A stretch of 64,000 bases of DNA from Armatimonadota bacterium (GCA_018268315.1 JAFDWU010000001.1:101280-165279); one strand, 5' to 3'; positions 1 through 64,000 are shown, counted from the stretch's first letter. The notes: generated from the letters alone by a model not told the origin. Program-made: numbers and translations.

Positions 1-1080
1 CGATTCGAATAACCGCACGAGGTTGGCGTGATGCTGCTCAGCCAGGATTTCCGTCGGCGCCATCAGCACCGCCTGATAGCCGCTTCTCGCGGCGGCAAGC
101 ATCGCGCAGGCGGCAACCGCCGTCTTGCCGGAGCCCACGTCGCCCTGCACCAGCCGGTTCATCGGGTGCGGCGTCGCCATGTCCTTGAATATCTCTTTGA
201 TCACGCGGCGCTGCGCGCCCGTCAGCTCGAACGGGAGCATGGTGTGGATTTGATCCCACAGCGGCGTCTCCTCGCGAACGTCGTCCAGAAGGTTGCCGGG
301 GGAATCTTGGGTGATGCGCCCGCCACTTTCCAGCAGCGGAATTGGGAAGCTGATGCCCGCTTCGGCTTCCACGTTCTGGCGCTTGATTTGAAGCGTGAGT
401 TGGAGGTCGAGGAACTCATCAAAGACCAACCGCCGCCGCGCCTTTTGGCCGAGGCCGGATTCGCTGGGCAGGTGAAGCTCCCGCAGGGCGTCGGCAAGGG
501 GTAGAAGATCGAACTGCTTGCGGAGCCATGCGGGGAGCGGGTCTTGCACGAGGTCGGCATACTCGCTGGCGGCACATGCGCCCGCCTTGCGCATCGTCTT
601 TTGGCTTAGGCCATCGACGAGGGGATAGACGGGCACGATCTTCAGGAACTCTTCGGGATCGTCGTCCTCGCCCAGCGTTTCGAACTCCGGCGAGTTCATT
701 TCATAGCCCCACTGCGCTTCCTTCACCATGCCGTAGGCGATGATCTCGCCCTTATAGGCGCCGAGCGCGCGCTTGATCCAGGGCTGGTTGAACCAGGTGA
801 GCTCGATGAGGCCGGTTCCATCGGAGACCGACGCCTTGAGAATGACCATGCCCCCGCGCGTTGGTCGGCCCTCGAAGTGGGTGATGCGCCCCTTCACGGT
901 GGCGAACTGGCCTGGCTTGAGGCTGCGGATGGGAGGCAAAGCGCGGCGATCTTCGTAGCGCCGCGGCACACGATATAAGACATCGCGAACCGTACGCAGG
1001 CCGGCTTTGGCCATTGCGTTGGCAAAGCGTGATCCGACACCTTTAAGATATTGCGCTTCGGTATCGAGCGAACGTGCCAT
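1..1080 (-). CDS. recG: ATP-dependent DNA helicase RecG, N-terminal part (cut by window edge)
   Basis: RecG remodels stalled replication forks and branched recombination intermediates. The frame is open to the left edge, so only the first 360 codons are here; the family is about twice that length. The protein starts MARSLDTEAQYLKGVG, continues through the OB-fold wedge region (about residues 50-160) and reaches the Walker A motif GDVGSGKT at residues 313-320. The start at 1080 is supported by a TAGGGT element 7 bases upstream, which implies a leaderless mRNA. The gene is divergent from the ATP synthase operon with only 21 bases between the two starts. Family assignment is firm from the wedge plus helicase motif order. 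Confidence 0.93.
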   Translation of the reverse strand, partial: MARSLDTEAQYLKGVGSRFANAMAKAGLRTVRDVLYRVPRRYEDRRALPPIRSLKPGQFATVKGRITHFEGRPTRGGMVILKASVSDGTGLIELTWFNQPWIKRALGAYKGEIIAYGMVKEAQWGYEMNSPEFETLGEDDDPEEFLKIVPVYPLVDGLSQKTMRKAGACAASEYADLVQDPLPAWLRKQFDLLPLADALRELHLPSESGLGQKARRRLVFDEFLDLQLTLQIKRQNVEAEAGISFPIPLLESGGRITQDSPGNLLDDVREETPLWDQIHTMLPFELTGAQRRVIKEIFKDMATPHPMNRLVQGDVGSGKTAVAACAMLAAARSGYQAVLMAPTEILAEQHHANLVRLFES

Positions 1081-1101
1081 GGCTGGTACCCTAATTATGA
1101 A
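1081..1101. promoter_or_regulatory. Interlocked bidirectional promoter, recG / atpZ
   Basis: The 21-base gap holds two overlapping -10-like elements. On the plus strand TACCCT (1087-1092) lies 9 bases before the atpZ ATG; on the minus strand TAGGGT (1093-1088) lies 7 bases before the recG ATG. The two elements share five base pairs. No Shine-Dalgarno is visible for either gene. Promoter function is inferred from position and from the same motif at other genes in the window. Confidence 0.55.
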
Positions 1102-1512
1102 ATGGAAGAGGAGCACGAGCCCACCGCTAAGGAAATCGAAGAGGCCGGGCGCAAGCTCCTTGGCGAGGACGTTCCGCAGCTACCCAAAGCACCGGAAATC
1201 TCGGGCGACTTCGATGATCGACTGAAGGGCATCGAGAAGCGCGCGGAGTCGCTGAAGAAGGTCCAATCGGCCAAGAAAGCGACCGAGCGGGTGAAAGAAT
1301 CCCAAAGCCAGGATGACGCCCAGGGTCTTGCGTTTGGGCTTGCGATCGCTTATTCCATGATCGGCATCGTGCTGGGCGGATTCCTGCTTGGCTTGCTGCT
1401 GGAGAAGCAGTTTCAAATTAAGGGCGCGACCAATATGGCGGTCGGCATTTCGTCCGTCGTCGCCATGCTAAACGTGGTGCTGCTTTTGAACCGACAGAAC
1501 CGTGGGAAGTAA
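1102..1512 (+). CDS. AtpZ/AtpI-like small membrane protein of the ATP synthase operon
   Basis: First gene of the F-type ATP synthase operon, 136 residues. The N-terminal half is charged and helical (about residues 1-70, rich in Glu and Lys). Two hydrophobic helices follow (about 75-100 and 110-130), with a glycine-rich first helix (GIVLGGFLLGLLLE) typical of the AtpZ/putative F0F1-ATPase subunit family. Such proteins are thought to help assembly or ion supply of the c-ring. The ATG at 1102 is chosen over an in-frame codon at 1051, which would lie inside recG and bypass the promoter. The end overlaps atpI by 11 bases. Confidence 0.7.
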   Translation: MEEEHEPTAKEIEEAGRKLLGEDVPQLPKAPEISGDFDDRLKGIEKRAESLKKVQSAKKATERVKESQSQDDAQGLAFGLAIAYSMIGIVLGGFLLGLLLEKQFQIKGATNMAVGISSVVAMLNVVLLLNRQNRGK

Positions 1513-1870
1513 TCTCGCTCTTCTGTTTCGCCCTCTGAGTTTCGCAATCGGGGCTCTCCTTTCGTTAGTCATTGCCTTCGCGGGGTTCGGCGCCAAGGGG
1601 TTGGAAGGAATGGCGCTCGGTCTAATCGCCACTGCATTTTCCGTATTCGGAACGAAAGGCGCGATCAGCGTTGCCGGGCGCAGTATTGTCGCGGGCAAGG
1701 TGTCCAGCGGGAACGCGATGCTGCTCCTTTTCTTCTTGATGAAGCTCCCAGTTTTCGCCTTCGCGGTGGTCATTGTTTATCGCCTCGGACCGCCCGCCAC
1801 CGGGGCTTTCCTTGCCGGAATCTTCCTGGTATACTCCGCTCTAACAGGGTGGGCTACCGTTCAACGCTAG
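1502..1870 (+). CDS. ATP synthase subunit I-like membrane protein
   Basis: A 122-residue, four-helix hydrophobic protein starting at GTG and overlapping the previous gene by 11 bases. Its size, its helix pattern and its place between atpZ and atpB match the poorly conserved ATP synthase I chain family. That family is implicated in c-ring assembly and magnesium or ion handling. Sequence conservation in the family is weak, so the call rests mainly on context. A GTG at 1849 near its end is open into atpB, but the ATG at 1888 is the better start for that gene. Confidence 0.65.
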   Translation: MGSNLALLFRPLSFAIGALLSLVIAFAGFGAKGLEGMALGLIATAFSVFGTKGAISVAGRSIVAGKVSSGNAMLLLFFLMKLPVFAFAVVIVYRLGPPATGAFLAGIFLVYSALTGWATVQR

Positions 1871-1887
1871 CTCGCCATCTATTTTGT

Positions 1888-2652
1888 ATGGGCAACCTTT
1901 TATTGACGAATACCAGCCTTTTCGCCGCAGCAGAGGCTAAAGAGGTCGTAACCTGGCTCGGAATGATGGTCTACCTTGCTCTGGTAGTCGCCGTCATCTT
2001 CGTGTTGCTCTCCACTGCCAAGAAGGACTTTGGCAACCGCGTGTTCCACAACCCGTGGGCGCAGCGGTTCGAGCAGCTCTACCTCTTCATCGAGAACCTG
2101 TGCATCGGCACCATCGGCCCCCACGGCCGCAAGTACGTGCCCATCATCATCGGGTTCTGGATCGTCATCTTCGTCAGCAACTGCATCGCGCTCTTCTTCC
2201 CTTACGCGCCGACTGCGGACCTCAGCTTTAACATCGGCCTTGCGCTCACCGCTTGGTGCTACGTTCAGTGGGAAGGCATGAAGGCAAATGGCGTCTTCGG
2301 CCACATCAAGCACTTCACTGGTCCGAAGCTTGGCCTTGCCCTGATTCCGATCACCATTCTCATCTTCTTCGTTGAAATCGTTTCCGAAGTCATGAAGAAC
2401 GTCTCGCTGAGTCTTCGACTTTACGGAAACATCCACGGCGGCCACGAAGCGGTGTCCGCAATGAACCATCTGGGGGACAACATCTACCTGCCCTTCGGAT
2501 ACTTCCTGATCCCAATCAAGCTGCTTACCTGTGTGGTGCAAGCACTCATTTTCTCGTTGCTCACTTGCGTGTATCTCTCTTTGGTGACTCACCATGAGGA
2601 AGAGCACGGTCACGATGACCATGGTAGCGAAGCGCTGGCGCACGCAACCTAA
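1888..2652 (+). CDS. atpB: F0F1 ATP synthase subunit a
   Basis: Subunit a forms the proton half-channels next to the c-ring. The protein has 254 residues with about five to six membrane helices. The signature helix near the C-terminus reads SLSLRLYGNIHGGH and contains the essential arginine that faces the c-ring carboxylate. The histidine- and acid-rich tail (HHEEEHGHDDHG) is not a core feature of the family. The start at 1888 avoids a long overlap with the upstream gene; I see no clear ribosome binding site, so expression may rely on translational coupling. Confidence 0.93.
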   Translation: MGNLLLTNTSLFAAAEAKEVVTWLGMMVYLALVVAVIFVLLSTAKKDFGNRVFHNPWAQRFEQLYLFIENLCIGTIGPHGRKYVPIIIGFWIVIFVSNCIALFFPYAPTADLSFNIGLALTAWCYVQWEGMKANGVFGHIKHFTGPKLGLALIPITILIFFVEIVSEVMKNVSLSLRLYGNIHGGHEAVSAMNHLGDNIYLPFGYFLIPIKLLTCVVQALIFSLLTCVYLSLVTHHEEEHGHDDHGSEALAHAT

Positions 2653-2676
2653 GCAAGGGGTAAGGGAAAGGGCTTT

Positions 2677-2708
2677 CGCAGGTATCCTGCGGCGTTGATA
2701 ACAGGAGG
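2677..2708 (+). promoter_or_regulatory. Inverted repeat with -10-like core plus strong ribosome binding site before atpE
   Basis: A perfect inverted repeat CGCAGG-TAT-CCTGCG (2677-2691) embeds GGTATCCT, the same motif found at many starts in this window. It is followed by AGGAGG (2703-2708), 12 bases before the atpE ATG. It may be an internal promoter, an RNA hairpin, or both, supporting the high yield of subunit c that is needed. Confidence 0.5.
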
Positions 2709-2720
2709 AAATCAAAAGAT

Positions 2721-2930
2721 ATGTTCGGTTTTGGATTAGGACTCGCAATTCTCGGATGCGGCATTGGCCTTGGTCTCATCGGCATGGGCGCGATGCAGGG
2801 CATGGCGCGACAGCCGGAGGCTATCGGCCGCTTGCAGACCGCTATGCTGATCGCTATGGCGTTCGTCGAGCTCGTCGTTCTGCTTACCATGTTCGTTGCA
2901 CCGGGCACCTTCGCTCCGCTCAAGGGCTAA
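2721..2930 (+). CDS. atpE: F0F1 ATP synthase subunit c
   Basis: A 69-residue hairpin of two membrane helices that forms the rotor ring. The first helix is glycine-rich and ends in the polar loop ARQPEA. The second helix carries the ion-binding glutamate in AFVELVVLL (about residue 55). The glutamine on helix 1 and the Ser/Thr after the glutamate that mark sodium-binding rings are absent, so proton coupling is the simplest reading. The gene has the strongest ribosome binding site of the operon and is bracketed by two hairpins, which fits the many copies of c per enzyme. Confidence 0.95.
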   Translation: MFGFGLGLAILGCGIGLGLIGMGAMQGMARQPEAIGRLQTAMLIAMAFVELVVLLTMFVAPGTFAPLKG

Positions 2931-2954
2931 GGCAACCGGACAATCGTCGATTTA

Positions 2955-2978
2955 CCTGCTTGCCGCAAGGCAAGCAGG
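2955..2978 (+). other. Intercistronic GNRA hairpin between atpE and atpF
   Basis: A perfect 10-base-pair stem (CCTGCTTGCC / GGCAAGCAGG) closed by a GCAA tetraloop. No T-run follows, so full termination is unlikely. A 3' stabiliser for the atpE message, or partial attenuation, would fit. Confidence 0.6.
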
Positions 2979-3004
2979 CTTGACATTAAGCTTTCGTTGG
3001 ACTT

Positions 3005-3625
3005 ATGAGTAACTCTAGTAAGCCGTCTGGTGGTTCGCCAATTGTAGGAATTGTCATTGGGGCAGTTCTTATGGTCGGCGGCATGTTTGTTGACAAGAAT
3101 TTCCACCCGGAATTCTTGGAGAAACTAGCCCAGCAAGGCATCCCCATTGAGCCAGGCAAGGTACTCGCCGCTATCGGCGTGCTGCTGGTTCTCTTCCCGC
3201 TTGTGAACCTGTTCTTCGTGAAGCCTCTCCAAGAGGCGATCGAGAACCGCACGAACGAGCTTGACAACACGTTTTCGGAGGTTGAAAACCTGCGAAACGA
3301 GATGACCCAGCTCAAATCGGATTACGAGAAGCGGATCGCCGCTACCGAAGCGGAAGCTCGCGAAAAGATTCAGGCTCAGGTGAAGGAAGCGCAGACTCTA
3401 CGCCAGACGCTGATGGCGGAAGCCAGCAGCAAGGCCGACGAGCTTGTGAAGCAGGCTCAGGTGGAGATCGAGCGCGAGCGCAACAAGGTCCTTACCGATT
3501 TGCGCGTGCATGTGGTGAACCTCACCCTCGGCGCAACCGAGAAGGTGATTGGCGCGAACATGGACACCGCCACCAACCGCAAGCTCATTGAAGAGTTCAT
3601 CGAAAAGGCTGAGGTGACGGCTTAA
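3005..3625 (+). CDS. atpF: F0F1 ATP synthase subunit b
   Basis: Peripheral stalk subunit of 206 residues. The C-terminal part (about 75-200) is a long charged coiled coil ending GATEKVIGANMD, typical of subunit b. Unlike the common 155-170-residue form, there is an extra hydrophobic segment near the N-terminus (about residues 10-25, PIVGIVIGAVLMVGG) before the usual anchor (about 53-72). The protein may thus cross the membrane twice, or the first segment may be re-entrant. It is followed two bases later by atpH. Confidence 0.9.
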   Translation: MSNSSKPSGGSPIVGIVIGAVLMVGGMFVDKNFHPEFLEKLAQQGIPIEPGKVLAAIGVLLVLFPLVNLFFVKPLQEAIENRTNELDNTFSEVENLRNEMTQLKSDYEKRIAATEAEAREKIQAQVKEAQTLRQTLMAEASSKADELVKQAQVEIERERNKVLTDLRVHVVNLTLGATEKVIGANMDTATNRKLIEEFIEKAEVTA

Positions 3626-3627
3626 CC

Positions 3628-4185
3628 GTGGCCCACGATAGCCGAGTCGCCCGACGGTACGCGAATGCGCTGTTTGAGACGGCGCAGAAGTATAACGTCA
3701 TCAAGAGCGTCGAGGACGACCTCGCCGGCATCACCAGCTTGCTGGATGGTGACCGCAGCTTTCACGATTTCCTCCTAAGCCCCTACGTGGGCCGCGAGGA
3801 GAAGCTTCGCATCTGCGAAAAGCTGTTCTCGGATCGCATTACCGCGCTCACGATGCAGTTCGTAAGGTTAGCGCTTTCTAAGCGACGAGAATCGGAGCTT
3901 AAGGCCGTCTACAGCGAATTCGTTGAGCTGCGACGCCTAAGCGAAGGCGTGCTCTTCGTAAGCTTCGCAAGCGCCACCGAGCTTGATAAGAAGCAGCGCG
4001 AAGCGCTGGAAGCCAAGATCGCCCTCACCACCAAGCGAAAGGTTGAAGCCGAGTTCCTTGTGAACCCCAGCCTAATTGGTGGAGTGAAAGCAACTTTCGA
4101 AAATACGGTGCTGGATGGGACCGTTAGAGGCAGCCTCAAGCGAATTCAGGAAAGCCTTACCCACGACGTTTTGAAACAGATTTGA
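3628..4185 (+). CDS. atpH: F0F1 ATP synthase subunit delta
   Basis: The delta subunit joins the catalytic head to the peripheral stalk. It has 185 residues and starts at GTG two bases after the atpF stop. The N-terminal six-helix domain begins DSRVARRYANALFETA, and the C-terminal family motif NPSLIGGVKATFENTVLDGTVRG is split here only for description: the conserved core is GGVKATFENTVLDGTV near residue 155. Length and motif order are normal. Order in the operon (b-delta-alpha-gamma) is the usual one. Confidence 0.93.
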   Translation: MAHDSRVARRYANALFETAQKYNVIKSVEDDLAGITSLLDGDRSFHDFLLSPYVGREEKLRICEKLFSDRITALTMQFVRLALSKRRESELKAVYSEFVELRRLSEGVLFVSFASATELDKKQREALEAKIALTTKRKVEAEFLVNPSLIGGVKATFENTVLDGTVRGSLKRIQESLTHDVLKQI

Positions 4186-4211
4186 CCTTACAGGAGTAAA
4201 CGAACAAACCC

Positions 4212-5735
4212 ATGTCGATTAGACCAGAAGAAATCACCTCAATCCTGACTCAGGAGCTTGAGAAGTTTGACCGCAAGCCGGAGCAGCAGCATGTTGGCAC
4301 CGTACTCCAGGTGGGTGACGGCATCGCTCGAATCTACGGTTTGCCCGATTGCCAAATGGGAGAACTGCTTGAGTTCCCAGGCGGAGTCATGGGTATGGCG
4401 CTTAACCTGGAAGAAGATTCCATCGGCGCGGTCCTTATCGGCGACGACGCTGAAATCAAGGAAGGCGACAGCGTTAAGGAATCGGGACGAATTATCGAAA
4501 TCCCGGTCGGCGAGGGCCTCCTTGGTCGCGTAGTAAACGCGCTCGGCCAGCCGCTTGATGAGAAGGGACCGATTGCCGCCGAAAGGTTCAGTCGACTTGA
4601 AGTCAACGCTCCCGGCGTTGTAGACCGCCAGCCGGTTAAAGAGCCTCTGCAGACCGGTATCAAGGCGATCGACGCGATGATCCCGATTGGCCGCGGCCAG
4701 CGCGAGCTTGTCATCGGCGACCGCCAGACTGGTAAGACCAGCATCTGCGTCGACACGATCATTAACCAGAAGAAATCCCACGAGCCGGGCGGCTCGCCGG
4801 TGTACTGCATCTACGTCGCTTGCGGCCAGAAGATGTCCACCGTGCGCCGCGTCGCTCAGACCCTGGAAGACCACGGCGCGATGGCGTACACCACCATCGT
4901 CGTTGCCGGCGCTTCCGACTCGAACGCGATGCAGTACCTCGCTCCGTTCGCTGGCGCAACGATTGGCGAATACTTCCGCGATGGCGGCAAGCACGCGCTT
5001 GTGGTTTACGATGACCTTAGCAAGCACGCTCAGGCTTACCGCGCGCTGTCCCTGCTCCTTCGACGCCCGCCAGGACGAGAAGCGTATCCGGGCGACGTTT
5101 TCTACCTTCACAGCCGCCTTCTGGAGCGCGCTGCCAAGCTTTCCGATGAGAAGGGCGCCGGTTCCCTAACCGCGCTTCCGATTATCGAAACCCAGGCGGG
5201 AGACGTTTCCGCGTACATTCCGACGAACGTTATCTCGATTACCGACGGCCAGATTTACCTTGAGCCGGACCTCTTCTTCGCAGGCGTCCGACCCGCTATC
5301 AACGTGGGTATCTCGGTTAGCCGCGTAGGTGGTAACGCTCAGATCAAGGCAATGAAGTCGGTTGCCGGTAAGTTGAAGCTAGAAATGGCGCAGTACCGCG
5401 ACGTGGCCGCCTTCGCGCAGTTCGCAAGCGACCTCGACGTTTCCACCCAGCGACAGCTCATTCGAGGCCAGCGCCTTACCGAGCTTCTGAAGCAGGACCT
5501 TGCAACGCCGTACGATGTTGAAGACCAGATCATCGCGATCTTCGCAGGCTCTGGCGGATACCTTGACGACCTGACCAACGAGCAGGTGAAGGGCTTTGAA
5601 GCCACTCTGCTTAAGATCGTGAAGGAGAAGTATCCGGACGTCGTCGAAACGCTTCGCACGAAGAAGTCGATGGACGAGGGCATGGAAGATACGCTGAAGA
5701 AGGCGTGCGACGAAGCGAAAGCAACCTTTAAGTAA
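4212..5735 (+). CDS. atpA: F0F1 ATP synthase subunit alpha
   Basis: Non-catalytic nucleotide-binding subunit of the F1 head, 507 residues. It shows the Walker A motif GDRQTGKT at residues 169-176, the [10 protein letters not shown] region, and the alpha signature [14 protein letters not shown] near residue 362. Length and domains (beta-barrel, nucleotide-binding, C-terminal helical) are normal. An AGGAG lies about 15 bases before the ATG, farther away than usual. It is the only nucleotide-binding subunit in this operon; beta is not here. Confidence 0.97.
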
Positions 5736-5738
5736 TTC

Positions 5739-6605
5739 ATGGCAACACTGAAGTCAATTCGATCCCGCATTAAAGCGGCAAAGAATATCCAGCAGATCAC
5801 GCGAGCGATGAAGCTGGTGGCGGCGGCGCGCTTCAAGCGCGCTACCGACCGCGTCCTTGAGGCGCGGCCCTATGCCAATAAGCTGATCGAAATGATGGGC
5901 GCGTTAGCGGCGGGCGGCGATCTGCCCGCGCATCCGCTAATGACTCAGCGGCCCACCATCAAGAAGGCGTGCATGATCGTGGTGACTTCAGATCGTGGCC
6001 TTGCCGGCGCTTATAACACGGCGATTCTGCGAAAGGTCAGCGATTACGTTGCCGCCCTTCCCTACCCGTGCAGCCTCATCGCGGTTGGCCGAAAGGCGAA
6101 TCAGTTCTTTTCCAAGCGCGGCTTTGAGATTCCGCTTTACGTGAGCATGCCCAGCGCAGGCGCGCAGCTTCCGGACGCGATCAAGATCACCGAAACCGCG
6201 CGGCAACTCTTCGAGAGCGGCGAGGTCGATGCGATCTTCGTCTGCTACTCCAAGTTCTTCTCGGCCATCCGCCAGGTTCCGACGGTGGTTCAGCTTCTGC
6301 CGATAACTCCGCCCGAGACCACCTCGAAGGCTGAGGAAAGCACGAGCGGTTTCAACTACGAGCCGGATGCGGAAACGGTGCTGAACACGCTTCTTCCCCG
6401 CTACTTCCAGACTCAGGTTTGGCAGTCGATGCTGGAAGCAACCGCTTCTGAGTTTGGCGCGAGAATGACCTCGATGACGAACGCGACCGACAACGCGGGC
6501 AAGATGATTGCCTCGCTTACGCTAAAGGCGAACCGCGAACGTCAGGCCTCGATTACCAAGGAAATCTTGGAAGTCGTCGGCGGTGCAGAAGCCCTCAACG
6601 CCTAA
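5739..6605 (+). CDS. atpG: F0F1 ATP synthase subunit gamma
   Basis: Central rotating shaft of the enzyme, 288 residues. The N-terminal coiled-coil helix reads IRSRIKAAKNIQQITRAMK, and the C-terminal helix ends RQASITKEILEVVGGAEAL, both diagnostic. The Rossmann-like middle region contains TSDRGLAGAYN. It is the last gene of the operon: a terminator-like hairpin follows directly, and atpD and atpC, which normally come next, are missing. Confidence 0.97.
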   Translation: MATLKSIRSRIKAAKNIQQITRAMKLVAAARFKRATDRVLEARPYANKLIEMMGALAAGGDLPAHPLMTQRPTIKKACMIVVTSDRGLAGAYNTAILRKVSDYVAALPYPCSLIAVGRKANQFFSKRGFEIPLYVSMPSAGAQLPDAIKITETARQLFESGEVDAIFVCYSKFFSAIRQVPTVVQLLPITPPETTSKAEESTSGFNYEPDAETVLNTLLPRYFQTQVWQSMLEATASEFGARMTSMTNATDNAGKMIASLTLKANRERQASITKEILEVVGGAEALNA

Positions 6606-6626
6606 GCTGAGGCGGTATCATTTTCG

Positions 6627-6662
6627 AAAACCAACAGGCCGTACCGGCCTGTTTCGGTTTTG
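6627..6662 (+). terminator. Terminator after atpG
   Basis: A strong stem AACAGGCCG-TAC-CGGCCTGTT extended by flanking AAAACC/GGTTTT pairs. The A-rich left arm and T-rich right arm fit a Rho-independent terminator, possibly acting both ways. It lies 20 bases after the atpG stop. Confidence 0.7.
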
Positions 6663-6674
6663 GTCTTGCGGAAG

Positions 6675-9023
6675 ATGAGATACCTCGCGATCTATCTGGC
6701 GCTATTAACCTTTTCAACCGGCCTGGCGCAGGACGCCACCATCACGCGCGACGGCGTGAAGATAACCCGGGGCGAAGAGAACGCCCTTCTGCTGAAGGTT
6801 TCCGCTACCCGCCTGGCATGGTCGCCCGATGGCGCTTTCCTTGCGATGATCGATGAGGGTCGCAGCACCGTGACGTTGCACTCCTTCGAAACCGGGCTTG
6901 ATACCGTGATTTCAAAGCGGGCAAGCAACGTCCGGTGGTCGCCTAACAGCAAGCGAATCCTCGCCGATTTTGATGGCGCGCTCGGCTGGATAGACATTAG
7001 CGACGGCAGCTACGTGCCGCACATGATTGCCAACGGGGTGCTGCCAGGAACTGCCACCTGGGCGCCCGATGGACACCAGGTTGCCTACGGGCGCGCGGAT
7101 GGTCTTTATGTAATTGGGCTCGATGGCGGCGCGGCGGGACACTGCATCGCGAAGGGGCGGCACGTGGCGGGCACAAGCTGGTCGGACGATGGGCGGATCA
7201 TCGCCCTTGCCGATAGCCAAAGCGGCGTCATGGTGGTACGACCCAATGGCACCGGCCTGCGGCAGATCGCGAACCTCTTGGCGGATTCGGTGGCGTGGTC
7301 TCCCAATGGGCGCTATCTGCTGCTTGGAACCCATGACGGCTGGCAGGCATACGAAGTCGCAAGCGGGCAGCTGAGCCAGATTCAAAGCGAGCCGTTTTCT
7401 GAGCCGCGCTGGACCGGCGGGCAGCGGCTGCTAGTGGCGCAGGGCGGAGTCGTACGCAAACTGCACCTGGGCAATCGCGGCCGCGATGAAGAAATGGGCT
7501 CGCTGGGCGGGGTGAAGTTCTGGGCGCCCAAGCCATTAATGGAGATTTCTGAAGTCACGTCCTCCAGTGGGTTTAAGGGCGCAAGGCGGCCCAGCCCCGG
7601 CGAGATGCGGCTTAACGGGTACATCGAATCGGGCGATTCGCAAGAAGGCGTTTACGTTATGCGGGTGGAGTCGATGGTCGCCGCGAACGGGTACGAGTCG
7701 TTCTATTCGACGCCGGTGGTACAGCACATCGCCTGGACCTCCACTGCCGTGCAAACGGATGGCAAGCGTCAGGCGAAGCTGCAAACCGACGACCTACGCC
7801 CTGGCGACCGGGTTTCCCTGCTGGTGGCAACGCCGAGCAACGAAAAGAACGCGGACCTTTCCATTCACGAGGCGTGGGTGGAAGGCGTTTCCTTCGGCCA
7901 GGACTACTTGCTTTCGCTGAAGGCTTCCCCTCACCTAACAAACCCCTACGTTGAGTACGACGGCATCACCACCGAGCGGGTCGTGGTTCCGCTGGTCTAT
8001 CCGGTGGCGGGCAAGACTTCGTGGGAGGATAGCTTCCTGGCATCGCGCGGCGGCGGATCGCGGCGACATCACGGGCAGGACCTAATGGGCAAGCACATGA
8101 CGCCGCTGGTCGCCTGCTTTGATGGCGTGGTGCGGCTTAGCTCGGGCGGACGACTTAGCGGCAACGAGATTTCACTGGATGGCGATAACGGCTGGCGCGC
8201 TACCTACTGCCACTTGAACGACGACACGCCGGGAACACGCGACCACGCGGGCGGCGATCAGTACGCTTTTGCGCCGGGGCTGGTCTCGGGCATGCACGTC
8301 ACCGCGGGCCAGCTCATCGGCTATATGGGCGATAGCGGCGACGCGCGGGGGACGGGATATCACTTGCACTTTGAGCTGCGGGACTTGGTCGGCGGCGCGA
8401 TTGTGAACGCCGCGCCCTCGCTGAAATCGGCAACTAAACTGACAGCGCCGGTGGCGGTGGTGGCTTCACGCGACTCTCGCGCTTCGTATGCTTCGATGAG
8501 TAGGGGCGGGTACGCGCGATCTCGCAAGATCAGCGATGCGACGATGAGCTATTGGTCGCTGATCACCAAGTACGCGCAGCAAGCCTCTATCGAGCCGGAG
8601 CTGGTGGCGGCGATTATCGAGGTGGAGAGCGGTGGCAACCCCGGAGACCGGTCCTCATCGGGCGCGATGGGACTGATGCAGCTTATGCCCGACAACTGCG
8701 CCGAAGATGGCGTGCTGAATCCATACGACCCCGAGGACAACATTCGCGGCGGGGTGAAGCAGTTCTCGCGGTACCTGAAGCAGTTCAGCGGAGACGTGCA
8801 GAAGGCGCTGATCGCCTATAACGCCGGCCCGGGGCGGGTGCTGAACGGCTCGTGGGTGAATTCGAAGCAGGCGCGGGAGTACGCGCCGAAGGTTTTCGCC
8901 TGCTATCGGGCGCTGAAGGGGACCGCGAGTCAGCCCGCAGCGGGCGATTTGGGGTCGGTTGATGGCACGGATATGCACAAGCAGGATCAGCCCATCGATC
9001 TCGGCGGCTCTGGCGGTCACTAG
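6675..9023 (+). CDS. Secreted three-part wall hydrolase: beta-propeller + M23 endopeptidase + SLT lytic transglycosylase
   Basis: A 782-residue exported protein. It has a signal peptide (RYLAIYLALLTFSTGLAQ), then a TolB/WD40-like propeller region with repeated WSPDG/WSPNG motifs (about residues 30-250), then an M23 metallopeptidase domain. In that domain H465 and D469 of HHGQD and H563/H565 of HLH supply the zinc site. A Goose-type SLT domain follows, with catalytic E651 in EVESGGNP, GLMQLMP, and AYNAGPG. It should cut both peptide cross-links and glycan strands of peptidoglycan. The ATG at 6675 is preferred to an upstream TTG because it starts the signal peptide directly. Domain calls are firm; having both hydrolases on one chain behind a propeller is unusual. 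Confidence 0.87.
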   Translation: MRYLAIYLALLTFSTGLAQDATITRDGVKITRGEENALLLKVSATRLAWSPDGAFLAMIDEGRSTVTLHSFETGLDTVISKRASNVRWSPNSKRILADFDGALGWIDISDGSYVPHMIANGVLPGTATWAPDGHQVAYGRADGLYVIGLDGGAAGHCIAKGRHVAGTSWSDDGRIIALADSQSGVMVVRPNGTGLRQIANLLADSVAWSPNGRYLLLGTHDGWQAYEVASGQLSQIQSEPFSEPRWTGGQRLLVAQGGVVRKLHLGNRGRDEEMGSLGGVKFWAPKPLMEISEVTSSSGFKGARRPSPGEMRLNGYIESGDSQEGVYVMRVESMVAANGYESFYSTPVVQHIAWTSTAVQTDGKRQAKLQTDDLRPGDRVSLLVATPSNEKNADLSIHEAWVEGVSFGQDYLLSLKASPHLTNPYVEYDGITTERVVVPLVYPVAGKTSWEDSFLASRGGGSRRHHGQDLMGKHMTPLVACFDGVVRLSSGGRLSGNEISLDGDNGWRATYCHLNDDTPGTRDHAGGDQYAFAPGLVSGMHVTAGQLIGYMGDSGDARGTGYHLHFELRDLVGGAIVNAAPSLKSATKLTAPVAVVASRDSRASYASMSRGGYARSRKISDATMSYWSLITKYAQQASIEPELVAAIIEVESGGNPGDRSSSGAMGLMQLMPDNCAEDGVLNPYDPEDNIRGGVKQFSRYLKQFSGDVQKALIAYNAGPGRVLNGSWVNSKQAREYAPKVFACYRALKGTASQPAAGDLGSVDGTDMHKQDQPIDLGGSGGH

Positions 9024-9076
9024 TAGCGCCATCGAAGGGGACTATTCTCGGTGAATCAGATATAACCCGACGTGGT

Positions 9077-9556
9077 TCACAGATGAATAACGGGCAAGCC
9101 GAATTGCTTATGAATCCGATCCGCGACGAGGGAGCGGTGGCAGGCGGCGGGAGACTTTTCAACGCAGAACAAGGCCACACGCTCGGCTCCAGAATCCTCA
9201 AGCTGCTGCACGAATGTCGCCAGATCGAATCCATCAAGTACGTCGCTCTGATAAGCCTCAACAAAGCCTGAGCTAAGTTGTTCGCGCTGGCGCTGACCGA
9301 CGTTCATGGCCGCATCGGCCTTGGCTTGTAGCTGCCGAATCTCTTCCGGCGTCGCAAGCTCCTTAACGGCCCGATAAGCAATGTTCAGATCCCGAAGCCT
9401 AGCTTCCAACCTGGCTGCGTTTGCGAAAGCATATTCTGCCCCGCGCACGCCTCTGCGAGCCCGGATATCGCAAAAGACATCGATCTCATGCTTACGAAGC
9501 TTATCAAAGAACTCGGCTTCGGTGGAACCGTACGCGCCAACGGTATAGATCGTCAT
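9077..9556 (-). CDS. DUF488 family protein
   Basis: A 159-residue protein with the DUF488 hallmarks: N-terminal TIYTVGAYGST, CDIRARR near residue 30, and the C-terminal motif FCVEKSPAACHRSLVAD. The conserved Cys and His suggest a catalytic or metal-binding role, but the biochemical function of the family is not settled. GAGAGG about 9 bases before the ATG serves as ribosome binding site. It is transcribed away from the hairpin at 9594-9618 and is convergent with the wall hydrolase. Confidence 0.8.
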   Translation of the reverse strand: MTIYTVGAYGSTEAEFFDKLRKHEIDVFCDIRARRGVRGAEYAFANAARLEARLRDLNIAYRAVKELATPEEIRQLQAKADAAMNVGQRQREQLSSGFVEAYQSDVLDGFDLATFVQQLEDSGAERVALFCVEKSPAACHRSLVADRIHKQFGLPVIHL

Positions 9557-9593
9557 TCGTTACCCTCTCTTACTCCTTATTTATTAGATGCGG

Positions 9594-9618
9594 GACGTGG
9601 CTGCTGAGCAGCCACGTC
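9594..9618. other. Perfect 11-bp hairpin between two minus-strand genes
   Basis: GACGTGGCTGC-TGA-GCAGCCACGTC forms a perfect stem. There is no T-run on either side. It sits just downstream of the ABM-domain gene and upstream of the DUF488 gene, so an mRNA 3'-end structure or a Rho-assisted terminator is plausible. Confidence 0.4.
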
Positions 9619-9630
9619 TAAACGGGCGGG

Positions 9631-9924
9631 TTACTTGGCTCCAAGCAGCTCGATCTGCTCGATGCTTGGGGGGCAGCTGAGCAATTCCGCCGCGTTCGCC
9701 ATTAGCGCCTGACGAATTGGTCCGTTAAGGTGCTTCTGACGTCCCTCCTCGTCGTTAAACGTGTCGAAAACGCCGAACGTGGTGGGCGATAGCTTGAGGG
9801 CGTACCAGTTGATCGTCCCCGGCTCCTGCTTTGCCAATTCCAGCGCATTAACGAGGAACTTCGCGACCTCGTCTTCCTTTCCAGGCTTGGCTTCGATGCG
9901 TGCAAATAAGGCTAGTTTTATCAT
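9631..9924 (-). CDS. Antibiotic biosynthesis monooxygenase (ABM) domain protein
   Basis: A 97-residue ferredoxin-like alpha/beta protein of the ABM/YgiN type: IKLALFARIEAKPGKEDE, then LAKQEPGTINWYALKL, then FDTFNDEEGRQKHLNG. These dimeric proteins oxidise quinols or act on reactive small molecules; the substrate cannot be told from sequence. The ATG at 9924 is preferred over one at 9954 because GGAGAAAAG stands right before it. It is divergent from the GlxA-type regulator, which may control it. Confidence 0.82.
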   Translation of the reverse strand: MIKLALFARIEAKPGKEDEVAKFLVNALELAKQEPGTINWYALKLSPTTFGVFDTFNDEEGRQKHLNGPIRQALMANAAELLSCPPSIEQIELLGAK

Positions 9925-10055
9925 TCTTTTCTCCATGTTCCGAGTTCTCACCAAGGGCGAGGGAACGGGTTCATTGTGGTTGGACAGGTGCTAGTCTGCC
10001 TATTGGCAAGAGCGACATCTTTAGTATCGATTGCGTCACCAGATGGAATTTGAAT

Positions 10056-10095
10056 AGGAGAAAGCGCCAAGATGCTTTTGAGCGATGAAAATTGA
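10056..10095 (+). promoter_or_regulatory. Seven-codon leader frame overlapping the regulator start
   Basis: AGGAG at 10056-10060 is well placed for an ATG at 10072 that encodes MLLSDEN and stops at 10095. This tiny frame overlaps the regulator ATG at 10085 in another frame. It may couple or throttle translation of the regulator, or it may be chance. Confidence 0.3.
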
Positions 10096-11068
10096 CGTGA
10101 TTGCCCTAAATGGCGTTTTTGATACCGGCCTGGCGGCGGTGCTCGATGCCTTCCAAACTGCCAACGATCTGACGGTCCCTCTTGGGCTAAGCTCGGTCTC
10201 CTTCGATGTCACGGTGGTGGGACTTCGACGCCAAGTGCACACCGGGCAAGGGTTCAAGATTCCGGTAACTCGTGCGGATGGCCGCACGCCGCCCGATTGG
10301 GTGATCGTGCCCGCAATTGGTCAACGAGCGCCCGAGCCCTTGGCGGCCGCGCTTTCGACCCCCGAGGTTCGCGACGCTGTCCGCCTTTTGAGAAAATGGG
10401 GAGATCAAGGAGTCAATCTCGCCGCGGCATGCATCGGCACATTCATCGCCGCCGAATCAGGCCTGCTCAATGGCGAGGCGGCAACGACGACGTGGTGGCT
10501 CGCTCCTTATTTCCATCAACGCTACCCCCTTGTTCGACTCCAGAGCGGCCGCATGCTTGTGCACTCGGGCCGAGTCCTCACCGCCGGCGCGGCTCTTAGC
10601 CACATGGATATGGCGCTCTGGCTCATCCGTCAGGCAAGCTTGGTCCTTGCTGAAACGACCGCGCGGTACCTGATCGTTGACTCGCGTCCAGCGCAGTCTG
10701 CTTACGCGATCAGCAATCACCTTGTTCACTCTGATCCTCTCGTTCAAAAGTATGAGGAGTGGGCTCGCGGCCACCTTGCCAGCGGCTTCTCTCTTCAAGC
10801 GGCCGCCAGCGAGGTGGGAGTAAGCAAGCGAACGCTCGAGAGGCGTCTCCGGGCCGTTCTTGGGAAAAGCCCGCTCTCCTACTTTCAAGACCTAAGGATT
10901 GAGCACGCAGTGCATGTTCTACGGACATCAGGCGATAGCATGGAGAAGGTCGCCGAAGCGGTTGGCTATCAGGATAGCGTTACCCTGCGGAATCTCATCA
11001 AGAGCCGAATCGGTCGGGGCATCCGCGAGATCCGTGCTGAGCGCATTGATGGGGGCGAGTCAGCCTGA
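10085..11068 (+). CDS. GlxA-type transcriptional regulator (DJ-1/PfpI + AraC HTH)
   Basis: A 327-residue regulator. The N-terminal DJ-1/PfpI domain (about residues 1-190) carries the elbow cysteine in NLAAACIGTFIAAESG. The C-terminal AraC-type DNA-binding domain (about 215-320) has two helix-turn-helix units, with SKRTLERRL in the first and EKVAEAVGYQDSVTLRNL in the second. Such proteins sense small ligands and often act on a neighbour; the divergent ABM gene is the obvious candidate. Ligand unknown. Confidence 0.88.
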   Translation: MKIDVIALNGVFDTGLAAVLDAFQTANDLTVPLGLSSVSFDVTVVGLRRQVHTGQGFKIPVTRADGRTPPDWVIVPAIGQRAPEPLAAALSTPEVRDAVRLLRKWGDQGVNLAAACIGTFIAAESGLLNGEAATTTWWLAPYFHQRYPLVRLQSGRMLVHSGRVLTAGAALSHMDMALWLIRQASLVLAETTARYLIVDSRPAQSAYAISNHLVHSDPLVQKYEEWARGHLASGFSLQAAASEVGVSKRTLERRLRAVLGKSPLSYFQDLRIEHAVHVLRTSGDSMEKVAEAVGYQDSVTLRNLIKSRIGRGIREIRAERIDGGESA

Positions 11069-11111
11069 CGCTGCCCGACTCCCATGAGCCTTGGGAATAG
11101 CCAAGTGCGAT

Positions 11112-13895
11112 TCAGTTTTCGGGAAACAGAATCTTCGCCATCTGCTCCGCGTACTTCTGAGTTGTGTAGCGCTCCGATAGCTCGATTAGCGCCTCTGCGT
11201 GGGTTTGCGCGGTTTCCGGCGAGTTCACGTAAGCCCGAATCGCCTCCACGTACTGGCGAACGTTCTCGCGATCCGCGATGTGCTTGGAAACCGTGTCCGG
11301 CAGGACCTCCGCCACCGCGCTGTTGACGGTGGGCGTGATGATGGGCAAGCCGACCGCCATCGCCTCATAGACCACGATCGGGATGCCCTCGAACCGCGAG
11401 GTCATCAACAGGCAATCGGTGGTGCGGAAGAGCTCGGTGGGGTCGTCCACCGCGCCAAGGAAGTCGATCACGTCGCTAACCCCTGCCCGTGCAGCCGCGC
11501 TCTTGGTCTCCTCCAGCAGCGGACCCGCGCCCGCCATCACCAAGCGAACATCACTGCCAAACTCCGCCTTGCAGGCTTGCATTACGCTGACCGCCATCTC
11601 CGGGTCCTTCTGGTAAGCAAAGCGCCCGATCCAGAGCAGCGTGTACGGCTTCTTGGTAAAGCGGGGGGCTCGCAGGGGAATCCAGCGCGTGGGGTCGACG
11701 CCCAGGTAGGTAACCGACACCTTCGCCTCCGAAATGTAGCACTTATCGGTCAGATCGTCGGCCAGGAACTGGGAGATGACGGTGAACTGATCGATGATGC
11801 TGCCGACGTTCCCTGCCGCATACGCGTGGAACCCAAATCGGCTAAGTTTGTGGGTCTTTTCATCCACGAAATAGTCGTAGTTGTGGTGCTGGGTCACCAC
11901 CCGACAGCTTTTCAGCAACTCATCCCGTTTCAGGTTCGGCAGCGCGTCATAGGCGGCGAAGCTGTTCATGATCAGCATCGCATCGGGTGCGGTGCGCTTG
12001 ACGAGATCGTAGAAAGCGTCGCTGCGCTTATCCCACGGCATGTGGAACACGGAGAAAACCGATTCGACGTGCGGCAGCACCTGATCCGCCCAGGCATATT
12101 CGGCATCGACGGAGAAAACGAGGTGAATGCTTAGATCGGGAATCAACCCGGGCAGGAGCTGAAGCAGGTCGATAATCGCGCGATCCGCGCCCCCATGGGT
12201 GATGTAAGGGACCGCGACCATCAGCACCTTCTTCTTGTCGCCCACCGGGCGTCTGCGCGTGTAAAGCGGGTACTCGTGCGAATAGGCGAGAGCGTTGAGT
12301 TCAGAACCAAACAGCTCGTCGTTGTCATCGAAGAACGAGTTCAGGTCGCTCGTCCGGCCAAACGAGTGCATGAACTTATTGCGTCTCGCATCCGGCAGCG
12401 GAAGCGGACCGAGTTCGGGAATCTTTACGTCCTCGGCATCCGCAGCAGGATCGTTCACCACCATTTCCGCCACCGGCACCAGGCCCTTATCAATCTTCAC
12501 TGGACGACCCATCAAGCGCCGGAGCGTGCGGGCAAAGCCGCTGTCGGAAATCAGCTTGTCGTGGGCTTCAGGCCCGATGAGGGCGCGAAGCAGCTTGTTG
12601 TAGCTGCTGAAGAACTCCACCGCCGCCATCCGAGCGATCTGCTTTCGGGTGGGAGGACCGGTAATCACCGGCTCCTTCGGCTCTTCCTCGGTTATCTTGT
12701 GAACGGAGTAGGCGCTCGTCCCGGCGGCAACCGTGATGAAGCCCTGATTCTTGGGGTAGCTGCTTGCCAGCGCCTGGCCGAGCCCTTCGAAGCTGCGGTT
12801 CTTTCGCACCAAATCGCGATGATCGTGAACGGCGATGTTGTCAAGAATCACGCCCACAACCTGCACGTTTGCAACCTGATCCGGGTAGAACACGCCCGGA
12901 TAGGCTCGTCCGGCTTGATCCACCGCCAGCCAAATAACGTTAGCCTTCCCCGCCCAGCCTTCAAGCGACATCGCGAGCTTTTCCAGCAGATACCGGTCGT
13001 TGCGGAAGGCGTCGCCAAGCGCCTTCTTATCGAAGGCGACAAGAAGCCCGCGGCCTCGCACGAACCTATCTTGAGTGGAGGCGTCGTACTGGGCGAAATC
13101 GCCGAAGGTTTGGTCGTCAAGGCAGGTCAGCCACTCGGCATCTTCCGGAACCAGGAAGCAAGGGGCCCACTTCTTCTTGATGGCAAGCCGCTTGGAGAGG
13201 TCCTTGAAAACAGGTAACTCGTGGATCTGCGCCATGATTTGCCCGCGGCGCATGTCGCTGTAGGCAAGCATGGAAAAGCCCCAATAGCGATAGATAAAGA
13301 GCTGCTTGCGGATGGCCATGCCAACCAGGCCGTGCTCGGCGCACGCCTGGATGTAGTACTGCCAGTCCTCATACCCCATCTTCATGTGCTCGCCGTAAAG
13401 CGGGCCGGCGGAATCCGGGTGGCGGAAGCAGACGTTGCTGCCCATGATGTTGCGGAACAGCAGCAGATAGGCGTTGAAATCGGGCAGGTGGTGGATGTAG
13501 CGCTTAAGGCCAAATCGCTCGATATCCCCGTAGAAGATGGAGATCGAGGGGTTCTTGGTGATGGCGTCGATGTACGAAGCGATCGACTCGGGGTGCATCT
13601 TATCGTCGGCGTCCAGGGTGACAATCCAGTTCCCTTTCGCCTCACGGATGCCGGTGTTGCGCGCGCCCGGCAGGCCCTTGTTCTCCTGGCGGACGACGCG
13701 GACCGGCGAACCCCAGTCCATGGCGCAGTACTCCTGAATCTTGTGCACCGAATAGGGGTCGGTGCTGCCATCGTCCACAACGATGGTCTCGAATGGCTTA
13801 ACGGTTTGCTCGGCGATGCTGCCAAGGCAGTCGCGCAGGAACTGGCCCTGGTTGTAGCACGGCACCACTACGCTTATTCGAATCTCGGAATCCAT
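11112..13895 (-). CDS. Bifunctional glycosyltransferase, GT2 + GT4
   Basis: A 927-residue protein fusing two glycosyltransferases. The N-terminal GT2 domain shows ISVVVPCYNQGQFLRDCL and IVVDDGSTD, then a DADD metal-binding motif near residue 97. The C-terminal GT4 domain shows LLWIGRFAYQKDPEMA, then RFEGIPIVVYEAMAVGLPII with the donor-binding glutamates. About 300 residues of unassigned sequence lie between them. It probably builds a surface polysaccharide or glycolipid with two linkages. A GTG two codons upstream (13901) is an alternative start; a TATCCT element lies 11 bases before that GTG. Confidence 0.87.
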   Translation of the reverse strand: MDSEIRISVVVPCYNQGQFLRDCLGSIAEQTVKPFETIVVDDGSTDPYSVHKIQEYCAMDWGSPVRVVRQENKGLPGARNTGIREAKGNWIVTLDADDKMHPESIASYIDAITKNPSISIFYGDIERFGLKRYIHHLPDFNAYLLLFRNIMGSNVCFRHPDSAGPLYGEHMKMGYEDWQYYIQACAEHGLVGMAIRKQLFIYRYWGFSMLAYSDMRRGQIMAQIHELPVFKDLSKRLAIKKKWAPCFLVPEDAEWLTCLDDQTFGDFAQYDASTQDRFVRGRGLLVAFDKKALGDAFRNDRYLLEKLAMSLEGWAGKANVIWLAVDQAGRAYPGVFYPDQVANVQVVGVILDNIAVHDHRDLVRKNRSFEGLGQALASSYPKNQGFITVAAGTSAYSVHKITEEEPKEPVITGPPTRKQIARMAAVEFFSSYNKLLRALIGPEAHDKLISDSGFARTLRRLMGRPVKIDKGLVPVAEMVVNDPAADAEDVKIPELGPLPLPDARRNKFMHSFGRTSDLNSFFDDNDELFGSELNALAYSHEYPLYTRRRPVGDKKKVLMVAVPYITHGGADRAIIDLLQLLPGLIPDLSIHLVFSVDAEYAWADQVLPHVESVFSVFHMPWDKRSDAFYDLVKRTAPDAMLIMNSFAAYDALPNLKRDELLKSCRVVTQHHNYDYFVDEKTHKLSRFGFHAYAAGNVGSIIDQFTVISQFLADDLTDKCYISEAKVSVTYLGVDPTRWIPLRAPRFTKKPYTLLWIGRFAYQKDPEMAVSVMQACKAEFGSDVRLVMAGAGPLLEETKSAAARAGVSDVIDFLGAVDDPTELFRTTDCLLMTSRFEGIPIVVYEAMAVGLPIITPTVNSAVAEVLPDTVSKHIADRENVRQYVEAIRAYVNSPETAQTHAEALIELSERYTTQKYAEQMAKILFPEN

Positions 13896-13901
13896 CCCCA
13901 C

Positions 13902-13934
13902 GGCGAGCCTGTAGGATACCTTTCGAACTTAAGT
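13902..13934. repeat. Promoter-bearing direct repeat, copy A
   Basis: About 33 bases nearly identical to 14222-14254, centred on GCCTGTAGGATACCTTTCGA. On the minus strand it reads GGTATCCT just before the GT2-GT4 start, so this copy looks like that gene's promoter. Confidence 0.7.
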
Positions 13935-13991
13935 CGGCTGGCGTGGAATATCTCCACCACTCCGGTTGAACGTCTAACCCACATACATTGC

Positions 13992-13997
13992 TATAAT
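13992..13997 (+). promoter_or_regulatory. -10 element of the small repeat-flanked gene
   Basis: TATAAT lies 6 bases before the ATG at 14004, which predicts a leaderless transcript. Confidence 0.55.
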
Positions 13998-14003
13998 AAC
14001 TAT

Positions 14004-14222
14004 ATGGCTCCAGTAGTACTTCAACAGATTGGCATAGAGGCAACAGGCGTGGCAAACAGGGCAGCAGCAATGAATCAGGTGATCGCAAGAAACGTACAGC
14101 AGGCGGCTGGTCAACATATGCACGCAAACTCGCAGGATCTTGGGCAACTTGCGGCCGACCTTTCCATTCTTGCCACAAGCCTCGCAAATCTATGCCAGGC
14201 GCTTGCGGTCCAGCAAGGTTAG
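14004..14222 (+). CDS. Small helical protein of unknown function
   Basis: A 72-residue protein I do not recognise. It is Ala- and Gln-rich with no predicted membrane segment and probably two amphipathic helices (AAAMNQVIARNVQQAAG; LGQLAADLSILATSLANL). One cysteine is near the C-terminus. A consensus TATAAT stands 6 bases upstream and no ribosome binding site is visible, so the mRNA is probably leaderless. The gene is flanked by two copies of a 33-base repeat and lies between the divergently irrelevant minus-strand genes for GT2-GT4 and LeuB. A short coding frame could arise by chance; the exact promoter spacing is the main support. Confidence 0.5.
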   Translation: MAPVVLQQIGIEATGVANRAAAMNQVIARNVQQAAGQHMHANSQDLGQLAADLSILATSLANLCQALAVQQG

Positions 14223-14254
14223 GCAAGCCTGTAGGATACCTTTCGAGTTTAAGC
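14222..14254. repeat. Promoter-bearing direct repeat, copy B
   Basis: Second copy, offset by exactly 320 bases from copy A. It overlaps the stop of the small gene and the stop of leuB. On the minus strand it also carries GGTATCCT, which would start a transcript antisense to the small gene. Confidence 0.7.
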
Positions 14255-15322
14255 TTGAACGGCTTTCGAAATGGCGTCGCCCATTTGGCTTGTTCCCACC
14301 AACGTCATGCCTTCGGTGAAGATGTCTCCTGTGCGCAAGCGGCTTTCCAGCACCTTCTCGACCGCACTCTCGATTCGGGCGGCGACGGCGTCCTCGCCGA
14401 ACGTGTACTGAAGCATCATCGCGGCGCTTAGGATAGTGGCGATTGGGTTTGCCTTGCCCTGCCCTGCAATATCGGGTGCGGAGCCGTGAATCGGCTCGTA
14501 CAGGCCAAACACCTTGCCGCTCGCCTTGGCGTCGCTTAGCGAAGCGGAGGGCAGGAGGCCAAGCGATCCGGTGATCATCGAGGCTTCATCGCTCAGGATG
14601 TCGCCGAACATGTTCTCCGTCAGGATTACATCGAATTGCTGCGGCGTTCGCACCAGTTGCATCGCGCAGTTATCCACCAGCATGTGACTGAGCTTGACGT
14701 CCGGGTACTGCGGCGCAATTTCGTTCACCACTTCCCTCCACAGGCGGCTGCACTCCAGCACGTTCGCCTTGTCTACGCTCACGACTTCTTTGCGGCGCTG
14801 GCGCGCGATCTCGAACGCGCGGTGGGTAATTCGCTCAACCTCGTGGCGGCTGTAGACCATGGTATCGATGGCGCGGTTTCCACCTTCTTGGCGCTCTCGC
14901 GGGCGGCCAAAGTAGATGCCGCCAGTCAGTTCGCGCATTACGACCAAGTCGATTTTGGGATTGCCCTTTAGCGGGCAGGCATCGGCAAGCGCGGGGATCA
15001 TCTTCGCCGGTCGGACGTTCGCGTAAAGGTTCAATTCCGCACGCAATGGCAGGAGCGCGCCGACTTCAGGGCGCATCGAGACCGGTTCGATCTTGTCCCA
15101 CATGGGGCCACCGACTGCTCCGAGCAGTACTGCATCGCTTTGCTTGCAAAGCTCAAGGGTCTCGGCGGGGAGCGGATGCCCCTTCGCGTCGTACGCCGCG
15201 CCGCCAACGAGGGCTTCGGTGAACTCAAAAGCGAGTCCGGTGGCTTTAAGGACCTTTACGGCCTCCGTCACAACTTCGGGCCCGATTCCATCGCCGGGCA
15301 AGACGGCTACGCGATACGACAT
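14249..15322 (-). CDS. leuB: 3-isopropylmalate dehydrogenase
   Basis: Oxidatively decarboxylates 3-isopropylmalate in leucine synthesis, using NAD and Mg/Mn. The 357-residue protein starts with [12 protein letters not shown], carries the substrate arginines in the [13 protein letters not shown] region, and has the metal-binding aspartates in [15 protein letters not shown] and [10 protein letters not shown]. The NAD-binding region ends [18 protein letters not shown], the LeuB form. CATAAT lies 8 bases before the ATG. No other leu genes are nearby. Confidence 0.96.
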
Positions 15323-15330
15323 GACACCCG

Positions 15331-15382
15331 ATTATGCGGGATGCGGCGCGCCGCTTGCCAAGTTCCCCGCGGGAGCCATAAT
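15331..15382. promoter_or_regulatory. Divergent -10 elements, leuB / murI
   Basis: CATAAT on the minus strand (15336-15331) is 8 bases from the leuB ATG. CATAAT on the plus strand (15377-15382) is 5 bases from the murI GTG. Neither gene has a clear ribosome binding site. Confidence 0.45.
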
Positions 15383-15387
15383 TAAGC

Positions 15388-16173
15388 GTGCGCATTGGTA
15401 TCTTCGATTCGGGATTGGGTGGCCTTTCAATCGCCCGCTCGATTATGGAGCGCCTTCCCGAATACGATTACCTCTATCTGGGGGATTGCAAGCGGGTGCC
15501 GTACGGCAATCGCTCTCAGGAAACCATCCACGAATTCGTGGCGGAAGCGATGGATTATCTATTCGCGCACGAGTGCCAGCTGGTGATTCTTGCCTGCAAT
15601 ACGGCTTCGGCGGAATCTCTGCGAAAGCAGCAACAGGAGTATCTACCCCGCAATTTCCCTGATCGCCGGATTCTGGGCGTAATCATCCCCACCGCCGAGG
15701 CGGTGGCAGAGACCGGTGCGAAAACGGTGGGCGTGGTGGCGACGGCCAGCAGCATCGAATCGGGTGCGTTTCAGCGGGAGATCATGCGCCAAGCGCCTTC
15801 GGCGTTCATTAAGGCGCTGGCGACTCCACTATTGGTTCCACTGGTGGAGAATGGGGGCTTGAAATACGTGCGGCCGATTCTGAAGGACTACCTTGCCGAG
15901 CTTGGTGAGGTTGATGCCCTGGTGTTAGGTTGCACACATTACACGCTGCTGAAGGATGAATTCCGGGCTCTGACTTCCGCCAAGGTGATTTCGCAGGACG
16001 AACTGCTGCCGGAGAAGACGGCGGATTATCTTAGGCGGCATCCAGAAATCGAGAGCAAGCTGGGCAAGCATGGCGAGCGGCTGTTCCACGTAACCGACAT
16101 CACTTCCATGTATCAGCACTTCGGAGAGCAGCTTATGGGCGGGCCGGTGAAGTTCGAGAAGGTGAATCTTTGA
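15388..16173 (+). CDS. murI: Glutamate racemase
   Basis: Makes D-glutamate for peptidoglycan. The 261-residue protein has the two catalytic cysteines, C70 in ILACNTAS and C182 in LGCTHYTLL, plus the N-terminal IFDSGLGGLS with the essential Asp and Ser. The start is GTG with a very short or absent leader. The last four bases overlap the start of alr, so the two racemases that supply D-amino acids are translationally coupled. Confidence 0.95.
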   Translation: MRIGIFDSGLGGLSIARSIMERLPEYDYLYLGDCKRVPYGNRSQETIHEFVAEAMDYLFAHECQLVILACNTASAESLRKQQQEYLPRNFPDRRILGVIIPTAEAVAETGAKTVGVVATASSIESGAFQREIMRQAPSAFIKALATPLLVPLVENGGLKYVRPILKDYLAELGEVDALVLGCTHYTLLKDEFRALTSAKVISQDELLPEKTADYLRRHPEIESKLGKHGERLFHVTDITSMYQHFGEQLMGGPVKFEKVNL

Positions 16174-17273
16174 AGCTAGCGACCATCGAGCTGAGCAAGA
16201 GCGCTTTGCTGCATAACATCGCCGCTTTTCGGGCGCTCGCGCCCGGAGTTCCCTGCATGGCGGTGGTGAAAGCGAATGCCTATGGGCATGGCCTTGCTGA
16301 GGTTGCGAGAGCTATCGAAGGGGCGGTGGATGCCTTCCAGGTCGACGATCTTGATGAGCTTGCCGCGCTTCGCGAGGTAACGGATAAGCGGGCGCTGGTG
16401 CTGGGCTATGTTGAGCGCGATGAGATTTCGGAAGCCGTCCGCCTGGGCGGCGAGCTTGCCATTTACGATGCCGAGCGGCTGCCGTATTTGAAGAAGGCGT
16501 TTGAATCGACCAAGGTGCGGCCAGTGGTTCATGTCAAGGTGGATGCCCTGCTAGGCAGGCAGGGGATATTGCCGAACCAAGCGGCGGCGTTCGCCGCCGA
16601 ACTGGCGAAGTATCCAGAGATCGAGGTCGCCAGCGTGTACGCCCACTTCGCGAACATCGAGGACACCACGGACCTAACCCACGCCCAGGCTCAGCTTGAA
16701 ATGCTTGCGGAAGCAAGGAAGGCGTTTGCCGGAGTTGCTGGGCATTCGGCCTCCAGCGCGGCGATTATGACGGTTGGCGCAGGACCGGGCTCGAACTTGA
16801 CGCGGCTTGGAATCGGCCTTTACGGCTGCTATCCAAGCGCGGCGCTTGCCAGGAGCCACGCGGAAATGGCTCTGAAACCCGTTTTGCGGTGGAAAACAAA
16901 GCTGGCGCAGGTAAAGACGCTCCCCGCCGGTCACCCGGTCGGCTACGGCCTAACTTACGTGACTTCAAAAGAGACCCGAATTGGCATTGTGCCGCAAGGC
17001 TACTCGGATGGCTATCCGCGCGCCCTTTCAAACACCGGCGAGGTCCTGGTGGGCGGAGTCAGGCGTGCGGTGCTTGGCCGCGTGGCGATGAACATGTTCG
17101 CCATCGACCTATCCGCCGCGCCGGAGGCGAAGGCGGAGGACGTGGTGGTGCTGATCGGACGCCAAGGCGACGAGCAAATAACAATGGAAGAGCTTGCCGC
17201 AAAGACGGGCACGATCAACTACGAAATGATGGCGCGCATCTCGCCGCTGCTCCCCCGCGAGGTTCTGGATTGA
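16170..17273 (+). CDS. alr: Alanine racemase
   Basis: A PLP enzyme that makes D-alanine for peptidoglycan. It has 367 residues; the PLP lysine is K34 in VVKANAYGHG, and the C-terminal domain shows the GYGLTY tyrosine region and RVAMNMFAIDLS. It starts at TTG overlapping the murI stop (TTGA), so the weak start codon is probably served by ribosomes finishing murI. Length and motifs are normal. Confidence 0.95.
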   Translation: MKLATIELSKSALLHNIAAFRALAPGVPCMAVVKANAYGHGLAEVARAIEGAVDAFQVDDLDELAALREVTDKRALVLGYVERDEISEAVRLGGELAIYDAERLPYLKKAFESTKVRPVVHVKVDALLGRQGILPNQAAAFAAELAKYPEIEVASVYAHFANIEDTTDLTHAQAQLEMLAEARKAFAGVAGHSASSAAIMTVGAGPGSNLTRLGIGLYGCYPSAALARSHAEMALKPVLRWKTKLAQVKTLPAGHPVGYGLTYVTSKETRIGIVPQGYSDGYPRALSNTGEVLVGGVRRAVLGRVAMNMFAIDLSAAPEAKAEDVVVLIGRQGDEQITMEELAAKTGTINYEMMARISPLLPREVLD

Positions 17274-17282
17274 AGGCTCTTG

Positions 17283-17288
17283 TATAAT
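17283..17288 (+). promoter_or_regulatory. -10 element before the acyl-CoA dehydrogenase
   Basis: TATAAT, 14 bases before the ATG at 17303, in the 29-base gap after alr. It implies a leader of only about 8 bases. Confidence 0.5.
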
Positions 17289-17302
17289 TCAAGCAAGTAG
17301 CC

Positions 17303-18883
17303 ATGTCAACTCAGACTGTATCACCCCCCGGCGCTTCCTTCTTCTCCGCAACTCCTGCCCGCGCGTTCGCGCCGGAGGACTTCGCAGGCGATGAGAAGCT
17401 GATGATCGACACTGCCGAGCAGTTCTCCCGCAAGGAAATTCTCCCGGTAGCCGAGCGACTGGACCACCAGGAAGACGGCTTAATGCCGAGCCTGGTTAAG
17501 CAGGCGGGCGATTTGGGATTCTGCGGAGTCGATACGTCGGATAAGTACGGCGGGCTTGGACTTGGCAAGAACGTGGCCGCGCGCATTCTGGAGTTTCTGA
17601 GCCTAAACGGCTCCTTCAGCGTGACCTTTGGCGTCACCAGCGGCATCAGCCAGGTGGGGCTTGCGCTCTTCGGCAGCGAAGATCAGAAGCTGAAGTATCT
17701 GCCCGCGCTGACGAGCGGCCAGCAGATCGGCGCATATGCGCTAAGCGAGCCGAACAGCGGCAGCGACGCCCTTTCCGCGCAAACGAAGGCGATTCGGCAG
17801 GGCAACAAGTGGATTTTGAACGGCACCAAGATGTGGATCAGCAACGCCAAGTGGGCGGAGCAGTTCCTGGTCATGGCGAAGATCGATGGCGAGAAGTTCT
17901 CGGCTTTCCTGGTGGAGCGAGACTTCCCCGGCGTGAGCATCGCGCGGGAAGAGCACAAGATGGGGCTGAAGGGCAGTTCCACCGCCCGTCTGGTTCTCGA
18001 GAATGCCGAGGTTCCGGTTGAGAACCTACTCTATCTGGAAGGTCTGGGCCACCACGTGGCGTTTAACGCCCTGAACATCGGGCGGTTTAAGCTGTCCTCA
18101 ATGTCAATTGGCCCCGCGCGAGAAGCGCTTGGCGTCGCCGCCACCTATGCGCTCGACCGAAAGCAATTCGGGCAGAGCATCAGCGACTTTGGCTTGATTC
18201 AGAAGAAGTTCGCGCTTGGCGCGGCGCTGTTCTATGCGGCGGAATCGATGATCTACCGAACCGGCGCGATGATCGACGACGCTTTCGAGCAATACGCAGG
18301 CACGATCGACGGTAACCGCAAGGCCGCCGAAGAGTACGCGCTTGAATGCAGCGCCTGCAAGATTTTCTCGACCGAAGCGGAGTCGTGGATTGTGGACGAA
18401 ATGCTGCAGGTGTACGGCGGATACGGCTTTACGGAAGAGTTTCCGATTGCCCGCATCTATCGCGATGCGCGCGTCAGCCGAATCTACGAAGGCACCAACG
18501 AGATCAACCGCTTGTTCCTCTCCGACCGTTTACGCCGCAAGGCGAAGGATGGCTCGGCAAGCCTGACGGCGGCAGGCGATTCGTTCATTTCCGAGCTTGC
18601 AGGCAAGGCGATTGGGCAGGTTGGCGCGGATCAAGCGTCGATCGGCGCGGCAAGCGATCTCGTGCTGTTGGCATACGCGGAGCAATCTGCGCGGTTGCGG
18701 TCGGCCCGATTTGGCGGGATCCATGAAGCGCTCTACACAGCGTTCATCGGATACGCGAACGCGAAGGCGGCGGAGAGCTACCAGCTGGTGACCGGCGAGA
18801 GCGTAACCCTGCCTGCCATCAGCAAGCCGGATTACGCGGAAATTGCGAAGGCCGTGTATAGCAAGCGCGGCCCCGCCGTTTAG
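17303..18883 (+). CDS. Acyl-CoA dehydrogenase
   Basis: A flavoenzyme for the first step of fatty-acid beta-oxidation, 526 residues. The N-terminal helical domain is followed by YALSEPNSGSDA (FAD/substrate region, about residue 145) and then YGGYGFTEEFPIARIYRDAR and IYEGTNEINR (about 370-400). About 120 C-terminal residues extend past the usual end, as in longer VLCAD-like members. The glutamate in the IYEGTNE loop is the likely catalytic base. Chain-length preference cannot be read from sequence. No other beta-oxidation genes are nearby. Confidence 0.9.
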   Translation: MSTQTVSPPGASFFSATPARAFAPEDFAGDEKLMIDTAEQFSRKEILPVAERLDHQEDGLMPSLVKQAGDLGFCGVDTSDKYGGLGLGKNVAARILEFLSLNGSFSVTFGVTSGISQVGLALFGSEDQKLKYLPALTSGQQIGAYALSEPNSGSDALSAQTKAIRQGNKWILNGTKMWISNAKWAEQFLVMAKIDGEKFSAFLVERDFPGVSIAREEHKMGLKGSSTARLVLENAEVPVENLLYLEGLGHHVAFNALNIGRFKLSSMSIGPAREALGVAATYALDRKQFGQSISDFGLIQKKFALGAALFYAAESMIYRTGAMIDDAFEQYAGTIDGNRKAAEEYALECSACKIFSTEAESWIVDEMLQVYGGYGFTEEFPIARIYRDARVSRIYEGTNEINRLFLSDRLRRKAKDGSASLTAAGDSFISELAGKAIGQVGADQASIGAASDLVLLAYAEQSARLRSARFGGIHEALYTAFIGYANAKAAESYQLVTGESVTLPAISKPDYAEIAKAVYSKRGPAV

Positions 18884-18897
18884 CCACCCAGTTGCGG

Positions 18898-18903
18898 TAC
18901 TCT
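18898..18903 (+). promoter_or_regulatory. -10 element of the nucleotidyltransferase gene
   Basis: GGTACTCT motif with TACTCT 7 bases before the ATG at 18911; leaderless start predicted. Confidence 0.5.
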
Positions 18904-18910
18904 GGCTCGA

Positions 18911-19690
18911 ATGGCTCTTGATGTCATCTTGCCGGCCGGGGGACATATCGACGGCGAATTCGCTGATCGGGTCGGGACAAAATCCAAGGCGCTGATACAC
19001 CTGGAAGGCGAAACCGTGCTTAGCCGCACGATTCGCGCCCTTCGCGCTTCCGAAGGCATTGCTCGCATTGCCGTAATCGGTGGCCCCGAGGTTCACGAGG
19101 AAGCCAAGCGCGCTGGCGCCGACGTGTTGGTGCCCGAGGGCGCTACCGGTCCTGAGAACATCTTCCGAGGGCTAGATGAGCTTGCCAAAGACAACTTAAC
19201 CTCTAAGGTGCTGATCGTCACCTGCGACTTGCCGTTCCTCACCAAGGACCTGATCAGCCAGTTCGTACGCGCTTGCCCCAACAGCATCGATATTTGCGTG
19301 CCGCTTATCAGCCAAACGTCCTTTGGCGAGCGGTTTCCTGGAACTCACGCCACGTTCATCGCGCTGAAAGATGGTGTATGGACTACGGGCTGCGCCTATG
19401 TGATTGACGCCCAGGCCCTACGGAACGCAAAGAAGCACATTGAGAGAGTCTTCGAGAATCGCAAGAGCAAGTTCGGCATGGCCCGGCTGCTGGGTCCGGT
19501 GTTCGTGGTGAAGTGGCTGATGAAGAGCCTGACGCTGGACGACGTGGAGGCGAAGATTCGCTCGCTCCTCGGCTGCAGCGGCGCGGCAGTGAGAAACTGC
19601 GCCCCGGAACTTAGCTTTGACCTCGATTACTTGGACGATTACGAATACGCACTAACATGGATCAAGAATCAATCAGCGACCCTCTTATGA
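18911..19690 (+). CDS. MobA-like NTP transferase
   Basis: A 259-residue protein of the nucleotidyltransferase superfamily. The N-terminal Rossmann fold begins DVILPAGGHIDGEF, a variant of the LAGGxSxRMG loop, and has KSKALIHLEGETVLSRT. The metal-binding CDLPFL lies near residue 102, and TGCAYVID farther on. It probably transfers a nucleotide to a sugar phosphate or cofactor; the altered first loop makes the substrate uncertain. The end overlaps the MFS gene (ATGA), so the two are co-translated. Confidence 0.75.
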   Translation: MALDVILPAGGHIDGEFADRVGTKSKALIHLEGETVLSRTIRALRASEGIARIAVIGGPEVHEEAKRAGADVLVPEGATGPENIFRGLDELAKDNLTSKVLIVTCDLPFLTKDLISQFVRACPNSIDICVPLISQTSFGERFPGTHATFIALKDGVWTTGCAYVIDAQALRNAKKHIERVFENRKSKFGMARLLGPVFVVKWLMKSLTLDDVEAKIRSLLGCSGAAVRNCAPELSFDLDYLDDYEYALTWIKNQSATLL

Positions 19691-20976
19691 TCGAAGAACA
19701 TGTTGAGTACCCGAGGCCGCCTGCGCCTCACCGGCACATCAACTTCATTGGCCATCTAACGCTCGCCGCCTATTGGTTCGGATCGAACTTCATTTGGGGC
19801 GCGCTGCTCGGCGTGGTGAATGCCAGCGAAGTTGAGGTCCTCGATCCTCTCAATAAGGCTAAGACGCTTGGCCTCCTGAGCGCGGTCGGTGCGACGGTTG
19901 CGCTGATTATCCCGCTTATCGTTGGAGCGCTAAGTGATCGCTGCACTTCCCGCTATGGGCGACGGTCGCCCTACATGCTCTTTGGCGGCGTGCTTTGCGG
20001 GCTCGGGCTGATTGCGATGTTCCTCTCGTTTTCCGCGCGCAACCTGAACCTGTTTTTCGGCAGTTATTTCCTGCTTCAATTCGGCTCAAATACCGCGCTT
20101 GCGGCATACAGCGGTGTTATTCCAGACCAGGTGCCGGAAGACCAGCGCGGCGTCGCAAGCGGCTACATGGCGTTCATGTCGCAGTTCAGCACCCTGCTAG
20201 GCGCGTTGGCGGCAGGCATCTTCGTTAACAACCCGCTGGTGATGTACGGCATTATGCTGGTGGTGTTTGCCACCTTCCTGGCTTGGACACTACTCGGAAT
20301 GCGCGAAGTCCCTCTTGAGAAGGCTGAGCCCTACAACTGGGGCGAATATTTTGCCGGGCTAATCGCGCCGCTAAGGCATCGCGACTTCGCCTGGGTTTGG
20401 ATTACCCGCGCGCTGATGATGTTGGGCTTTTACGCCATCCAGCCGTTTATCCTTTACTACCTAAAGGATCTTATCGGCGTGAAGAATCCGGGCAAAGAAG
20501 CGGGATTCATGATTGCAATCATCCTGTTTGGCGCAACGGTTTCGGGTGTGCTTGGCGGCGCGATAAGCGACCGAATTGGGCGCAAGCCAATCGTTTACCT
20601 TTCCAGCGGCATCATCGCCGCGATGAGCCTAGCATTCATCTTTTGCCAGACCATGACCCACGTTCTCATCGCCGGCATCATCTTTGGGCTTGGCTACGGG
20701 GCGTATATCAGCGTTGACTGGGCTCTTGGCACTGACGTGCTGCCTTCCGAGCAGGATGCAGGCAAAGACATGGCGGTTTGGCACGTATCGATGACCTTTC
20801 CGCAGGCAATTGGAGGTCTGGTTGGAGGAATCATCCTCTCATCCGGTCGGTCTATGGGCGATGTGGGCGAGGTCGTGAAATATACGAGACAGGAATTTGG
20901 CGCGCTCTTCATCTTCTCGGCGATTTGCTTCACGCTGGGCGCGGTTCTGCTACGGAACGTGAAGGGAGCCCGCTAG
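19687..20976 (+). CDS. MFS / GPH-type transporter
   Basis: A 429-residue, 12-helix transporter. The loop after helix 2 reads GALSDRCTSRYGRRSPY, the pattern seen in sugar:cation symporters and related MFS carriers, and GGAISDRIGRKP repeats it in the second half. The ATG at 19687 overlaps the previous stop by four bases; an ATG at 19657 would add ten residues but overlap by 34 bases. The partner nucleotidyltransferase hints at a sugar or nucleoside substrate, which is a guess. Confidence 0.83.
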   Translation: MIEEHVEYPRPPAPHRHINFIGHLTLAAYWFGSNFIWGALLGVVNASEVEVLDPLNKAKTLGLLSAVGATVALIIPLIVGALSDRCTSRYGRRSPYMLFGGVLCGLGLIAMFLSFSARNLNLFFGSYFLLQFGSNTALAAYSGVIPDQVPEDQRGVASGYMAFMSQFSTLLGALAAGIFVNNPLVMYGIMLVVFATFLAWTLLGMREVPLEKAEPYNWGEYFAGLIAPLRHRDFAWVWITRALMMLGFYAIQPFILYYLKDLIGVKNPGKEAGFMIAIILFGATVSGVLGGAISDRIGRKPIVYLSSGIIAAMSLAFIFCQTMTHVLIAGIIFGLGYGAYISVDWALGTDVLPSEQDAGKDMAVWHVSMTFPQAIGGLVGGIILSSGRSMGDVGEVVKYTRQEFGALFIFSAICFTLGAVLLRNVKGAR

Positions 20977-20977
20977 G

Positions 20978-20983
20978 TATCCT
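20978..20983 (+). promoter_or_regulatory. -10 element of tRNA-Leu
   Basis: TAGGTATCCT directly after the transporter stop; TATCCT ends 12 bases before the mature tRNA 5' end. Confidence 0.5.
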
Positions 20984-20995
20984 TCTTCCTTAGCT

Positions 20996-21080
<85 letters not shown>

Positions 21081-21099
21081 ACTTCTTGATTCAGGGCGC

Positions 21100-22068
21100 C
21101 TACTTAGGCTTTCGCAGCACCACGCAGTCCTGGTAGCCGTGTCTTTCATGCGCAATCTCGACGACTTCGAAGTACCTTCCCCACCGCTTCTTGATGTAGC
21201 TGGCGGAATGGAAGATGTTCGTCGCATAGTTGCTTTCCGCTTGGTGGCGGAAGGCCACCTTTTCCGTCGGCATCGGCCTTGAAAAGCACTCGGGAATATC
21301 CCACTCTGGGAATAGTTCCTTCATCGCGATGAGCGAGTTGTAGATGACCATCTTGTTGTTCATCATCGCCCACGTGTGATCGCTGCAGATGGTGAAAACG
21401 GCCACTCCGCCGGGCTTTAGAATCCTCTTTGCCTCCAGCAGATAGGTGTCCTCGTAATCGTCGATGTGCGTGAATACGCTGAACGCATAGAAGAGATCGA
21501 CATGGTTATCGGGCATGGGCTGGCTGGGTAGGTAGGTGTTGTGGAAAACCTGCAGCCTCGGGTCGAGGTGCTCGTGCATCCACTCGACCGGATTCTTGTT
21601 CACGTCGCAGCCATAGAGGGTCGTCTTCGGGTTCCGTACCGCGAAGTGGCGCAGCACACGGCCCGATGAGCATCCCCAGTCAAAGACGGCGGAGTTCTCG
21701 TTTAGCTCTATGCCTTGCCTTTTGGCTGCCTCGGTCAAGAAGTTGTAGTCGCGCAGGCCCGACAGCCAGTACTCGTAATGCCGCTCTCCGTAGTAGCCTT
21801 CTCTGTCCGGAATATCCGGCAGTTGCCAGGTATCCGCTTCTAGGAGCGCTTGGTGCCCTTCCCTTTCGGTTAGCGCCTTCAGTTCAGATTCAAAGATGGG
21901 CGTCGCGAGGTGGGCGGTTACAGGGCCGATGGGCGGCGAATAGGGCTGACCTGGAATGATGCTAAGGGCTGATGCCAGGTTGGATGTCTTTACCTGCTCC
22001 GCCTTGGGCTGCGGGGCTGCCTGCTCACTGGGCATCAGCACTGCTTTGACTCTCGACTTCCAACTCAT
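21100..22068 (-). CDS. SAM-dependent methyltransferase
   Basis: A 322-residue class I methyltransferase. Motif I reads VFDWGCSSGRVLRHF (about residue 130), with the acidic end of strand 2 in YGCDVNKN; KPGGVAVFTI is the motif III region. A 90-residue N-terminal extension has no assignment. Target unknown; the neighbouring acyltransferase suggests cell-surface glycan or lipid modification. TACCCT lies 6 bases before the ATG, predicting a leaderless message. Confidence 0.83.
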   Translation of the reverse strand: MSWKSRVKAVLMPSEQAAPQPKAEQVKTSNLASALSIIPGQPYSPPIGPVTAHLATPIFESELKALTEREGHQALLEADTWQLPDIPDREGYYGERHYEYWLSGLRDYNFLTEAAKRQGIELNENSAVFDWGCSSGRVLRHFAVRNPKTTLYGCDVNKNPVEWMHEHLDPRLQVFHNTYLPSQPMPDNHVDLFYAFSVFTHIDDYEDTYLLEAKRILKPGGVAVFTICSDHTWAMMNNKMVIYNSLIAMKELFPEWDIPECFSRPMPTEKVAFRHQAESNYATNIFHSASYIKKRWGRYFEVVEIAHERHGYQDCVVLRKPK

Positions 22069-22074
22069 TGGCGC

Positions 22075-22080
22075 AGGGTA
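22075..22080 (-). promoter_or_regulatory. -10 element of the methyltransferase gene
   Basis: GGTACCCT on the minus strand, 6 bases before the ATG at 22068. Confidence 0.5.
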
Positions 22081-22116
22081 CCTTCGCCAGACTCGCGGTG
22101 AGGCAGATTTTGAAGA

Positions 22117-23058
22117 CTAGTTGGGAGCGACCAAGGGCGTTTCGGATTGATCGGGCTTCGTCGGGCGCGGGCCGTCCTTAAGGGCCAGCGCGCGCTTTTC
22201 AATCATGAACCATGAAGCGATCGAGATTCCAAGCGTGCCAACGATAGTGAGCGGCACCAATTGCGCCGGTGGCGAGCCAAGTTCAATAAATAGGCTCAGG
22301 ATTGGGAAATGATAGATGTAGATGCCGTAAGAAAGGTCTATTGGCAGCCGGAAAGGGATCTGCGGGCCGAGGGCGAGGGCCAGCATGAAAACCATCTTGA
22401 AGCAGAAGGTTAAGTAGTAGATCGCGACGGACTGGAATGGCGGAATGAGCCAAAGCGCAACGACCATGACGCCCGCAACAGGAAGGGCGAATTTCCTAAG
22501 GAATTGCTGATGCAAGTAAGCAAGGTTGCCGATGAAGAAGGCGACCAAGAGCTCTGTCTCCTGCACCCAGAACGGATCCTTGTACACCCTAACCGTGAGA
22601 ACATAGGAGATCGCGGCGAGCGGCCAAATCCAATACGCCTTCTTATACGCGCCTATGAATGCCAGGCCGGTAAGGCCAAGGTAGCAAATCTCCTCGTTGC
22701 CGAGGGACCAAAGGGGGCCGTTTGGTGCTCGGTGAGCATGATATCCGAGCGTGATATAGGTTTCCAGCGCATCTCTCACTCCGGGCAAGCCGAACAGGAA
22801 TGCGACAAGGGCAAGCGCGGCAAAGAACGCGGGATAGACCCTGAGGAATCGCTTTCTCCAGAAGTGGCCGGCGCTACGGCTATTGTGCCAGCTGCCAAGG
22901 ACCATGAAACCCGACAGGGCGAGGAAAGAGGGAACCGGTTTGATGGGGAGATAAACGTTCGTCGCTCCCGTCGCCGCTTCAACGAGGTGAAGGTAGACGA
23001 CCTCTGCGGCGAGGAATAAGCGCATGTAATCGAAGTTATTGAGGTAAATGCGCTTCAT
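22117..23058 (-). CDS. Membrane acyltransferase family 3 protein
   Basis: About 313 residues with ten hydrophobic segments and the family signature near the N-terminus: NNFDYMRLFLAAEVVYLHL, where the usual Arg-His pair region is followed by VLGSWHNSRSAGHFWRKRFLRVYP. Such proteins move acetyl or other acyl groups onto extracytoplasmic sugars. The ATG at 23058 is preferred to a TTG at 23079 because TATAAA ends only two bases before that TTG. Substrate unknown. Confidence 0.85.
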   Translation of the reverse strand: MKRIYLNNFDYMRLFLAAEVVYLHLVEAATGATNVYLPIKPVPSFLALSGFMVLGSWHNSRSAGHFWRKRFLRVYPAFFAALALVAFLFGLPGVRDALETYITLGYHAHRAPNGPLWSLGNEEICYLGLTGLAFIGAYKKAYWIWPLAAISYVLTVRVYKDPFWVQETELLVAFFIGNLAYLHQQFLRKFALPVAGVMVVALWLIPPFQSVAIYYLTFCFKMVFMLALALGPQIPFRLPIDLSYGIYIYHFPILSLFIELGSPPAQLVPLTIVGTLGISIASWFMIEKRALALKDGPRPTKPDQSETPLVAPN

Positions 23059-23176
23059 AGGGGCTTGCGGAACCGACAACGTTTATAGACGAAGGCGCGT
23101 ACGCTTGGCGCTCGGCACCGATGCATTTTAACACCGCTTCCTCAGCATTCGGTCTTGGAGCAAGGCAGACAGCAAT

Positions 23177-23206
23177 GAGGGCGTCAAGGCAAGCCTTGAC
23201 GCCCTC
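23177..23206 (-). terminator. Hairpin after the first PEP-CTERM gene
   Basis: A perfect 14-bp stem GAGGGCGTCAAGGC / GCCTTGACGCCCTC with a two-base loop on the map (the actual RNA loop will be larger), 22 bases after the stop. No strong T-run follows on the coding strand. Confidence 0.5.
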
Positions 23207-23228
23207 AAGTGTTTACGAAGCGATTAGC

Positions 23229-23867
23229 TTACTTAGCAGCTTTGCGCTTGCGGATCAGAGCAACAACGCCCAGACCGAGAGCAGCCATGGAAGCGGGCTC
23301 CGGAACTGCGGTGTCGCCACCGAGATAGAGAGCGACCGACTGGCCGAGGGTGCTTCGCGAGCCGAAGAAGTCCTGCTGAGCGAAGCGGTTGTTGACGCCT
23401 CCTACCATGCCCCACTGCGGCGGGAAGCCGAGGTCCGGTACGACCGCAAGCCAACCATCGCCGTTCCAGCCGACCGGCGTGATGAAGTCATAGTACTCAT
23501 ACACCGGGAAGCCATTGGCAGTCTCAAAGAAAGATTCATTGTTCGTGCCGTTGAAATGCTGGCTGTTGACAAGACCGCCGACCGCACCAGCATTATCAGC
23601 ATAGAAGCTGAGCGTGAAGCCAGTAATCTGGCCCTGCTGCGGCGGATTGAAGTACTCACCGAGCCATGCTACGGTATCGATGGTACCGACCGCATTGAAG
23701 CTTGCGTATACCGTCGCAAAGTTGCCGAAGCTATTTGTGTCGTTCTGCGATGAGTAAGCGTTGCCGTCATGCGCAGTGTCGTTGAAATACAGAGATGTAT
23801 TGTTTAATGCGCTTGCGCTACCTGCAAGAACAGCAATAGCCGCAAGAATTGCCATAGATTTATTCAT
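23229..23867 (-). CDS. PEP-CTERM-type secreted protein, tandem paralog 1
   Basis: A 212-residue exported protein. It has an N-terminal signal peptide (MNKSMAILAAIAVLAGSASA), a beta-rich middle with SQNDTNSFGNFATVY, WLGEYFNPPQQGQITGF and LVNSQHFNG, and the tail VPEPASMAALGLG plus a hydrophobic stretch and RKRKAAK. The tail matches PEP-CTERM sorting signals handled by exosortase/archaeosortase-type enzymes. No exosortase is in this window. The ATG at 23867 follows GAGG and begins the same MNKSM as its paralogs; an upstream start would add a non-signal extension. Function unknown. Confidence 0.85.
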   Translation of the reverse strand: MNKSMAILAAIAVLAGSASALNNTSLYFNDTAHDGNAYSSQNDTNSFGNFATVYASFNAVGTIDTVAWLGEYFNPPQQGQITGFTLSFYADNAGAVGGLVNSQHFNGTNNESFFETANGFPVYEYYDFITPVGWNGDGWLAVVPDLGFPPQWGMVGGVNNRFAQQDFFGSRSTLGQSVALYLGGDTAVPEPASMAALGLGVVALIRKRKAAK

Positions 23868-24009
23868 TTTCTTGAGTTTCCTCCTCGATGCCAGAGAACC
23901 TGAGTTCTCCAATTGGAGGACAAGAGCCTAGTTCTCATCTCCTCCAAATTGTTTGAAAGCATGGGCTTTCTAAAACCTTTCTTAATTCTCCAATGTCTGA
24001 TAGACATCA
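23868..24009 (-). promoter_or_regulatory. Structured 5' leader of paralog 1
   Basis: On the coding strand, from far to near: an ATTAAGAAAGGTTTTAGA block (23987-23970 region), helix GAAAGC-CCAT-GCTTTC (23970-23955), a long helix TTGGAGGA/TCCTCCAA (23948-23912 region), helix GAGAAC-TCAG-GTTCTC (23909-23894), then GAGGAGG and the start. The same order recurs before paralogs 2 and 3. Confidence 0.6.
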
Positions 24010-24039
24010 GGGGCGCCAAGACTTCCGTCTCGCCGCCCC
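24010..24039 (-). terminator. GC-rich hairpin after paralog 2
   Basis: GGGGCGGCGAGAC pairs with GTCTTGGCGCCCC with small interruptions. It occupies the same position as the hairpins at 24831 and 25659. No T-run on the coding strand. Confidence 0.45.
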
Positions 24040-24065
24040 CAATATAGTATTTCAAGCGTTAGAGC

Positions 24066-24695
24066 TTACTTAGCAGCTTTGCGCTTGCGGATCAGAGCAA
24101 CAACGCCCAGACCGAGAGCGGCCATGGAAGCGGGCTCCGGAACTGCGGTGTCGCCACTGAGAGCCATCGACACAGATGTGCCGAGAACGCTTCGGGAACC
24201 GAAGAAGTCCTGCTGAGCAAAGCGGCTATCCTGACCGGCAGTCCAGCCCCACTGAGGCGGGAAGCCGAGGTCAGCTACGATCGAGAGCCAACCGTCGCCA
24301 TTGACGGCAACGCCGGAAATATCCGTACTGTAGTCGTAGACGTCAAAGCCGCCCCAGTTATAGGCCCAGAACTCGTTGCAAGTACCATTGAAGTGCTGGC
24401 TGCTAACAAGGCCACCGGGATTTCCGCCAGCGTCGCTGTAGAAATTCAACGTAAAGCCACCGAGAGCGCCCTGCTGAGCCGGGTTGAAGTATTCGCCAAG
24501 CCACTCAACGTGGGTGACGGTACCGACTGCATTGAAGCTACCGTAAACGGTTGCGTAGTTGCCGTAGGTGTTGGTGTCGTTCTGCGAAGCGTAAGCGGAG
24601 CCGCTACCATCGCCATAGTTAATGTAGAGAATACTCGCGGAAGCGCTACCGGCAAGAGCGGCAGCAGCAATCACGAGTGCCATAGATTTATTCAT
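24066..24695 (-). CDS. PEP-CTERM-type secreted protein, tandem paralog 2
   Basis: A 209-residue paralog of the previous gene with the same plan: signal peptide MNKSMALVIAAAALAGSASA, YASQNDTNTYGNYATVYGSF, WLGEYFNPAQQG, FNGTCNEFWAYNWGGF, DLGFPPQWG, QDFFGSRS, and a VPEPASMAALGLG tail ending RKRKAAK. Unlike paralogs 1, 3 and 4 it has a cysteine in the middle region. The last 90 coding bases are almost identical to paralog 1, suggesting recent duplication or gene conversion. The start is well set by TAGGAGG upstream. Confidence 0.85.
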   Translation of the reverse strand: MNKSMALVIAAAALAGSASASILYINYGDGSGSAYASQNDTNTYGNYATVYGSFNAVGTVTHVEWLGEYFNPAQQGALGGFTLNFYSDAGGNPGGLVSSQHFNGTCNEFWAYNWGGFDVYDYSTDISGVAVNGDGWLSIVADLGFPPQWGWTAGQDSRFAQQDFFGSRSVLGTSVSMALSGDTAVPEPASMAALGLGVVALIRKRKAAK

Positions 24696-24830
24696 TTTTT
24701 ACGATTCCTCCTAGATTCAAAGAGAACTTGCGTTCTCCTAATGAAAGGCCATTGAGCCAAGACTCAAGCCTTCCAAATTGTTTGATGGCGATACGCCATC
24801 TAAAGTCTTTCTAATTCCCCTGGTTCTATG
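24696..24830 (-). promoter_or_regulatory. Structured 5' leader of paralog 2
   Basis: Coding-strand order: ATTAGAAAGACTTTAGA block, helix GATGGCG-TAT-CGCCATC (24800-24784), a helix with inner TTGAG/CTCAA pairing (about 24776-24744), helix GAGAAC-GCAA-GTTCTC with a GNRA loop (24737-24722), then TTGAATCTAGGAGG. Arm changes relative to leaders 1 and 3 keep the pairing. Confidence 0.6.
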
Positions 24831-24877
24831 GCCCGAGGGCGCCGAGATTTCCATCTTGTCGCCCCCGGGCTCTTTTT
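24831..24877. terminator. Long GC-rich hairpin between paralogs 3 and 2
   Basis: Plus strand GCCCGAGGGCG...CGCCCCCGGGC with inner GAGATTTCCATCTTG pairing, followed at once by TCTTTTT. The T-run lies on the plus strand, opposite to the genes, so it would terminate plus-strand RNA best. It may act in both directions. Confidence 0.55.
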
Positions 24878-24890
24878 CGAAGCGGTTGGC

Positions 24891-25523
24891 TTACTTAGCA
24901 GCCTTGCGCTTGCGGATCAGAGCAGCAACGCCTAGACCGAGAGCAGCCATGGAAGCGGGCTCTGGAACAGCGGTGTCGCCGTTCAACTGAAGAGCAATCG
25001 ACTGGCCCAGCTGGCTTACGCTGCCAAAGAAGTCCTGGTAGCCAAGGCGATTGTTAACTCCACCAGCAATGCCCCACTGCGGGGGAAAGCCGAGGTCGGC
25101 AACAATCGAGACCCAGCCATCACCATTCCAGGAAACCGGGGTGATCGCCTGATCATACAGGTACGAATCAAAGCCGCCGTAGTTGCCATAGAAAGCTTCG
25201 CTTGAATTGCCATTGAAGTGCTGGGAGCTAACAAGGCTGCCAACGGATCCAGCATTATCGCCGTAGAAATTGAGGGTAAAGCCGGTGATCTGACCTTGCT
25301 GAGCCGGATTGAAGTACTCACCTACCCACAGAGCTTCGTTGATCGTACCGACGGCGTTGAAGGAAGCGTACACTATCGCATAGGTGCCATAGGTGTTCGT
25401 GTCGTTCTGCGAAGCATAGGCATTGCCGCTGCCATCGATGTTGTTGAAGTAGAGAACACTGCTTGCAAGTGCGCTGCTCGAGAGCACAGCTGCAAATGCA
25501 ATGATTGCCATAGATTTATTCAT
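24891..25523 (-). CDS. PEP-CTERM-type secreted protein, tandem paralog 3
   Basis: A 210-residue paralog: signal peptide MNKSMAIIAFAAVLSSSALA, YASQNDTNTYGTYAIVYASF, WVGEYFNPAQQGQITGF, LVSSQHFNGNSSEAFYGNYG, DLGFPPQWG, YQDFFGSVSQLGQS, tail VPEPASMAALGLGVAALIRK. The tail form VAALIRK is shared with paralog 4, while paralogs 1 and 2 share VVALIRK, suggesting two pairs. TAGGAGG lies upstream of the ATG. The mature protein is probably an exported, membrane- or matrix-sorted protein; no enzymatic motif is visible. Confidence 0.85.
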   Translation of the reverse strand: MNKSMAIIAFAAVLSSSALASSVLYFNNIDGSGNAYASQNDTNTYGTYAIVYASFNAVGTINEALWVGEYFNPAQQGQITGFTLNFYGDNAGSVGSLVSSQHFNGNSSEAFYGNYGGFDSYLYDQAITPVSWNGDGWVSIVADLGFPPQWGIAGGVNNRLGYQDFFGSVSQLGQSIALQLNGDTAVPEPASMAALGLGVAALIRKRKAAK

Positions 25524-25658
25524 TTATTTCGAGTTTCCTCCTAGATTCAAAGAGAACTTTCGTTCTCCCATTGGAAGCCTGCTAAGCCAAGACTCAAGTC
25601 TTCCAAAATTGTTGAAGGCATTGCCTTCTAAATTCTTTCTAATCCCCCTGGTCTATGA
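25524..25658 (-). promoter_or_regulatory. Structured 5' leader of paralog 3
   Basis: Coding-strand order: ATTAGAAAGAATTTAGA block, helix GAAGGC-AAT-GCCTTC (25628-25614), helix TTGGAAG/CTTCCAA (about 25606-25569), helix GAGAAC-GAAA-GTTCTC with a GNRA loop (25567-25552), then TTGAATCTAGGAGG. Confidence 0.6.
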
Positions 25659-25704
25659 CCCGGGGGCGCCAAGATGTACATCTTGTCGCCCCCGGGCTCT
25701 TTTT
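25659..25704. terminator. Very long GC-rich hairpin between paralogs 4 and 3
   Basis: CCCGGGGGCG and CGCCCCCGGG arms, with CAAGATG/CATCTTG continuing the stem to a two-base TA centre; one mismatch. CTCTTTTT follows on the plus strand. Same arrangement as 24831-24877. Confidence 0.6.
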
Positions 25705-25717
25705 CGAAGCGTTTGGC

Positions 25718-26350
25718 TTACTTAGCAGCCTTGCGCTTGCGGATCAGAGCAGCAACGCCCAGACCAAGAGCAGCCATGGAAGCCGGCTCTGGAACAGTCG
25801 GATCGCCGTTGAGGATCAGAGCAACCGACGTGCCGAGTTGGCTTCGCGAACCGAAGAAGTCCTGGTAAGCGAGTCGATTGTTCAGGCCAGATGGGAGACC
25901 CCACTGCGGCGGGAAGCCGAGATCCGGAACGATCGCAAGCCAGCCGTCGCCGTTCCAAGCAACCGGGTTGACGAACTGGTCATACAGGAAGACCGGGAAG
26001 CCGCCAGCGGTCGTGAAGAACGACTCGCTGGAATTACCGGCAAAGTGCTGGTGGCTAACAAGGCCACCGACGGTGCCAGCGTTGTCAGCGTAGAAATCCA
26101 GCGTAAAACCAGTGATCTGGCCCTGCTGCGGCGGGTTGAAATACTCGCCGAGCCAGGAAGCCTCGTTGATGGTTCCAACAGCATTGAAGCTGATGTAAAC
26201 GGTAGCAAAGTTGCCATTGCCACCGGTGGTGTCGTTCTGGGACGAATAGGCATTGCCCGTCTGGTCCCAATCGTTGAAGTAAAGATTGCTAGCAGCAGCA
26301 TTACCTGCAAGAACAGCAGCAGCAGCCAACATAACCATAGACTTATTCAT
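25718..26350 (-). CDS. PEP-CTERM-type secreted protein, tandem paralog 4
   Basis: A 210-residue paralog: signal peptide MNKSMVMLAAAAVLAGNAAA, SSQNDTTGGNGNFATVYISF, WLGEYFNPPQQGQITGF, HQHFAGNSSESFFTTAGGF, DLGFPPQWG, YQDFFGSRSQLGTS, tail VPEPASMAALGLGVAALIRK and RKAAK. A single change gives GDPTVPEP where the others have GDTAVPEP. AAGGAGG precedes the ATG. Its leader is shorter than those of paralogs 1-3, with only the start-proximal helix clearly kept. Confidence 0.85.
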   Translation of the reverse strand: MNKSMVMLAAAAVLAGNAAASNLYFNDWDQTGNAYSSQNDTTGGNGNFATVYISFNAVGTINEASWLGEYFNPPQQGQITGFTLDFYADNAGTVGGLVSHQHFAGNSSESFFTTAGGFPVFLYDQFVNPVAWNGDGWLAIVPDLGFPPQWGLPSGLNNRLAYQDFFGSRSQLGTSVALILNGDPTVPEPASMAALGLGVAALIRKRKAAK

Positions 26351-26445
26351 TTGTGAGTTTCCTCCTTAGATTCAAGCGGGAACTAAGTTCCCCATAATGG
26401 GATTCTTTGAAGACTTCCCCCAAAGAACCCCAAATCGATGAAACG
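26351..26445 (-). promoter_or_regulatory. Shorter, partly conserved leader of paralog 4
   Basis: Helix GGGAAC-TTA-GTTCCC (26392-26378) replaces GAGAAC/GTTCTC by a matched A-T to G-C change. It is preceded by an imperfect TTCTTTG...CAAAGAA stem (26427-26403) and followed by TTGAATCTAAGGAGG. The GC-rich hairpin is absent. Confidence 0.5.
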
Positions 26446-27108
26446 TTATGCCCTCTTTGCGGCGCGTCGCTTCCGAGCAAGAGCAGCCACACCCAGTCCA
26501 AGGACTGTCATGGAAGCAGGCTCAGGAACAGCGCGGTCGCCATAGATCTTCACGTTAACCGAGTTACCGAGCTGATTCGTGGAGCCGAAGAAGGTTTGGT
26601 AACCCAACGGTCCAGTATTCACGCCCGAAGCAAGTCCCCACTGCGGCGGAAAAGCAAGATCCGCAACGATGGATACCCATCCAGCACCGCTAATGGCCAC
26701 GCCGGCAACGTTTTGATCATAACCGTAGACCGGGAAGCCCAACGGCGAATTGCCCAACGAGGTCTCGCTGGCATTGCCATTGAAGTGCTGAGTGGAAAGA
26801 AGACTGCCAACCGAACCCGCGTTGTCCGAGTAGAAGTTCAGAGTGAACCCAGTGATGTTGCCATGCACCGGATTGTTGAAGAACATGCCTACCCAGCTAA
26901 CTTCGTTGATCGTAACGGGCCCCCCAACGTTGAAGCCGGCGAACGTGGTGGCATAGTTGCCATATCCCCCACCGGTTGTATCGTTTTGAGAAGCAAACGC
27001 TGTATCACCGCCATCCCAAGCATTGCTGTAAAGAAGAGCGGCAGAAGCACTGGCACCAAGCACAGAGGCAAGAGCCATTGTTGAAATTAAAATAAAGTTT
27101 CTCTTCAC
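26446..27108 (-). CDS. PEP-CTERM-type secreted protein, diverged paralog 5
   Basis: A 220-residue, more diverged member. It begins at GTG (MKRNFILISTMALASVLGAS when read as Met) after AGGAGG and TACAAT. It keeps FASQNDTTGGGYGNYAT, WVGMFFNNPVHGNITGF, LSTQHFNG, FPPQWG, YQTFFGSTNQLGNS and a VPEPASMTVLGLG tail, but ends RKRRAAKRA. The GTG at 27108 is preferred to a start at 27150, which would precede the ribosome binding site. It may be the founder or a conserved outlier of the array. Confidence 0.82.
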   Translation of the reverse strand: MKRNFILISTMALASVLGASASAALLYSNAWDGGDTAFASQNDTTGGGYGNYATTFAGFNVGGPVTINEVSWVGMFFNNPVHGNITGFTLNFYSDNAGSVGSLLSTQHFNGNASETSLGNSPLGFPVYGYDQNVAGVAISGAGWVSIVADLAFPPQWGLASGVNTGPLGYQTFFGSTNQLGNSVNVKIYGDRAVPEPASMTVLGLGVAALARKRRAAKRA

Positions 27109-27132
27109 GAGATATTGATCCTCCTGGCTCCT

Positions 27133-27138
27133 ATTGTA
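27133..27138 (-). promoter_or_regulatory. -10 element of PEP-CTERM paralog 5
   Basis: TACAAT on the minus strand, followed by AGGAGCCAGGAGG and the GTG start about 25 bases on. Just upstream is TTTGAATCT, which also precedes the ribosome binding site of paralogs 2-4. Confidence 0.45.
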
Positions 27139-27228
27139 AATCAGATTCAAAAGCGAGGATTAGTTACAGGCAGAAAACTGGTAATAATAACATGTCACGA
27201 GGAGGGTGCTGAAGCGTTTTGAACCTGG

Positions 27229-28272
27229 CTAAACTGCGGCCATTTCAAGGGTCATTCGCTCTAGAGTTTCTGCGGTGCTGTATTTCGTCTCTGCGCCCCT
27301 CATTCGGGCATCAGCATCGCCCAAGATTTTCAAAAGCTTGGCCGCTCTGTGGCTTGTAAGGCGCGCCGCCATGCGCTCCATTTTCTTGGCCACGAACGGA
27401 TGAGCTTTCTGCAAATTGTTCTTGGTCGGCAGCTTTGATGCGTCCTCTTCCGAAATCTTGCTCAGTGTAAGGCCAGCTTCCTTCAGCGTGACCGCTTGAA
27501 AGAGCATCCTCAGCGTCCAATGGAAGGTCGGAATGAGCGATGAGAAGACGGCGTCATCGCTTTTCGCGCCTTCGAGCAATATCTGCAATTGTGTAAAGGC
27601 GCCCGCGATGTTGCGATCAAGCACTTCATCCACCAAGGTGAACACGCGCCACTCGCGGCTCGGCACGGCAACCATACGCACGTCTTCCTCGCGGATTTGA
27701 CTGCCCGTACCCACCAGCAGCGCAAGTTTATCGAGTTCATCGAGCCCCCGGGTTAGGTTCCCCCCGGTCATATCCAGCAGAAGGTCTAAAGCTCTGGGGG
27801 TTATCTGCTTTCCGAGACGGGTCGCCTCCGCCTTTAGCTGTTGAGAGGCAGCGCCAGGAGGCGTGCTAAGTTTGGAAACGTACCCCCCGCCTTGATCAAC
27901 GAGCGCCTCCCATTTCCCTTTGCTCCCACCCTTCTCGCGGTTGCTGTCGCTGGCTTCCTCGTCGGCCACCAAGATCAACATCGACGAAGCAGGCAGAGCC
28001 TTCAGCTTGTCGGGCGATAGCTCGCTCATGTCCGCGCGCAGGATTCGCCGCACGATCACGACGCGTCGTTCGCTAAGAAAGGGGATGGTTGATGCGCTCG
28101 CGAGCCATTTGCCCGCTGGGCTATCGCTCTCAAAGTGCTCACGGTCGAAGCCGTCGGGGTCTTCGATTGCGGCCAGGATTTCCGCCAACGCGCGCTTTCG
28201 CAAGGCGTCTTCATCGCCCGAAAGGAGTACCACCCTGCTCGCCAAAGCTTTCTCTAGCGAGAATGTCGCCAT
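27229..28272 (-). CDS. holA: DNA polymerase III subunit delta
   Basis: The delta subunit opens the sliding clamp within the clamp loader. The 347-residue protein has the N-terminal region VVLLSGDEDALRKRALAEI, then PFLSERRVVIVRRI (about residue 67), a degenerate AAA+ fold without a Walker A, and the C-terminal helical collar LSKISEEDASKLPTK. These match HolA. It follows the transglutaminase gene by ten bases and may be co-transcribed with it. Confidence 0.9.
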   Translation of the reverse strand: MATFSLEKALASRVVLLSGDEDALRKRALAEILAAIEDPDGFDREHFESDSPAGKWLASASTIPFLSERRVVIVRRILRADMSELSPDKLKALPASSMLILVADEEASDSNREKGGSKGKWEALVDQGGGYVSKLSTPPGAASQQLKAEATRLGKQITPRALDLLLDMTGGNLTRGLDELDKLALLVGTGSQIREEDVRMVAVPSREWRVFTLVDEVLDRNIAGAFTQLQILLEGAKSDDAVFSSLIPTFHWTLRMLFQAVTLKEAGLTLSKISEEDASKLPTKNNLQKAHPFVAKKMERMAARLTSHRAAKLLKILGDADARMRGAETKYSTAETLERMTLEMAAV

Positions 28273-28282
28273 CCGCTAAAAG

Positions 28283-30286
28283 CTACCTCTTTTTTGGGTT
28301 TGGCCGGGAATCCAGGGCCTTCTTCAAGCGATCACTTTCTGCCTCAAGGCTGTTGAGGGTGGCCTCAGAAACCTTGGGCGAGAACAAAGCCTCTTCGAAC
28401 AGCGTGTTGACTTGCTGGGCAATCTCATACGCAGGGCCAAGCTCAACCTTGCTCGCATCAACGTATTCGCGACTCGTTTGGCTCAGGCGTCGAGGATGAC
28501 CGACCGCGCGTCGCAGCATGGTCTCAAAACGACGGTAAGCCCTCGCGGTCTTAAGCGAAGTTTCGATCTTGGTTTCCCTTGCAGCCTTGATCAGGTTCTG
28601 TAGACCGTACAGAAGGTAGCCAATTGCAACCATCGCGGCCGGGATAACGATGAACCTAAACCAGAACGTCTCAAACCACAACTGAACGGTTGCGTCGCCT
28701 CTTGCACTTCCTGGAACCGAGACCGCGCCCTCGGTTGCATCGAAAACGACCCAGCCCGCATCCTCGAAGAACAGTTCCGCCCATGCATGAGCATCGGAGC
28801 TCCGAATGACGTACCTGCCTTGGCCATCCTTCTCGTCGCGAACGGGATAGTAACCAGTTACGTAGCGAGCCGGAATGCCAACCGATCGTGCCATGAGAAC
28901 CATCGAGCTGGCAAACAGATCGCAGTAGCCTTCTTTTGATTCAAAAAGGAAGTAGTTAACCGGGTCGCGCCGCTCCGGGGTTGCGGCTGCAAACAAGTTG
29001 TACTTGCAGCGCCTGTCAATCTCCTCCTTGATAGCGTTTGCCTTGTCCCAATCGGTTTTCGCGTTTGCGGTGACGTCCTCTGCTAATTGAGCGACCCTGT
29101 AGGAACGAGGCGGCAAAACGGTGTAGGGCTCAAATCTTGCGGGCATCTCCCGGTCCGCCTTGGTTGGGACTAAGGTTGCTTCCGGCTGCATCGCGGTTCC
29201 CGATAGCGACGGCGCCGGACCGCCACCTTTAAGCCTCCAGGTCCCATCCTGTACATCTTCGAGCGCCCGCGTATCGGAAAGGGACGACACTTCCGCTGGC
29301 ATCGGGTAGCCCGTAGTAGCCAATGCAACTGGCTCGATCTTAAACTGATAGGTCAAGGGGTTCTTCATCTGACCCCGAGCGTATTGGCTGATGTTGTCGC
29401 CAACTCCGTCCGGGTTTCGTTGGCCCCAGCCGCCCAGCATGTAGTTGTTGTATGTGGCGACCCGCATGTAGCGCGGATGATCGAGTGTCGCGTAGAACAC
29501 AATCGTACTCGTAAGGCTTCTGGGACCCTGCCCAACCTTGGATGTGACACTGTCGCTCGGTCCGGAAAAGATCGCTGGCTTCTGAATGTCCTTTGAGACG
29601 GGCGGATTGAACTTCACCACGCCCGCGATGCCCTGAACCGATTCCTGTAAGTAAGGCGCGCCAAGGATACTGATAATTACAACCGCAAGCGCAGAACCTA
29701 ACGCCCATTCCGGACCTGCAACCCATCGCCACTGGGATTCCTTCAGCATTTCAACTCGCCTGAAGCCGCTTGCAACGGCCTGCTTCATCATGAGCCGGGA
29801 ATGGGCTCTACCCATCAGTGTCGCTAAGCACAGGAGGAAGAGGAAGAAGCAGAGGACGGCGCCCTTGAACGTGTCGTAGACGCCGACGAGGGCAAGAAGG
29901 GCCACGCAGGGCACGGCCTGGAACAATAGAGTGCTGTCCTGCCACATTGCAAAGCTACCAGTCACGAGCAGCCACACCAGAAACCGAGGCATTACAAGCT
30001 GTGGATTGTCCTCTGGTAGAAAGTTTGGATTGACGAACAAAGCGAAGGCGCCGATAGCGGCGTAAGCAATTCCGCTCAAGAGACTCGCCTTGTCCGCGGG
30101 CATCAGCCGTGTCACCGCATAGCTAAAAAGGCAACCAATCAGAGCTGCGGATACGAATGCGGACGAATAGTTGAGAACGCCAAGTGACTGCGTGGCCGCA
30201 TAGACGGTCACCGCGATCATGGTTCCCGTCAACAAGTAGTCGAGTGCGCCGACTCTCTGAGGATCGTTTCGGGTCAGTTGGATCAT
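28283..30286 (-). CDS. TgpA-type membrane transglutaminase-like protein
   Basis: A 667-residue membrane protein. The N-terminal part (about 1-230) has six or seven membrane helices. A large extracytoplasmic transglutaminase-like domain carries the triad Cys in EGYCDLFASS, His in SSDAHAW and Asp in VVFDATEG. One membrane helix (about residue 555) and a cytoplasmic tail (DUF4129-like position) follow. The set MoxR-DUF58-TgpA is a common operon whose exact role in the envelope is unclear. It overlaps the DUF58 gene by four bases. Confidence 0.88.
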   Translation of the reverse strand: MIQLTRNDPQRVGALDYLLTGTMIAVTVYAATQSLGVLNYSSAFVSAALIGCLFSYAVTRLMPADKASLLSGIAYAAIGAFALFVNPNFLPEDNPQLVMPRFLVWLLVTGSFAMWQDSTLLFQAVPCVALLALVGVYDTFKGAVLCFFLFLLCLATLMGRAHSRLMMKQAVASGFRRVEMLKESQWRWVAGPEWALGSALAVVIISILGAPYLQESVQGIAGVVKFNPPVSKDIQKPAIFSGPSDSVTSKVGQGPRSLTSTIVFYATLDHPRYMRVATYNNYMLGGWGQRNPDGVGDNISQYARGQMKNPLTYQFKIEPVALATTGYPMPAEVSSLSDTRALEDVQDGTWRLKGGGPAPSLSGTAMQPEATLVPTKADREMPARFEPYTVLPPRSYRVAQLAEDVTANAKTDWDKANAIKEEIDRRCKYNLFAAATPERRDPVNYFLFESKEGYCDLFASSMVLMARSVGIPARYVTGYYPVRDEKDGQGRYVIRSSDAHAWAELFFEDAGWVVFDATEGAVSVPGSARGDATVQLWFETFWFRFIVIPAAMVAIGYLLYGLQNLIKAARETKIETSLKTARAYRRFETMLRRAVGHPRRLSQTSREYVDASKVELGPAYEIAQQVNTLFEEALFSPKVSEATLNSLEAESDRLKKALDSRPNPKKR

Positions 30287-31533
30287 GAATTCACTTCCAG
30301 CGGAACCACGATGGGCAGGACTCCTGACCGGGTTATCTCGGTTACGAATTCTGGCGAGGTCGCCGATTCGAACGGACGGCTATTCTTCTTCGCAAACTTG
30401 GAAGCGTCGTAGAGAAGCGCCACAACATTAACGCCTTGACCTCGCAAAGCCACTGCGGCTGAAATCAGGTCCCTGTCGGCAACTGAAAGAAGGCAGTAAA
30501 CGGTGCTGCCATGAGGGAGGTCCCCGGTCGACTCGGCAGCGTCCTGACCCAGGGTTTCCTTACGGTTTGCCTGAACATCAGTGAGAAGTTCATAAATCTC
30601 TTCCATGCGCTCGGCATGGCTGGCAAATCGAGGCTTGCTTTCGAGGCCCGGAAACACCACATGAGCTCCTTGGCTCAGGAAAATGTCTGCCAGATACGTG
30701 GCGTGCCCGATCATCAGCTCGAGAGTTGTCGAACCGTCCGCCCCGATTTCGGTGCCAAGAGTGCTTTGGATCATGAACGCGGCGGCAGTTGAAGAGCCGG
30801 TTTCGAACTCTTTTACAAGCAGTTGCCGTGCGCGAGCGCTGGAGCGCCAGTGAACGTGGCGAAGGGAGTCCGACCGGGAGTACTCGCGCACACCGCGGGG
30901 TTCTAGGCCGGCCCCGCGCGCCTTGCCGCTACTGGCTTCGTTAATGCCGTAGCCGAGGCTTGCCGGAAGCTCCAAGTTCACTGGAATTGGTCGAGGCAAT
31001 ACGGTGAGGGTTGTTACGGCGGTTGGATACTCGCGTTGCATGGTGACCAGGCCAAGAGCGTCGGACCCTTCCGCAACAATCCCGCTCCACTTGAATCGCC
31101 CACGCCTTAAGGGCCTGAACGAGTATTGCGAGCGAATAGGGATATCAAACGCGGGAGCGATCGGAAGACTTGGCGAACGATCCGTAATCACCAGCTTTGG
31201 AGGAAGTGCGTCGTAAACGCTGATGAGCGGGCGACGTATAGCCTTCTCACTCCAAACCGTGATTTCAATCGTTACTTCGTCGCCAAGCCGAATGCTTGGT
31301 GGCGCAACTCGCTCGAACCGAAGCCCTCTTACGGATAGCAATGCCTGAAGCCGCGCGGCGCCGATGGTTGCAATCAGGGCCGTTCCCATAAAGAAAAGCG
31401 CCGTTGAGTTCAACAAGACGGCAACGATGGCCATGAATAGGGCCGCCGCGCCGAGCGCGGTACCGGCAACCGCACGATTCGACCTAATGCTGCTTAGGGT
31501 TCCCGTGCGCCTATAGACAGTGTCTTGCCTCAT
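30283..31533 (-). CDS. DUF58 domain protein
   Basis: A 416-residue protein with two N-terminal membrane helices (about 22-60) and the DUF58 core: LEPRGVREYSRSDSLRHVHW followed by RARQLLVKEFETGSS (about residues 205-245). The fold is von Willebrand A-like. Partner of MoxR ATPases in many phyla. It overlaps genes on both sides by four bases, so it is made together with MoxR and TgpA. Confidence 0.9.
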   Translation of the reverse strand: MRQDTVYRRTGTLSSIRSNRAVAGTALGAAALFMAIVAVLLNSTALFFMGTALIATIGAARLQALLSVRGLRFERVAPPSIRLGDEVTIEITVWSEKAIRRPLISVYDALPPKLVITDRSPSLPIAPAFDIPIRSQYSFRPLRRGRFKWSGIVAEGSDALGLVTMQREYPTAVTTLTVLPRPIPVNLELPASLGYGINEASSGKARGAGLEPRGVREYSRSDSLRHVHWRSSARARQLLVKEFETGSSTAAAFMIQSTLGTEIGADGSTTLELMIGHATYLADIFLSQGAHVVFPGLESKPRFASHAERMEEIYELLTDVQANRKETLGQDAAESTGDLPHGSTVYCLLSVADRDLISAAVALRGQGVNVVALLYDASKFAKKNSRPFESATSPEFVTEITRSGVLPIVVPLEVNS

Positions 31534-32483
31534 CGAGTCGTTGGCACGGGAGCCATTACGGTTTCAATAATCTGCGAGATGATTTCTTCCGCTCCGTTCG
31601 TGCGCAGGCGAAGATCGGCACGTGGAATTACACGGTGAGCGAGAATATTCGGGGCGACCGCTTTGACATCGTCGGGACGAACGAATTCGCTGCTGTGTAC
31701 GGCGGCGTAAGCCTGCGCTGACCTCATGAGATGGATGGAGCCGCGCGGCGAGGAACCCATAAGGAGCTGGTTGCTGTCGCGGGTAGCCCGAACCACATCG
31801 ACGATGTAATTTCGGACGTTTTCCATTACGGAGACCTCCCTCACGCCGGCTTGCATTTCGTTAATTCGGTCAAGCGTGGTGACAGCCTGAACCGATTCGA
31901 GCGGATGCACCTCTTGCTGCTCAAGGAGCACCTTTGCTTCCTCATCTCGGCTGGGGTAACCGAGAGAAAGGCGCATGAAGAAACGGTCAAGCTGAGCTTC
32001 CGGCAGCGGATAGGTGCCCGTCATCTCAACTGAGTTCTGAGTCGCAATAACAAAGAAGGGGCGCGGCAGGTCTCGCGTTTCGCCATCGCTCGTGACCTGA
32101 TGCTCTTCCATCGCTTCAAGGAGAGCCGACTGAGTTTTCGGAGTCGCACGGTTGATTTCATCGACGAGGACAACGTTGCCAAAAACGGGCCCAGCCCGAA
32201 ACTCGAACTCAGATGTCTTCTGGTTAAAGATCGACGATCCCGTGACGTCCGCCGGCAACAGGTCCGGCGTGAACTGGATGCGACTAAAATCGCCTCCGAT
32301 AGCTCTTGCCAGAGCCTTTGCCAGCGTGGTCTTTCCAACGCCGGGGATGTCCTCCAGCAAAACGTGGCCATTGCAGAGCAGCGTAATAACGCAACGCTCA
32401 ATAACGTCGTGCTTGCCGACGATGACCTTTTCAACCTCTGCAACGATACTTGCGACTTCTTTGGCGATATCTGAAACTTTCAT
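31530..32483 (-). CDS. MoxR-family AAA+ ATPase
   Basis: A 317-residue AAA+ ATPase of the MoxR type. Walker A is in EDIPGVGKTTLAKALA (about residue 45), Walker B is VVLVDEINRA, and sensor 1 is FFVIATQN, followed by the arginine region PEAQLDRFFM. MoxR proteins act as chaperones that insert cofactors or remodel partners with VWA-like domains such as DUF58. The ATG at 32483 follows AGGGGAAG; a start nine codons upstream lacks such a site. First gene of its operon. Confidence 0.93.
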   Translation of the reverse strand: MKVSDIAKEVASIVAEVEKVIVGKHDVIERCVITLLCNGHVLLEDIPGVGKTTLAKALARAIGGDFSRIQFTPDLLPADVTGSSIFNQKTSEFEFRAGPVFGNVVLVDEINRATPKTQSALLEAMEEHQVTSDGETRDLPRPFFVIATQNSVEMTGTYPLPEAQLDRFFMRLSLGYPSRDEEAKVLLEQQEVHPLESVQAVTTLDRINEMQAGVREVSVMENVRNYIVDVVRATRDSNQLLMGSSPRGSIHLMRSAQAYAAVHSSEFVRPDDVKAVAPNILAHRVIPRADLRLRTNGAEEIISQIIETVMAPVPTTR

Positions 32484-32648
32484 GTAGCTTCCCCTTGACT
32501 TACGATGCATTAAAAACGCCGTTCGGATACGGAAAGTTTGCGTTTGGGGCCTTTTACCTTTGAAATTAGCGTGAATCTGACCTTCTGTGCTCTGTTTTTA
32601 AGACTCCGCAACGAGAAGACTGGCGCAGGCGTCCAATAATAATAGTTG

Positions 32649-32659
32649 ACCAAATTGGT
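32649..32659. promoter_or_regulatory. Candidate TetR operator
   Basis: ACCAA-A-TTGGT is an 11-base palindrome centred 15 bases before the tetR start. Autoregulation of tetR-emrAB at such a site is common for the family. Confidence 0.4.
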
Positions 32660-32668
32660 TTTCTAGTC

Positions 32669-33256
32669 ATGGCAGTCTCTACCGCATCTCAGCAAACCGA
32701 CGCACTCCTTGATGCCGCTGGCCGGTTGTTCTCTCGTTTTGGCTATCGCAAAACGACGATCGACGATATCGCCCGCGAGGCGAGCATTGGCAAGGGCACC
32801 GTCTATCTGCACTTTGAAAGCAAGGAGCTGCTTGCACAAGCGTGGATGGAGCGCAAGCAGGATGCTCTCTTTGCCGAACTCACTTCCCTGGCGCTTGAAC
32901 CACAGGATCCTCTGGCAAGAATCGAGACCTTCGTGACGCAACGCGTTCTCGCTCGTCACCGGCTTTTCGAGAGGAGCCAGCTTGCCGAAGAGTGTTTTGC
33001 TGAAATGAAGGAGCTGGTTCGCGTAAGCCGAGATCGGATGTTAAAGCGCGAGCAGGAATTCCTTGCCGGACTGATCAATCAGGCGATTGCTGCGAACCGT
33101 GCTTCGGTAACTAACGCCGATGAAACTGCGCGCAGCTTCCTTTACGCCACAAACGGTCTGCTGCCCTTGTCTCTTTTGTCCCAAATGCCACTTGATTCGG
33201 TATCGGACGTTCTGCTTCCCCTTGTCGCCTTGCTCATTAATTCGATTGCCATATGA
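32669..33256 (+). CDS. TetR-family repressor of the efflux operon
   Basis: A 195-residue regulator. The N-terminal DNA-binding helix-turn-helix reads RKTTIDDIAREASIGKGTVYLHFESKE (described here in parts: IDDIAREASIGKGTVYLHF is the core, about residues 32-50). The C-terminal ligand domain is not assignable. It overlaps the emrA-like gene by four bases, so it is the first gene of a drug efflux operon and probably controls it. Confidence 0.9.
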   Translation: MAVSTASQQTDALLDAAGRLFSRFGYRKTTIDDIAREASIGKGTVYLHFESKELLAQAWMERKQDALFAELTSLALEPQDPLARIETFVTQRVLARHRLFERSQLAEECFAEMKELVRVSRDRMLKREQEFLAGLINQAIAANRASVTNADETARSFLYATNGLLPLSLLSQMPLDSVSDVLLPLVALLINSIAI

Positions 33257-34848
33257 ACAACCCAAAACTTGAAACGAAAGATGGAGAGGTCCAGCCTGAG
33301 GGCATTGTTGCCGAGCCCCTGGCGGAAATTGAATCCTCTAAGCCGAAGAAGAAGACCTTTCAGATCATCGCCGGCGTCGCGATACTCGCGGCTCTGGTCT
33401 TCGGTGGGCGGATGTGGCTTGCCGGACGCAACTTCGAGGCCACCGACGACGCTTACGTGACTGCCGACATCGTTCAGGTAAGCGCAGAGATTAGCGGCAA
33501 CGTTTCCGAGATCAAGGTTGGCGACAACCAGGTGGTTAAAGCGGGGGATTTGCTGGCCACCATCGATGCAAACCAATACAATGCCGCGCTGCTGCAGGCT
33601 CGGGCGAATCTATCGGTAGCCCAGGCGAACGCAGGAGCGGCTTTGGCCGATGTTTCGGTGACCCAGACCCAAGGTCAGGCCGACATTCTTAGCGCGCAAG
33701 GCGGCGCCTCTCGGGCGATTGGGACTCTCGGGGCATCCCAGGCTCAAATCGATGCAATGAGAGCGATGCTGCAAAGCGCGCGTGAGAACGCCAACGTTGC
33801 GCGGACCGACATCAGCAGCTTGGACCAGGACATCGTGGCGGCGCGTCAGGCACTGGCCCGCGCTCAAGCGGCCGTTCGATCAAGCCAAGCAGCTGCAGCT
33901 TCGGCAAGAGCTTCGGTTGGAGCTGCGCGCTCAAGCGTGCAAGCTGCGATTGCTCAGGAAGAACTTGCGCGCAAGCAGGCAGCGCGCTCGCAAGAGCTGT
34001 TTAACGCTGGGGGTATCAGCGCTCAAGCAAACGAAACCGCGCAGACGGCGCTCACAAGCGCCTCCGCAACTCGTGCGCAACTCCAACAGCAGGCTACGTC
34101 AGCAGAATCGGTGGTGACGTCGCGGGAAGCGGACATCGCATGGGACCAAGCCGCAGTAAAGTCGGCGCAAGCTGCGCTGGATCAGGCTATTCTCAGACGG
34201 TCGGAGGGGCTGAACAAGCTGAAGGTTGCGGAGAGCGCAGTGGTTTCTAGCCAATCGAATATCACGGCTGCACAGCAGTCGGCGGCGGCGGCCCAAGGTG
34301 GGGTCACCCAGGCTCAGGCTTCGGTAAACGCAGCAACTGCCCTACCGCAGAAGATTGCGCAGAAGAAATCGCAGGCAGAGGTCGCCAAGGCGCAGGTCGA
34401 GCAGGCGAAAGCGGCGGTTGAGAACGCTCAATTGAACGTAAACCGAACGCAGATTAAAGCGCCAATTGACGGAGTGGTTTCAAAGCGCTACGCCTATCCG
34501 GGATCGCTGCTGATGCCGGGATCGCCGGTGCTCAGCATCGTGCCAAACCAAAGCGTGTACGTTGTGGCGAATTTCAAGGAGACCCAGGTTGCAAGGATGC
34601 GCGAGGGCCAACCGGTGGAAATCGAAATCGACAGCCTTGGCGGGCACGTGTTCGAAGGCACGGTGGAGAGCTTGAGCGCGGCAACTGGATCCCAGTTCGC
34701 GCTGATCCCGCCCGATAACGCGACCGGCAATTTCGTGAAAGTTGTGCAGCGAATTCCTGTCCGAATCAAGATCAAACCGGACTCAATGTCATCGCGCCTT
34801 GTGGCAGGAATGTCGGCATCGGTGAAGGTTAAGGTTAGCGAGAACTAA
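33253..34848 (+). CDS. EmrA/HlyD-type membrane fusion protein
   Basis: A periplasmic adaptor of 531 residues. One N-terminal membrane helix (about 36-56) is followed by the first lipoyl half (DDAYVTADIVQVSAEISGNV, about 70-110). A very long Ala/Gln/Ser-rich coiled-coil hairpin follows (about 110-395), and then the second lipoyl half IKAPIDGVVSKRYAYPGS and a beta-barrel. The hairpin is longer than the roughly 390-residue EmrA of enterics would carry, so the adaptor may reach farther across the periplasm. Its presence supports a diderm cell. No TolC-like channel gene is in the window. Confidence 0.9.
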   Translation: MNNPKLETKDGEVQPEGIVAEPLAEIESSKPKKKTFQIIAGVAILAALVFGGRMWLAGRNFEATDDAYVTADIVQVSAEISGNVSEIKVGDNQVVKAGDLLATIDANQYNAALLQARANLSVAQANAGAALADVSVTQTQGQADILSAQGGASRAIGTLGASQAQIDAMRAMLQSARENANVARTDISSLDQDIVAARQALARAQAAVRSSQAAAASARASVGAARSSVQAAIAQEELARKQAARSQELFNAGGISAQANETAQTALTSASATRAQLQQQATSAESVVTSREADIAWDQAAVKSAQAALDQAILRRSEGLNKLKVAESAVVSSQSNITAAQQSAAAAQGGVTQAQASVNAATALPQKIAQKKSQAEVAKAQVEQAKAAVENAQLNVNRTQIKAPIDGVVSKRYAYPGSLLMPGSPVLSIVPNQSVYVVANFKETQVARMREGQPVEIEIDSLGGHVFEGTVESLSAATGSQFALIPPDNATGNFVKVVQRIPVRIKIKPDSMSSRLVAGMSASVKVKVSEN

Positions 34849-36449
34849 TGGCGGCAACGGGCGCGATGCAACGATCCGCGCCGACCTCGGAAGTCAGCCC
34901 ATACCGCTGGATCATCCTCATCGGGCTGATTACGGCGGCGATCATGGAGGTGCTCGACACCACCATCGTCAATGTGTCGCTGCCGCAGATTGCTGGCAAC
35001 CTTGGCGCGACTTCGGAAGAAATCGGGTGGGTTTCCACCGGCTACATTCTCAGCAACGTGATCGTGCTGCCGGTCACCGCTTGGTTGTCAAGCCGCTTTG
35101 GGCGCAGGCGTTACCTTGCTGCTTCCATCACTCTTTTCACTGCCGCATCGGTGATGTGCGGGCTCAGCGGTTCGCTCGGCGCGCTCGTTTTCTGGCGCAT
35201 CATGCAGGGCGCAGGCGGCGCAGCTCTGCTTTCGACCGCTCAAGCGACCATTCGCGAGATATTTCCCCCGGAAGAGCTATCGATAACGCAGTCCATCTAC
35301 GTTCTTGGTATCATCGTCGCGCCCACCTTGGGTCCGACGCTGGGCGGATGGATTACCGACCACTATTCGTGGCACTGGGCGTTCCTGATTAATCTTCCGA
35401 TTGGCATTGTCTCCTTTTTCATGGTCACCTCCTTTTTGGAGGACTCCCGATACCGGATGCCTACCGGCAAGGTCGATTTCCTTGGGCTCGCTTTGCTGGC
35501 GATTGGGCTGGGTTCGCTGCAATACATGCTTGAAGAAGGTAATTCCAAGAACTGGTTCGAAAGCAGCACGATCATCAGTTGCGGCCTGGTGACAGCAATC
35601 ACGCTTCCCCTCTTCTGCTGGTGGCAGCTGTCCAAGCGAAACGAGGTTCCGATCATGAACCTGCGCGTCCTTCGTAATCCGCAGCTGTCGGCCGCCCTTA
35701 TTCTCTTTGTGGTGTTGGGCTTCGGGCTTTACGGCGGCATCTTCATCTACCCGCTGTTCGCTCAGAACGTGCTGCACTTAACGCCTACGATCACCGGCCT
35801 GGCGCTGCTGCCGGGAGGCATTGCAACCGGCGTCTCCGCATTGATGACGGGTCGCCTGATGGGATTGAAGGGGCAGCCTATTCCGCCGAAGCTCATCATC
35901 GTCACTGGCTTGTTGATCTTCCTGCTCTCACTCATCTGGCTCTCGAATTTGCCGCCGACCTCAAGCGCAGCCGATGCCCAGGCAGCGTTGCTTCTGCGCG
36001 GCTTTGGCCTTGGCATGCTCTTTATTCCGATCAATCTAGTTGCCTTCTCGACCCTGAAGGGCGCGGAAATTGCGCAGGGGTCTTCGCTCATTAATCTGGC
36101 GCGCCAGCTTGGTGGATCGTTTGGAATTGCTGTGCTAGCTACCTACCTGACCACAAGGGTGACGGTCGCCCAGCAAGCGGTAGCGGCGCATGTCGATAAG
36201 GGGCTGCCGCAAGTGAATTATCAGTACCAGATGTTCCAGCAGTATCTGATGACGAAGGGCTACTCACCGACTCTGGCCGCTCAGGCAAGCAATGAGATAT
36301 TGCTTCAGAGAGTTCGGGCGCAGGCAACGGCGTTGGCATTCGGCAACTGCTTTACGCTGATTGCGCTCGCGGTGGTGGTTTCGGCACCTGCGATTCTGCT
36401 TCTGCGCAACCCGAAACCTAGGCCCGCAGTGCCTGTCGACGCCCACTAA
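34848..36449 (+). CDS. DHA2-family (EmrB/QacA) multidrug transporter
   Basis: A 533-residue, 14-helix MFS exporter. Motif D1/A region: EVLDTTIVNVSLPQIAGNL in helix 1 and WLSSRFGRRRYL after helix 2; motif C is VLGIIVAPTLGPTLGGWI. It shares one base with the adaptor gene stop, so both are co-translated. Together they form an inner-membrane pump plus adaptor. Substrates are probably hydrophobic drugs or bile-like compounds; this cannot be told from sequence. Confidence 0.92.
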   Translation: MAATGAMQRSAPTSEVSPYRWIILIGLITAAIMEVLDTTIVNVSLPQIAGNLGATSEEIGWVSTGYILSNVIVLPVTAWLSSRFGRRRYLAASITLFTAASVMCGLSGSLGALVFWRIMQGAGGAALLSTAQATIREIFPPEELSITQSIYVLGIIVAPTLGPTLGGWITDHYSWHWAFLINLPIGIVSFFMVTSFLEDSRYRMPTGKVDFLGLALLAIGLGSLQYMLEEGNSKNWFESSTIISCGLVTAITLPLFCWWQLSKRNEVPIMNLRVLRNPQLSAALILFVVLGFGLYGGIFIYPLFAQNVLHLTPTITGLALLPGGIATGVSALMTGRLMGLKGQPIPPKLIIVTGLLIFLLSLIWLSNLPPTSSAADAQAALLLRGFGLGMLFIPINLVAFSTLKGAEIAQGSSLINLARQLGGSFGIAVLATYLTTRVTVAQQAVAAHVDKGLPQVNYQYQMFQQYLMTKGYSPTLAAQASNEILLQRVRAQATALAFGNCFTLIALAVVVSAPAILLLRNPKPRPAVPVDAH

Positions 36450-36454
36450 GCGGC

Positions 36455-36460
36455 TACACT
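36455..36460 (+). promoter_or_regulatory. -10 element of the ROK kinase gene
   Basis: GCTACACT motif, TACACT 6 bases before the GTG at 36467; no ribosome binding site. Confidence 0.5.
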
Positions 36461-36466
36461 TTGGCA

Positions 36467-37483
36467 GTGGCAAGTGATATCGTCATCGGCATCGATTTAG
36501 GGGGCACCAATGTCCGCGCGCAGGCTTACGATGCCAGCGGAAGGCAAGCCGGGGAGTATGCGGAGAATCCATCCAATGCCCAAAAGGGCACGCAGGCGAT
36601 TTTCGATGAGATCGTCCTGACAGTGACCCAGGCGATTGATAAGGCTTCCGCTAAGCCCAAGGCGGTTGGCTTGGCGATTCCCGGCCACGTGGACAACGCA
36701 GCGGGAGTGGTGCGGTGGGCGCCGAACTTCGGTGAGACGGTGGACGGAGTCTTTCGCTACTGGCAAGACGTCGATGTACGCGGGCCGCTGGAGTCACGAT
36801 TGAACCTGCCGGTCGTGATGGACAACGACGCCAACCTTGCCGCGCTTGGAGAGTATCGCTTTGGTTCGGGCAAAGATTCGGCCAAATGCCTGGTGATGTT
36901 GACCCTTGGCACCGGAGTCGGCGGCGGAGTCGTGATGCGGTCGGAATCGCTTTACGGCAATGTGAGCGGGCGAGTAATGCTTCTGGGCGGCAATAAGGGC
37001 GGCGCAGAGCTAGGCCACGTGATTATCAATGCTAACGGCCTCGACTGTAATTCGGGCGAATACGGCTCGATTGAGGCTTACTGCCAACGGGATTCGATTA
37101 TTCGCCGGGCGCAGCACCGCTTGATGCGGGGTCGGGAATCGACGTTGCGCCAGCTTTGCGGCGGCGATTACGGCAAGATCACGCCAAAGATGATTTCGGA
37201 TGCGGCTTCGGCTGGCGATGAGCTCGCAATCGAAGTGCTGGCTGAAGTTGGGACCTTCCTGGGCTATGGCATCGGCGCGCTGATTAACGTATTCGCTCCC
37301 GATGTGTTCGCGATGGCAGGCAAGATTTCCCTGGCCGGTGACTTGCTACTTGAACCGGCGCGCAGGGCCGCGCGGAATGTGGCGATCCCCTCGCTTTACA
37401 AGGACTGCAAAATCGTGGTCGCAGAGCAGATTGAGATTGCGGGAATTCTTGGGGCAGCAACGCTCGCGATGGAGGCTTCTTGA
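36467..37483 (+). CDS. ROK-family sugar kinase (glucokinase-like)
   Basis: A 338-residue ROK protein with the ATP-binding IVIGIDLGGTNVRAQAYD at the N-terminus, catalytic aspartate in VVMDNDANLAALGEYRFG, and LTLGTGVGGGVV. In the usual ROK zinc motif CxCGxxGC only the first cysteine is left: the sequence reads DCNSGEYGSIEAYC, with serines in the other places, so zinc binding is doubtful. The GTG at 36467 is preferred over TTG 36461 because the -10 element ends at 36460. It overlaps the redoxin gene by four bases. Confidence 0.87.
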   Translation: MASDIVIGIDLGGTNVRAQAYDASGRQAGEYAENPSNAQKGTQAIFDEIVLTVTQAIDKASAKPKAVGLAIPGHVDNAAGVVRWAPNFGETVDGVFRYWQDVDVRGPLESRLNLPVVMDNDANLAALGEYRFGSGKDSAKCLVMLTLGTGVGGGVVMRSESLYGNVSGRVMLLGGNKGGAELGHVIINANGLDCNSGEYGSIEAYCQRDSIIRRAQHRLMRGRESTLRQLCGGDYGKITPKMISDAASAGDELAIEVLAEVGTFLGYGIGALINVFAPDVFAMAGKISLAGDLLLEPARRAARNVAIPSLYKDCKIVVAEQIEIAGILGAATLAMEAS

Positions 37484-37992
37484 TTAGCGCTTTGCTGCTG
37501 GGGCTCGTTGCGCAGGCGCCGCTGATGACGAACGGCAAGCCGTTCGCAGTGCACGGGCCGACGGCGCTGGTTTTCATCACCTCTGATTGCCCGATATGCC
37601 GGGAGTATTCGCCGGAGATTTCTCGCCTTGCTGCTTTTGCGGGTTCTAAGCATGTTGATTTCTATTTAGTCTTCTCGGAGCCCGGCATCAAGGCGAAAGA
37701 TGCAGTGGCGCACCTTAAGGAATTCGGATTGCCGCAACTTGCAGTGCTGGATGGCTCGCTAAGCTTCGCCAAGAAACTTGGCGCGAAGGTGACGCCAACC
37801 GCCGTGCTTTGGGATGGGAAGAATCTGCTGTACTCGGGTCGTATCAACGACCTCTATCCAAGCATCGGCAAACGGCGGGTTAACCCCACCACCCACGAAT
37901 TTCGAGACGCCATTGCGGCAGCGGCATCCCATCACGCGATCAAAGTGAGCCGAACGGAAGCGGTTGGATGCACGATCAGCTTCCCCAAGTAG
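37480..37992 (+). CDS. Secreted thioredoxin-like (redoxin) protein
   Basis: A 170-residue protein starting at TTG in the TTGA overlap with the kinase stop. A short hydrophobic N-terminus (ISALLLGLVAQA) suggests export. The thioredoxin fold has the active site SDCPICREYSP (CPIC, about residue 36-39), and the cis-proline region KVTPTAVLW. A further cysteine near the end, AVGCTI, recalls redoxins of planctomycetes. It probably has a periplasmic redox role. The pairing with a sugar kinase gives no hint to a shared pathway. Confidence 0.75.
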   Translation: MISALLLGLVAQAPLMTNGKPFAVHGPTALVFITSDCPICREYSPEISRLAAFAGSKHVDFYLVFSEPGIKAKDAVAHLKEFGLPQLAVLDGSLSFAKKLGAKVTPTAVLWDGKNLLYSGRINDLYPSIGKRRVNPTTHEFRDAIAAAASHHAIKVSRTEAVGCTISFPK

Positions 37993-38130
37993 GTTTCTAT
38001 TGCCCGCCGAGCCCAGCCGCCGATTTTCACTCCGGAAGTCGAGGGGCTGCGCGGCGATAAGTTGGGTCTTATCGATCAGGTATCGGCCTATTCTTGATCG
38101 AAAACCCAGTCCTGTCTTTTAAACCCCCCT

Positions 38131-38517
38131 TTACTGCGGTGACATCGTAAAGGTGAGGGTGGCAGTGGTACCGTTGCCAGTTTCGACCACGGTGATAATG
38201 AGCTGATTAGATCCATTGAAGCTGCCGGTGCCGACAAGCGAGAACGTGGTGCTCGTATACGCAAGCGAGGCGTTCACATTTCCAACCGGGTTTATGGTGC
38301 CAGTGAGCGAGCCGGTCCCGCCGGTGGTCACGTTATTAACTGTGCCGGTGATCGTGCCATCAGAAGCCACCGCGAAGGTGGCAGTGCCATGTTGGGAATC
38401 TGAGGTAGTGAACGAACCCGCGTAGTTCCCGGCAAACGGTGAACTCAAAAGCGAGCCCATGCCTCCGCATCCGGCAACAAGAGAAAAGACTACGCCCAGC
38501 AACAATACGCGCTTCAT
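38131..38517 (-). CDS. Small lipoprotein of unknown function
   Basis: A 128-residue predicted lipoprotein. The signal peptide MKRVLLLGVVFSLVAGC ends in a lipobox with Cys17. The rest is a Thr/Gly/Ser-rich, beta-strand pattern (FAGNYAGSFTTSDSQHGTATF, then GTITGTVNN, GSLTGTINP), resembling small beta-barrel sensor-like lipoproteins. TACGTT lies 9 bases before the ATG. I do not recognise a named family. Confidence 0.7.
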   Translation of the reverse strand: MKRVLLLGVVFSLVAGCGGMGSLLSSPFAGNYAGSFTTSDSQHGTATFAVASDGTITGTVNNVTTGGTGSLTGTINPVGNVNASLAYTSTTFSLVGTGSFNGSNQLIITVVETGNGTTATLTFTMSPQ

Positions 38518-38526
38518 TACTATCTA

Positions 38527-38532
38527 AACGTA
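38527..38532 (-). promoter_or_regulatory. -10 element of the small lipoprotein gene
   Basis: GGTACGTT on the minus strand, TACGTT 9 bases before the ATG at 38517. Confidence 0.4.
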
Positions 38533-38554
38533 CCTGAATCGACTTTGTGCGGAA

Positions 38555-38641
38555 ATTAACCACGGAAGACACAAAGGACATGTGAGGCACGGAACAACAG
38601 AGAACCACTGACACGGAAAACGCACAGAGGACACAGAACGG
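38555..38641. repeat. Degenerate AACCAC...GGACACAGA repeat
   Basis: Two imperfect copies begin AACCACGGAAGACACA (38558) and AACCACTGACACGGAA (38603), with CACAGAGGACACAGAACGG at the end of the second. It resembles the AC/AG-rich elements seen dispersed in many bacterial genomes. No gene is visible on either strand here. Confidence 0.45.
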
Positions 38642-38736
38642 ACGTTATGGCAACCATCCAATGAAAGAGGCTGAATTCGCTCGGGTGCAATATCGCGAAT
38701 TGCGGCGTTGAGTAAAATGACGCGGCTCCGCCACCT

Positions 38737-39195
38737 ATGATAGAAAGTCAGATTCCTGGCGTTACAGTTACCCCGCTCTCGCAATGGTCCGATGCGCGCG
38801 GCTGGCTCATCGAACTCTTCCGAGAGGACGGTTTGGCGGAAGATTTCCGCCCCGTGATGGGCTACGTCAGCATGACGCTACCGGGCGTTGCTCGCGGGCC
38901 CCACGAGCATGAGCATCAAACCGACGGCTTCGCCTTCATCTCGGGCAAGTTCGATTTGTATCTTTGGGAGAATCGCCCGGGCCACCCCGAAAGGCACGAG
39001 AAGCACTCCGTGGGCGAAGGCGAAAAGGTTTTCATTACGGTCCCACCAGGAGTCGTGCACGCCTACAAGAACGTTGGCGCGGGCGAGGGTTTGGTTCTAA
39101 ACTTCCCAGACAAGCTTTACGCCGGATGGGGCAAGAAGGAGCCCGTCGATGAGATCCGCCACGAAAACGATGAAGCCTCGAGGTTCCAGCTATGA
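38737..39195 (+). CDS. RmlC-like sugar 3,5-epimerase / cupin
   Basis: A 152-residue cupin of the dTDP-4-dehydrorhamnose 3,5-epimerase superfamily: DARGWLIELFRED, PGVARGPHEHEHQTDGFAFI, then VPPGVVHAYKNVG. The histidine-rich first motif differs from the RGLHYQ of classical RmlC, so a related epimerase or isomerase is possible. It overlaps rmlB by four bases, which supports a role in dTDP-sugar synthesis. TAAAAT lies 18 bases upstream of the ATG. Confidence 0.75.
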   Translation: MIESQIPGVTVTPLSQWSDARGWLIELFREDGLAEDFRPVMGYVSMTLPGVARGPHEHEHQTDGFAFISGKFDLYLWENRPGHPERHEKHSVGEGEKVFITVPPGVVHAYKNVGAGEGLVLNFPDKLYAGWGKKEPVDEIRHENDEASRFQL

Positions 39196-40220
39196 ATCTG
39201 CTAGTCACCGGCGGAGCTGGATTCATCGGCTCGAACTACGTTCGTTTGGTGCTGAAGAAGCACCCGCAGGCGCGCATCAGCATCGTCGATGCCCTCACCT
39301 ACGCAGGCAACCTCAGCACCATCAGAGATGTTCTCGCCAGCGATCGCGTTAAGTTCTTCCCGGGTCATATCCAGGATCCGTGCGTGATCGAAGGGATCAT
39401 CAAGAGCGAGCAGATTTCCCACATCGTCAATTTCGCGGCTGAAAGCCATAATGACCGCTCGCTGCTCGATTCGGGCTCGTTCATCCAAACCGACGTTTAC
39501 GGTGTTCACATCCTGCTAGAGGCAACCCGCAAATTCAAGCTGGAGAGGATGCTGCACGTGAGCACCGATGAGGTGTACGGCTCAATCCTAGAAGGGGCGT
39601 TCACCGAGCAAAGCCCGATTGAACCGAATACGCCGTATTCGGCCAGCAAGGCGGGCGGCGACCTTCAGTGCAGGGCTCATAGCATTTCGTACCAAACCCC
39701 AGTGGTTGTCACCCGCGGGGGCAACAACTACGGCCCGTTCCAGTACCCGGAGAAGCTAATCCCGTTCTTCGCCACACGGCTGATTGACGGCAAGAAGGTT
39801 CCGGTTTACGGCGATGGCAACCAGGTTCGCGAGTGGGTTCACGTGATGGACCACTGCAGCGGCATCGACACCGTGCTTCATGCTGGCAAAGTCGGCGAGG
39901 TTTACAACATTGGCGATAGCAACGAGCGCCGTAACAACGAGATCGTAAAGATTCTGCTTGAAGAGACCGGAAGGGATGAAAGCCTCGTCAAAAGCATTCC
40001 CGACCCTCGCAAGGGCGCGCACGACCGACGGTATTCCATGACCACCGAGAAGACCCAAGCCCTTGGCTGGAAGCCGGAACACGATTTTGAAAAATATCTG
40101 CGTGACACTGTGAAGTGGTACAAGGAGCGCCAGGACTGGTGGAGGCCAATTACTGAGATTCCTGCCTTTCAGGACTTCATCAAGCGGTTCTACGGTCCGA
40201 CGCTAGGCAGCGATTTGTAA
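39192..40220 (+). CDS. rmlB: dTDP-glucose 4,6-dehydratase
   Basis: Makes dTDP-4-keto-6-deoxyglucose, the precursor of rhamnose and other deoxysugars. It has 342 residues with the NAD motif VTGGAGFIGSN, HVSTDEVYGS with the dehydratase Asp-Glu pair, and catalytic YSASKAG (YxxxK). GNNYGPFQYPEKLIP is typical of the family. It overlaps the RmlC-like gene and is followed seven bases later by a glycosyltransferase. RmlA and RmlD are not in the window. Confidence 0.94.
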   Translation: MNLLVTGGAGFIGSNYVRLVLKKHPQARISIVDALTYAGNLSTIRDVLASDRVKFFPGHIQDPCVIEGIIKSEQISHIVNFAAESHNDRSLLDSGSFIQTDVYGVHILLEATRKFKLERMLHVSTDEVYGSILEGAFTEQSPIEPNTPYSASKAGGDLQCRAHSISYQTPVVVTRGGNNYGPFQYPEKLIPFFATRLIDGKKVPVYGDGNQVREWVHVMDHCSGIDTVLHAGKVGEVYNIGDSNERRNNEIVKILLEETGRDESLVKSIPDPRKGAHDRRYSMTTEKTQALGWKPEHDFEKYLRDTVKWYKERQDWWRPITEIPAFQDFIKRFYGPTLGSDL

Positions 40221-40227
40221 ACACCCC

Positions 40228-41307
40228 ATGGCCAACCCCAAAGTCAGCATTATCACGCCTGCATACAATCATCGAAATCTGATTGGGGCGTGCATCCAAA
40301 GCGTGCGCAACCAGAGCTTCCGCGACTGGGAGATGATCATCGTCGATGACGGCTCGACCGACGGCACACCTGAATTCGTTGAGTCCTATAAAGACCCGCG
40401 AATCAAAGTGCTTACTCAGCCGAATCAGGGCCTTGTCGCGCTTGCGAAGTCCTACAACCGTGCGTTACAGGCATCAAAAGGCGAACTCATCGCAATCTTG
40501 GAAGCGGACGATGCGTGGCCGCCGGAAAAGCTGGATGGCCAGGTTTCAGATTTTGATGACCCGGCGATTGTGCTGTCGTGGGGCCGAGCCATGATGACGG
40601 ATCTGGATGGCCACCCTATCGACTTGATTCCGCGAAGGCTGCCGCCGCCCGAAGCGATGGTGAACCAGCCGGTGGGCCGCGCCAGCTTCGTGATGTGCCA
40701 GGACCAGTTCCTGACGTTTGCCTTCCCGGTCACCGTCATGATGCGCCGGACCACGGTCGAGAAGATTGGCGGGTTCCAGCAGGAGCCAGGCATGCCAGTG
40801 GTCGACATGGCGACGTTCCTGAAGATGGGCTTAGAGGGTCCGTGGGCGTTCCACGACCGCATCCTTGGCTACTGGCGTCGCCATCCCGACTCGGCGACCA
40901 AAAGCCGATTCCCCCAGATTCTGAACGGCGCTTACAAGCTTGCGATGAAGACGCTCAGCACCGAGCGAGAGCGCATCCCGGCGACCGACGAAGAGATTAA
41001 GTTGGTGAAGCGCCATTGGGACTACTTCCAGTACGAACGACTTGCGCTGCTTGGCCGCGCGCTGGCGAGTGAGCATCGGTGGGAAGAAGCGATCGCCGCA
41101 TTCAACCATGCTGAAATTTACAAACTGAGGCCTCAGGCCCGAGCGCTCATTGGTGGCGCGAAAGCGATGTGCTCCGCACACGTGAACCCAGAGCCGCTTT
41201 TCCTCGCCGTAAAGCACAAGGGCTGGCAGGAGTCGGCTCGCCTGAGCTCGGGCGATCCCGTCATCAGCATCGATCTGGATATAAACGACTTCATCCGTAT
41301 CGACTGA
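40228..41307 (+). CDS. Family 2 glycosyltransferase
   Basis: A 359-residue GT2 enzyme: VSIITPAYNHRNLIGACIQS, then MIIVDDGSTDGTPEFVES, and the metal-binding LEADDAW near residue 93. The C-terminal part from about residue 215 is helical with a TPR-like look (RLALLGRALASEHRWEEAIA). It probably adds a sugar, perhaps the 6-deoxysugar from the preceding genes, to a surface glycan. No membrane segment is seen. Confidence 0.9.
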   Translation: MANPKVSIITPAYNHRNLIGACIQSVRNQSFRDWEMIIVDDGSTDGTPEFVESYKDPRIKVLTQPNQGLVALAKSYNRALQASKGELIAILEADDAWPPEKLDGQVSDFDDPAIVLSWGRAMMTDLDGHPIDLIPRRLPPPEAMVNQPVGRASFVMCQDQFLTFAFPVTVMMRRTTVEKIGGFQQEPGMPVVDMATFLKMGLEGPWAFHDRILGYWRRHPDSATKSRFPQILNGAYKLAMKTLSTERERIPATDEEIKLVKRHWDYFQYERLALLGRALASEHRWEEAIAAFNHAEIYKLRPQARALIGGAKAMCSAHVNPEPLFLAVKHKGWQESARLSSGDPVISIDLDINDFIRID

Positions 41308-41327
41308 CATCGGTTGCACGATTGCGC

Positions 41328-41333
41328 TATCCT
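41328..41333 (+). promoter_or_regulatory. -10 element of the small exported protein gene
   Basis: GCTATCCT motif with TATCCT 6 bases before the ATG at 41340. Confidence 0.5.
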
Positions 41334-41339
41334 TTATCT

Positions 41340-41756
41340 ATGAAGTGCACTCAAGCAATCGTTCTTGCGCTTGCTCTAGGCGTGGCGAGCCTGGCCGCAG
41401 CCCAGGGCCCTTACGCAAACACAAAGGATTACTCCGCCGCTAAGGGCGAGGCCGCCAATCCGGCCCAGGCAAAGAAGGATCTCGCCGCTGCAACCGCAGA
41501 AAAGCAGGCCGCTTGGAAGAAGTACCAAAAGAATCCAAAGGCGCCCGGAGCCGCCAAGACGTACGCTGCCGCGGTTACCAAGCTCGCCACCACCACCATG
41601 CTGTCCCCAGTGCTTGACCGCAAGGTGAAATATCGCGATGCGCTTCGCCTTTACCGAGAGGCGCTCAAGTACGACCCGACAAACAAGGATGCGATGGGCA
41701 ACAAGAATATGATCGAGAGCATTTATCGCAGCATGGGTCGTCCTATTCCCAAGTAG
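41340..41756 (+). CDS. Small exported Ala/Lys-rich protein with a TPR-like end
   Basis: A 138-residue protein with signal peptide MKCTQAIVLALALGVASLAAA, a low-complexity Ala/Lys region (about 25-85), and one TPR-like helix pair YRDALRLYREALKYDPTNKDA near the C-terminus. The ATG at 41340 is set by a TATCCT six bases upstream and by the signal peptide; the frame is open farther upstream without sense. It precedes a membrane glycosyltransferase-like gene by three bases, so a joint role at the envelope is possible. Function unknown. Confidence 0.72.
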   Translation: MKCTQAIVLALALGVASLAAAQGPYANTKDYSAAKGEAANPAQAKKDLAAATAEKQAAWKKYQKNPKAPGAAKTYAAAVTKLATTTMLSPVLDRKVKYRDALRLYREALKYDPTNKDAMGNKNMIESIYRSMGRPIPK

Positions 41757-41759
41757 GGG

Positions 41760-43631
41760 ATGAGTGTTCTTGATCCAATAGAAAGATCGCGCCTTGAGTG
41801 GAAGTTCGTAAAGACGCTCTGCTACGGCGCGATTTTTCTTGCCCTCTTGCCCCTGCTTTTCAGCCTGATCGCAAAACCCGCGGGCTATGCATATCTGGGT
41901 TCGGAGTTCAATCAGGATGACCACATGGTCTATGCCGCCTGGATGCGGCAGGCGATGGACGGGCATCTGCTTTTCGACAACCGGTTCGCCATCGATGCCC
42001 AGCCGGGAATCACGGTTCACCTCTATTTCTTTCTACTTGGGCTGATCGCCAAGGTTATTGGCATCGCTGGCGCAGAGATACTTGTGCGGGCGGTTCTGAG
42101 TCCGCTCTTGGTGGTGCTGGCCTACCGCTTGGTGAAGCGGTTCACGCCCGACGTATTCACGACCAAGCTCGCGCTTTCCTTTCTTGTGCTGGGGGGCGGC
42201 ATCGGCTACTTCGTGTGGCACAACTACGGGGTCGAGCTTGTTAAGCCAAGCACGCAGGCTTGGGCGGGGATCATGCTTGGGCGGCTGCCGACCGACGTGT
42301 GGCAGCCGGAAGGTTTTGTCTTCAGCATGATGCTGACGAACTCTTTGTTTGTGGCAAGTCTGTGCCTCTCGCTGTTCGTTTTGAACTGCATTCTGGACTG
42401 CAAGGCAAGCTGGCAGCCGGTTCTTCCCGGTGTGCTTGCCTTTGCTGCGCTGATGAACATTCACAGCTACGACGTGCTGCTGATGGCGTTGGTCTTGGTT
42501 GCCTTTCTGGCAATGGCGCTAGCTCGGAAGCAAGCAAGTTGGCAATGGATATTGAGGGCGGCGATTATCGGCCTGGGCGCGGTTCCCCCCGCTCTTTACT
42601 TCTTCCATGTGTTGAAGGTGGACACCGTATTCCAGGCGCGCGCGGCCACGCTGACCTATTCGCCTAACTTTCGGCAGCTGGTTTTTGGATACCTGCCTCT
42701 GATGCTGATGGCTGCCTGCGGCGGCTTCATGAGTGTAATGCCGAGCCGGAAGCGGCTGGTTGGCTTTGCCGGTGCAGGCGTGATGCTGCTTTACGGGTTC
42801 ATGGTGGCGGTAAGCCACACCGGAGGTTACTGGATGAGCTTGCAGACGTGGGCCCTTTGCTACGTGGCAGTGCTGGCGATCTGCTGCCTGCTTGCAACGG
42901 ATTCGGATGCAAAGAACTTGATGATCGCGTGGGCGCTGGTGGGCCTAATCGCCATCTACTTCCCTGGCCTGTTCCAGCGAAAGCTGACGATGGGGTTGGT
43001 TGTGCCGTGGGCGGTACTGGCGGCGCTTGGGTTCAGGGCTGTTGCGGCGAAGTTGGACAGAAGCACCCGCAACCTGGCGACAGTCTTCGTGCTCGTCTTC
43101 TCCTCAGCGGGCGCAATTCTTTGGGTTCAACGCGAGGGTCTGCTGATTCGAAACAACCTATCCAACACCACTATTCATCCGGTCTTCATAAGTCCGGATA
43201 TCCAATCGATGGTGGAGTACCTGAACAAGAATCGTGGTGGGCATGATGTGCTGCTCGCGATGCCGGGGATTCCCATTCAATCCGTGGACGCCGCGTATCA
43301 CGTCATCCCGGATTCGTTTGATCCGCCGATGGTTTACGACTTCAACCCGATCTTCAGCGGGCTAACCGGCGTTTACACCTACGCCGGGCACTGGAGCGAG
43401 ACGCCGGATTACGAGAAGCGGCGCGCGCTGGTGATGCGGCTGTACAGCCCAAAGACCACCGCGCCGGAGCGGGCGGAGATTCTGAAGGAGACCAAGGCGG
43501 CTTACGTGGTGACGCCCGTGTTTACGGCCGGTTCAACCCACCTGGCCCTGCTGGACGACCTAGGGTCGTTTGGGCAGGTGGTTGTAGATGGCCAGCGGTA
43601 CCGCCTGTGGAAGGTGAACCCGCTGCCTTAG
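41760..43631 (+). CDS. Polytopic membrane protein, GT-C glycosyltransferase-like
   Basis: A 623-residue protein with about 12 membrane helices in the first 430 residues and a C-terminal extracytoplasmic domain. The first periplasmic loop has NQDDHMVYAAWMRQAMDG, an acidic pair at the place where GT-C enzymes keep catalytic aspartates. That and the topology suggest transfer of a lipid-linked sugar. AGGGG stands directly before the ATG. The last 110 coding bases overlap the end of the VanW gene on the opposite strand. Confidence 0.7.
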   Translation: MSVLDPIERSRLEWKFVKTLCYGAIFLALLPLLFSLIAKPAGYAYLGSEFNQDDHMVYAAWMRQAMDGHLLFDNRFAIDAQPGITVHLYFFLLGLIAKVIGIAGAEILVRAVLSPLLVVLAYRLVKRFTPDVFTTKLALSFLVLGGGIGYFVWHNYGVELVKPSTQAWAGIMLGRLPTDVWQPEGFVFSMMLTNSLFVASLCLSLFVLNCILDCKASWQPVLPGVLAFAALMNIHSYDVLLMALVLVAFLAMALARKQASWQWILRAAIIGLGAVPPALYFFHVLKVDTVFQARAATLTYSPNFRQLVFGYLPLMLMAACGGFMSVMPSRKRLVGFAGAGVMLLYGFMVAVSHTGGYWMSLQTWALCYVAVLAICCLLATDSDAKNLMIAWALVGLIAIYFPGLFQRKLTMGLVVPWAVLAALGFRAVAAKLDRSTRNLATVFVLVFSSAGAILWVQREGLLIRNNLSNTTIHPVFISPDIQSMVEYLNKNRGGHDVLLAMPGIPIQSVDAAYHVIPDSFDPPMVYDFNPIFSGLTGVYTYAGHWSETPDYEKRRALVMRLYSPKTTAPERAEILKETKAAYVVTPVFTAGSTHLALLDDLGSFGQVVVDGQRYRLWKVNPLP

Positions 43632-44952
43632 GCTTCGGAGCTGGTAGCGCGCCATTCACGGCGATAATCCTCGGTCCGCCCTTGTAGTAGCTGTTGCCGA
43701 TAAACTCGGTCTTCTCCAAAACCCCGTTATGGAACACCTGGCGGAACGTGCGGATCGAGTGGCCGGATGCGCCCTTTTCAACAACCTCGACCTCGCCTGG
43801 CTTCAGCGACTTATCCTGCACCACCTGCATGGGGTGGGACCAGTCCTTGCGGCCATTGGTGTATAGCTTCACTTCCAGCGTGGGGTCTTTCGTGCCAAGG
43901 ATGCGGAACGTTAGCGTTCCCGGCTTGAAATCGGAGCTAATCGCGATCGGCGTGGGATAGGGGTTCTCAAGCACTAGATCGAGGGTGCCGTAATCCACGG
44001 TTGCGTCCCTGCCAAGGGGAACATACGCGACGGGTAGCGAGTGGTTGTGCCGCTCCACGATCTTGAGGTTGGCGAAAAGCGATGCGTTGAAGAGCGTGGT
44101 ACTGACCTGGCAGATTCCTCCGCCGATGCCCTTGTCGTGCTTGCCGTTCTTGTAAACCGGGGCTTCTTTGAAGCCAGCCTCGATGGTGCGCTGGCCAACG
44201 GTGGAGTTAAAGCTCACCCTTTCTCCTGGCAGCAGGATGACGCCGTTGAGCTTGCTTGCGGCAACCTTCAGGTTGTTGTTGCGGGAGGTCTGCGAGACTG
44301 GGAAGTGGGTCGAGAAGGTGCTTACCAACTCTTTGATCTGCGCAAGTTGCTCGTCAGAGACGTGCTTTGGCGCTTCCATGATGGGAAGGTTCACCGCGCC
44401 GCCTTCCTGGAGGGCGGTTTGCACCAGGCTCGGCAGAAGCTTTTCGTCGAGGGTAAGGCCACTGACTTCCTTTTGAAGCAGGATTGCGCCGTTTTCGTAA
44501 CTAACGCTTGCCGGTTTGGATTTCGGCAGTAGAGCCAGAATTTCTTTCTTAAAGCCGGTCAGGTCAGTCGGAACCGTTTTGAAAAGAATTTGGACTTTAA
44601 CGGGCGATTGGGGCGTGCCGCCAACTTTGGCTTTCGCATCATCCCAGAAACCCTCAGGCGGGATTTGGGCTACGGTGCCCGCATCATCCAGCACAATTCC
44701 AAACTTCGAGGGGGTCATCTTGGGAATGCTGGCCTTGAGATATTCCGACTCCAGCGGAACCGGATTTAGCTTCTCGGTTTCCCACCAAAGGCGCAGCTTG
44801 CGCGCCGCCTCCGACGGCGTGAGATTGCTAATCTCCACCTTGCCCGCATAGACACTGGGGCCAAACTTGGGCTCGTAGCGGGCGGCGACAATGCCGACAA
44901 AACCTCCCGCCGAAACGATTACAGCCAAGATTGCAAACAACAACTTCTTCAT
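43522..44952 (-). CDS. VanW family protein (YoaR-like)
   Basis: A 476-residue exported protein: an N-terminal signal anchor (KKLLFAILAVIVSAGGFVGI), a YoaR-type region of two putative peptidoglycan-binding repeats (about 35-210), and the VanW domain with GERVSFNSTVGQRT, GGGICQVSTTLFNA, and ERHNHSLPVAYVPLGRDATV. The C-terminal 45 residues are Pro/Gly/Ala-rich and are encoded antisense to the preceding gene. The ATG at 44952 is used; a TTG four codons earlier is possible. Role in the wall is likely, mechanism unknown. Confidence 0.87.
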   Translation of the reverse strand: MKKLLFAILAVIVSAGGFVGIVAARYEPKFGPSVYAGKVEISNLTPSEAARKLRLWWETEKLNPVPLESEYLKASIPKMTPSKFGIVLDDAGTVAQIPPEGFWDDAKAKVGGTPQSPVKVQILFKTVPTDLTGFKKEILALLPKSKPASVSYENGAILLQKEVSGLTLDEKLLPSLVQTALQEGGAVNLPIMEAPKHVSDEQLAQIKELVSTFSTHFPVSQTSRNNNLKVAASKLNGVILLPGERVSFNSTVGQRTIEAGFKEAPVYKNGKHDKGIGGGICQVSTTLFNASLFANLKIVERHNHSLPVAYVPLGRDATVDYGTLDLVLENPYPTPIAISSDFKPGTLTFRILGTKDPTLEVKLYTNGRKDWSHPMQVVQDKSLKPGEVEVVEKGASGHSIRTFRQVFHNGVLEKTEFIGNSYYKGGPRIIAVNGALPAPKPKAAGSPSTGGTAGHLQPPAQTTLGRPAGPGGLNRP

Positions 44953-45096
44953 TAAACTAATCAAGTGGCCTATTTTAGCCTAGAAGTTATGACGACATAA
45001 GGTTGCCGTACGCGCTAAGTTGTTCGCTAATCGAACCCTAATTCTGTATTGTTTTTGACTACCTAGACTGTGCCTACAACTGTGTCCCTTCGTGAG

Positions 45097-45102
45097 TAGA
45101 AT
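45097..45102 (+). promoter_or_regulatory. -10 element of ilvE
   Basis: TAGAAT 6 bases before the ATG at 45109; no ribosome binding site, so a leaderless mRNA is predicted. Confidence 0.5.
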
Positions 45103-45108
45103 AGCGGC

Positions 45109-45981
45109 ATGGCACGGATTGTTTGGCTGAATGGCGAGATTGTTCCCCTTGAATCGGCGAAGGTGAGCGCCGCTGACCACGCGCACCTTTACGGCGACGG
45201 CCTCTTTGAGGGAATTCGAATCTATAACAGCAAGGTTTTCCGGCTTGACGAGCACCTGGACCGCTTCTATCACGGCATCCACTACCTCGGTTTCGAAATG
45301 AAGATCACCCAGCCGGAGCTGCGCAAGACCATCCTGGAAGTCTGCAAGCAAGCCGGTGAAGTCAACGGCTATATCCGCCTAAACATCACTCGCGGCACTG
45401 GTCTTGGCCTCGACCCCAAGAACATCGATCGCACGCCGAACGTGATGATCATGATTAACACTCTTGCCCTATACGGCCCTGAGGCCTATAAGAAGGGTCT
45501 TGAGGTTGTGACTTCCAGCATAAGAGTCATCCCACCGGATGCGCTTGATCCGCGCGTGAAATGCATCGGCCGATACGCTTCCAACATCCTTGCCAAGAAC
45601 GAAGCCAACCGGGTCGGCGCGGGCGAAGCCCTGATGCTAAACGCGCAAGGCCAAATTGCAGAATGCACCGGCGACAACATTTTCTTGATCAACGGGCGCA
45701 AGATCCGCACCCCACACCCAAGCTGCGGAATCCTGAAGGGCGTTACCCGAGACACCGTCATCGACATCGCACGCAAGGCAGGCTACGAAGTGGTTGAGGA
45801 AGTCTTGACCCCGTTCGACATCCACACAGTGGATGAAGCGTTCCTGACCGGCACCGCGGCGGAAGTTATCCCGATGGTGATGCTGGACAACCGAAAGATC
45901 GGCTGCGGCGTACCGGGCCCGGTAACGGAAGAGATCATGCAGCTTTACCGCGAGGAAACGCAAAACGGCGTCCCCTTCTAG
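45109..45981 (+). CDS. ilvE: Branched-chain amino acid aminotransferase
   Basis: A class IV PLP aminotransferase of 290 residues for Leu/Ile/Val synthesis. It starts RIVWLNGEIVPLESAKVS, has HAHLYGDGLFEGIR, the PLP lysine K151 in PRVKCIGRYASN, and GQIAECTGDNIFLI plus GVTRDTVIDIA. These fit IlvE; a D-amino-acid transaminase of the same fold is the main alternative. leuB lies in the same window but about 30 kb away. Confidence 0.88.
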   Translation: MARIVWLNGEIVPLESAKVSAADHAHLYGDGLFEGIRIYNSKVFRLDEHLDRFYHGIHYLGFEMKITQPELRKTILEVCKQAGEVNGYIRLNITRGTGLGLDPKNIDRTPNVMIMINTLALYGPEAYKKGLEVVTSSIRVIPPDALDPRVKCIGRYASNILAKNEANRVGAGEALMLNAQGQIAECTGDNIFLINGRKIRTPHPSCGILKGVTRDTVIDIARKAGYEVVEEVLTPFDIHTVDEAFLTGTAAEVIPMVMLDNRKIGCGVPGPVTEEIMQLYREETQNGVPF

Positions 45982-46075
45982 TTGCGAGCGGTGCCACCGG
46001 CCCGCAGATCGGATAATTCTTGCGCTTGGCCAAAGGCTTTGCATATCTTGTGCGGACCTCCTCGGCTCACCCATC

Positions 46076-46267
46076 CGTCTAGGTAGTTTAAGTTTTGCGC
46101 TTATTGCGGAGCCAATTGCCAAAGCTTGCCCAGTTTGCGGATGGACCATCGAGAAAGTGAAAGAAACCGGCCTGGCAGGGTGCTGCTATTGCTACCTAAC
46201 TTTGCCGGACGCGGTTTGGAATGAGCTTGTTTCGAACGTATCCCAGAAGCCAGCGGGTACAACGTAG
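46076..46267 (+). pseudogene. Cysteine-rich (CWC-like) reading frame without a start
   Basis: The open frame encodes AKACPVCGWTIEKVKETG and then LAGCCYCYLTLPDAVWN and stops at TAG 46265-46267. The CxxC plus CCYC spacing resembles the cysteine-rich CWC family of small zinc-type proteins. No ATG, GTG or TTG exists in this frame back to the end of ilvE, so it is either a relic or starts at a rare codon. Most of the 295-base gap between ilvE and the lipoprotein gene is otherwise empty. Confidence 0.35.
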
Positions 46268-46270
46268 GTT
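46265..46270 (+). promoter_or_regulatory. -10 element of the DUF4397 lipoprotein gene
   Basis: TAGGTT 6 bases before the GTG at 46277. Confidence 0.4.
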
Positions 46271-46276
46271 AAGATC

Positions 46277-47002
46277 GTGCTGAAAACATTGAATCGGTTT
46301 AGGGTTGGTTTGCTTGCTACTGCTTTTGGCTTTTTGGCCATCGGCTGCGGAGGCGGCGGGAGCGATCCCAGCTTGCCTGATCCGCGCGTTTACTTTGTGA
46401 ACTGCAGCCCAGACGCAGCGGCTTTGAATCTGCGGCTTGATGACGACATTAAGGCGGTCGGTGATACCTTCCTAACCGTCGCTCCTAAGACGACCGTCTT
46501 GGCTGGCGAGCGCGATGTTGTCATTAATGAGAACGGCAACCCATTCGAGCACGACGCTCATACGACCAAGTTTGACGGCAACACGGACTGGGTGATTGCG
46601 GCGATCGGCAAAGAGACGTTCGGCACCGAGTACTCCAAGCGAATCCGAACCGTCGCCTTTAAGGTGAACCTGAGCGATCCGCCCTCCGCTACGAAGGCTC
46701 GACTTGTGGTCCTGCATGCGTATCAGCGCCAGGCAGGCTTTGAAACGCCTGGGGTCGATTTCCAGAGCCCCGGCAACAACCCTCTTTACAGCGTCACCGG
46801 TTTGAATTTTGGTGATCAGAAGTCTATCGACGTCGACCCCGGCCTCCAAGACTTCCAGGTGCGCCGCACCGGCACTGAGAACGTGCTTATCGAGCAATCG
46901 ACGACCCTATCGGGCGGCAAGGTTTATTTGGTGGTTTGCGGCGGTATTGAAGGCGCCGTGGGCGGAGCGGCTCCAATCATCAAATTCATCCCCCTGAACT
47001 AG
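46277..47002 (+). CDS. DUF4397 domain lipoprotein
   Basis: A 241-residue lipoprotein starting at GTG. The signal peptide (RFRVGLLATAFGFLAIGC) ends in a lipobox at Cys24, followed by a GGGG linker. The mature part has two DUF4397-like beta-domains: VYFVNCSPDAAALNLRLDD, and VVLHAYQRQAGFETPGVDF later on. The family is outer-surface or periplasmic, of unknown role. A DUF151 gene follows 14 bases downstream with its own leaderless promoter. Confidence 0.78.
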   Translation: MLKTLNRFRVGLLATAFGFLAIGCGGGGSDPSLPDPRVYFVNCSPDAAALNLRLDDDIKAVGDTFLTVAPKTTVLAGERDVVINENGNPFEHDAHTTKFDGNTDWVIAAIGKETFGTEYSKRIRTVAFKVNLSDPPSATKARLVVLHAYQRQAGFETPGVDFQSPGNNPLYSVTGLNFGDQKSIDVDPGLQDFQVRRTGTENVLIEQSTTLSGGKVYLVVCGGIEGAVGGAAPIIKFIPLN

Positions 47003-47003
47003 G

Positions 47004-47009
47004 TAACCT
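47004..47009 (+). promoter_or_regulatory. -10 element of the DUF151 gene
   Basis: GGTAACCT overlapping the end of the preceding gene; TAACCT is 7 bases before the ATG at 47017. Confidence 0.5.
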
Positions 47010-47016
47010 CTCAGCG

Positions 47017-47529
47017 ATGGCCGATGAACTCGAAGGACCCAACGGTCCCTCCGATGATTTGAATCAACCACCGGCGTTTTTCCCTTACGGAAGCCCAGAG
47101 CCGGAACCTGAGGTTGAATCAAGCACCCTAGTGGAGGTCCACATCGAAGGGGTGTTCCAGGCCGAGAATTCCGGCTCGATAAGCCATTTGGTAGTGCTTT
47201 CGGACGGCGAGCGGCGATTACCCATCGTAATCGGGCCATTTGAGGCCTTTGCGATCCTTTCCCCGCTTGAGAACGAGCGCCCCGACCGCCCGATGACCCA
47301 CGACCTGCTGAAGGCCATCGTTGACAAGCTTGAGGTCGAAGTTGATCGTGTCGTGATCGACGACCTTTGGAGTACCACCTATTACGCCCGCATCTATCTG
47401 ATGACGAAGACGAATGAAGAGATTGAGATTGACGCGCGGCCAAGCGATGCGATGGCGCTCGCCGTCCGCTCCGATGCTCCCATTTATGTGGCCGAGCGCA
47501 TTCTTCAGCAGCCTGCCGAGCCTGGCTAG
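47017..47529 (+). CDS. Bifunctional nuclease family protein (DUF151)
   Basis: A 170-residue protein. After an acidic, proline-rich N-terminal tail (about 1-38) comes the DUF151 core: LVVLSDGERRLPIVIGPFEAFAI, RPMTHDLLKAIVDKLEVEVDRVVIDDL (read as two parts), and IDARPSDAMALAVRSDAPIYVAE. Members have been described as DNase/RNase or as regulators. It converges with the permease gene with a four-base overlap at the stops. Confidence 0.85.
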   Translation: MADELEGPNGPSDDLNQPPAFFPYGSPEPEPEVESSTLVEVHIEGVFQAENSGSISHLVVLSDGERRLPIVIGPFEAFAILSPLENERPDRPMTHDLLKAIVDKLEVEVDRVVIDDLWSTTYYARIYLMTKTNEEIEIDARPSDAMALAVRSDAPIYVAERILQQPAEPG

Positions 47530-48728
47530 GCTGTAGAGCGCCGATGCCTAAGCGGCACCGCCGGTAAGTGCAGCATGTCTTGCGGCTTCGTGGTGTAGTT
47601 GATCAATCGGTCCAGAATGACCTTAGCTGCGCCAGCTAGCGGGAAGGCGATGATCATTCCCACCAATCCAAAGAGCGCGCCACCCGAGAGGGTGACGAAG
47701 ATGCTGATGATGGGATTAAGCCCAACTGATTTGCCCACCAGCATTTGGTAAACGAAGGAATCGTAAATGAAGTGGACCACCAAGTAAGCCAGGGTTATTA
47801 CGCCGGCAAATGCCCACGACGAGTTGAAATGGAGGAAGAGGTGGTCGGTCCGTTGCGATAACCCCGTGATGAGGAAAATCATCGTGGAGTTGATCAGTAC
47901 GTTCAGGTACGGCATCAGGTAGATCGCGCCAGCCACGATGCCCAAAAGCACGCCGTACGGCGCGCCGAGAATTGAAAGGAGCAGGGCCATGATGGCCATG
48001 TAAAGCAGAACTCCGGTCGCGGCTCCGTGAAGGTATTTGATGAAAACCTGCCCGATTTCGTCGGAAAGGTCGGCCACGGAGCGCCTCATATTTGGCGGAA
48101 TCCAGGTGAGCGACCGCCGACGGTAGTTCTCCATATCAAAGAGGAGACTTAGCGTTATCAGCGGCACAAAGATAAGCAGCAGCAACTTGGACGCAAGCGA
48201 AGAGGCCATGCCGAGAAAGCCCCCGAAGAATTCCTCGATTCCCTTCCCGATCTCGCCTTTGCGCGGCTCGACGAAGCGCTCAAGAATCGCGTGGCGTGTG
48301 GAAGGCAGCCCAAGGTTATCAAGCGTATCGCGATAAGTTTCGAGTGTGCGGTCAATCCACGAGTTGTTAGTGGCGGGATCGGCTTCAACTACTGGGTTCC
48401 AGCGCAGGAAGTAGTTGTCGGTCGGTTTGGTAACCAAAACCTGATCGGCAAGAGACGTAACTTCGGCTTGCAGATTATAAAGTTGGGCGCCGAGTTTCGG
48501 ACCAAGCCAAACGCCTGCCGCCAAAACGATGGCAAGGAAGACGGAGAAGACGGAAAAGATGGCTGCTCCCTTTGACCATCCTCGACTGCGGAGCTTTGCA
48601 ATGAGCGGCTCAAGAAGGATGGCAACCAGGAAGGAGAGCAGGAACGGGAGAAGAATCCCCCGCACCATGTACAAAAACCAGAGGGTGGCCGCAACAAGGG
48701 CCACCCAAAGTACGTTGCGCCATCCCAT
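47526..48728 (-). CDS. AI-2E family (PerM/UPF0118) permease
   Basis: A 400-residue membrane protein with seven or eight helices. N-terminal signature: VRGILLPFLLSFLVAILLEPL; C-terminal signature: LNPIISIFVTLSGGALFGLVGMI. The large periplasmic-like middle region is usual for the family. Members export small molecules or act in Na/H exchange; substrate unknown. CATAAT lies 6 bases before the ATG, so the mRNA is probably leaderless. Confidence 0.9.
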   Translation of the reverse strand: MGWRNVLWVALVAATLWFLYMVRGILLPFLLSFLVAILLEPLIAKLRSRGWSKGAAIFSVFSVFLAIVLAAGVWLGPKLGAQLYNLQAEVTSLADQVLVTKPTDNYFLRWNPVVEADPATNNSWIDRTLETYRDTLDNLGLPSTRHAILERFVEPRKGEIGKGIEEFFGGFLGMASSLASKLLLLIFVPLITLSLLFDMENYRRRSLTWIPPNMRRSVADLSDEIGQVFIKYLHGAATGVLLYMAIMALLLSILGAPYGVLLGIVAGAIYLMPYLNVLINSTMIFLITGLSQRTDHLFLHFNSSWAFAGVITLAYLVVHFIYDSFVYQMLVGKSVGLNPIISIFVTLSGGALFGLVGMIIAFPLAGAAKVILDRLINYTTKPQDMLHLPAVPLRHRRSTA

Positions 48729-48734
48729 ATTGGG

Positions 48735-48740
48735 ATTATG
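48735..48740 (-). promoter_or_regulatory. -10 element of the permease gene
   Basis: CATAAT on the minus strand, 6 bases before the ATG at 48728. It lies inside the end of the YtxH gene region. Confidence 0.45.
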
Positions 48741-48745
48741 CGTCT

Positions 48746-48979
48746 TTAGACGCCAAGTTCTTCAGCTCGATGGGCATTTGTTCGCTTTGCTTTTTGCTCA
48801 TTAACCCATTCTTCGGTCTTACCCTTGAGTTCCTTGAACCGCTCGGTGAGTTCACCGCGCATCTCATCGCCCGCTTTGGGCGCAAAGAGCAAGCCTGCCG
48901 CTGCACCGATAATCGCTCCAAGTCCGACTCCGGCGAGCATATACAACATCACATTTGAATCTTCGTGTCTTTCGCTCAT
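48746..48979 (-). CDS. YtxH domain protein
   Basis: A 77-residue membrane-anchored protein: one glycine-rich helix (YMLAGVGLGAIIGAAAGLLFAPKAG) described in parts as LAGVGLGAIIGAAAG followed by LLFAPKAGDEMRGEL, then a charged helix. LLFAPKAG is the YtxH hallmark. These proteins appear in stress responses. The ATG at 48979 follows GGAGG by about 12 bases; an earlier ATG would add 11 residues. Confidence 0.82.
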   Translation of the reverse strand: MSERHEDSNVMLYMLAGVGLGAIIGAAAGLLFAPKAGDEMRGELTERFKELKGKTEEWVNEQKAKRTNAHRAEELGV

Positions 48980-49082
48980 ATCCTTAAATAAACCTCCATT
49001 TAGATACTTCAATTGTACGCATGTTTGCGAGGTTTGCTCTAGGCAGAACTCTGTTGTTTTGCAAAAATGCGCGTCCTAGATT

Positions 49083-50168
49083 CTATTGACGCCTCTTTGA
49101 CTTGATGGTTGCACCCGCCAATACAGACTTGCCCACGTAGGCGACGGCAATCTGGCCGGGTGTAACCGCGCGCACGGGCTTCTTGAAAACAAGTTTGGGT
49201 TCATCACCGGGATAGAGGGTGGCCGCCTGGGCATCCATGTTGTAGCGAATCTTTGCCAGTACGCTGACCGGTCCCTCAATTGGTTTGCCGGGCCAGTAAA
49301 GGTCGTCCAGCAAAACCTCGGTTGCCTTCAGGTCTTCGTCTGAGCCCACTACGACTTTGCCGGTGGCTGGCTGAAGGTCGATAACGTAGAGAGGCGTGCC
49401 TCCGCCAATCTTAATGCCACGGCGCTGGCCGATCGTGAATCCGGGGGCGCCCTCATGGCTTGCCAGTACCGTGCCGTCGCGGTCTACAATTTCTCCTTCC
49501 TGAAACATCTCGGGGCGAGCCTTTTTCAGGAACTCTTTGTAGCCTCCGGCTTCGCTAACGAAGCAGATCTCCTGAGAATCGGGCTTGTCGGCTACCGGAA
49601 GATTAAGGTCTCTGGCAAGTTGGCGCGTTTGCTCCTTATTGGGCAGCTCGCCCATTGGGAAGTGAAGCCATTTCATCTGCTCCTGACCGAGCATGTAGAG
49701 AACGTAGCTCTGATCCTTCTCGTTGCCCCTTGCTTTCATCAGGCGGTATTCGCCGGTGGCGTGGTTGCGCCTGATGCGCGCGTAATGGCCGGTAACCAGT
49801 TTGTCGCAACCCAGCTCCTTCATCTTTTCGAGCAGGATTTCAAACTTGACGTGGCGGTTGCATTGGACGCACGGGTTTGGCGTTCTGCCCGCCGCGTACT
49901 CATCGATGAAGTTCTCGATAACCGCCTGGCGAAACTCCTCCTGAAAATTCATTACGTAGTGAGGGATTCCCAGCAGGCGAGCCACCCGGCGAGCGTCTTC
50001 AACCGCGCCAAGCGAGCAGCATCCAGCATGGCGGGGATCAGTCTGGCTCTCCTGCCATATCTGCATGGTCAAGCCAATGACGTCGTAGCCCTTGCGGACC
50101 ATTAAAGCAGCGGCGGCACTGCTATCCACGCCGCCTGACATGGCGACTAGAACGGTTGGACGCTTCAC
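49083..50168 (-). CDS. mnmA: tRNA-specific 2-thiouridylase
   Basis: Adds sulfur to U34 of Lys/Glu/Gln tRNAs. It has 361 residues with the PP-loop [13 protein letters not shown] at the N-terminus and the catalytic cysteines in [14 protein letters not shown] (about residue 100) and [13 protein letters not shown] (about 200). [14 protein letters not shown] is family-typical. It starts at GTG one base after the VKOR-fusion stop and is therefore in the same operon. Confidence 0.95.
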
Positions 50169-50169
50169 C

Positions 50170-51312
50170 CTAGTTCTTTACGTCTAAGCCGAGGTATTTA
50201 ATGAAGTCGTCTTGCTGCATGGTCGCGACGAAATCCTTATATCCCACCGCCTTAGTCGGGAAACCGTCGGCAATGATAACCAGAGTTGGGGTTGAGTGAA
50301 TGCCAATCCTCTCGGCGAAGTCCATGTCGCGCTTCACGCGGAGGAAGGCGGGGTCGTTCTGGTAGTTTTCCACCCGCTGCTTCACTTCGCCCGGGTTCAG
50401 GCCGACGTCGGCGGCGTACTTGTAAAGCACATCCTCGGGCTGCCCTTCCTGGCTAACCGAGTAAATCGCTTTTACGTACTCCCAGAACTTGCCTTTCTCG
50501 GCTGCAATTTCCGAGATCATCGCTGCCTTGAGGGCGAGTTCGTGGCCCGCCAGTTTGAATAGCGGTTCGTGCCTAAAGACAAGCTTAAGGCTGCCGCCAA
50601 CGGTGGTTGTTTTATAAATGTCTGGAAAGTGGAGCCGGCAGGGCGGGCATGTGAGGTCGCCGAACAGCACGATCGTCGCCTTAGGGTTCTCAACTCCCTT
50701 CGTATGGGCTCCTTCCGGGACAAAATCGGTGTAAGGAACATTGTCGGGGTTGACAATAAGATGGGGGCGACCTAGGCTTTCGGTGTACATTTTCTCGCCC
50801 ATGATTCCACCAAGAGCAAGGATGCTCAGCACGACAACGAGGCCCAACCCAGACGACTGCTGCGGCTGGACTTCTTCCACCTTTTCGTTGAGCGATTGAA
50901 CCAGGAAACCGTATCCGATCAACGTAACGATCATCACTACGGCGCTGGAGATACACCACCAGCACTTTGCTTGGATGACGGTGAACGATACGTACTGCAG
51001 ATAAGCACTGAAAGCGGCGCCAAAGAGCGAAAGCCAGAAACCCAGTTGGATTAGTCGCTCGTTGTAGGGACGGCCCTTAAGAGTGCGGATGATTGCGAGG
51101 CCGGCTAGAACCAAATAGGTAAGGAGCCCGAAGTAGGCAACGGGAACGCCGAACAGGAATGAGTTGGCACTGGTAGTGACCTTATCGCAGCCGTGCTCCG
51201 CTCCACATGGCAACTGAAGATCGAAAAGGTGCGACAGGCTAAGGGTGCCAGCGATAAAGATGCCTATGAAGGCAAGAATCAGCAGCACTCGGTTCCACAA
51301 TAAAGCTTTCAC
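50170..51312 (-). CDS. VKOR-DsbA fusion (disulfide-forming oxidoreductase)
   Basis: A 380-residue membrane protein fusing a vitamin K epoxide reductase domain to a thioredoxin. The N-terminal four- or five-helix domain carries the loop cysteines CGAEHGC (about 33-39) and the CWWC active site (about residue 130). After another helix the DsbA-like domain has CPPC in [18 protein letters not shown] reoxidises its own thioredoxin with quinone, so the protein should form disulfides in the periplasm. The GTG at 51312 follows TATAAT by six bases; a longer frame reaching upstream adds sequence that is antisense to miaB. Confidence 0.9.
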
Positions 51313-51318
51313 TGTCAG

Positions 51319-51340
51319 ATTATAGTCTCCTGGGTATCCT
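51319..51340. promoter_or_regulatory. Divergent -10 elements, VKOR-DsbA / miaB
   Basis: TATAAT on the minus strand (51324-51319) is 6 bases from the VKOR GTG. GGTATCCT on the plus strand (51333-51340) is 48 bases before the miaB ATG. Confidence 0.55.
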
Positions 51341-51388
51341 AGTCTGGCTCCGCAAGAAACGGGCCACCAGGTTGGTGAACGCTCAACA

Positions 51389-52780
51389 ATGGCCTTAGAT
51401 TCCCAAATTGCTCCGAATAATTTGCAGTTTTTGGCCGAGAGGCCAAGACCGCAACGCGGAACGTACTTTGTCCAGACGTGGGGTTGCCAGATGAACGAAG
51501 AGGATAGCGAGCAGCTCTGCGCATCCCTTGAGCAAATCGGCTTCACGCCGGCGACCACCATTCAAGAAGCGCAGGTGGTGCTGCTGAACACATGCAGCGT
51601 TCGCAAGAAGCCAGAGGACAAGGCATTTTCCCTGCTTGGCTTCTTGGAAAAACAGAAGAAGGCGCGTCCCGACATGGTCATCGGTGTCTGCGGGTGCATG
51701 GCGCAAATTCGATGCGACGACATTAAGCGGCGAGCGCCCCATGTTGATTTCGTGCTTGGCACCGGCCAGATAACGCAGGCTTCCTCGCTCGTTGAAGAAG
51801 CGCTAGTGGCGCGAAAATTCCGAAGCCGACTGGATTTACCGGAGAGGAAAGGCGCGGTGGTTGAGGATATTCCACAGCGGCACATTAGGCGAACCCCCAA
51901 GCTGAAGGCGTTCGTGCCCATCCAGTACGGCTGCGACAAGTTCTGCACGTTCTGCATCGTGCCCACCACGCGGGGCCGAGAGCGCAGCCGCCCCACCGAG
52001 GACATTCTCGAAGAGATAAGGGGGCTGGCGGGCCAGGGTACGAAGGAAGTAACGCTTCTTGGACAAACCGTAAACAGCTACGGCAAGAACTTAGCCGAGG
52101 GGCGAGTGCCGTTCAGCGATCTTCTTTGGCAGATTTCGGAGATTGAGGGGATTGAGCGGATTCGATACACCTCGCCATATCCGCGCGATTTCAAGAGCGA
52201 CCTGATCGACACGATTCGGGATTGCCCAAAGGTAATGGAGCACGTTCACATGCCGTTGCAATCCGGCGACGACGAGATGCTGAAGGCGATGAAGCGGCAG
52301 TACAGCGTTGCAAGCTTCCGTGAAATCGTGGCCGAGCTGAGGGAGAAGATTCCGGGCGTGGGAATCACCACCGATATCATCGTCGGCTTTCCCGGCGAGA
52401 CCGACGAGCAGTTCGAGAACACCCTTGCAACCGTGGAGCAGGTGGGCTTTGACGGCGCATACATGTTCATCTATTCCCCCCGGCCGGGTACGCCCGCTGC
52501 CACTATGCCTCAGCTTGGCTACGATTTGAAGCTTGGCCGCCTAGAGCGACTAACAGAGTTGCAGAACCGGATTAGCCGGGAGCGGAATGCGGCCCAAATT
52601 GGCCAAACCTTTGAAGTGTTAATCGAGGGTCACTCGCCCCGTGAGAAGGAATTGCTGATGGGATACAGCCGAGAATTTCGGCAAATCAGGTTCCCTGGAT
52701 CGACCGAGCGCGTGGGGCGGATCGCCAAAGTAAGAGTCACGCAGGCTCATCAGTGGGGCCTGAGCGGCGAGCTCCTCTAG
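51389..52780 (+). CDS. miaB: tRNA-2-methylthio-N6-dimethylallyladenosine synthase
   Basis: A radical-SAM methylthiotransferase acting on A37 of tRNAs that read U-starting codons. It has 463 residues: an N-terminal domain with auxiliary cluster cysteines in GCQMNEEDSE, LLNTCSVRKK and CGCMAQ; the radical SAM motif CDKFCTFCIVPTTRG (about residue 175); and a C-terminal TRAM domain. Motifs fit MiaB better than RimO or MtaB (GRERSRP follows the SAM motif). Its promoter gives a leader of about 40 bases. Confidence 0.93.
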   Translation: MALDSQIAPNNLQFLAERPRPQRGTYFVQTWGCQMNEEDSEQLCASLEQIGFTPATTIQEAQVVLLNTCSVRKKPEDKAFSLLGFLEKQKKARPDMVIGVCGCMAQIRCDDIKRRAPHVDFVLGTGQITQASSLVEEALVARKFRSRLDLPERKGAVVEDIPQRHIRRTPKLKAFVPIQYGCDKFCTFCIVPTTRGRERSRPTEDILEEIRGLAGQGTKEVTLLGQTVNSYGKNLAEGRVPFSDLLWQISEIEGIERIRYTSPYPRDFKSDLIDTIRDCPKVMEHVHMPLQSGDDEMLKAMKRQYSVASFREIVAELREKIPGVGITTDIIVGFPGETDEQFENTLATVEQVGFDGAYMFIYSPRPGTPAATMPQLGYDLKLGRLERLTELQNRISRERNAAQIGQTFEVLIEGHSPREKELLMGYSREFRQIRFPGSTERVGRIAKVRVTQAHQWGLSGELL

Positions 52781-52781
52781 G

Positions 52782-52787
52782 TACACT
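52782..52787 (+). promoter_or_regulatory. -10 element of ppa
   Basis: GGTACACT right after the miaB stop; TACACT is 7 bases before the ATG at 52795. Confidence 0.55.
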
Positions 52788-52794
52788 TGAGTCT

Positions 52795-53301
52795 ATGGGC
52801 GTTCGTGACGTAAAGATTGGCGACAAGTTTCCACAGATCATCAACACCGTCATCGAGATCCCGCGATACAGCACAAACAAGTACGAGTGGGATGAAGAGT
52901 CGGACATGTTCAAGCTGGACCGAGTGCTCTACTCGCCACTGTTCTATCCATTCGATTACGGCTTTGTGCCTCAGACCCTTTACCTAGATGGCGACGCACT
53001 CGATGTGATCGTCCTTTGCAGCCATCCCACCTTCCCAGGGTGCATCGTCGAGGCGAAGCCGATTGGCGTGCTCGAAATGAGAGACGAGAAGGGGCCAGAT
53101 GAGAAGATTCTGTGCGTGGCAACTCGCGACCCACGATACGGCTACCGCGACAGCATCGAAACCGTGAACCCCCATACGCTTAAAGAGTTGCGGCACTTCT
53201 TCGAGGTCTACAAAGAACTTGAGGACAAGGCGGTTGACGTTATCGGCTGGAAAGGCGTTGATCTTGCGCTTGAGCTTGTGACGAAATACCGGGTTTCGTA
53301 A
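52795..53301 (+). CDS. ppa: Inorganic pyrophosphatase
   Basis: A family I pyrophosphatase of 168 residues. The active-site signature DGDALDVIVL has the metal-binding aspartates, with EIPRYSTNKYEWD near the N-terminus and KAVDVIGWKG near the C-terminus. The ATG at 52795 is set by the -10 element seven bases upstream; an ATG at 52753 inside miaB would add a non-conserved extension. Length fits bacterial Ppa. Confidence 0.95.
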   Translation: MGVRDVKIGDKFPQIINTVIEIPRYSTNKYEWDEESDMFKLDRVLYSPLFYPFDYGFVPQTLYLDGDALDVIVLCSHPTFPGCIVEAKPIGVLEMRDEKGPDEKILCVATRDPRYGYRDSIETVNPHTLKELRHFFEVYKELEDKAVDVIGWKGVDLALELVTKYRVS

Positions 53302-53330
53302 CTCGTCGTAGTGCGGGCAAACTCGTTAGG

Positions 53331-53336
53331 TATCCT
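53331..53336 (+). promoter_or_regulatory. -10 element of marR-type gene
   Basis: GGTATCCT with TATCCT 8 bases before the GTG at 53345. Confidence 0.5.
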
Positions 53337-53344
53337 TACTTTCC

Positions 53345-53788
53345 GTGGCCCTATCTCGCGATGCCCTCACGTCTCAGGTTGCAATCCTCCAGGAACTCAT
53401 CATGGAGTGCCTGGACTCAACCTTGTCCGAACTGGGGCTGACTCAAAGCACTTTTGATCTTCTTAGCGCCATCAATGCAGCTGGCGAAAACGCATCTCAG
53501 GCGGACGTAGCGCGCAGATTGAGCATAACACCGCCATCTTTAAGTGAAAGCGTTCGAAATGCCGTCAAGCTTGGGCTGATAGAGCAAATACCATCCTCTA
53601 TCGACGCTCGGGTGAAAGTAATTCGATTGACATTTTTAGGAAAAGAGAAACTTGAGAGGGTCGTGCACTCTCTAAATAAGATCGAGGAAAAGTGCGTCAA
53701 CGGGGTGAACCAACTTGACCTGCGGGTTGCAACCAAGGTGCTAAGGCAAGCAACAAACAACCTGTCAAACTTTTTGGCGACAAGCTAG
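53345..53788 (+). CDS. MarR-family regulator
   Basis: A 147-residue winged-helix protein. The recognition region reads ASQADVARRLSITPPSLSES (about residues 52-70), followed by the wing IPSSIDARVKVIRLT. Helices on both sides form the dimer interface. The ligand and target are unknown, as no transporter or enzyme stands directly beside it. It starts at GTG without a ribosome binding site. The 89-base gap downstream holds no clear terminator. Confidence 0.85.
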   Translation: MALSRDALTSQVAILQELIMECLDSTLSELGLTQSTFDLLSAINAAGENASQADVARRLSITPPSLSESVRNAVKLGLIEQIPSSIDARVKVIRLTFLGKEKLERVVHSLNKIEEKCVNGVNQLDLRVATKVLRQATNNLSNFLATS

Positions 53789-53877
53789 TTATATCCACAG
53801 GGGAACTTTCCCAGTGAAATGGCGCTCCAACAATTGGATTCGCAATTAAAACAGGAGTAAAGTTAAATTAGGAGCTA

Positions 53878-54447
53878 ATGAAACCGCTAGAGCAGAGAGC
53901 TGATGTAGCCTACATGCAAGCGCTTAATTGCGTGAGCTACAGAATGCCGCGCCAAGGTCCCTTCCGACCCGCCGGTTACCTTCTCGCTCTTGCCCTACGC
54001 TACGGACTTGTCGGCGCCGCCGCCACCCAGCACTTGCTCCTTTCCGCAGATGCCGACGAAGAGAATGGCGTCTTCTCAATCGCCCAAGGCTGGCCAGAAG
54101 CCGTTGAAGAGCACATCCGCCAATTCATCGCCGAGCAGCTTCCATTCCAGGCAAGCGCATCAGTTCCCCCGCTCATCGGTCAGCTGGCTTACCAGCCGGT
54201 TGGCGTAGCGCTCCGCCTTTACCGACATTTTTGCCCACTTGACCGCTGTCTTGAAGCCGCCGCAGAGCAGTTTGCGATTGATCACAAGCGGGTTCTGCTT
54301 CAGGGCGTTCCCTTCTTCCAACGCCCGCGCGTGATGCGCGCATTCCGCCAGGTCACCGCCGATTCCGTGCGCTACGCGCTCAACTTCTTTGACCGCCGGC
54401 AATACGAAATTGAAGAAGTATCAGCAATTGCGCTGATCGGTGAATAA
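53878..54447 (+). CDS. Unknown protein, 189 residues
   Basis: I do not recognise this protein. It is soluble, mixed alpha/beta, and rich in aromatic and arginine residues in the C-terminal half (RLYRHFCPLDRCLEAAAEQF, then FFDRRQYEIEEV). It has four cysteines spread through the chain and no signal peptide. TTAGGAG lies 4-9 bases before the ATG, so initiation is Shine-Dalgarno type, unlike the leaderless neighbours. Only 42 bases separate it from the next gene, suggesting one transcript. Confidence 0.6.
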   Translation: MKPLEQRADVAYMQALNCVSYRMPRQGPFRPAGYLLALALRYGLVGAAATQHLLLSADADEENGVFSIAQGWPEAVEEHIRQFIAEQLPFQASASVPPLIGQLAYQPVGVALRLYRHFCPLDRCLEAAAEQFAIDHKRVLLQGVPFFQRPRVMRAFRQVTADSVRYALNFFDRRQYEIEEVSAIALIGE

Positions 54448-54489
54448 TTACCCGCGCCTGCAACGTCCTTGGCTTCAAAGGAGCCAGCC

Positions 54490-54858
54490 ATGTTGCGCAT
54501 TGTAGGCGTTCAGCGAAGTAACAACCCTTCTGATGAATTCGTGGTTTTACAAAACCACGGCACTTTGCGAATGCAATTGCGCGGGCACCTCGTGATCGCC
54601 GAAGCAGCGTTTGCCAACGTCGATCTCGACACGGCTTCCCATCTGTTTACGGATGACGCTTTGGTTCCCGCTGGCATGTACGTTGCGCTGCTCTCGGGTT
54701 ATGGCGCTGCGCGGTGGACCCAGACCAAGGACATGCAGATGGTCTACTACACCTACATGAATCGGGACAAATCAGTGTGGGAGCGCTTCCCGGGCGCGCT
54801 GCATTTGCTCAACGTGCAGCACACCTACCAGGAACGCGAAGCGCTCCTGCTAAGATAG
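54490..54858 (+). CDS. Unknown protein, possible lamin-tail-like fold
   Basis: A 122-residue protein. The N-terminus MLRIVGVQRSNNPSDEFVVL followed by QNHGTLRMQLRGHLVI recalls the first strands of lamin-tail (LTD) domains, where DE(F/Y)V.L.N is typical. The remainder (GYGAARWTQTKDMQMVYYTY) does not match anything I know. The ATG at 54490 follows AAAGGAG; a TTG seven codons earlier lacks one. It converges with the unknown secreted protein gene directly (stops adjacent). Confidence 0.55.
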   Translation: MLRIVGVQRSNNPSDEFVVLQNHGTLRMQLRGHLVIAEAAFANVDLDTASHLFTDDALVPAGMYVALLSGYGAARWTQTKDMQMVYYTYMNRDKSVWERFPGALHLLNVQHTYQEREALLLR

Positions 54859-55377
54859 CTACTCGCCGTGTAGGTACGGGCTGAATTCCTGGCTCGGAAC
54901 GTGGGTGATCTCAGCAATCCGCCCGAGGAACATTCCTACCGCATCGCCAAACTGCTTGGCGGTTAGCAAGCCGTTCTTGCTGCAGACAATCGGGCCAACT
55001 TTCGCAAGGCAGCCGTAGGAAACCAACAGGCGGGCATCTTCCCTTGCCTTCGCGCTTTTCAGCGTCCACTTTCGCTCTTCGAATTCCAGAGGCAGAGGCT
55101 TGAACTCAAACTTCGGTCTTGCGTATTCGAAAATTGCCCGGAACTCGCTGGCAGCTTGCTCTGCCGTAAGGTTGCTTCCCGTTAGTTTCGGAAGGTTCGG
55201 CTCAGGGAGCTTCAGGACGTGATGCAGGGCGTCGGTGACCATTCGAAAGACATGCGAGCTATCGGCAACGGAGACAGGCGCGTTTGAGGCAGCTGCCGGC
55301 TTCGCTTTAACCTTGGCGGGCGGCGAATCCTGCAAGGGCGAGTTGAGAACAATTAAGGCGAGTAGGACTGGGCTCAT
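54859..55377 (-). CDS. Unknown secreted protein downstream of mreB
   Basis: A 172-residue protein with a short hydrophobic N-terminus (MSPVLLALIVLNS) that may be a signal peptide, an Ala/Pro/Lys linker (about 20-35), and a mostly helical domain with two cysteines (YGCLAKVGPIVCSK). No family recognised. It overlaps the mreB stop by four bases, so it is translated with murA and mreB and may serve cell shape or wall synthesis. Confidence 0.6.
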   Translation of the reverse strand: MSPVLLALIVLNSPLQDSPPAKVKAKPAAASNAPVSVADSSHVFRMVTDALHHVLKLPEPNLPKLTGSNLTAEQAASEFRAIFEYARPKFEFKPLPLEFEERKWTLKSAKAREDARLLVSYGCLAKVGPIVCSKNGLLTAKQFGDAVGMFLGRIAEITHVPSQEFSPYLHGE

Positions 55378-56387
55378 ATGGTTGTAACAGCGCCGCTTTG
55401 CCGGATGGCGTCGATCTCCTCAAGCGCGCGGCCGGTGCCAATAGCCACGCAATTCAGGGCGTTATCTGCGACGCGAACCGGGATATCGGTTACGTTTTGA
55501 AGTAGACGATCCAGCCCGCGCAAGAGTGCGCCTCCACCCGTTAAGGTGATGCCTCTTTCAATGACATCGCTCGCCAGTTCAGGCGGTGTTTCCTCAAGCA
55601 CGGAGCACAGCTTCTCGGCGATTAGCCGGATCGGTTCGCTGAGGGCAACCCTCACCTCGTCGCTGGTTACCTCCACGCTCTTAGGTAAGCCGGCGACCAG
55701 GTCACGTCCGCGGATCTCCATCTTAAGCTCTTGCGGCAGATCGTACGCCGAACCGATTTTGATCTTAATTTCCTCAGCGGTCGGCTCGCCGATCATCAAA
55801 TTGTAGGCATTGCGGATGTGGCGGACAATCGCCTCATCCATCTTGTTGCCGCCAACGCGCAAGCTTTGCGAGATGACGATGCCGCCAAGCGAAATCACCG
55901 CGATGTCGGTGGTACCTCCGCCGATATCGACCACCATGTTGCCGCCCGGCGTGGAGATTGGCAGGCCCGCGCCAATCGCAGCGGCCATCGGCTCCTCAAT
56001 CGTCATTGCCTGACCTGCGCCTGCCTCAAGCGCAGCCAGAATAACGGCGCGGCGTTCAACGTTGGTGACGCCGCTAGGGACACAAATCAGCGCAGTTGGC
56101 TTGAAGAACCGCGGTTTGCCGCAAACCTTGTCGAAGATGTAGCTCATCATCTTCAAGGTCGTGGTGTAGTCGGCGATTACGCCGTCCTTAAGCGGGCGCA
56201 CGGCGGTGATGTTGCCGGGGGTTCTGCCCAGCATCTCTCGAGCCTCGTTGCCGACCGCCAGCACATGGCCAGTCTTGCTGTTGATGGCAACTACGGTGGG
56301 CTCATTAAGCACAACACCCTTGCCTTTTTTGAAGACAAGGATGTTTGCGGTGCCAAGATCAATGCCTATTTCAGGTGCGAATTTCAA
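55374..56387 (-). CDS. mreB: Rod shape-determining protein MreB
   Basis: Bacterial actin homologue, 337 residues. Phosphate 1 motif EIGIDLGTANILVF, phosphate 2 motif MVVDIGGGTTDIAVISLGG, and the adenosine motif GITLTGGGALLRGLD are all present. It directs lateral wall synthesis in rod-shaped cells. It is coupled by four-base overlaps to murA upstream and the unknown secreted protein downstream; mreC and mreD do not follow. Confidence 0.96.
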   Translation of the reverse strand: MKFAPEIGIDLGTANILVFKKGKGVVLNEPTVVAINSKTGHVLAVGNEAREMLGRTPGNITAVRPLKDGVIADYTTTLKMMSYIFDKVCGKPRFFKPTALICVPSGVTNVERRAVILAALEAGAGQAMTIEEPMAAAIGAGLPISTPGGNMVVDIGGGTTDIAVISLGGIVISQSLRVGGNKMDEAIVRHIRNAYNLMIGEPTAEEIKIKIGSAYDLPQELKMEIRGRDLVAGLPKSVEVTSDEVRVALSEPIRLIAEKLCSVLEETPPELASDVIERGITLTGGGALLRGLDRLLQNVTDIPVRVADNALNCVAIGTGRALEEIDAIRQSGAVTTI

Positions 56388-57670
56388 GTCTCAGAGCCTT
56401 GTTCTTCTTTCGCGCCGTCTTCAACCACTCGCTCGAAGTCAGCGCCCAAGGCGCGGAAAGCTCCCTCGATATCTTCGTAACCTCGGTCGATGAAATGAAT
56501 TCCCTTCACCGTTGTTTCGCCCGTCGCAGCAAGGCCGGCTACGCAAAGCGCAGCGCCTGCGCGAAGGTCGCTTGCAACCACGCTCGCGCCTTGCAGTTCC
56601 TCTACGCCGTTGATGATGGCGCAGCGGCCCTCTACGGCGATATCAGCTCCCATGCGGTTGAGCTGTTGGACGTGGCCGATACGGCTTTCGTAAATGGTTT
56701 CTTCGATGACGCTGGTGCCCAAAGCCGTCGTTAGCAACGCAGCCATTGGCTGCTGCACGTCGGTCGGGAAACCGGGATAGGGCATCGTCTTCACCTTGAT
56801 ACTGTTTAGGCGCTCGCCGGCATGGACGGTGATGGCGTCGTTCTCTTCGGTGAACTCAACTCCCGCCTCGCGCATTTTGCTGATGAGGGCAGCCTGCTGC
56901 TCGGGAAGAACTCCACGAACAGTGACGTTGCCGCGCGTCATCGCACCCGCGATGAGGAAGGTGCCCGCCTGGAGGCGGTCGCTGGGAATCGAGTATTGGG
57001 TCGGGGTCAGAGCCTCGCGCCCATGAATCGTCACGGTTGAGGTGCCGGCCCCTTCCACGCGCGCACCCATCTGGTTCAGGAAGTCGGCCAAATAGGTGAC
57101 TTCCGGCTCGATAGCCGCGTTGTAGATGATGGTGTGCCCCTCGGCCAAAGTGGCGGTGGCCATAAGGTGCTGGGTTGCCCCTGCGCTGGGAAAGTCGAGA
57201 TAGATCTCCGCGCCCTTCAGCCGGTCGCAGCGAGCGTGATAGATTCCGCCTTCGAGGTACACCTCCGCGCCAAGGCGCACGAGGCCCTTGACGTGGAAAT
57301 CAACCGGACGTGCGCCAATCTGGCAGCCGCCAGGCGCAGGAATCCGGACCTCTTTGGTGCGGGCAAGGAGCGGGCCAAGCAGATAGAACGAAGTGCGAAT
57401 CTTGCGCACAGCATCCTCATCGGCTTCGCCCTGCTGGATATCGGTGGAATCGATGATCATCGACCCCTCCCGCCAGGTAACTTTCGCGCCGAATTTCTCG
57501 AGCAGGTTCGCTTTGACGCGAACATCCGATAGGTTCGGAACGTTGTGGAGCATTGTTACGCCATCGCCGAGGATGACGGAAGACAATATGGCGAGCGCAG
57601 TGTTCTTACTGCCGGCGACGTTAATTTCCCCGCTTAGCGGTTTGCCGCCCTTAATACGAAAATGACTCAT
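56384..57670 (-). CDS. murA: UDP-N-acetylglucosamine 1-carboxyvinyltransferase
   Basis: First committed step of peptidoglycan precursor synthesis: transfers enolpyruvate from PEP to UDP-GlcNAc. The 428-residue protein starts MSHFRIKGGKPLSGEINVAG, with K22 in GSKNTAL and the catalytic, fosfomycin-target cysteine C116 in PGGCQIGARP. RPLD-type and DRGYEDIEGAFRALGA regions close the protein. The ATG at 57670 follows GGAGG; an earlier TTG or ATG at 57706 has none. It is coupled to mreB by a four-base overlap. Confidence 0.95.
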   Translation of the reverse strand: MSHFRIKGGKPLSGEINVAGSKNTALAILSSVILGDGVTMLHNVPNLSDVRVKANLLEKFGAKVTWREGSMIIDSTDIQQGEADEDAVRKIRTSFYLLGPLLARTKEVRIPAPGGCQIGARPVDFHVKGLVRLGAEVYLEGGIYHARCDRLKGAEIYLDFPSAGATQHLMATATLAEGHTIIYNAAIEPEVTYLADFLNQMGARVEGAGTSTVTIHGREALTPTQYSIPSDRLQAGTFLIAGAMTRGNVTVRGVLPEQQAALISKMREAGVEFTEENDAITVHAGERLNSIKVKTMPYPGFPTDVQQPMAALLTTALGTSVIEETIYESRIGHVQQLNRMGADIAVEGRCAIINGVEELQGASVVASDLRAGAALCVAGLAATGETTVKGIHFIDRGYEDIEGAFRALGADFERVVEDGAKEEQGSET

Positions 57671-57886
57671 GCTGAACCTCCATCCGTGGTTGGTTGAGCT
57701 GATCACCAGTCGACTTTTTTTCTGGCCTCAATTCCCACTCGTTATACCCGTTGGACGCTTGGTTCTATCGAACCGATTCCGCGTTCTTACTAACACCATT
57801 GCAATTCCTTGAATCTGCGTCACATTTTCGCCAGTTTCTGACAACTACTCCTAATCATCGCCGCGATGCGGCACGGAGGAAATTTG

Positions 57887-58730
57887 ATGAAGACAACGAT
57901 GCGCCTTTTGAGCGGCGCGCTACTTTTGGCAAGCGCGGCAATTGCCGCCGCCAATGTTGGCCCCACCAGTGTCCTTTACGCGGTGGAGCTTGAAGAGAAC
58001 TACGATCCAGCAACTGGAACTTACACCAGCGGCCTTGATCGAATTCAAGGCGGTGCGATCTTAAGCAATACGAACACCGGCAATCCTATCGACTCAGCGA
58101 ATCGCGGTGGCTGGCGATGTGCGCACAATGGGCGTCGTTAGCCAATCCGGTTATGAAAAAGGTAGCCAGTTCGACCTCGCCGGGAATGTCACCAACCAAA
58201 ACGCATATGCCAATACCACGCAAGGTGCTTACTACGATGGCACGTCCGATGGCCGCTACAACTACGGCGTGGACTATGTAACCGGCCAAGTAACCCAATT
58301 TGACCGAAACTGGTCCAATTCGTCGGCTCTATTTCAGTTGAACGCTTTTCAAACGTACCCGTGGATCACCATGAACGCGGCAGACGGAAGCTTCTGGCTG
58401 GGCAATTACACCACAGGTGGCATCGAGCATTATTCTCATGCCGGCGGTTTTCTTGGTTCATTCAACACTGGCCTTGGGCAATACAATATGACGGGGCTTG
58501 CGTTCGACTCGGCCGATGGGACTCTCTGGATGAGTTCGTTCAATAACGCCAACACGCTCTATCAATTCGACCAGGCTGGCAACTTCCTGCAATCGGATGT
58601 CTACACGAATACTCGCGCGTGGTACGGCATGGAGTTCGACGCGGGCAACTCCGCGGTTCCTGAGCCTGCTTCCCTCACCGCGCTGGGGCTCGGCGCAGTG
58701 GGCTTGTTGCGACGCCGAAATCGTAAGTAG
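57887..58730 (+). pseudogene. PEP-CTERM-type secreted protein gene with a frameshift
   Basis: The gene starts well: GGAGG at 57875-57879, ATG at 57887, and a signal peptide (MRLLSGALLLASAAIAAA). The frame then follows its paralog at 60719-61573 up to DRIQGGAILS, but near 58100 one extra base shifts it to a stop at 58141. The rest (IAVAGDVRTMGVVSQ to the VPEPASLTALGLG tail and RRRNRK) continues in the next frame to 58730. Removing one A from GCGAATCGCG restores DSAIAVAGDV, which matches DESAIAVSGDV in the paralog. It may be a mutation, phase-variable site or sequencing error. Confidence 0.82.
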
Positions 58731-58745
58731 GCATTCTCGAGTCTA

Positions 58746-58776
58746 AAGGGTGGCCAACCGCGAATTGGCTGCCCTT
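58746..58776 (+). terminator. Likely terminator after the frameshifted gene
   Basis: AAGGGTGGCCAA pairs with TTGGCTGCCCTT with two mismatches, followed by CTCATTTC. It lies 16 bases after the tail stop. Confidence 0.45.
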
Positions 58777-58866
58777 CTCATTTCCACTCAGCTGGCTGGC
58801 TCGTTTAGCAGCATACAGAGGCTGCAATACAGTGTCTTTCCTGCTCTAGGGCGGCAACAAGCGGCT

Positions 58867-58872
58867 TATAGT
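58867..58872 (+). promoter_or_regulatory. -10 element of the TPR protein gene
   Basis: TATAGT 6 bases before the ATG at 58879. Confidence 0.5.
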
Positions 58873-58878
58873 GTCGCA

Positions 58879-59814
58879 ATGGTTTCACTCATTTCGATCC
58901 TTGCGCTCGCGACGGCAAGCCTCACGATGTCTGTTCAAGCGCCGGCGCCCTCACCCGAGTACCGAGAAGCGATCTCCAACTTCCTTGACGCCAACTGGGC
59001 GAAGGCGGAGCCATTTATTGCCAAGCACGTTATTGAAAAGCCTGACGACGGCCCCGCCTGGTACCGACTTGGGCTCTGCCATTACAACATGGGCAGGTAC
59101 CAGGAGGCAGTTGACGACTTCGGCAAAGCCGTTAAGCTACAGGCGTTCCCGCCAATCTCGTTGCTGCTAAGCGCATGTTGCGAGAACCGTCTTGGCCACA
59201 AGGAACAAGCGATTTCCGCGCTTGAGCAGGCCGTTCAGAATGGGCTGGCATCCGCCAACCGGCTTCGTGAGGAGCCAGACCTGAAATCCTTGCTGAAAGA
59301 GCCGCGCATGGTTACTCTCATGGATAGGCTTGATAACCCGCTTCGCGGCGTGGAAGCAAGCGATGCGATGGATCATTGGGTAGGTGACTGGGTAGTCACC
59401 GGCACCCAGAATAATGACCCCTTAACCACGCGCGTCCCGAAAGGTCAGCGCACCGCGCACAACCACATCGTGAAGGTCCTGCAGGGGTACGGAGTTCAGG
59501 AAAACTGGACTGATGCCTTTGGCGGCGAGGGCAAGAGCTTCTTCATCTTCGACCAGGCGAGCAAGGTTTGGCGTCAGCTTTGGGTAAGCGATACCGGCTG
59601 GGTTGTGCAAAAGGTTGGCCATCAAGTCAAGAACGGGATTGAATTCGAAGGCAAGCAACTGCAGCGAGGAGGAGAGACCATGGCGAAGGAAAGCCTCATC
59701 GCCTACAGCCCGGACCGAGTGCGCCAGCGCGGCGAGACGTCCACAGACGGTGGTAAGACCTGGACGGTCTCGTTTGACCTAACCTACGTTCGCACCAAGG
59801 CCGCGAAGAAGTAA
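58879..59814 (+). CDS. Exported TPR protein with a lipocalin-like C-terminal domain
   Basis: A 311-residue protein with a signal peptide (SLISILALATASLTMSVQA), TPR repeats (about 35-140: PAWYRLGLCHYNMGRYQEAV is clear), and a C-terminal beta-rich domain starting DHWVGDWVVTG, which resembles DUF1579-type lipocalin-like domains. A role in binding small molecules at the envelope is possible. The ATG at 58879 is chosen because TATAGT lies six bases upstream and the signal peptide begins there; the frame is open 43 codons farther. Confidence 0.75.
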   Translation: MVSLISILALATASLTMSVQAPAPSPEYREAISNFLDANWAKAEPFIAKHVIEKPDDGPAWYRLGLCHYNMGRYQEAVDDFGKAVKLQAFPPISLLLSACCENRLGHKEQAISALEQAVQNGLASANRLREEPDLKSLLKEPRMVTLMDRLDNPLRGVEASDAMDHWVGDWVVTGTQNNDPLTTRVPKGQRTAHNHIVKVLQGYGVQENWTDAFGGEGKSFFIFDQASKVWRQLWVSDTGWVVQKVGHQVKNGIEFEGKQLQRGGETMAKESLIAYSPDRVRQRGETSTDGGKTWTVSFDLTYVRTKAAKK

Positions 59815-59839
59815 GTCCGTTTCCCGGTTCGATTACTCT

Positions 59840-60514
59840 TTAGCGCGATTGGCGACGCCGACGAATGAGGGTGGCCGCGGCCAGTCCTAACGCTGCCATT
59901 GAGGCTGGTTCAGGGGTTACGGCGGGGGAAATTCCAAACTCAACGGGATCGGTGAGTTCTTGGAAGGTCTTTCCGCCATCAACGCTGATGTCGAAGAAGA
60001 CATCGAAGAAGCCATCGACGTTGTAAATCGTCTCGCGCTGATCGAGCCGGGTGAACGTGAACTTGCCGGGCTTGTGGTTGCCTGGCCGGTAACGCATGGC
60101 CACATCATTATCGTTGATGTCAATGCTGTCAAAAGCCGCTTCGATATTCCAGCTTCTCGCCTGCCCCTCGAGGCCGAGGTACATCGTGCTGAATGCGCCC
60201 TTCACAGACCCGTCGACTTTCCTGACGCTTCCATCGCCGAACGTCACAAGCGCTTCCAGCGAATTGACAAAGCTGATTGTTTGAGGCTCCTCGGTCAGCG
60301 GAGTTGGCTTGTCAATCGGCTTCGTGATTTTGATGTCATCAACTTTGACCTTACCATCGGCATTGGTGGTGACGGAATTCGTTTGAACGAAGTCGGAATC
60401 TGCCGGCGGCCAAGCAAGCTCGGTAGTTTGGACGCTTGCGTCTGCCAGAGCGGTTGCCCCCAAGATGCCAACAAACAGTGACGACTTCAAGAAACGCGCA
60501 CGGACGTGGGCCAT
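59840..60514 (-). CDS. PEP-CTERM-type secreted protein (separate family)
   Basis: A 224-residue exported protein with signal peptide RFLKSSLFVGILGATALADA, a beta-rich middle with no match to the tandem array, and the tail VTPEPASMAALGLAAATLIR ending RRRRQSR. The tail has TPEPAS instead of VPEPAS, and the hydrophobic part is Ala-rich. The ATG at 60514 follows CATAAT by seven bases, so a leaderless start is likely; a start 45 codons earlier would precede the signal peptide. Function unknown. Confidence 0.78.
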   Translation of the reverse strand: MAHVRARFLKSSLFVGILGATALADASVQTTELAWPPADSDFVQTNSVTTNADGKVKVDDIKITKPIDKPTPLTEEPQTISFVNSLEALVTFGDGSVRKVDGSVKGAFSTMYLGLEGQARSWNIEAAFDSIDINDNDVAMRYRPGNHKPGKFTFTRLDQRETIYNVDGFFDVFFDISVDGGKTFQELTDPVEFGISPAVTPEPASMAALGLAAATLIRRRRQSR

Positions 60515-60521
60515 GTCTGCG

Positions 60522-60527
60522 ATTATG
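60522..60527 (-). promoter_or_regulatory. -10 element of the PEP-CTERM gene at 59840
   Basis: CATAAT on the minus strand, 7 bases before the ATG at 60514. Confidence 0.45.
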
Positions 60528-60718
60528 TACGTACAGCCGCAAGCCGACAGCCTAGCTTTGTTGCTGGGTTTTGTTTGCGGATTTCGAGGTTGAAAGACGT
60601 TCGGCAAAGCCGATTCTGCCGGTTTGCTGATTGCACCTAGGAATGCCACTTGGGTGAGACAAGTTTACAAAGTCCGGGCAAGGCGTCACAGTATCGAGCC
60701 CCGAAGACAATAACCTCT

Positions 60719-61573
60719 ATGACACGATGCTGCCTACATTCCAGGATGGCTCTACTGGCGGTTGCCCTCGTCGCAGCTACCCAATCCCTCGCAGTTGGGC
60801 CAACAAGCATGCTCTATGCCGTTGAAGTTAATCGATGGGGACCGGATGGATACCCTGGATACCCCAGCGGACTGGACATGATTCAGGGAGGCACCCTCAC
60901 TAGCTCAAGCGCGAACGCACTGAGCTTGGATGAGTCCGCGATCGCCGTCTCCGGCGACGTGCGCACACTGGGAGTCCACCAGGGTGAGGCAGGAAGTCTT
61001 TTCGATCTCAGTGGCAATGTGCTGGACCACCATGCGTACACGACACCGCCCGGATTCGGCGTTGGTGGGCAGGGCCCATCCATCATCGACGCCACATCCG
61101 ACGGACTTTACAACTACGGTGTAGATCTCCAAACGGGAAATGTGATTCGCATGGACAGAGACTGGACGCACACGATCACCTTGTTCTCGACGAATTTAGG
61201 CTTCGCGGGCATCTCAATGAACGTGGCGGATGGAAGCTTCTGGGTCTGCGGTCAGGGCGATCGCGTAGCGCACTTTAGCCACGGAGGCGCCTTTATTTCA
61301 GATTTCCACACAGGTCTCCCGGGAAGCTACGGTCTTGCACTCGATCCCGCAGACGGTACGTTGTGGATGCAAGGCACCACCTACACTCATCTTGCCCAAT
61401 ACGACCAGCTTGGTCATCGTCTACAGAACGTGTCCTACGACATCGAAAGCTGGGACCAAAATGGCATCTTCGGGATGGAATTTAACCTAACCCCGGTAAC
61501 TCCGGAACCGGCGTCCATTTGCTGCCTTGCCCTCGGCTCGGCTGCTTTGCTGAGGCGACGGCGAAATCAATAG
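60719..61573 (+). CDS. PEP-CTERM-type secreted protein, intact paralog of the frameshifted gene
   Basis: A 284-residue exported protein: signal peptide around RMALLAVALVAATQSLA, then VGPTSMLYAVEVN, SGLDMIQGGTL, IAVSGDVRTLGV, DGLYNYGVDLQTGNV, MNVADGSFWVCGQG, and the tail TPEPASICCLALGSAALLRR. Repeats of the form ADGTLW/ADGSFW suggest a beta-propeller-like fold. The tail has two cysteines where most PEP-CTERM signals have none. Start is uncertain: ATG 60719 (TAACCT only two bases upstream) or ATG 60746, just at the signal peptide. Confidence 0.78.
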   Translation: MTRCCLHSRMALLAVALVAATQSLAVGPTSMLYAVEVNRWGPDGYPGYPSGLDMIQGGTLTSSSANALSLDESAIAVSGDVRTLGVHQGEAGSLFDLSGNVLDHHAYTTPPGFGVGGQGPSIIDATSDGLYNYGVDLQTGNVIRMDRDWTHTITLFSTNLGFAGISMNVADGSFWVCGQGDRVAHFSHGGAFISDFHTGLPGSYGLALDPADGTLWMQGTTYTHLAQYDQLGHRLQNVSYDIESWDQNGIFGMEFNLTPVTPEPASICCLALGSAALLRRRRNQ

Positions 61574-61718
61574 TAGCCAACTGGTGCGGATCGAAAATCT
61601 GGAGCGGACGGACTTCCAGGTTTGCCTGGAATGATGGGGCGTGTTCATGCCAGGTGGTGCAAGCCGCGCTAGATCGGCTTACCGAGGTCCTGCACTTTCT
61701 GGTTCGCAGTTGCAAGCC

Positions 61719-61823
61719 TCAACTTAACGACGGCCATCGGGTGCCCTTGCCTGGCTGGCTACTAAATCCAATTTTGCCGCCGACTCCTTTTGCTATTGCT
61801 AGGGCTATGGCAATACCAAGGCC
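61719..61823 (-). pseudogene. Relic of a histidine kinase ATPase domain
   Basis: The minus strand encodes GLGIAIALAIAKGVGG followed by KIGFSSQPGKGTRW and a stop. This matches the G1 and G2 boxes and closing strand of HATPase domains (GLGLAI...GG.I...S..GKGT) in order and spacing. Nothing upstream matches the rest of a kinase. The 61574-61936 gap holds no other gene that I can see. Confidence 0.5.
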
Positions 61824-61936
61824 GCGGATGGCGCAAGACGCAGGATTCATCCAGTGCCCCGAAGAGGAAACGTGCCCCTGGCGTTCTCCCGGGTCTGCTG
61901 CCCGTGAGGACATGGGGCTAAGGCAAGGAGATCCTA

Positions 61937-62422
61937 CTACCAGTGAACAGCCATGTCGCCGGTGAGTTCTTGGATGAAGTTCAACTGCGCATCGTGGTAG
62001 AAGATGTGCTTTGTGGCGCCAAGAATCAGTTGATAGATTGGCCTGGATTTTTCGGCAACATGGACAACCCTCTCCATGTCGGATCCAGCTGAATCAAGCA
62101 ACTCTTGTCCGGCTTCCTGAAAGTGCTTGATTACCGCCTCTCTGTTCTGAAATTCAGCAGGGGCCCTTAGCCACTCTTTGCCAAACTCCCAAGGCCACGG
62201 ACCAGGATTCTCTTCGCGGCACCAAGACGCCAGCCATCGGTTAAGGACGCCGAGTTCGTAAGCTACATCATAAGCGGTTCGAGTTCCGGACCAGCTCTTG
62301 CCCAGACTTTCTTCGCTAAGAGCTTGAAGGTCCTTGACAAACTCTTCGCTTGCTGTGTTGAACGAGTCGGTGGCGTAGGTTCGTAAGACCTCGGTCGTTG
62401 AACTTGCCGTTGTAGTGTTCAT
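61937..62422 (-). CDS. DinB-like helical bundle protein
   Basis: A 161-residue four-helix protein with YDVAYELGVLNRWLASW and the C-terminal ATKHIFYHDAQLNFIQELTG, where the HxxxHxxQ pattern is typical of DinB/YfiT metal-binding bundles. Members are thiol-dependent or metal-dependent enzymes of mostly unknown substrate. The ATG at 62422 is preferred; a frame start at 62521 runs through tRNA-flanking sequence. No ribosome binding site or TAnnnT element is obvious. Confidence 0.7.
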   Translation of the reverse strand: MNTTTASSTTEVLRTYATDSFNTASEEFVKDLQALSEESLGKSWSGTRTAYDVAYELGVLNRWLASWCREENPGPWPWEFGKEWLRAPAEFQNREAVIKHFQEAGQELLDSAGSDMERVVHVAEKSRPIYQLILGATKHIFYHDAQLNFIQELTGDMAVHW

Positions 62423-62526
62423 ATCAGCATGTTGGCACAACCACCGTGGAAGGTCCCTTCTGTGGGTTAACCTACGTCGTCGGAACGTTTTGTTACCCGT
62501 GTGTCCGGAATGGACAATCAAAATGC

Positions 62527-62601
<75 letters not shown>

Positions 62602-62685
62602 CCGGTTTCCAGACCCCCATGGGCGGGAGCCTGCGCGAAGGAGAATATACCCGCTGGACCCGCGCAATCTTGGGATTGGTTCGAG

Positions 62686-62691
62686 TATCAT
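62686..62691 (+). promoter_or_regulatory. -10 element of rpmB
   Basis: TATCAT preceded by GAG, 37 bases before the rpmB ATG. Confidence 0.4.
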
Positions 62692-62728
62692 TTCTCTTCG
62701 CTGCCCAACTGGGGCACGGGGATACGTC

Positions 62729-62998
62729 ATGGCGAATATCTGTCAGGTTAGTGGAAAGAAAACGAACAACGCGAAGCACATTCGCAACCGGCACTCTCAG
62801 GGCTGGAAATATAAGGCTCCTAAGAAGAACCGAACGCAGCTTCCGAACCTGCAAATCGTGCGCGTAAAGACCCCTCACGGCGTGGTTACCCTCAAGGTGG
62901 CTACCTCCGTGCTCAAGAGCCCGAAATTTGCTGCGGTCCTTTGCGGACTCAAGCCGATGCCGAAGTCCTGGGCGAAGAAGCCGTCTTATAACCTTTAA
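62729..62998 (+). CDS. rpmB: Ribosomal protein bL28
   Basis: An 89-residue large-subunit ribosomal protein. The N-terminus ANICQVSGKKTNNAKHIRNR has the CxVTGK-type motif in altered form, followed by the FLPNLQ-like RTQLPNLQIVRVKT and VTLKVATSVLKS. The family usually begins with K-C/V-x-x-T-G; here only one cysteine of the possible zinc pair remains, so a zinc-free form is likely. It converges with the HDOD gene with a four-base overlap. rpmG is not beside it. Confidence 0.92.
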   Translation: MANICQVSGKKTNNAKHIRNRHSQGWKYKAPKKNRTQLPNLQIVRVKTPHGVVTLKVATSVLKSPKFAAVLCGLKPMPKSWAKKPSYNL

Positions 62999-63885
62999 GC
63001 GGCCCTACGCGGCTCCATGATTTCGTAAACGTGGCGCGCCACGACTTCAATCGTCGTCTTTTCTTCCTCTTCGGAGAGCCCAACTTCGTGCTTGATGTCC
63101 GTAAGCTCTAACCTCTTGCGCGGCGCAGCGCCGCTCTCAAATCCACACTCTTCCGCCGCCTGATTGGCGTAAGTTAAGCACGCCAGGGGAGCGTAAGCTT
63201 CAGGGGCAAGCCAAGGAGCATCCATCTTCTCGATAACTACCCGGAAGATGTCGGGAAAGCCCCAAGAAGCGACCGTGGCGAGGGTCAACTCGCTCAATGC
63301 CGAGTTATAAATCTCAAGATAAGCGTTCGCAAAGCAGATTTCTCGCTTGTGGGCGTAAACGGCGACGCGGGTGTGGATATCGGGCGCGACGCGGAACATC
63401 AGCGCTTCACCGATATCATGCAGAACGCCTGCGGCAAACAGCTCTTCCGGCGTCCACTCCACTTCCTTCTCATGGTTTTCCAACCACTTTCGGTAGAGGA
63501 AGGCGCTATAGGTGCCTACGAACAGCGAGTGGCGGGCAAAACGCTCGGTGTTGAACATCATTCCGTTACCGAGTCCAGCCGTCATTGATTGCAGCGCAAG
63601 CGAAGCCGCAATGCTGCGGATTGAGCCAGAGCCAAGATGCATAATCGCCGCCCGGATGGTGGTGATATTCCCCGAAGCGCGCGTTTCGGCAAGCCTCGTA
63701 GCCGACCGAATGACCATGGCGGTAAGCGCAGGATCGGCGGCTACCGTCTTTTCAAATCGCTTGAGGTCCGTTCCGTCCTCGTCGATCTCGTTAAGCAAGC
63801 GCATGGCGCAATGCTTGAGGTGCGGCAACGCAGTGGAGCGCTGAAACAGCAGGCGAAGAGTTTCGGTGTCGTAGGCGTATGTCAC
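62995..63885 (-). CDS. HDOD domain protein
   Basis: A 296-residue HDOD protein: ALPHLKHCAMRLLNEIDEDG, DPALTAMVIRSATRLAET, then AIMHLGSGSIRSIAASLA and the HD-like GVLHDIGEALMF near residue 165. HDOD proteins act in signalling, often with cyclic di-GMP or kinase partners. Starts at GTG five bases after the stop of another gene whose C-terminus is similar, so the two are tandem paralogs in one operon. Confidence 0.87.
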   Translation of the reverse strand: MTYAYDTETLRLLFQRSTALPHLKHCAMRLLNEIDEDGTDLKRFEKTVAADPALTAMVIRSATRLAETRASGNITTIRAAIMHLGSGSIRSIAASLALQSMTAGLGNGMMFNTERFARHSLFVGTYSAFLYRKWLENHEKEVEWTPEELFAAGVLHDIGEALMFRVAPDIHTRVAVYAHKREICFANAYLEIYNSALSELTLATVASWGFPDIFRVVIEKMDAPWLAPEAYAPLACLTYANQAAEECGFESGAAPRKRLELTDIKHEVGLSEEEEKTTIEVVARHVYEIMEPRRAA

Positions 63886-63890
63886 AACTT

Positions 63891-64000
63891 TTATGCCGCG
63901 TTGGCAGGAACGTAAGCGGCAGTGTGCCGAGAGACCAGCATGACGATTTCAGGCACGTCCTCTTCAGGAAGTCCCACCAGTTCAGCAACCGGCTCATTGC
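63891..64000 (-). CDS. Second HDOD protein, C-terminal end only
   Basis: The frame enters from the right edge and encodes NEPVAELVGLPEEDVPEIVM, then a tail ending VPANAA and a stop at 63891. It aligns with the last 35 residues of the downstream HDOD protein (HEVGLSEEEEKTTIEVVARH). Only the last 36 codons are in the window. Confidence 0.6.
   Translation of the reverse strand, partial: NEPVAELVGLPEEDVPEIVMLVSRHTAAYVPANAA

Follow-up and report, generated by a model that had tools for sequence, protein, structure and literature searches.

The window, a 64,000-nt stretch of DNA from an Armatimonadota bacterium (GCA_018268315.1, JAFDWU010000001.1:101280-165279), carries a cluster of five paralogous genes for PEP-CTERM proteins, all on the minus strand and separated by gaps of 95 to 198 nt (Table 1). 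A sixth paralog is unlinked to these, on contig 5 of this 2.8 Mb genome. Five of the six members of this protein family in the genome have a leader in common, four in the cluster (copies 1 to 4, numbered as their genes) and one upstream of the sixth paralog (c5). At four-fold degenerate sites the genes of copies 1 to 3 are 0.58 to 0.64 alike, and the gene of c5 is only 0.44 to 0.51 alike to those of copies 1 to 4. Over their final 88 coding bases (23232-23319, 24069-24156, 24894-24981 and 25721-25808) paralogs 1 to 4 are 86 to 99% identical, compared with about 70% over the whole genes, a difference which suggests that the PEP-CTERM tail has undergone gene conversion. The genome as a whole contains 55 PEP-CTERM matches and one exosortase, and the sixth paralog is embedded in a tandem array of other-family PEP-CTERM genes (contig 5, L035 5543-9558). 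So many PEP-CTERM genes, with tails of this form, may point to the Fimbriimonadales within the Armatimonadota.

Table 1. Genes, leaders and hairpins of the PEP-CTERM cluster, in window coordinates, with the unlinked fifth leader copy
Feature	Position	Strand	Remarks
Paralog 1, PEP-CTERM protein, 212 aa	23229..23867	-	
Paralog 2, PEP-CTERM protein, 209 aa	24066..24695	-	
Paralog 3, PEP-CTERM protein, 210 aa	24891..25523	-	
Paralog 4, PEP-CTERM protein, 210 aa	25718..26350	-	
Paralog 5, PEP-CTERM protein	26446..27114	-	Upstream region without hairpin leader
Leader of paralog 1	23868..23986	-	Block, helices 2-4, ribosome site; fold z -2.45
A/U-rich block, copy 1	23969..23986	-	ATTAAGAAAGGTTTTAGA
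Helix 2, copy 1	23955..23970	-	GAAAGC/GCTTTC
Helix 3, copy 1	23913..23947	-	TTGGAGGA/TCCTCCAA
Helix 4, copy 1	23894..23909	-	GAGAAC/GTTCTC
Leader of paralog 2	24696..24815	-	Fold z -3.99
A/U-rich block, copy 2	24799-24815	-	
Helix 2, copy 2	24784..24800	-	GATGGC/GCCATC
Helix 3, copy 2	24742..24776	-	TTGGAAGGC/GGCCTTTCA, one G-U pair
Helix 4, copy 2	24722..24737	-	GCAA loop
Leader of paralog 3	25524..25643	-	Fold z -2.72
A/U-rich block, copy 3	25627-25643	-	
Helix 2, copy 3	25614..25628	-	GAAGGC/GCCTTC
Helix 3, copy 3	25571..25606	-	TTGGAAG/CTTCCAA
Helix 4, copy 3	25552..25567	-	GAAA loop
Leader of paralog 4	26351..26445	-	Helices 3 and 4 only; fold z -3.13; held-out model match
Helix 3, copy 4	26398..26432	-	GGGGTTCTTTG/CAAAGAATCCC, stem of 11+ bp
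Helix 4, copy 4	26378..26392	-	GGGAAC/GTTCCC
Fifth copy (c5), upstream of sixth paralog	contig 5, 53645-53744		Helices 2, 3 and 4
Hairpin 3′ of paralog 1 stop codon	23177..23206	-	Cluster end
Hairpin 3′ of paralog 2 stop codon	24009..24040	-	Without sense-strand U-run
Hairpin 3′ of paralog 3 stop codon	24835..24866	-	
Hairpin 3′ of paralog 4 stop codon	25662..25693	-	

The intergenic regions run from the stop codon through a 3′ hairpin and an A/U-rich block to helices 2, 3 and 4 and the ribosome site. Free-energy folding gave three hairpins in each of copies 1 to 3 (z of -2.5, -4.0 and -2.7) and two in copy 4 (z of -3.1), whose leader begins immediately after the stop codon of paralog 5; the region upstream of paralog 5 gave no hairpin structure in the same fold (z of +0.7). 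The last hairpin ends about 10 nt 5′ of a strong ribosome-binding site, and the distance from helix 4 to that site is short and fixed in all five copies. The loop of helix 4 reads TCAG, GCAA, GAAA, TTA or GAAT across the copies, and the best-kept unpaired parts include the stretch UGAAUCU...GGAGGA of the ribosome-site region. The leader sequences that the original prediction had quoted were all found on the minus strand at the expected places. The arms of helix 2 are present as it gave them (Table 1) and do change together, with three covarying pairs, and helix 4 is paired as GAGAAC/GTTCTC in copies 1 to 3 and as GGGAAC/GTTCCC before paralog 4. Two corrections concern helix 3: in copy 2 it contains a G-U pair and is still paired, and in copy 4 it had been overlooked.

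The complete 2.8 Mb genome was searched with a covariance model trained on copies 1 to 3 only. Beyond its own sequences the model found the leaders of c5 (E of 6.7e-5) and of paralog 4 (E of 0.05, or 0.0011 when the window was searched), both at the correct place and on the correct strand, upstream of genes for proteins of the same family, and it gave no further match in the genome at E up to 10. A plain DNA search found c5 only at an E of 0.1. Pairing holds in 93% of cells across the five copies, and 8 of the 21 pairs have changed on both sides, in 11 cells (shuffle mean 3.0); three of these pairs fall in helix 2, four in helix 3 and one in helix 4. The covariation score was 0.39 versus 0.19, and the observed values were reached by none of 500 shuffles, a count that is not a probability because the copies are paralogs sharing descent, and that comes from an alignment fitted by the model and so biased towards structure. 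Sliding the partner by one to three columns in the five copies lowers the paired fraction to 41 to 56%. Copies 1 to 3, for which a MAFFT alignment is free of model fit, gave weaker support when taken alone (7 of 500 shuffles). Within these three copies the stems are 0.74 to 0.86 alike and the unpaired parts and loops 0.58 to 0.77. Conservation of the stems thus exceeds that of near-neutral sites, as represented by the four-fold degenerate positions, and the unpaired parts are about as alike as such sites, the ribosome-site region excepted. Because the two sides of the hairpins mutate together, the RNA shape is real: compensatory change maintains the helices, and the leader accompanies its gene family. 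Judged from these sequence comparisons, the mRNA leader is genuine, structured and restricted to its lineage, and it probably adds a new case to the 5′ stem-loop leaders. The argument from compensatory change to a functional RNA is supported for a covarying leader, which passed a real test with the held-out copies, and not for the riboswitch-like class that had been attached to it.

Searches of databases and related genomes define how narrowly this leader is distributed. It resembles the riboswitch and leader families of Rfam in being a structured region of the 5′ UTR, but no family matched at gathering score and none relevant at E up to 1, where the one match lay in coding sequence of the opposite strand and was an unrelated chance hit. 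Model R1 showed the leader to be absent from the 84 other genomes of the family (85 including this one), and the five-copy model R2 yielded no credible homologue across the phylum's 290 other genomes (291 in total); the one further match, a weak one in genome G089 (E of 0.006), is antisense to a 437-aa frame that contains it and was taken as chance. For want of homologues in related genomes, the unlinked copy c5 served as the substitute in testing covariation. Close relatives of the protein were likewise absent from the other genomes of the family, of the order and of the genome collection searched. Outside this genome the sole protein relatives, at 40% identity, come from one MAG of the Bryobacterales and one of the Sphingomonadaceae (L038 and L039), and these two distant relatives gave no leader match. 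Our literature search found neither a structured RNA leader for PEP-CTERM genes nor a paper linking PEP-CTERM with untranslated regions. The hint of a new riboswitch-like class in the original prediction was not supported, given few conserved unpaired bases outside the ribosome-site region, no alternative fold or terminator found, and a distribution of one family in one genome. The unpaired core is not highly conserved, and no terminator, conserved burial of the ribosome site or switching fold was found; on present evidence the leader is not a riboswitch.

The leaders of ompA, papA and aprE, which are genes of exported or surface proteins, have a 5′ UTR in which one or more stem-loops precede a strong ribosome site. 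The leader described here is like these stabilisers in its 5′ stem-loops, its strong ribosome site and its association with surface-protein genes, and differs from them in consisting of three ordered hairpins that covary among paralogs; the sequence relation was compared via Rfam only. By fold and covariation together, a stable stem-loop before the ribosome site is maintained by selection, as expected of a 5′ stabiliser. Bacterial mRNAs are stabilised by 5′ hairpins (reviewed in PMC3997798), and in the cip-cel operon a transcript with a half-life of 5.3 min reached 45.3 min through a 5′ stem-loop, and both ends of the cut mRNAs were protected by stem-loops between the genes (PMC10311766). We infer that the mature mRNA starts with this leader, and we propose, with the chances about evenly balanced, that the hairpins guard this 5′ end and so stabilise or prime the mRNAs of these surface proteins. 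The genes of the tandem cluster would be read as a single transcript, and the A/U-rich single-stranded linker would be cut between the upstream 3′ hairpin and helix 2, with RNase E/G and RNase J as candidate enzymes, so that each cut message would carry a guarding hairpin at its 5′ and 3′ ends. For the unlinked copy, c5, a promoter just 5′ of helix 2 would yield the same 5′ end directly. The hairpins would then slow decay that depends on the 5′ end and keep the ribosome site usable, and for that reason the surface proteins could be produced at a high or individually set level.

The surroundings of the leaders are consistent with this proposal. A strong hairpin lies 3′ of each of genes 1 to 4, and the sense-strand U-run is missing after genes 2 to 4. 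Matched changes occur in three pairs of these 3′ hairpins, with a covariation score that was reached by 28 of 500 shuffles. Stem-loops flank the linker on both sides, with predicted fold energies well below -15 kcal/mol, and scans for the classic forms found neither a sigma-70-like promoter nor a sense-strand terminator in the tandem linkers. Upstream of c5, a promoter-like TTGGTT-17 nt-TATACT ends 13 nt 5′ of helix 2, a site without counterpart in the tandem linkers. The genome encodes both RNase E/G and RNase J. The cip-cel operon of Ruminiclostridium cellulolyticum, a case of selective RNA processing and stabilisation, also has stem-loops flanking its intergenic linker; here, in contrast, all the genes are paralogs, the 5′ side carries three hairpins in a conserved array, and co-transcription and cutting are postulated. 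As a separate observation, a plus-strand T-run, CTCTTTTT, adjoins the hairpins 3′ of paralogs 3 and 4 (24835-24876 and 25662-25703), so these hairpins look like terminators of antisense rather than of sense transcription.

Hairpins close to the ribosome site may also be more widespread among PEP-CTERM genes of the order. PEP-CTERM genes and other genes were both screened for a compact perfect hairpin that lies 10 to 45 nt 5′ of the start codon and scores at least 15. The first set comprised 84 unique PEP-CTERM genes, the leader-bearing protein family being left out, and 18 of these had such a hairpin, compared with 14 of 212 other genes (shuffle expectations of about 4 and about 16, respectively). 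A fresh set of 37 PEP-CTERM genes gave 4 where 1.5 were expected, which is in the same direction but not significant alone. The combined sets stand at 22/121 versus 14/212, with a p of 0.001 for a threshold that was picked after the first set had been seen. A -10-like site lies just 5′ of the hairpin in 16 of 29 cases, against a background of 28%. The excess before PEP-CTERM ribosome sites in the order is modest and incompletely replicated, and we regard it as a lead rather than a result. Folding energy of the whole leader differed only weakly between PEP-CTERM and other genes, and was dropped as a marker of the former.

Taken together, the five-copy covariation, the held-out matches and the greater likeness of stems than of loops count in favor of a guarded 5′ end, as do the linkers without classic promoter or terminator, the 3′ hairpins, the promoter-like site of c5, the RNase genes, and the hairpin excess in the order, often after a -10-like site. 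Counting against it are the failure of that excess to reach significance in the fresh set, the lack of such a leader at paralog 5 and at most PEP-CTERM genes, and the presence of three ordered hairpins, which exceed the needs of a simple 5′ stabiliser. The leader might instead act chiefly on the start of translation, with helices 3 and 4 keeping open the stretch ahead of the ribosome site or forming a standby platform and any effect on decay being secondary. The fixed spacing of helix 4 and the conservation of the unpaired ribosome-site stretch fit such a role, for which structured leaders with standby sites, such as that of tisB (PMC7708055), provide a precedent, but the ribosome site is only partly free (0.25 to 0.60 unpaired) in the predicted ensembles, the weak pairing that covers it varies by copy, and helix 2, far upstream, is left without an obvious role. 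We consider this explanation unlikely. The same low standing applies to a regulated cis-element that would control the paralogs jointly through a bound protein, ligand or small RNA. It would account for the identical order of elements before five paralogs at two loci and for a conserved order of three helices that matches nothing in Rfam, but few unpaired bases are invariant in the five copies and the hairpin loops vary, the sense strand has no terminator after helices 2 to 4, burial of the ribosome site is not conserved, and paralog 5 is without a leader. Less probable again is a new, lineage-specific class of sensing RNA, in which the three-hairpin array would bind a protein, small RNA or other surface-sorting signal and so set the level of each paralog. 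Least credible, and in our judgment very improbable, is that the inverted repeats work as DNA, as parts of an operator or promoter, or are relics of recent tandem duplication: duplication is how tandem paralogs arise, the block ATTAGAAAGA sits at the position of a possible -10 region and the C-terminal coding ends appear homogenised by gene conversion, but the arm sequences vary while pairing persists, contrary to what a fixed protein site would show, G-U pairs are present on the sense strand, and c5, on another contig and old by its four-fold sites, is nevertheless paired.

Several more specific devices were considered and rejected. A transcription attenuator is not compatible with leaders that have no intrinsic terminator on the sense strand. 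A switch that sequesters the ribosome site could be drawn for copy 1, where a TCCTCC arm could pair with that site, but copies 2 to 4 and c5 are without the arm. A 24-codon ATG reading frame in copy 1 (23868-23940), which overlaps the gene start (ATGA), is lost in the other copies. A sigma-54 box of the form TGGY-N6-8-TTGC is absent, and matches to GG-N10-GC fall within the hairpins. Earlier work on PEP-CTERM control, in Proteobacteria, concerns sigma-54 promoters, with a conserved upstream element that is confined to that group (PMC1569441). Like the Sigma-54/PrsR boxes of the proteobacterial genes, the leader is conserved upstream of PEP-CTERM genes; unlike them it has no -24(GG)/-12(GC) element, its conserved part being an RNA structure that adjoins the ribosome site. 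Should the leaders set the levels of the paralogs post-transcriptionally, they would offer a simple, testable way for nearly identical surface proteins to be expressed unequally, in a phylum that has almost no genetics, and the leader is compact enough to be tested as a part in a laboratory host. Another tandem trio of PEP-CTERM paralogs, on contig 6 (L037 7500-9800), has an identical start region, TTGGAGGATTACAGGCTAGATG, with a short hairpin just 5′ of it whose arms vary between the copies.
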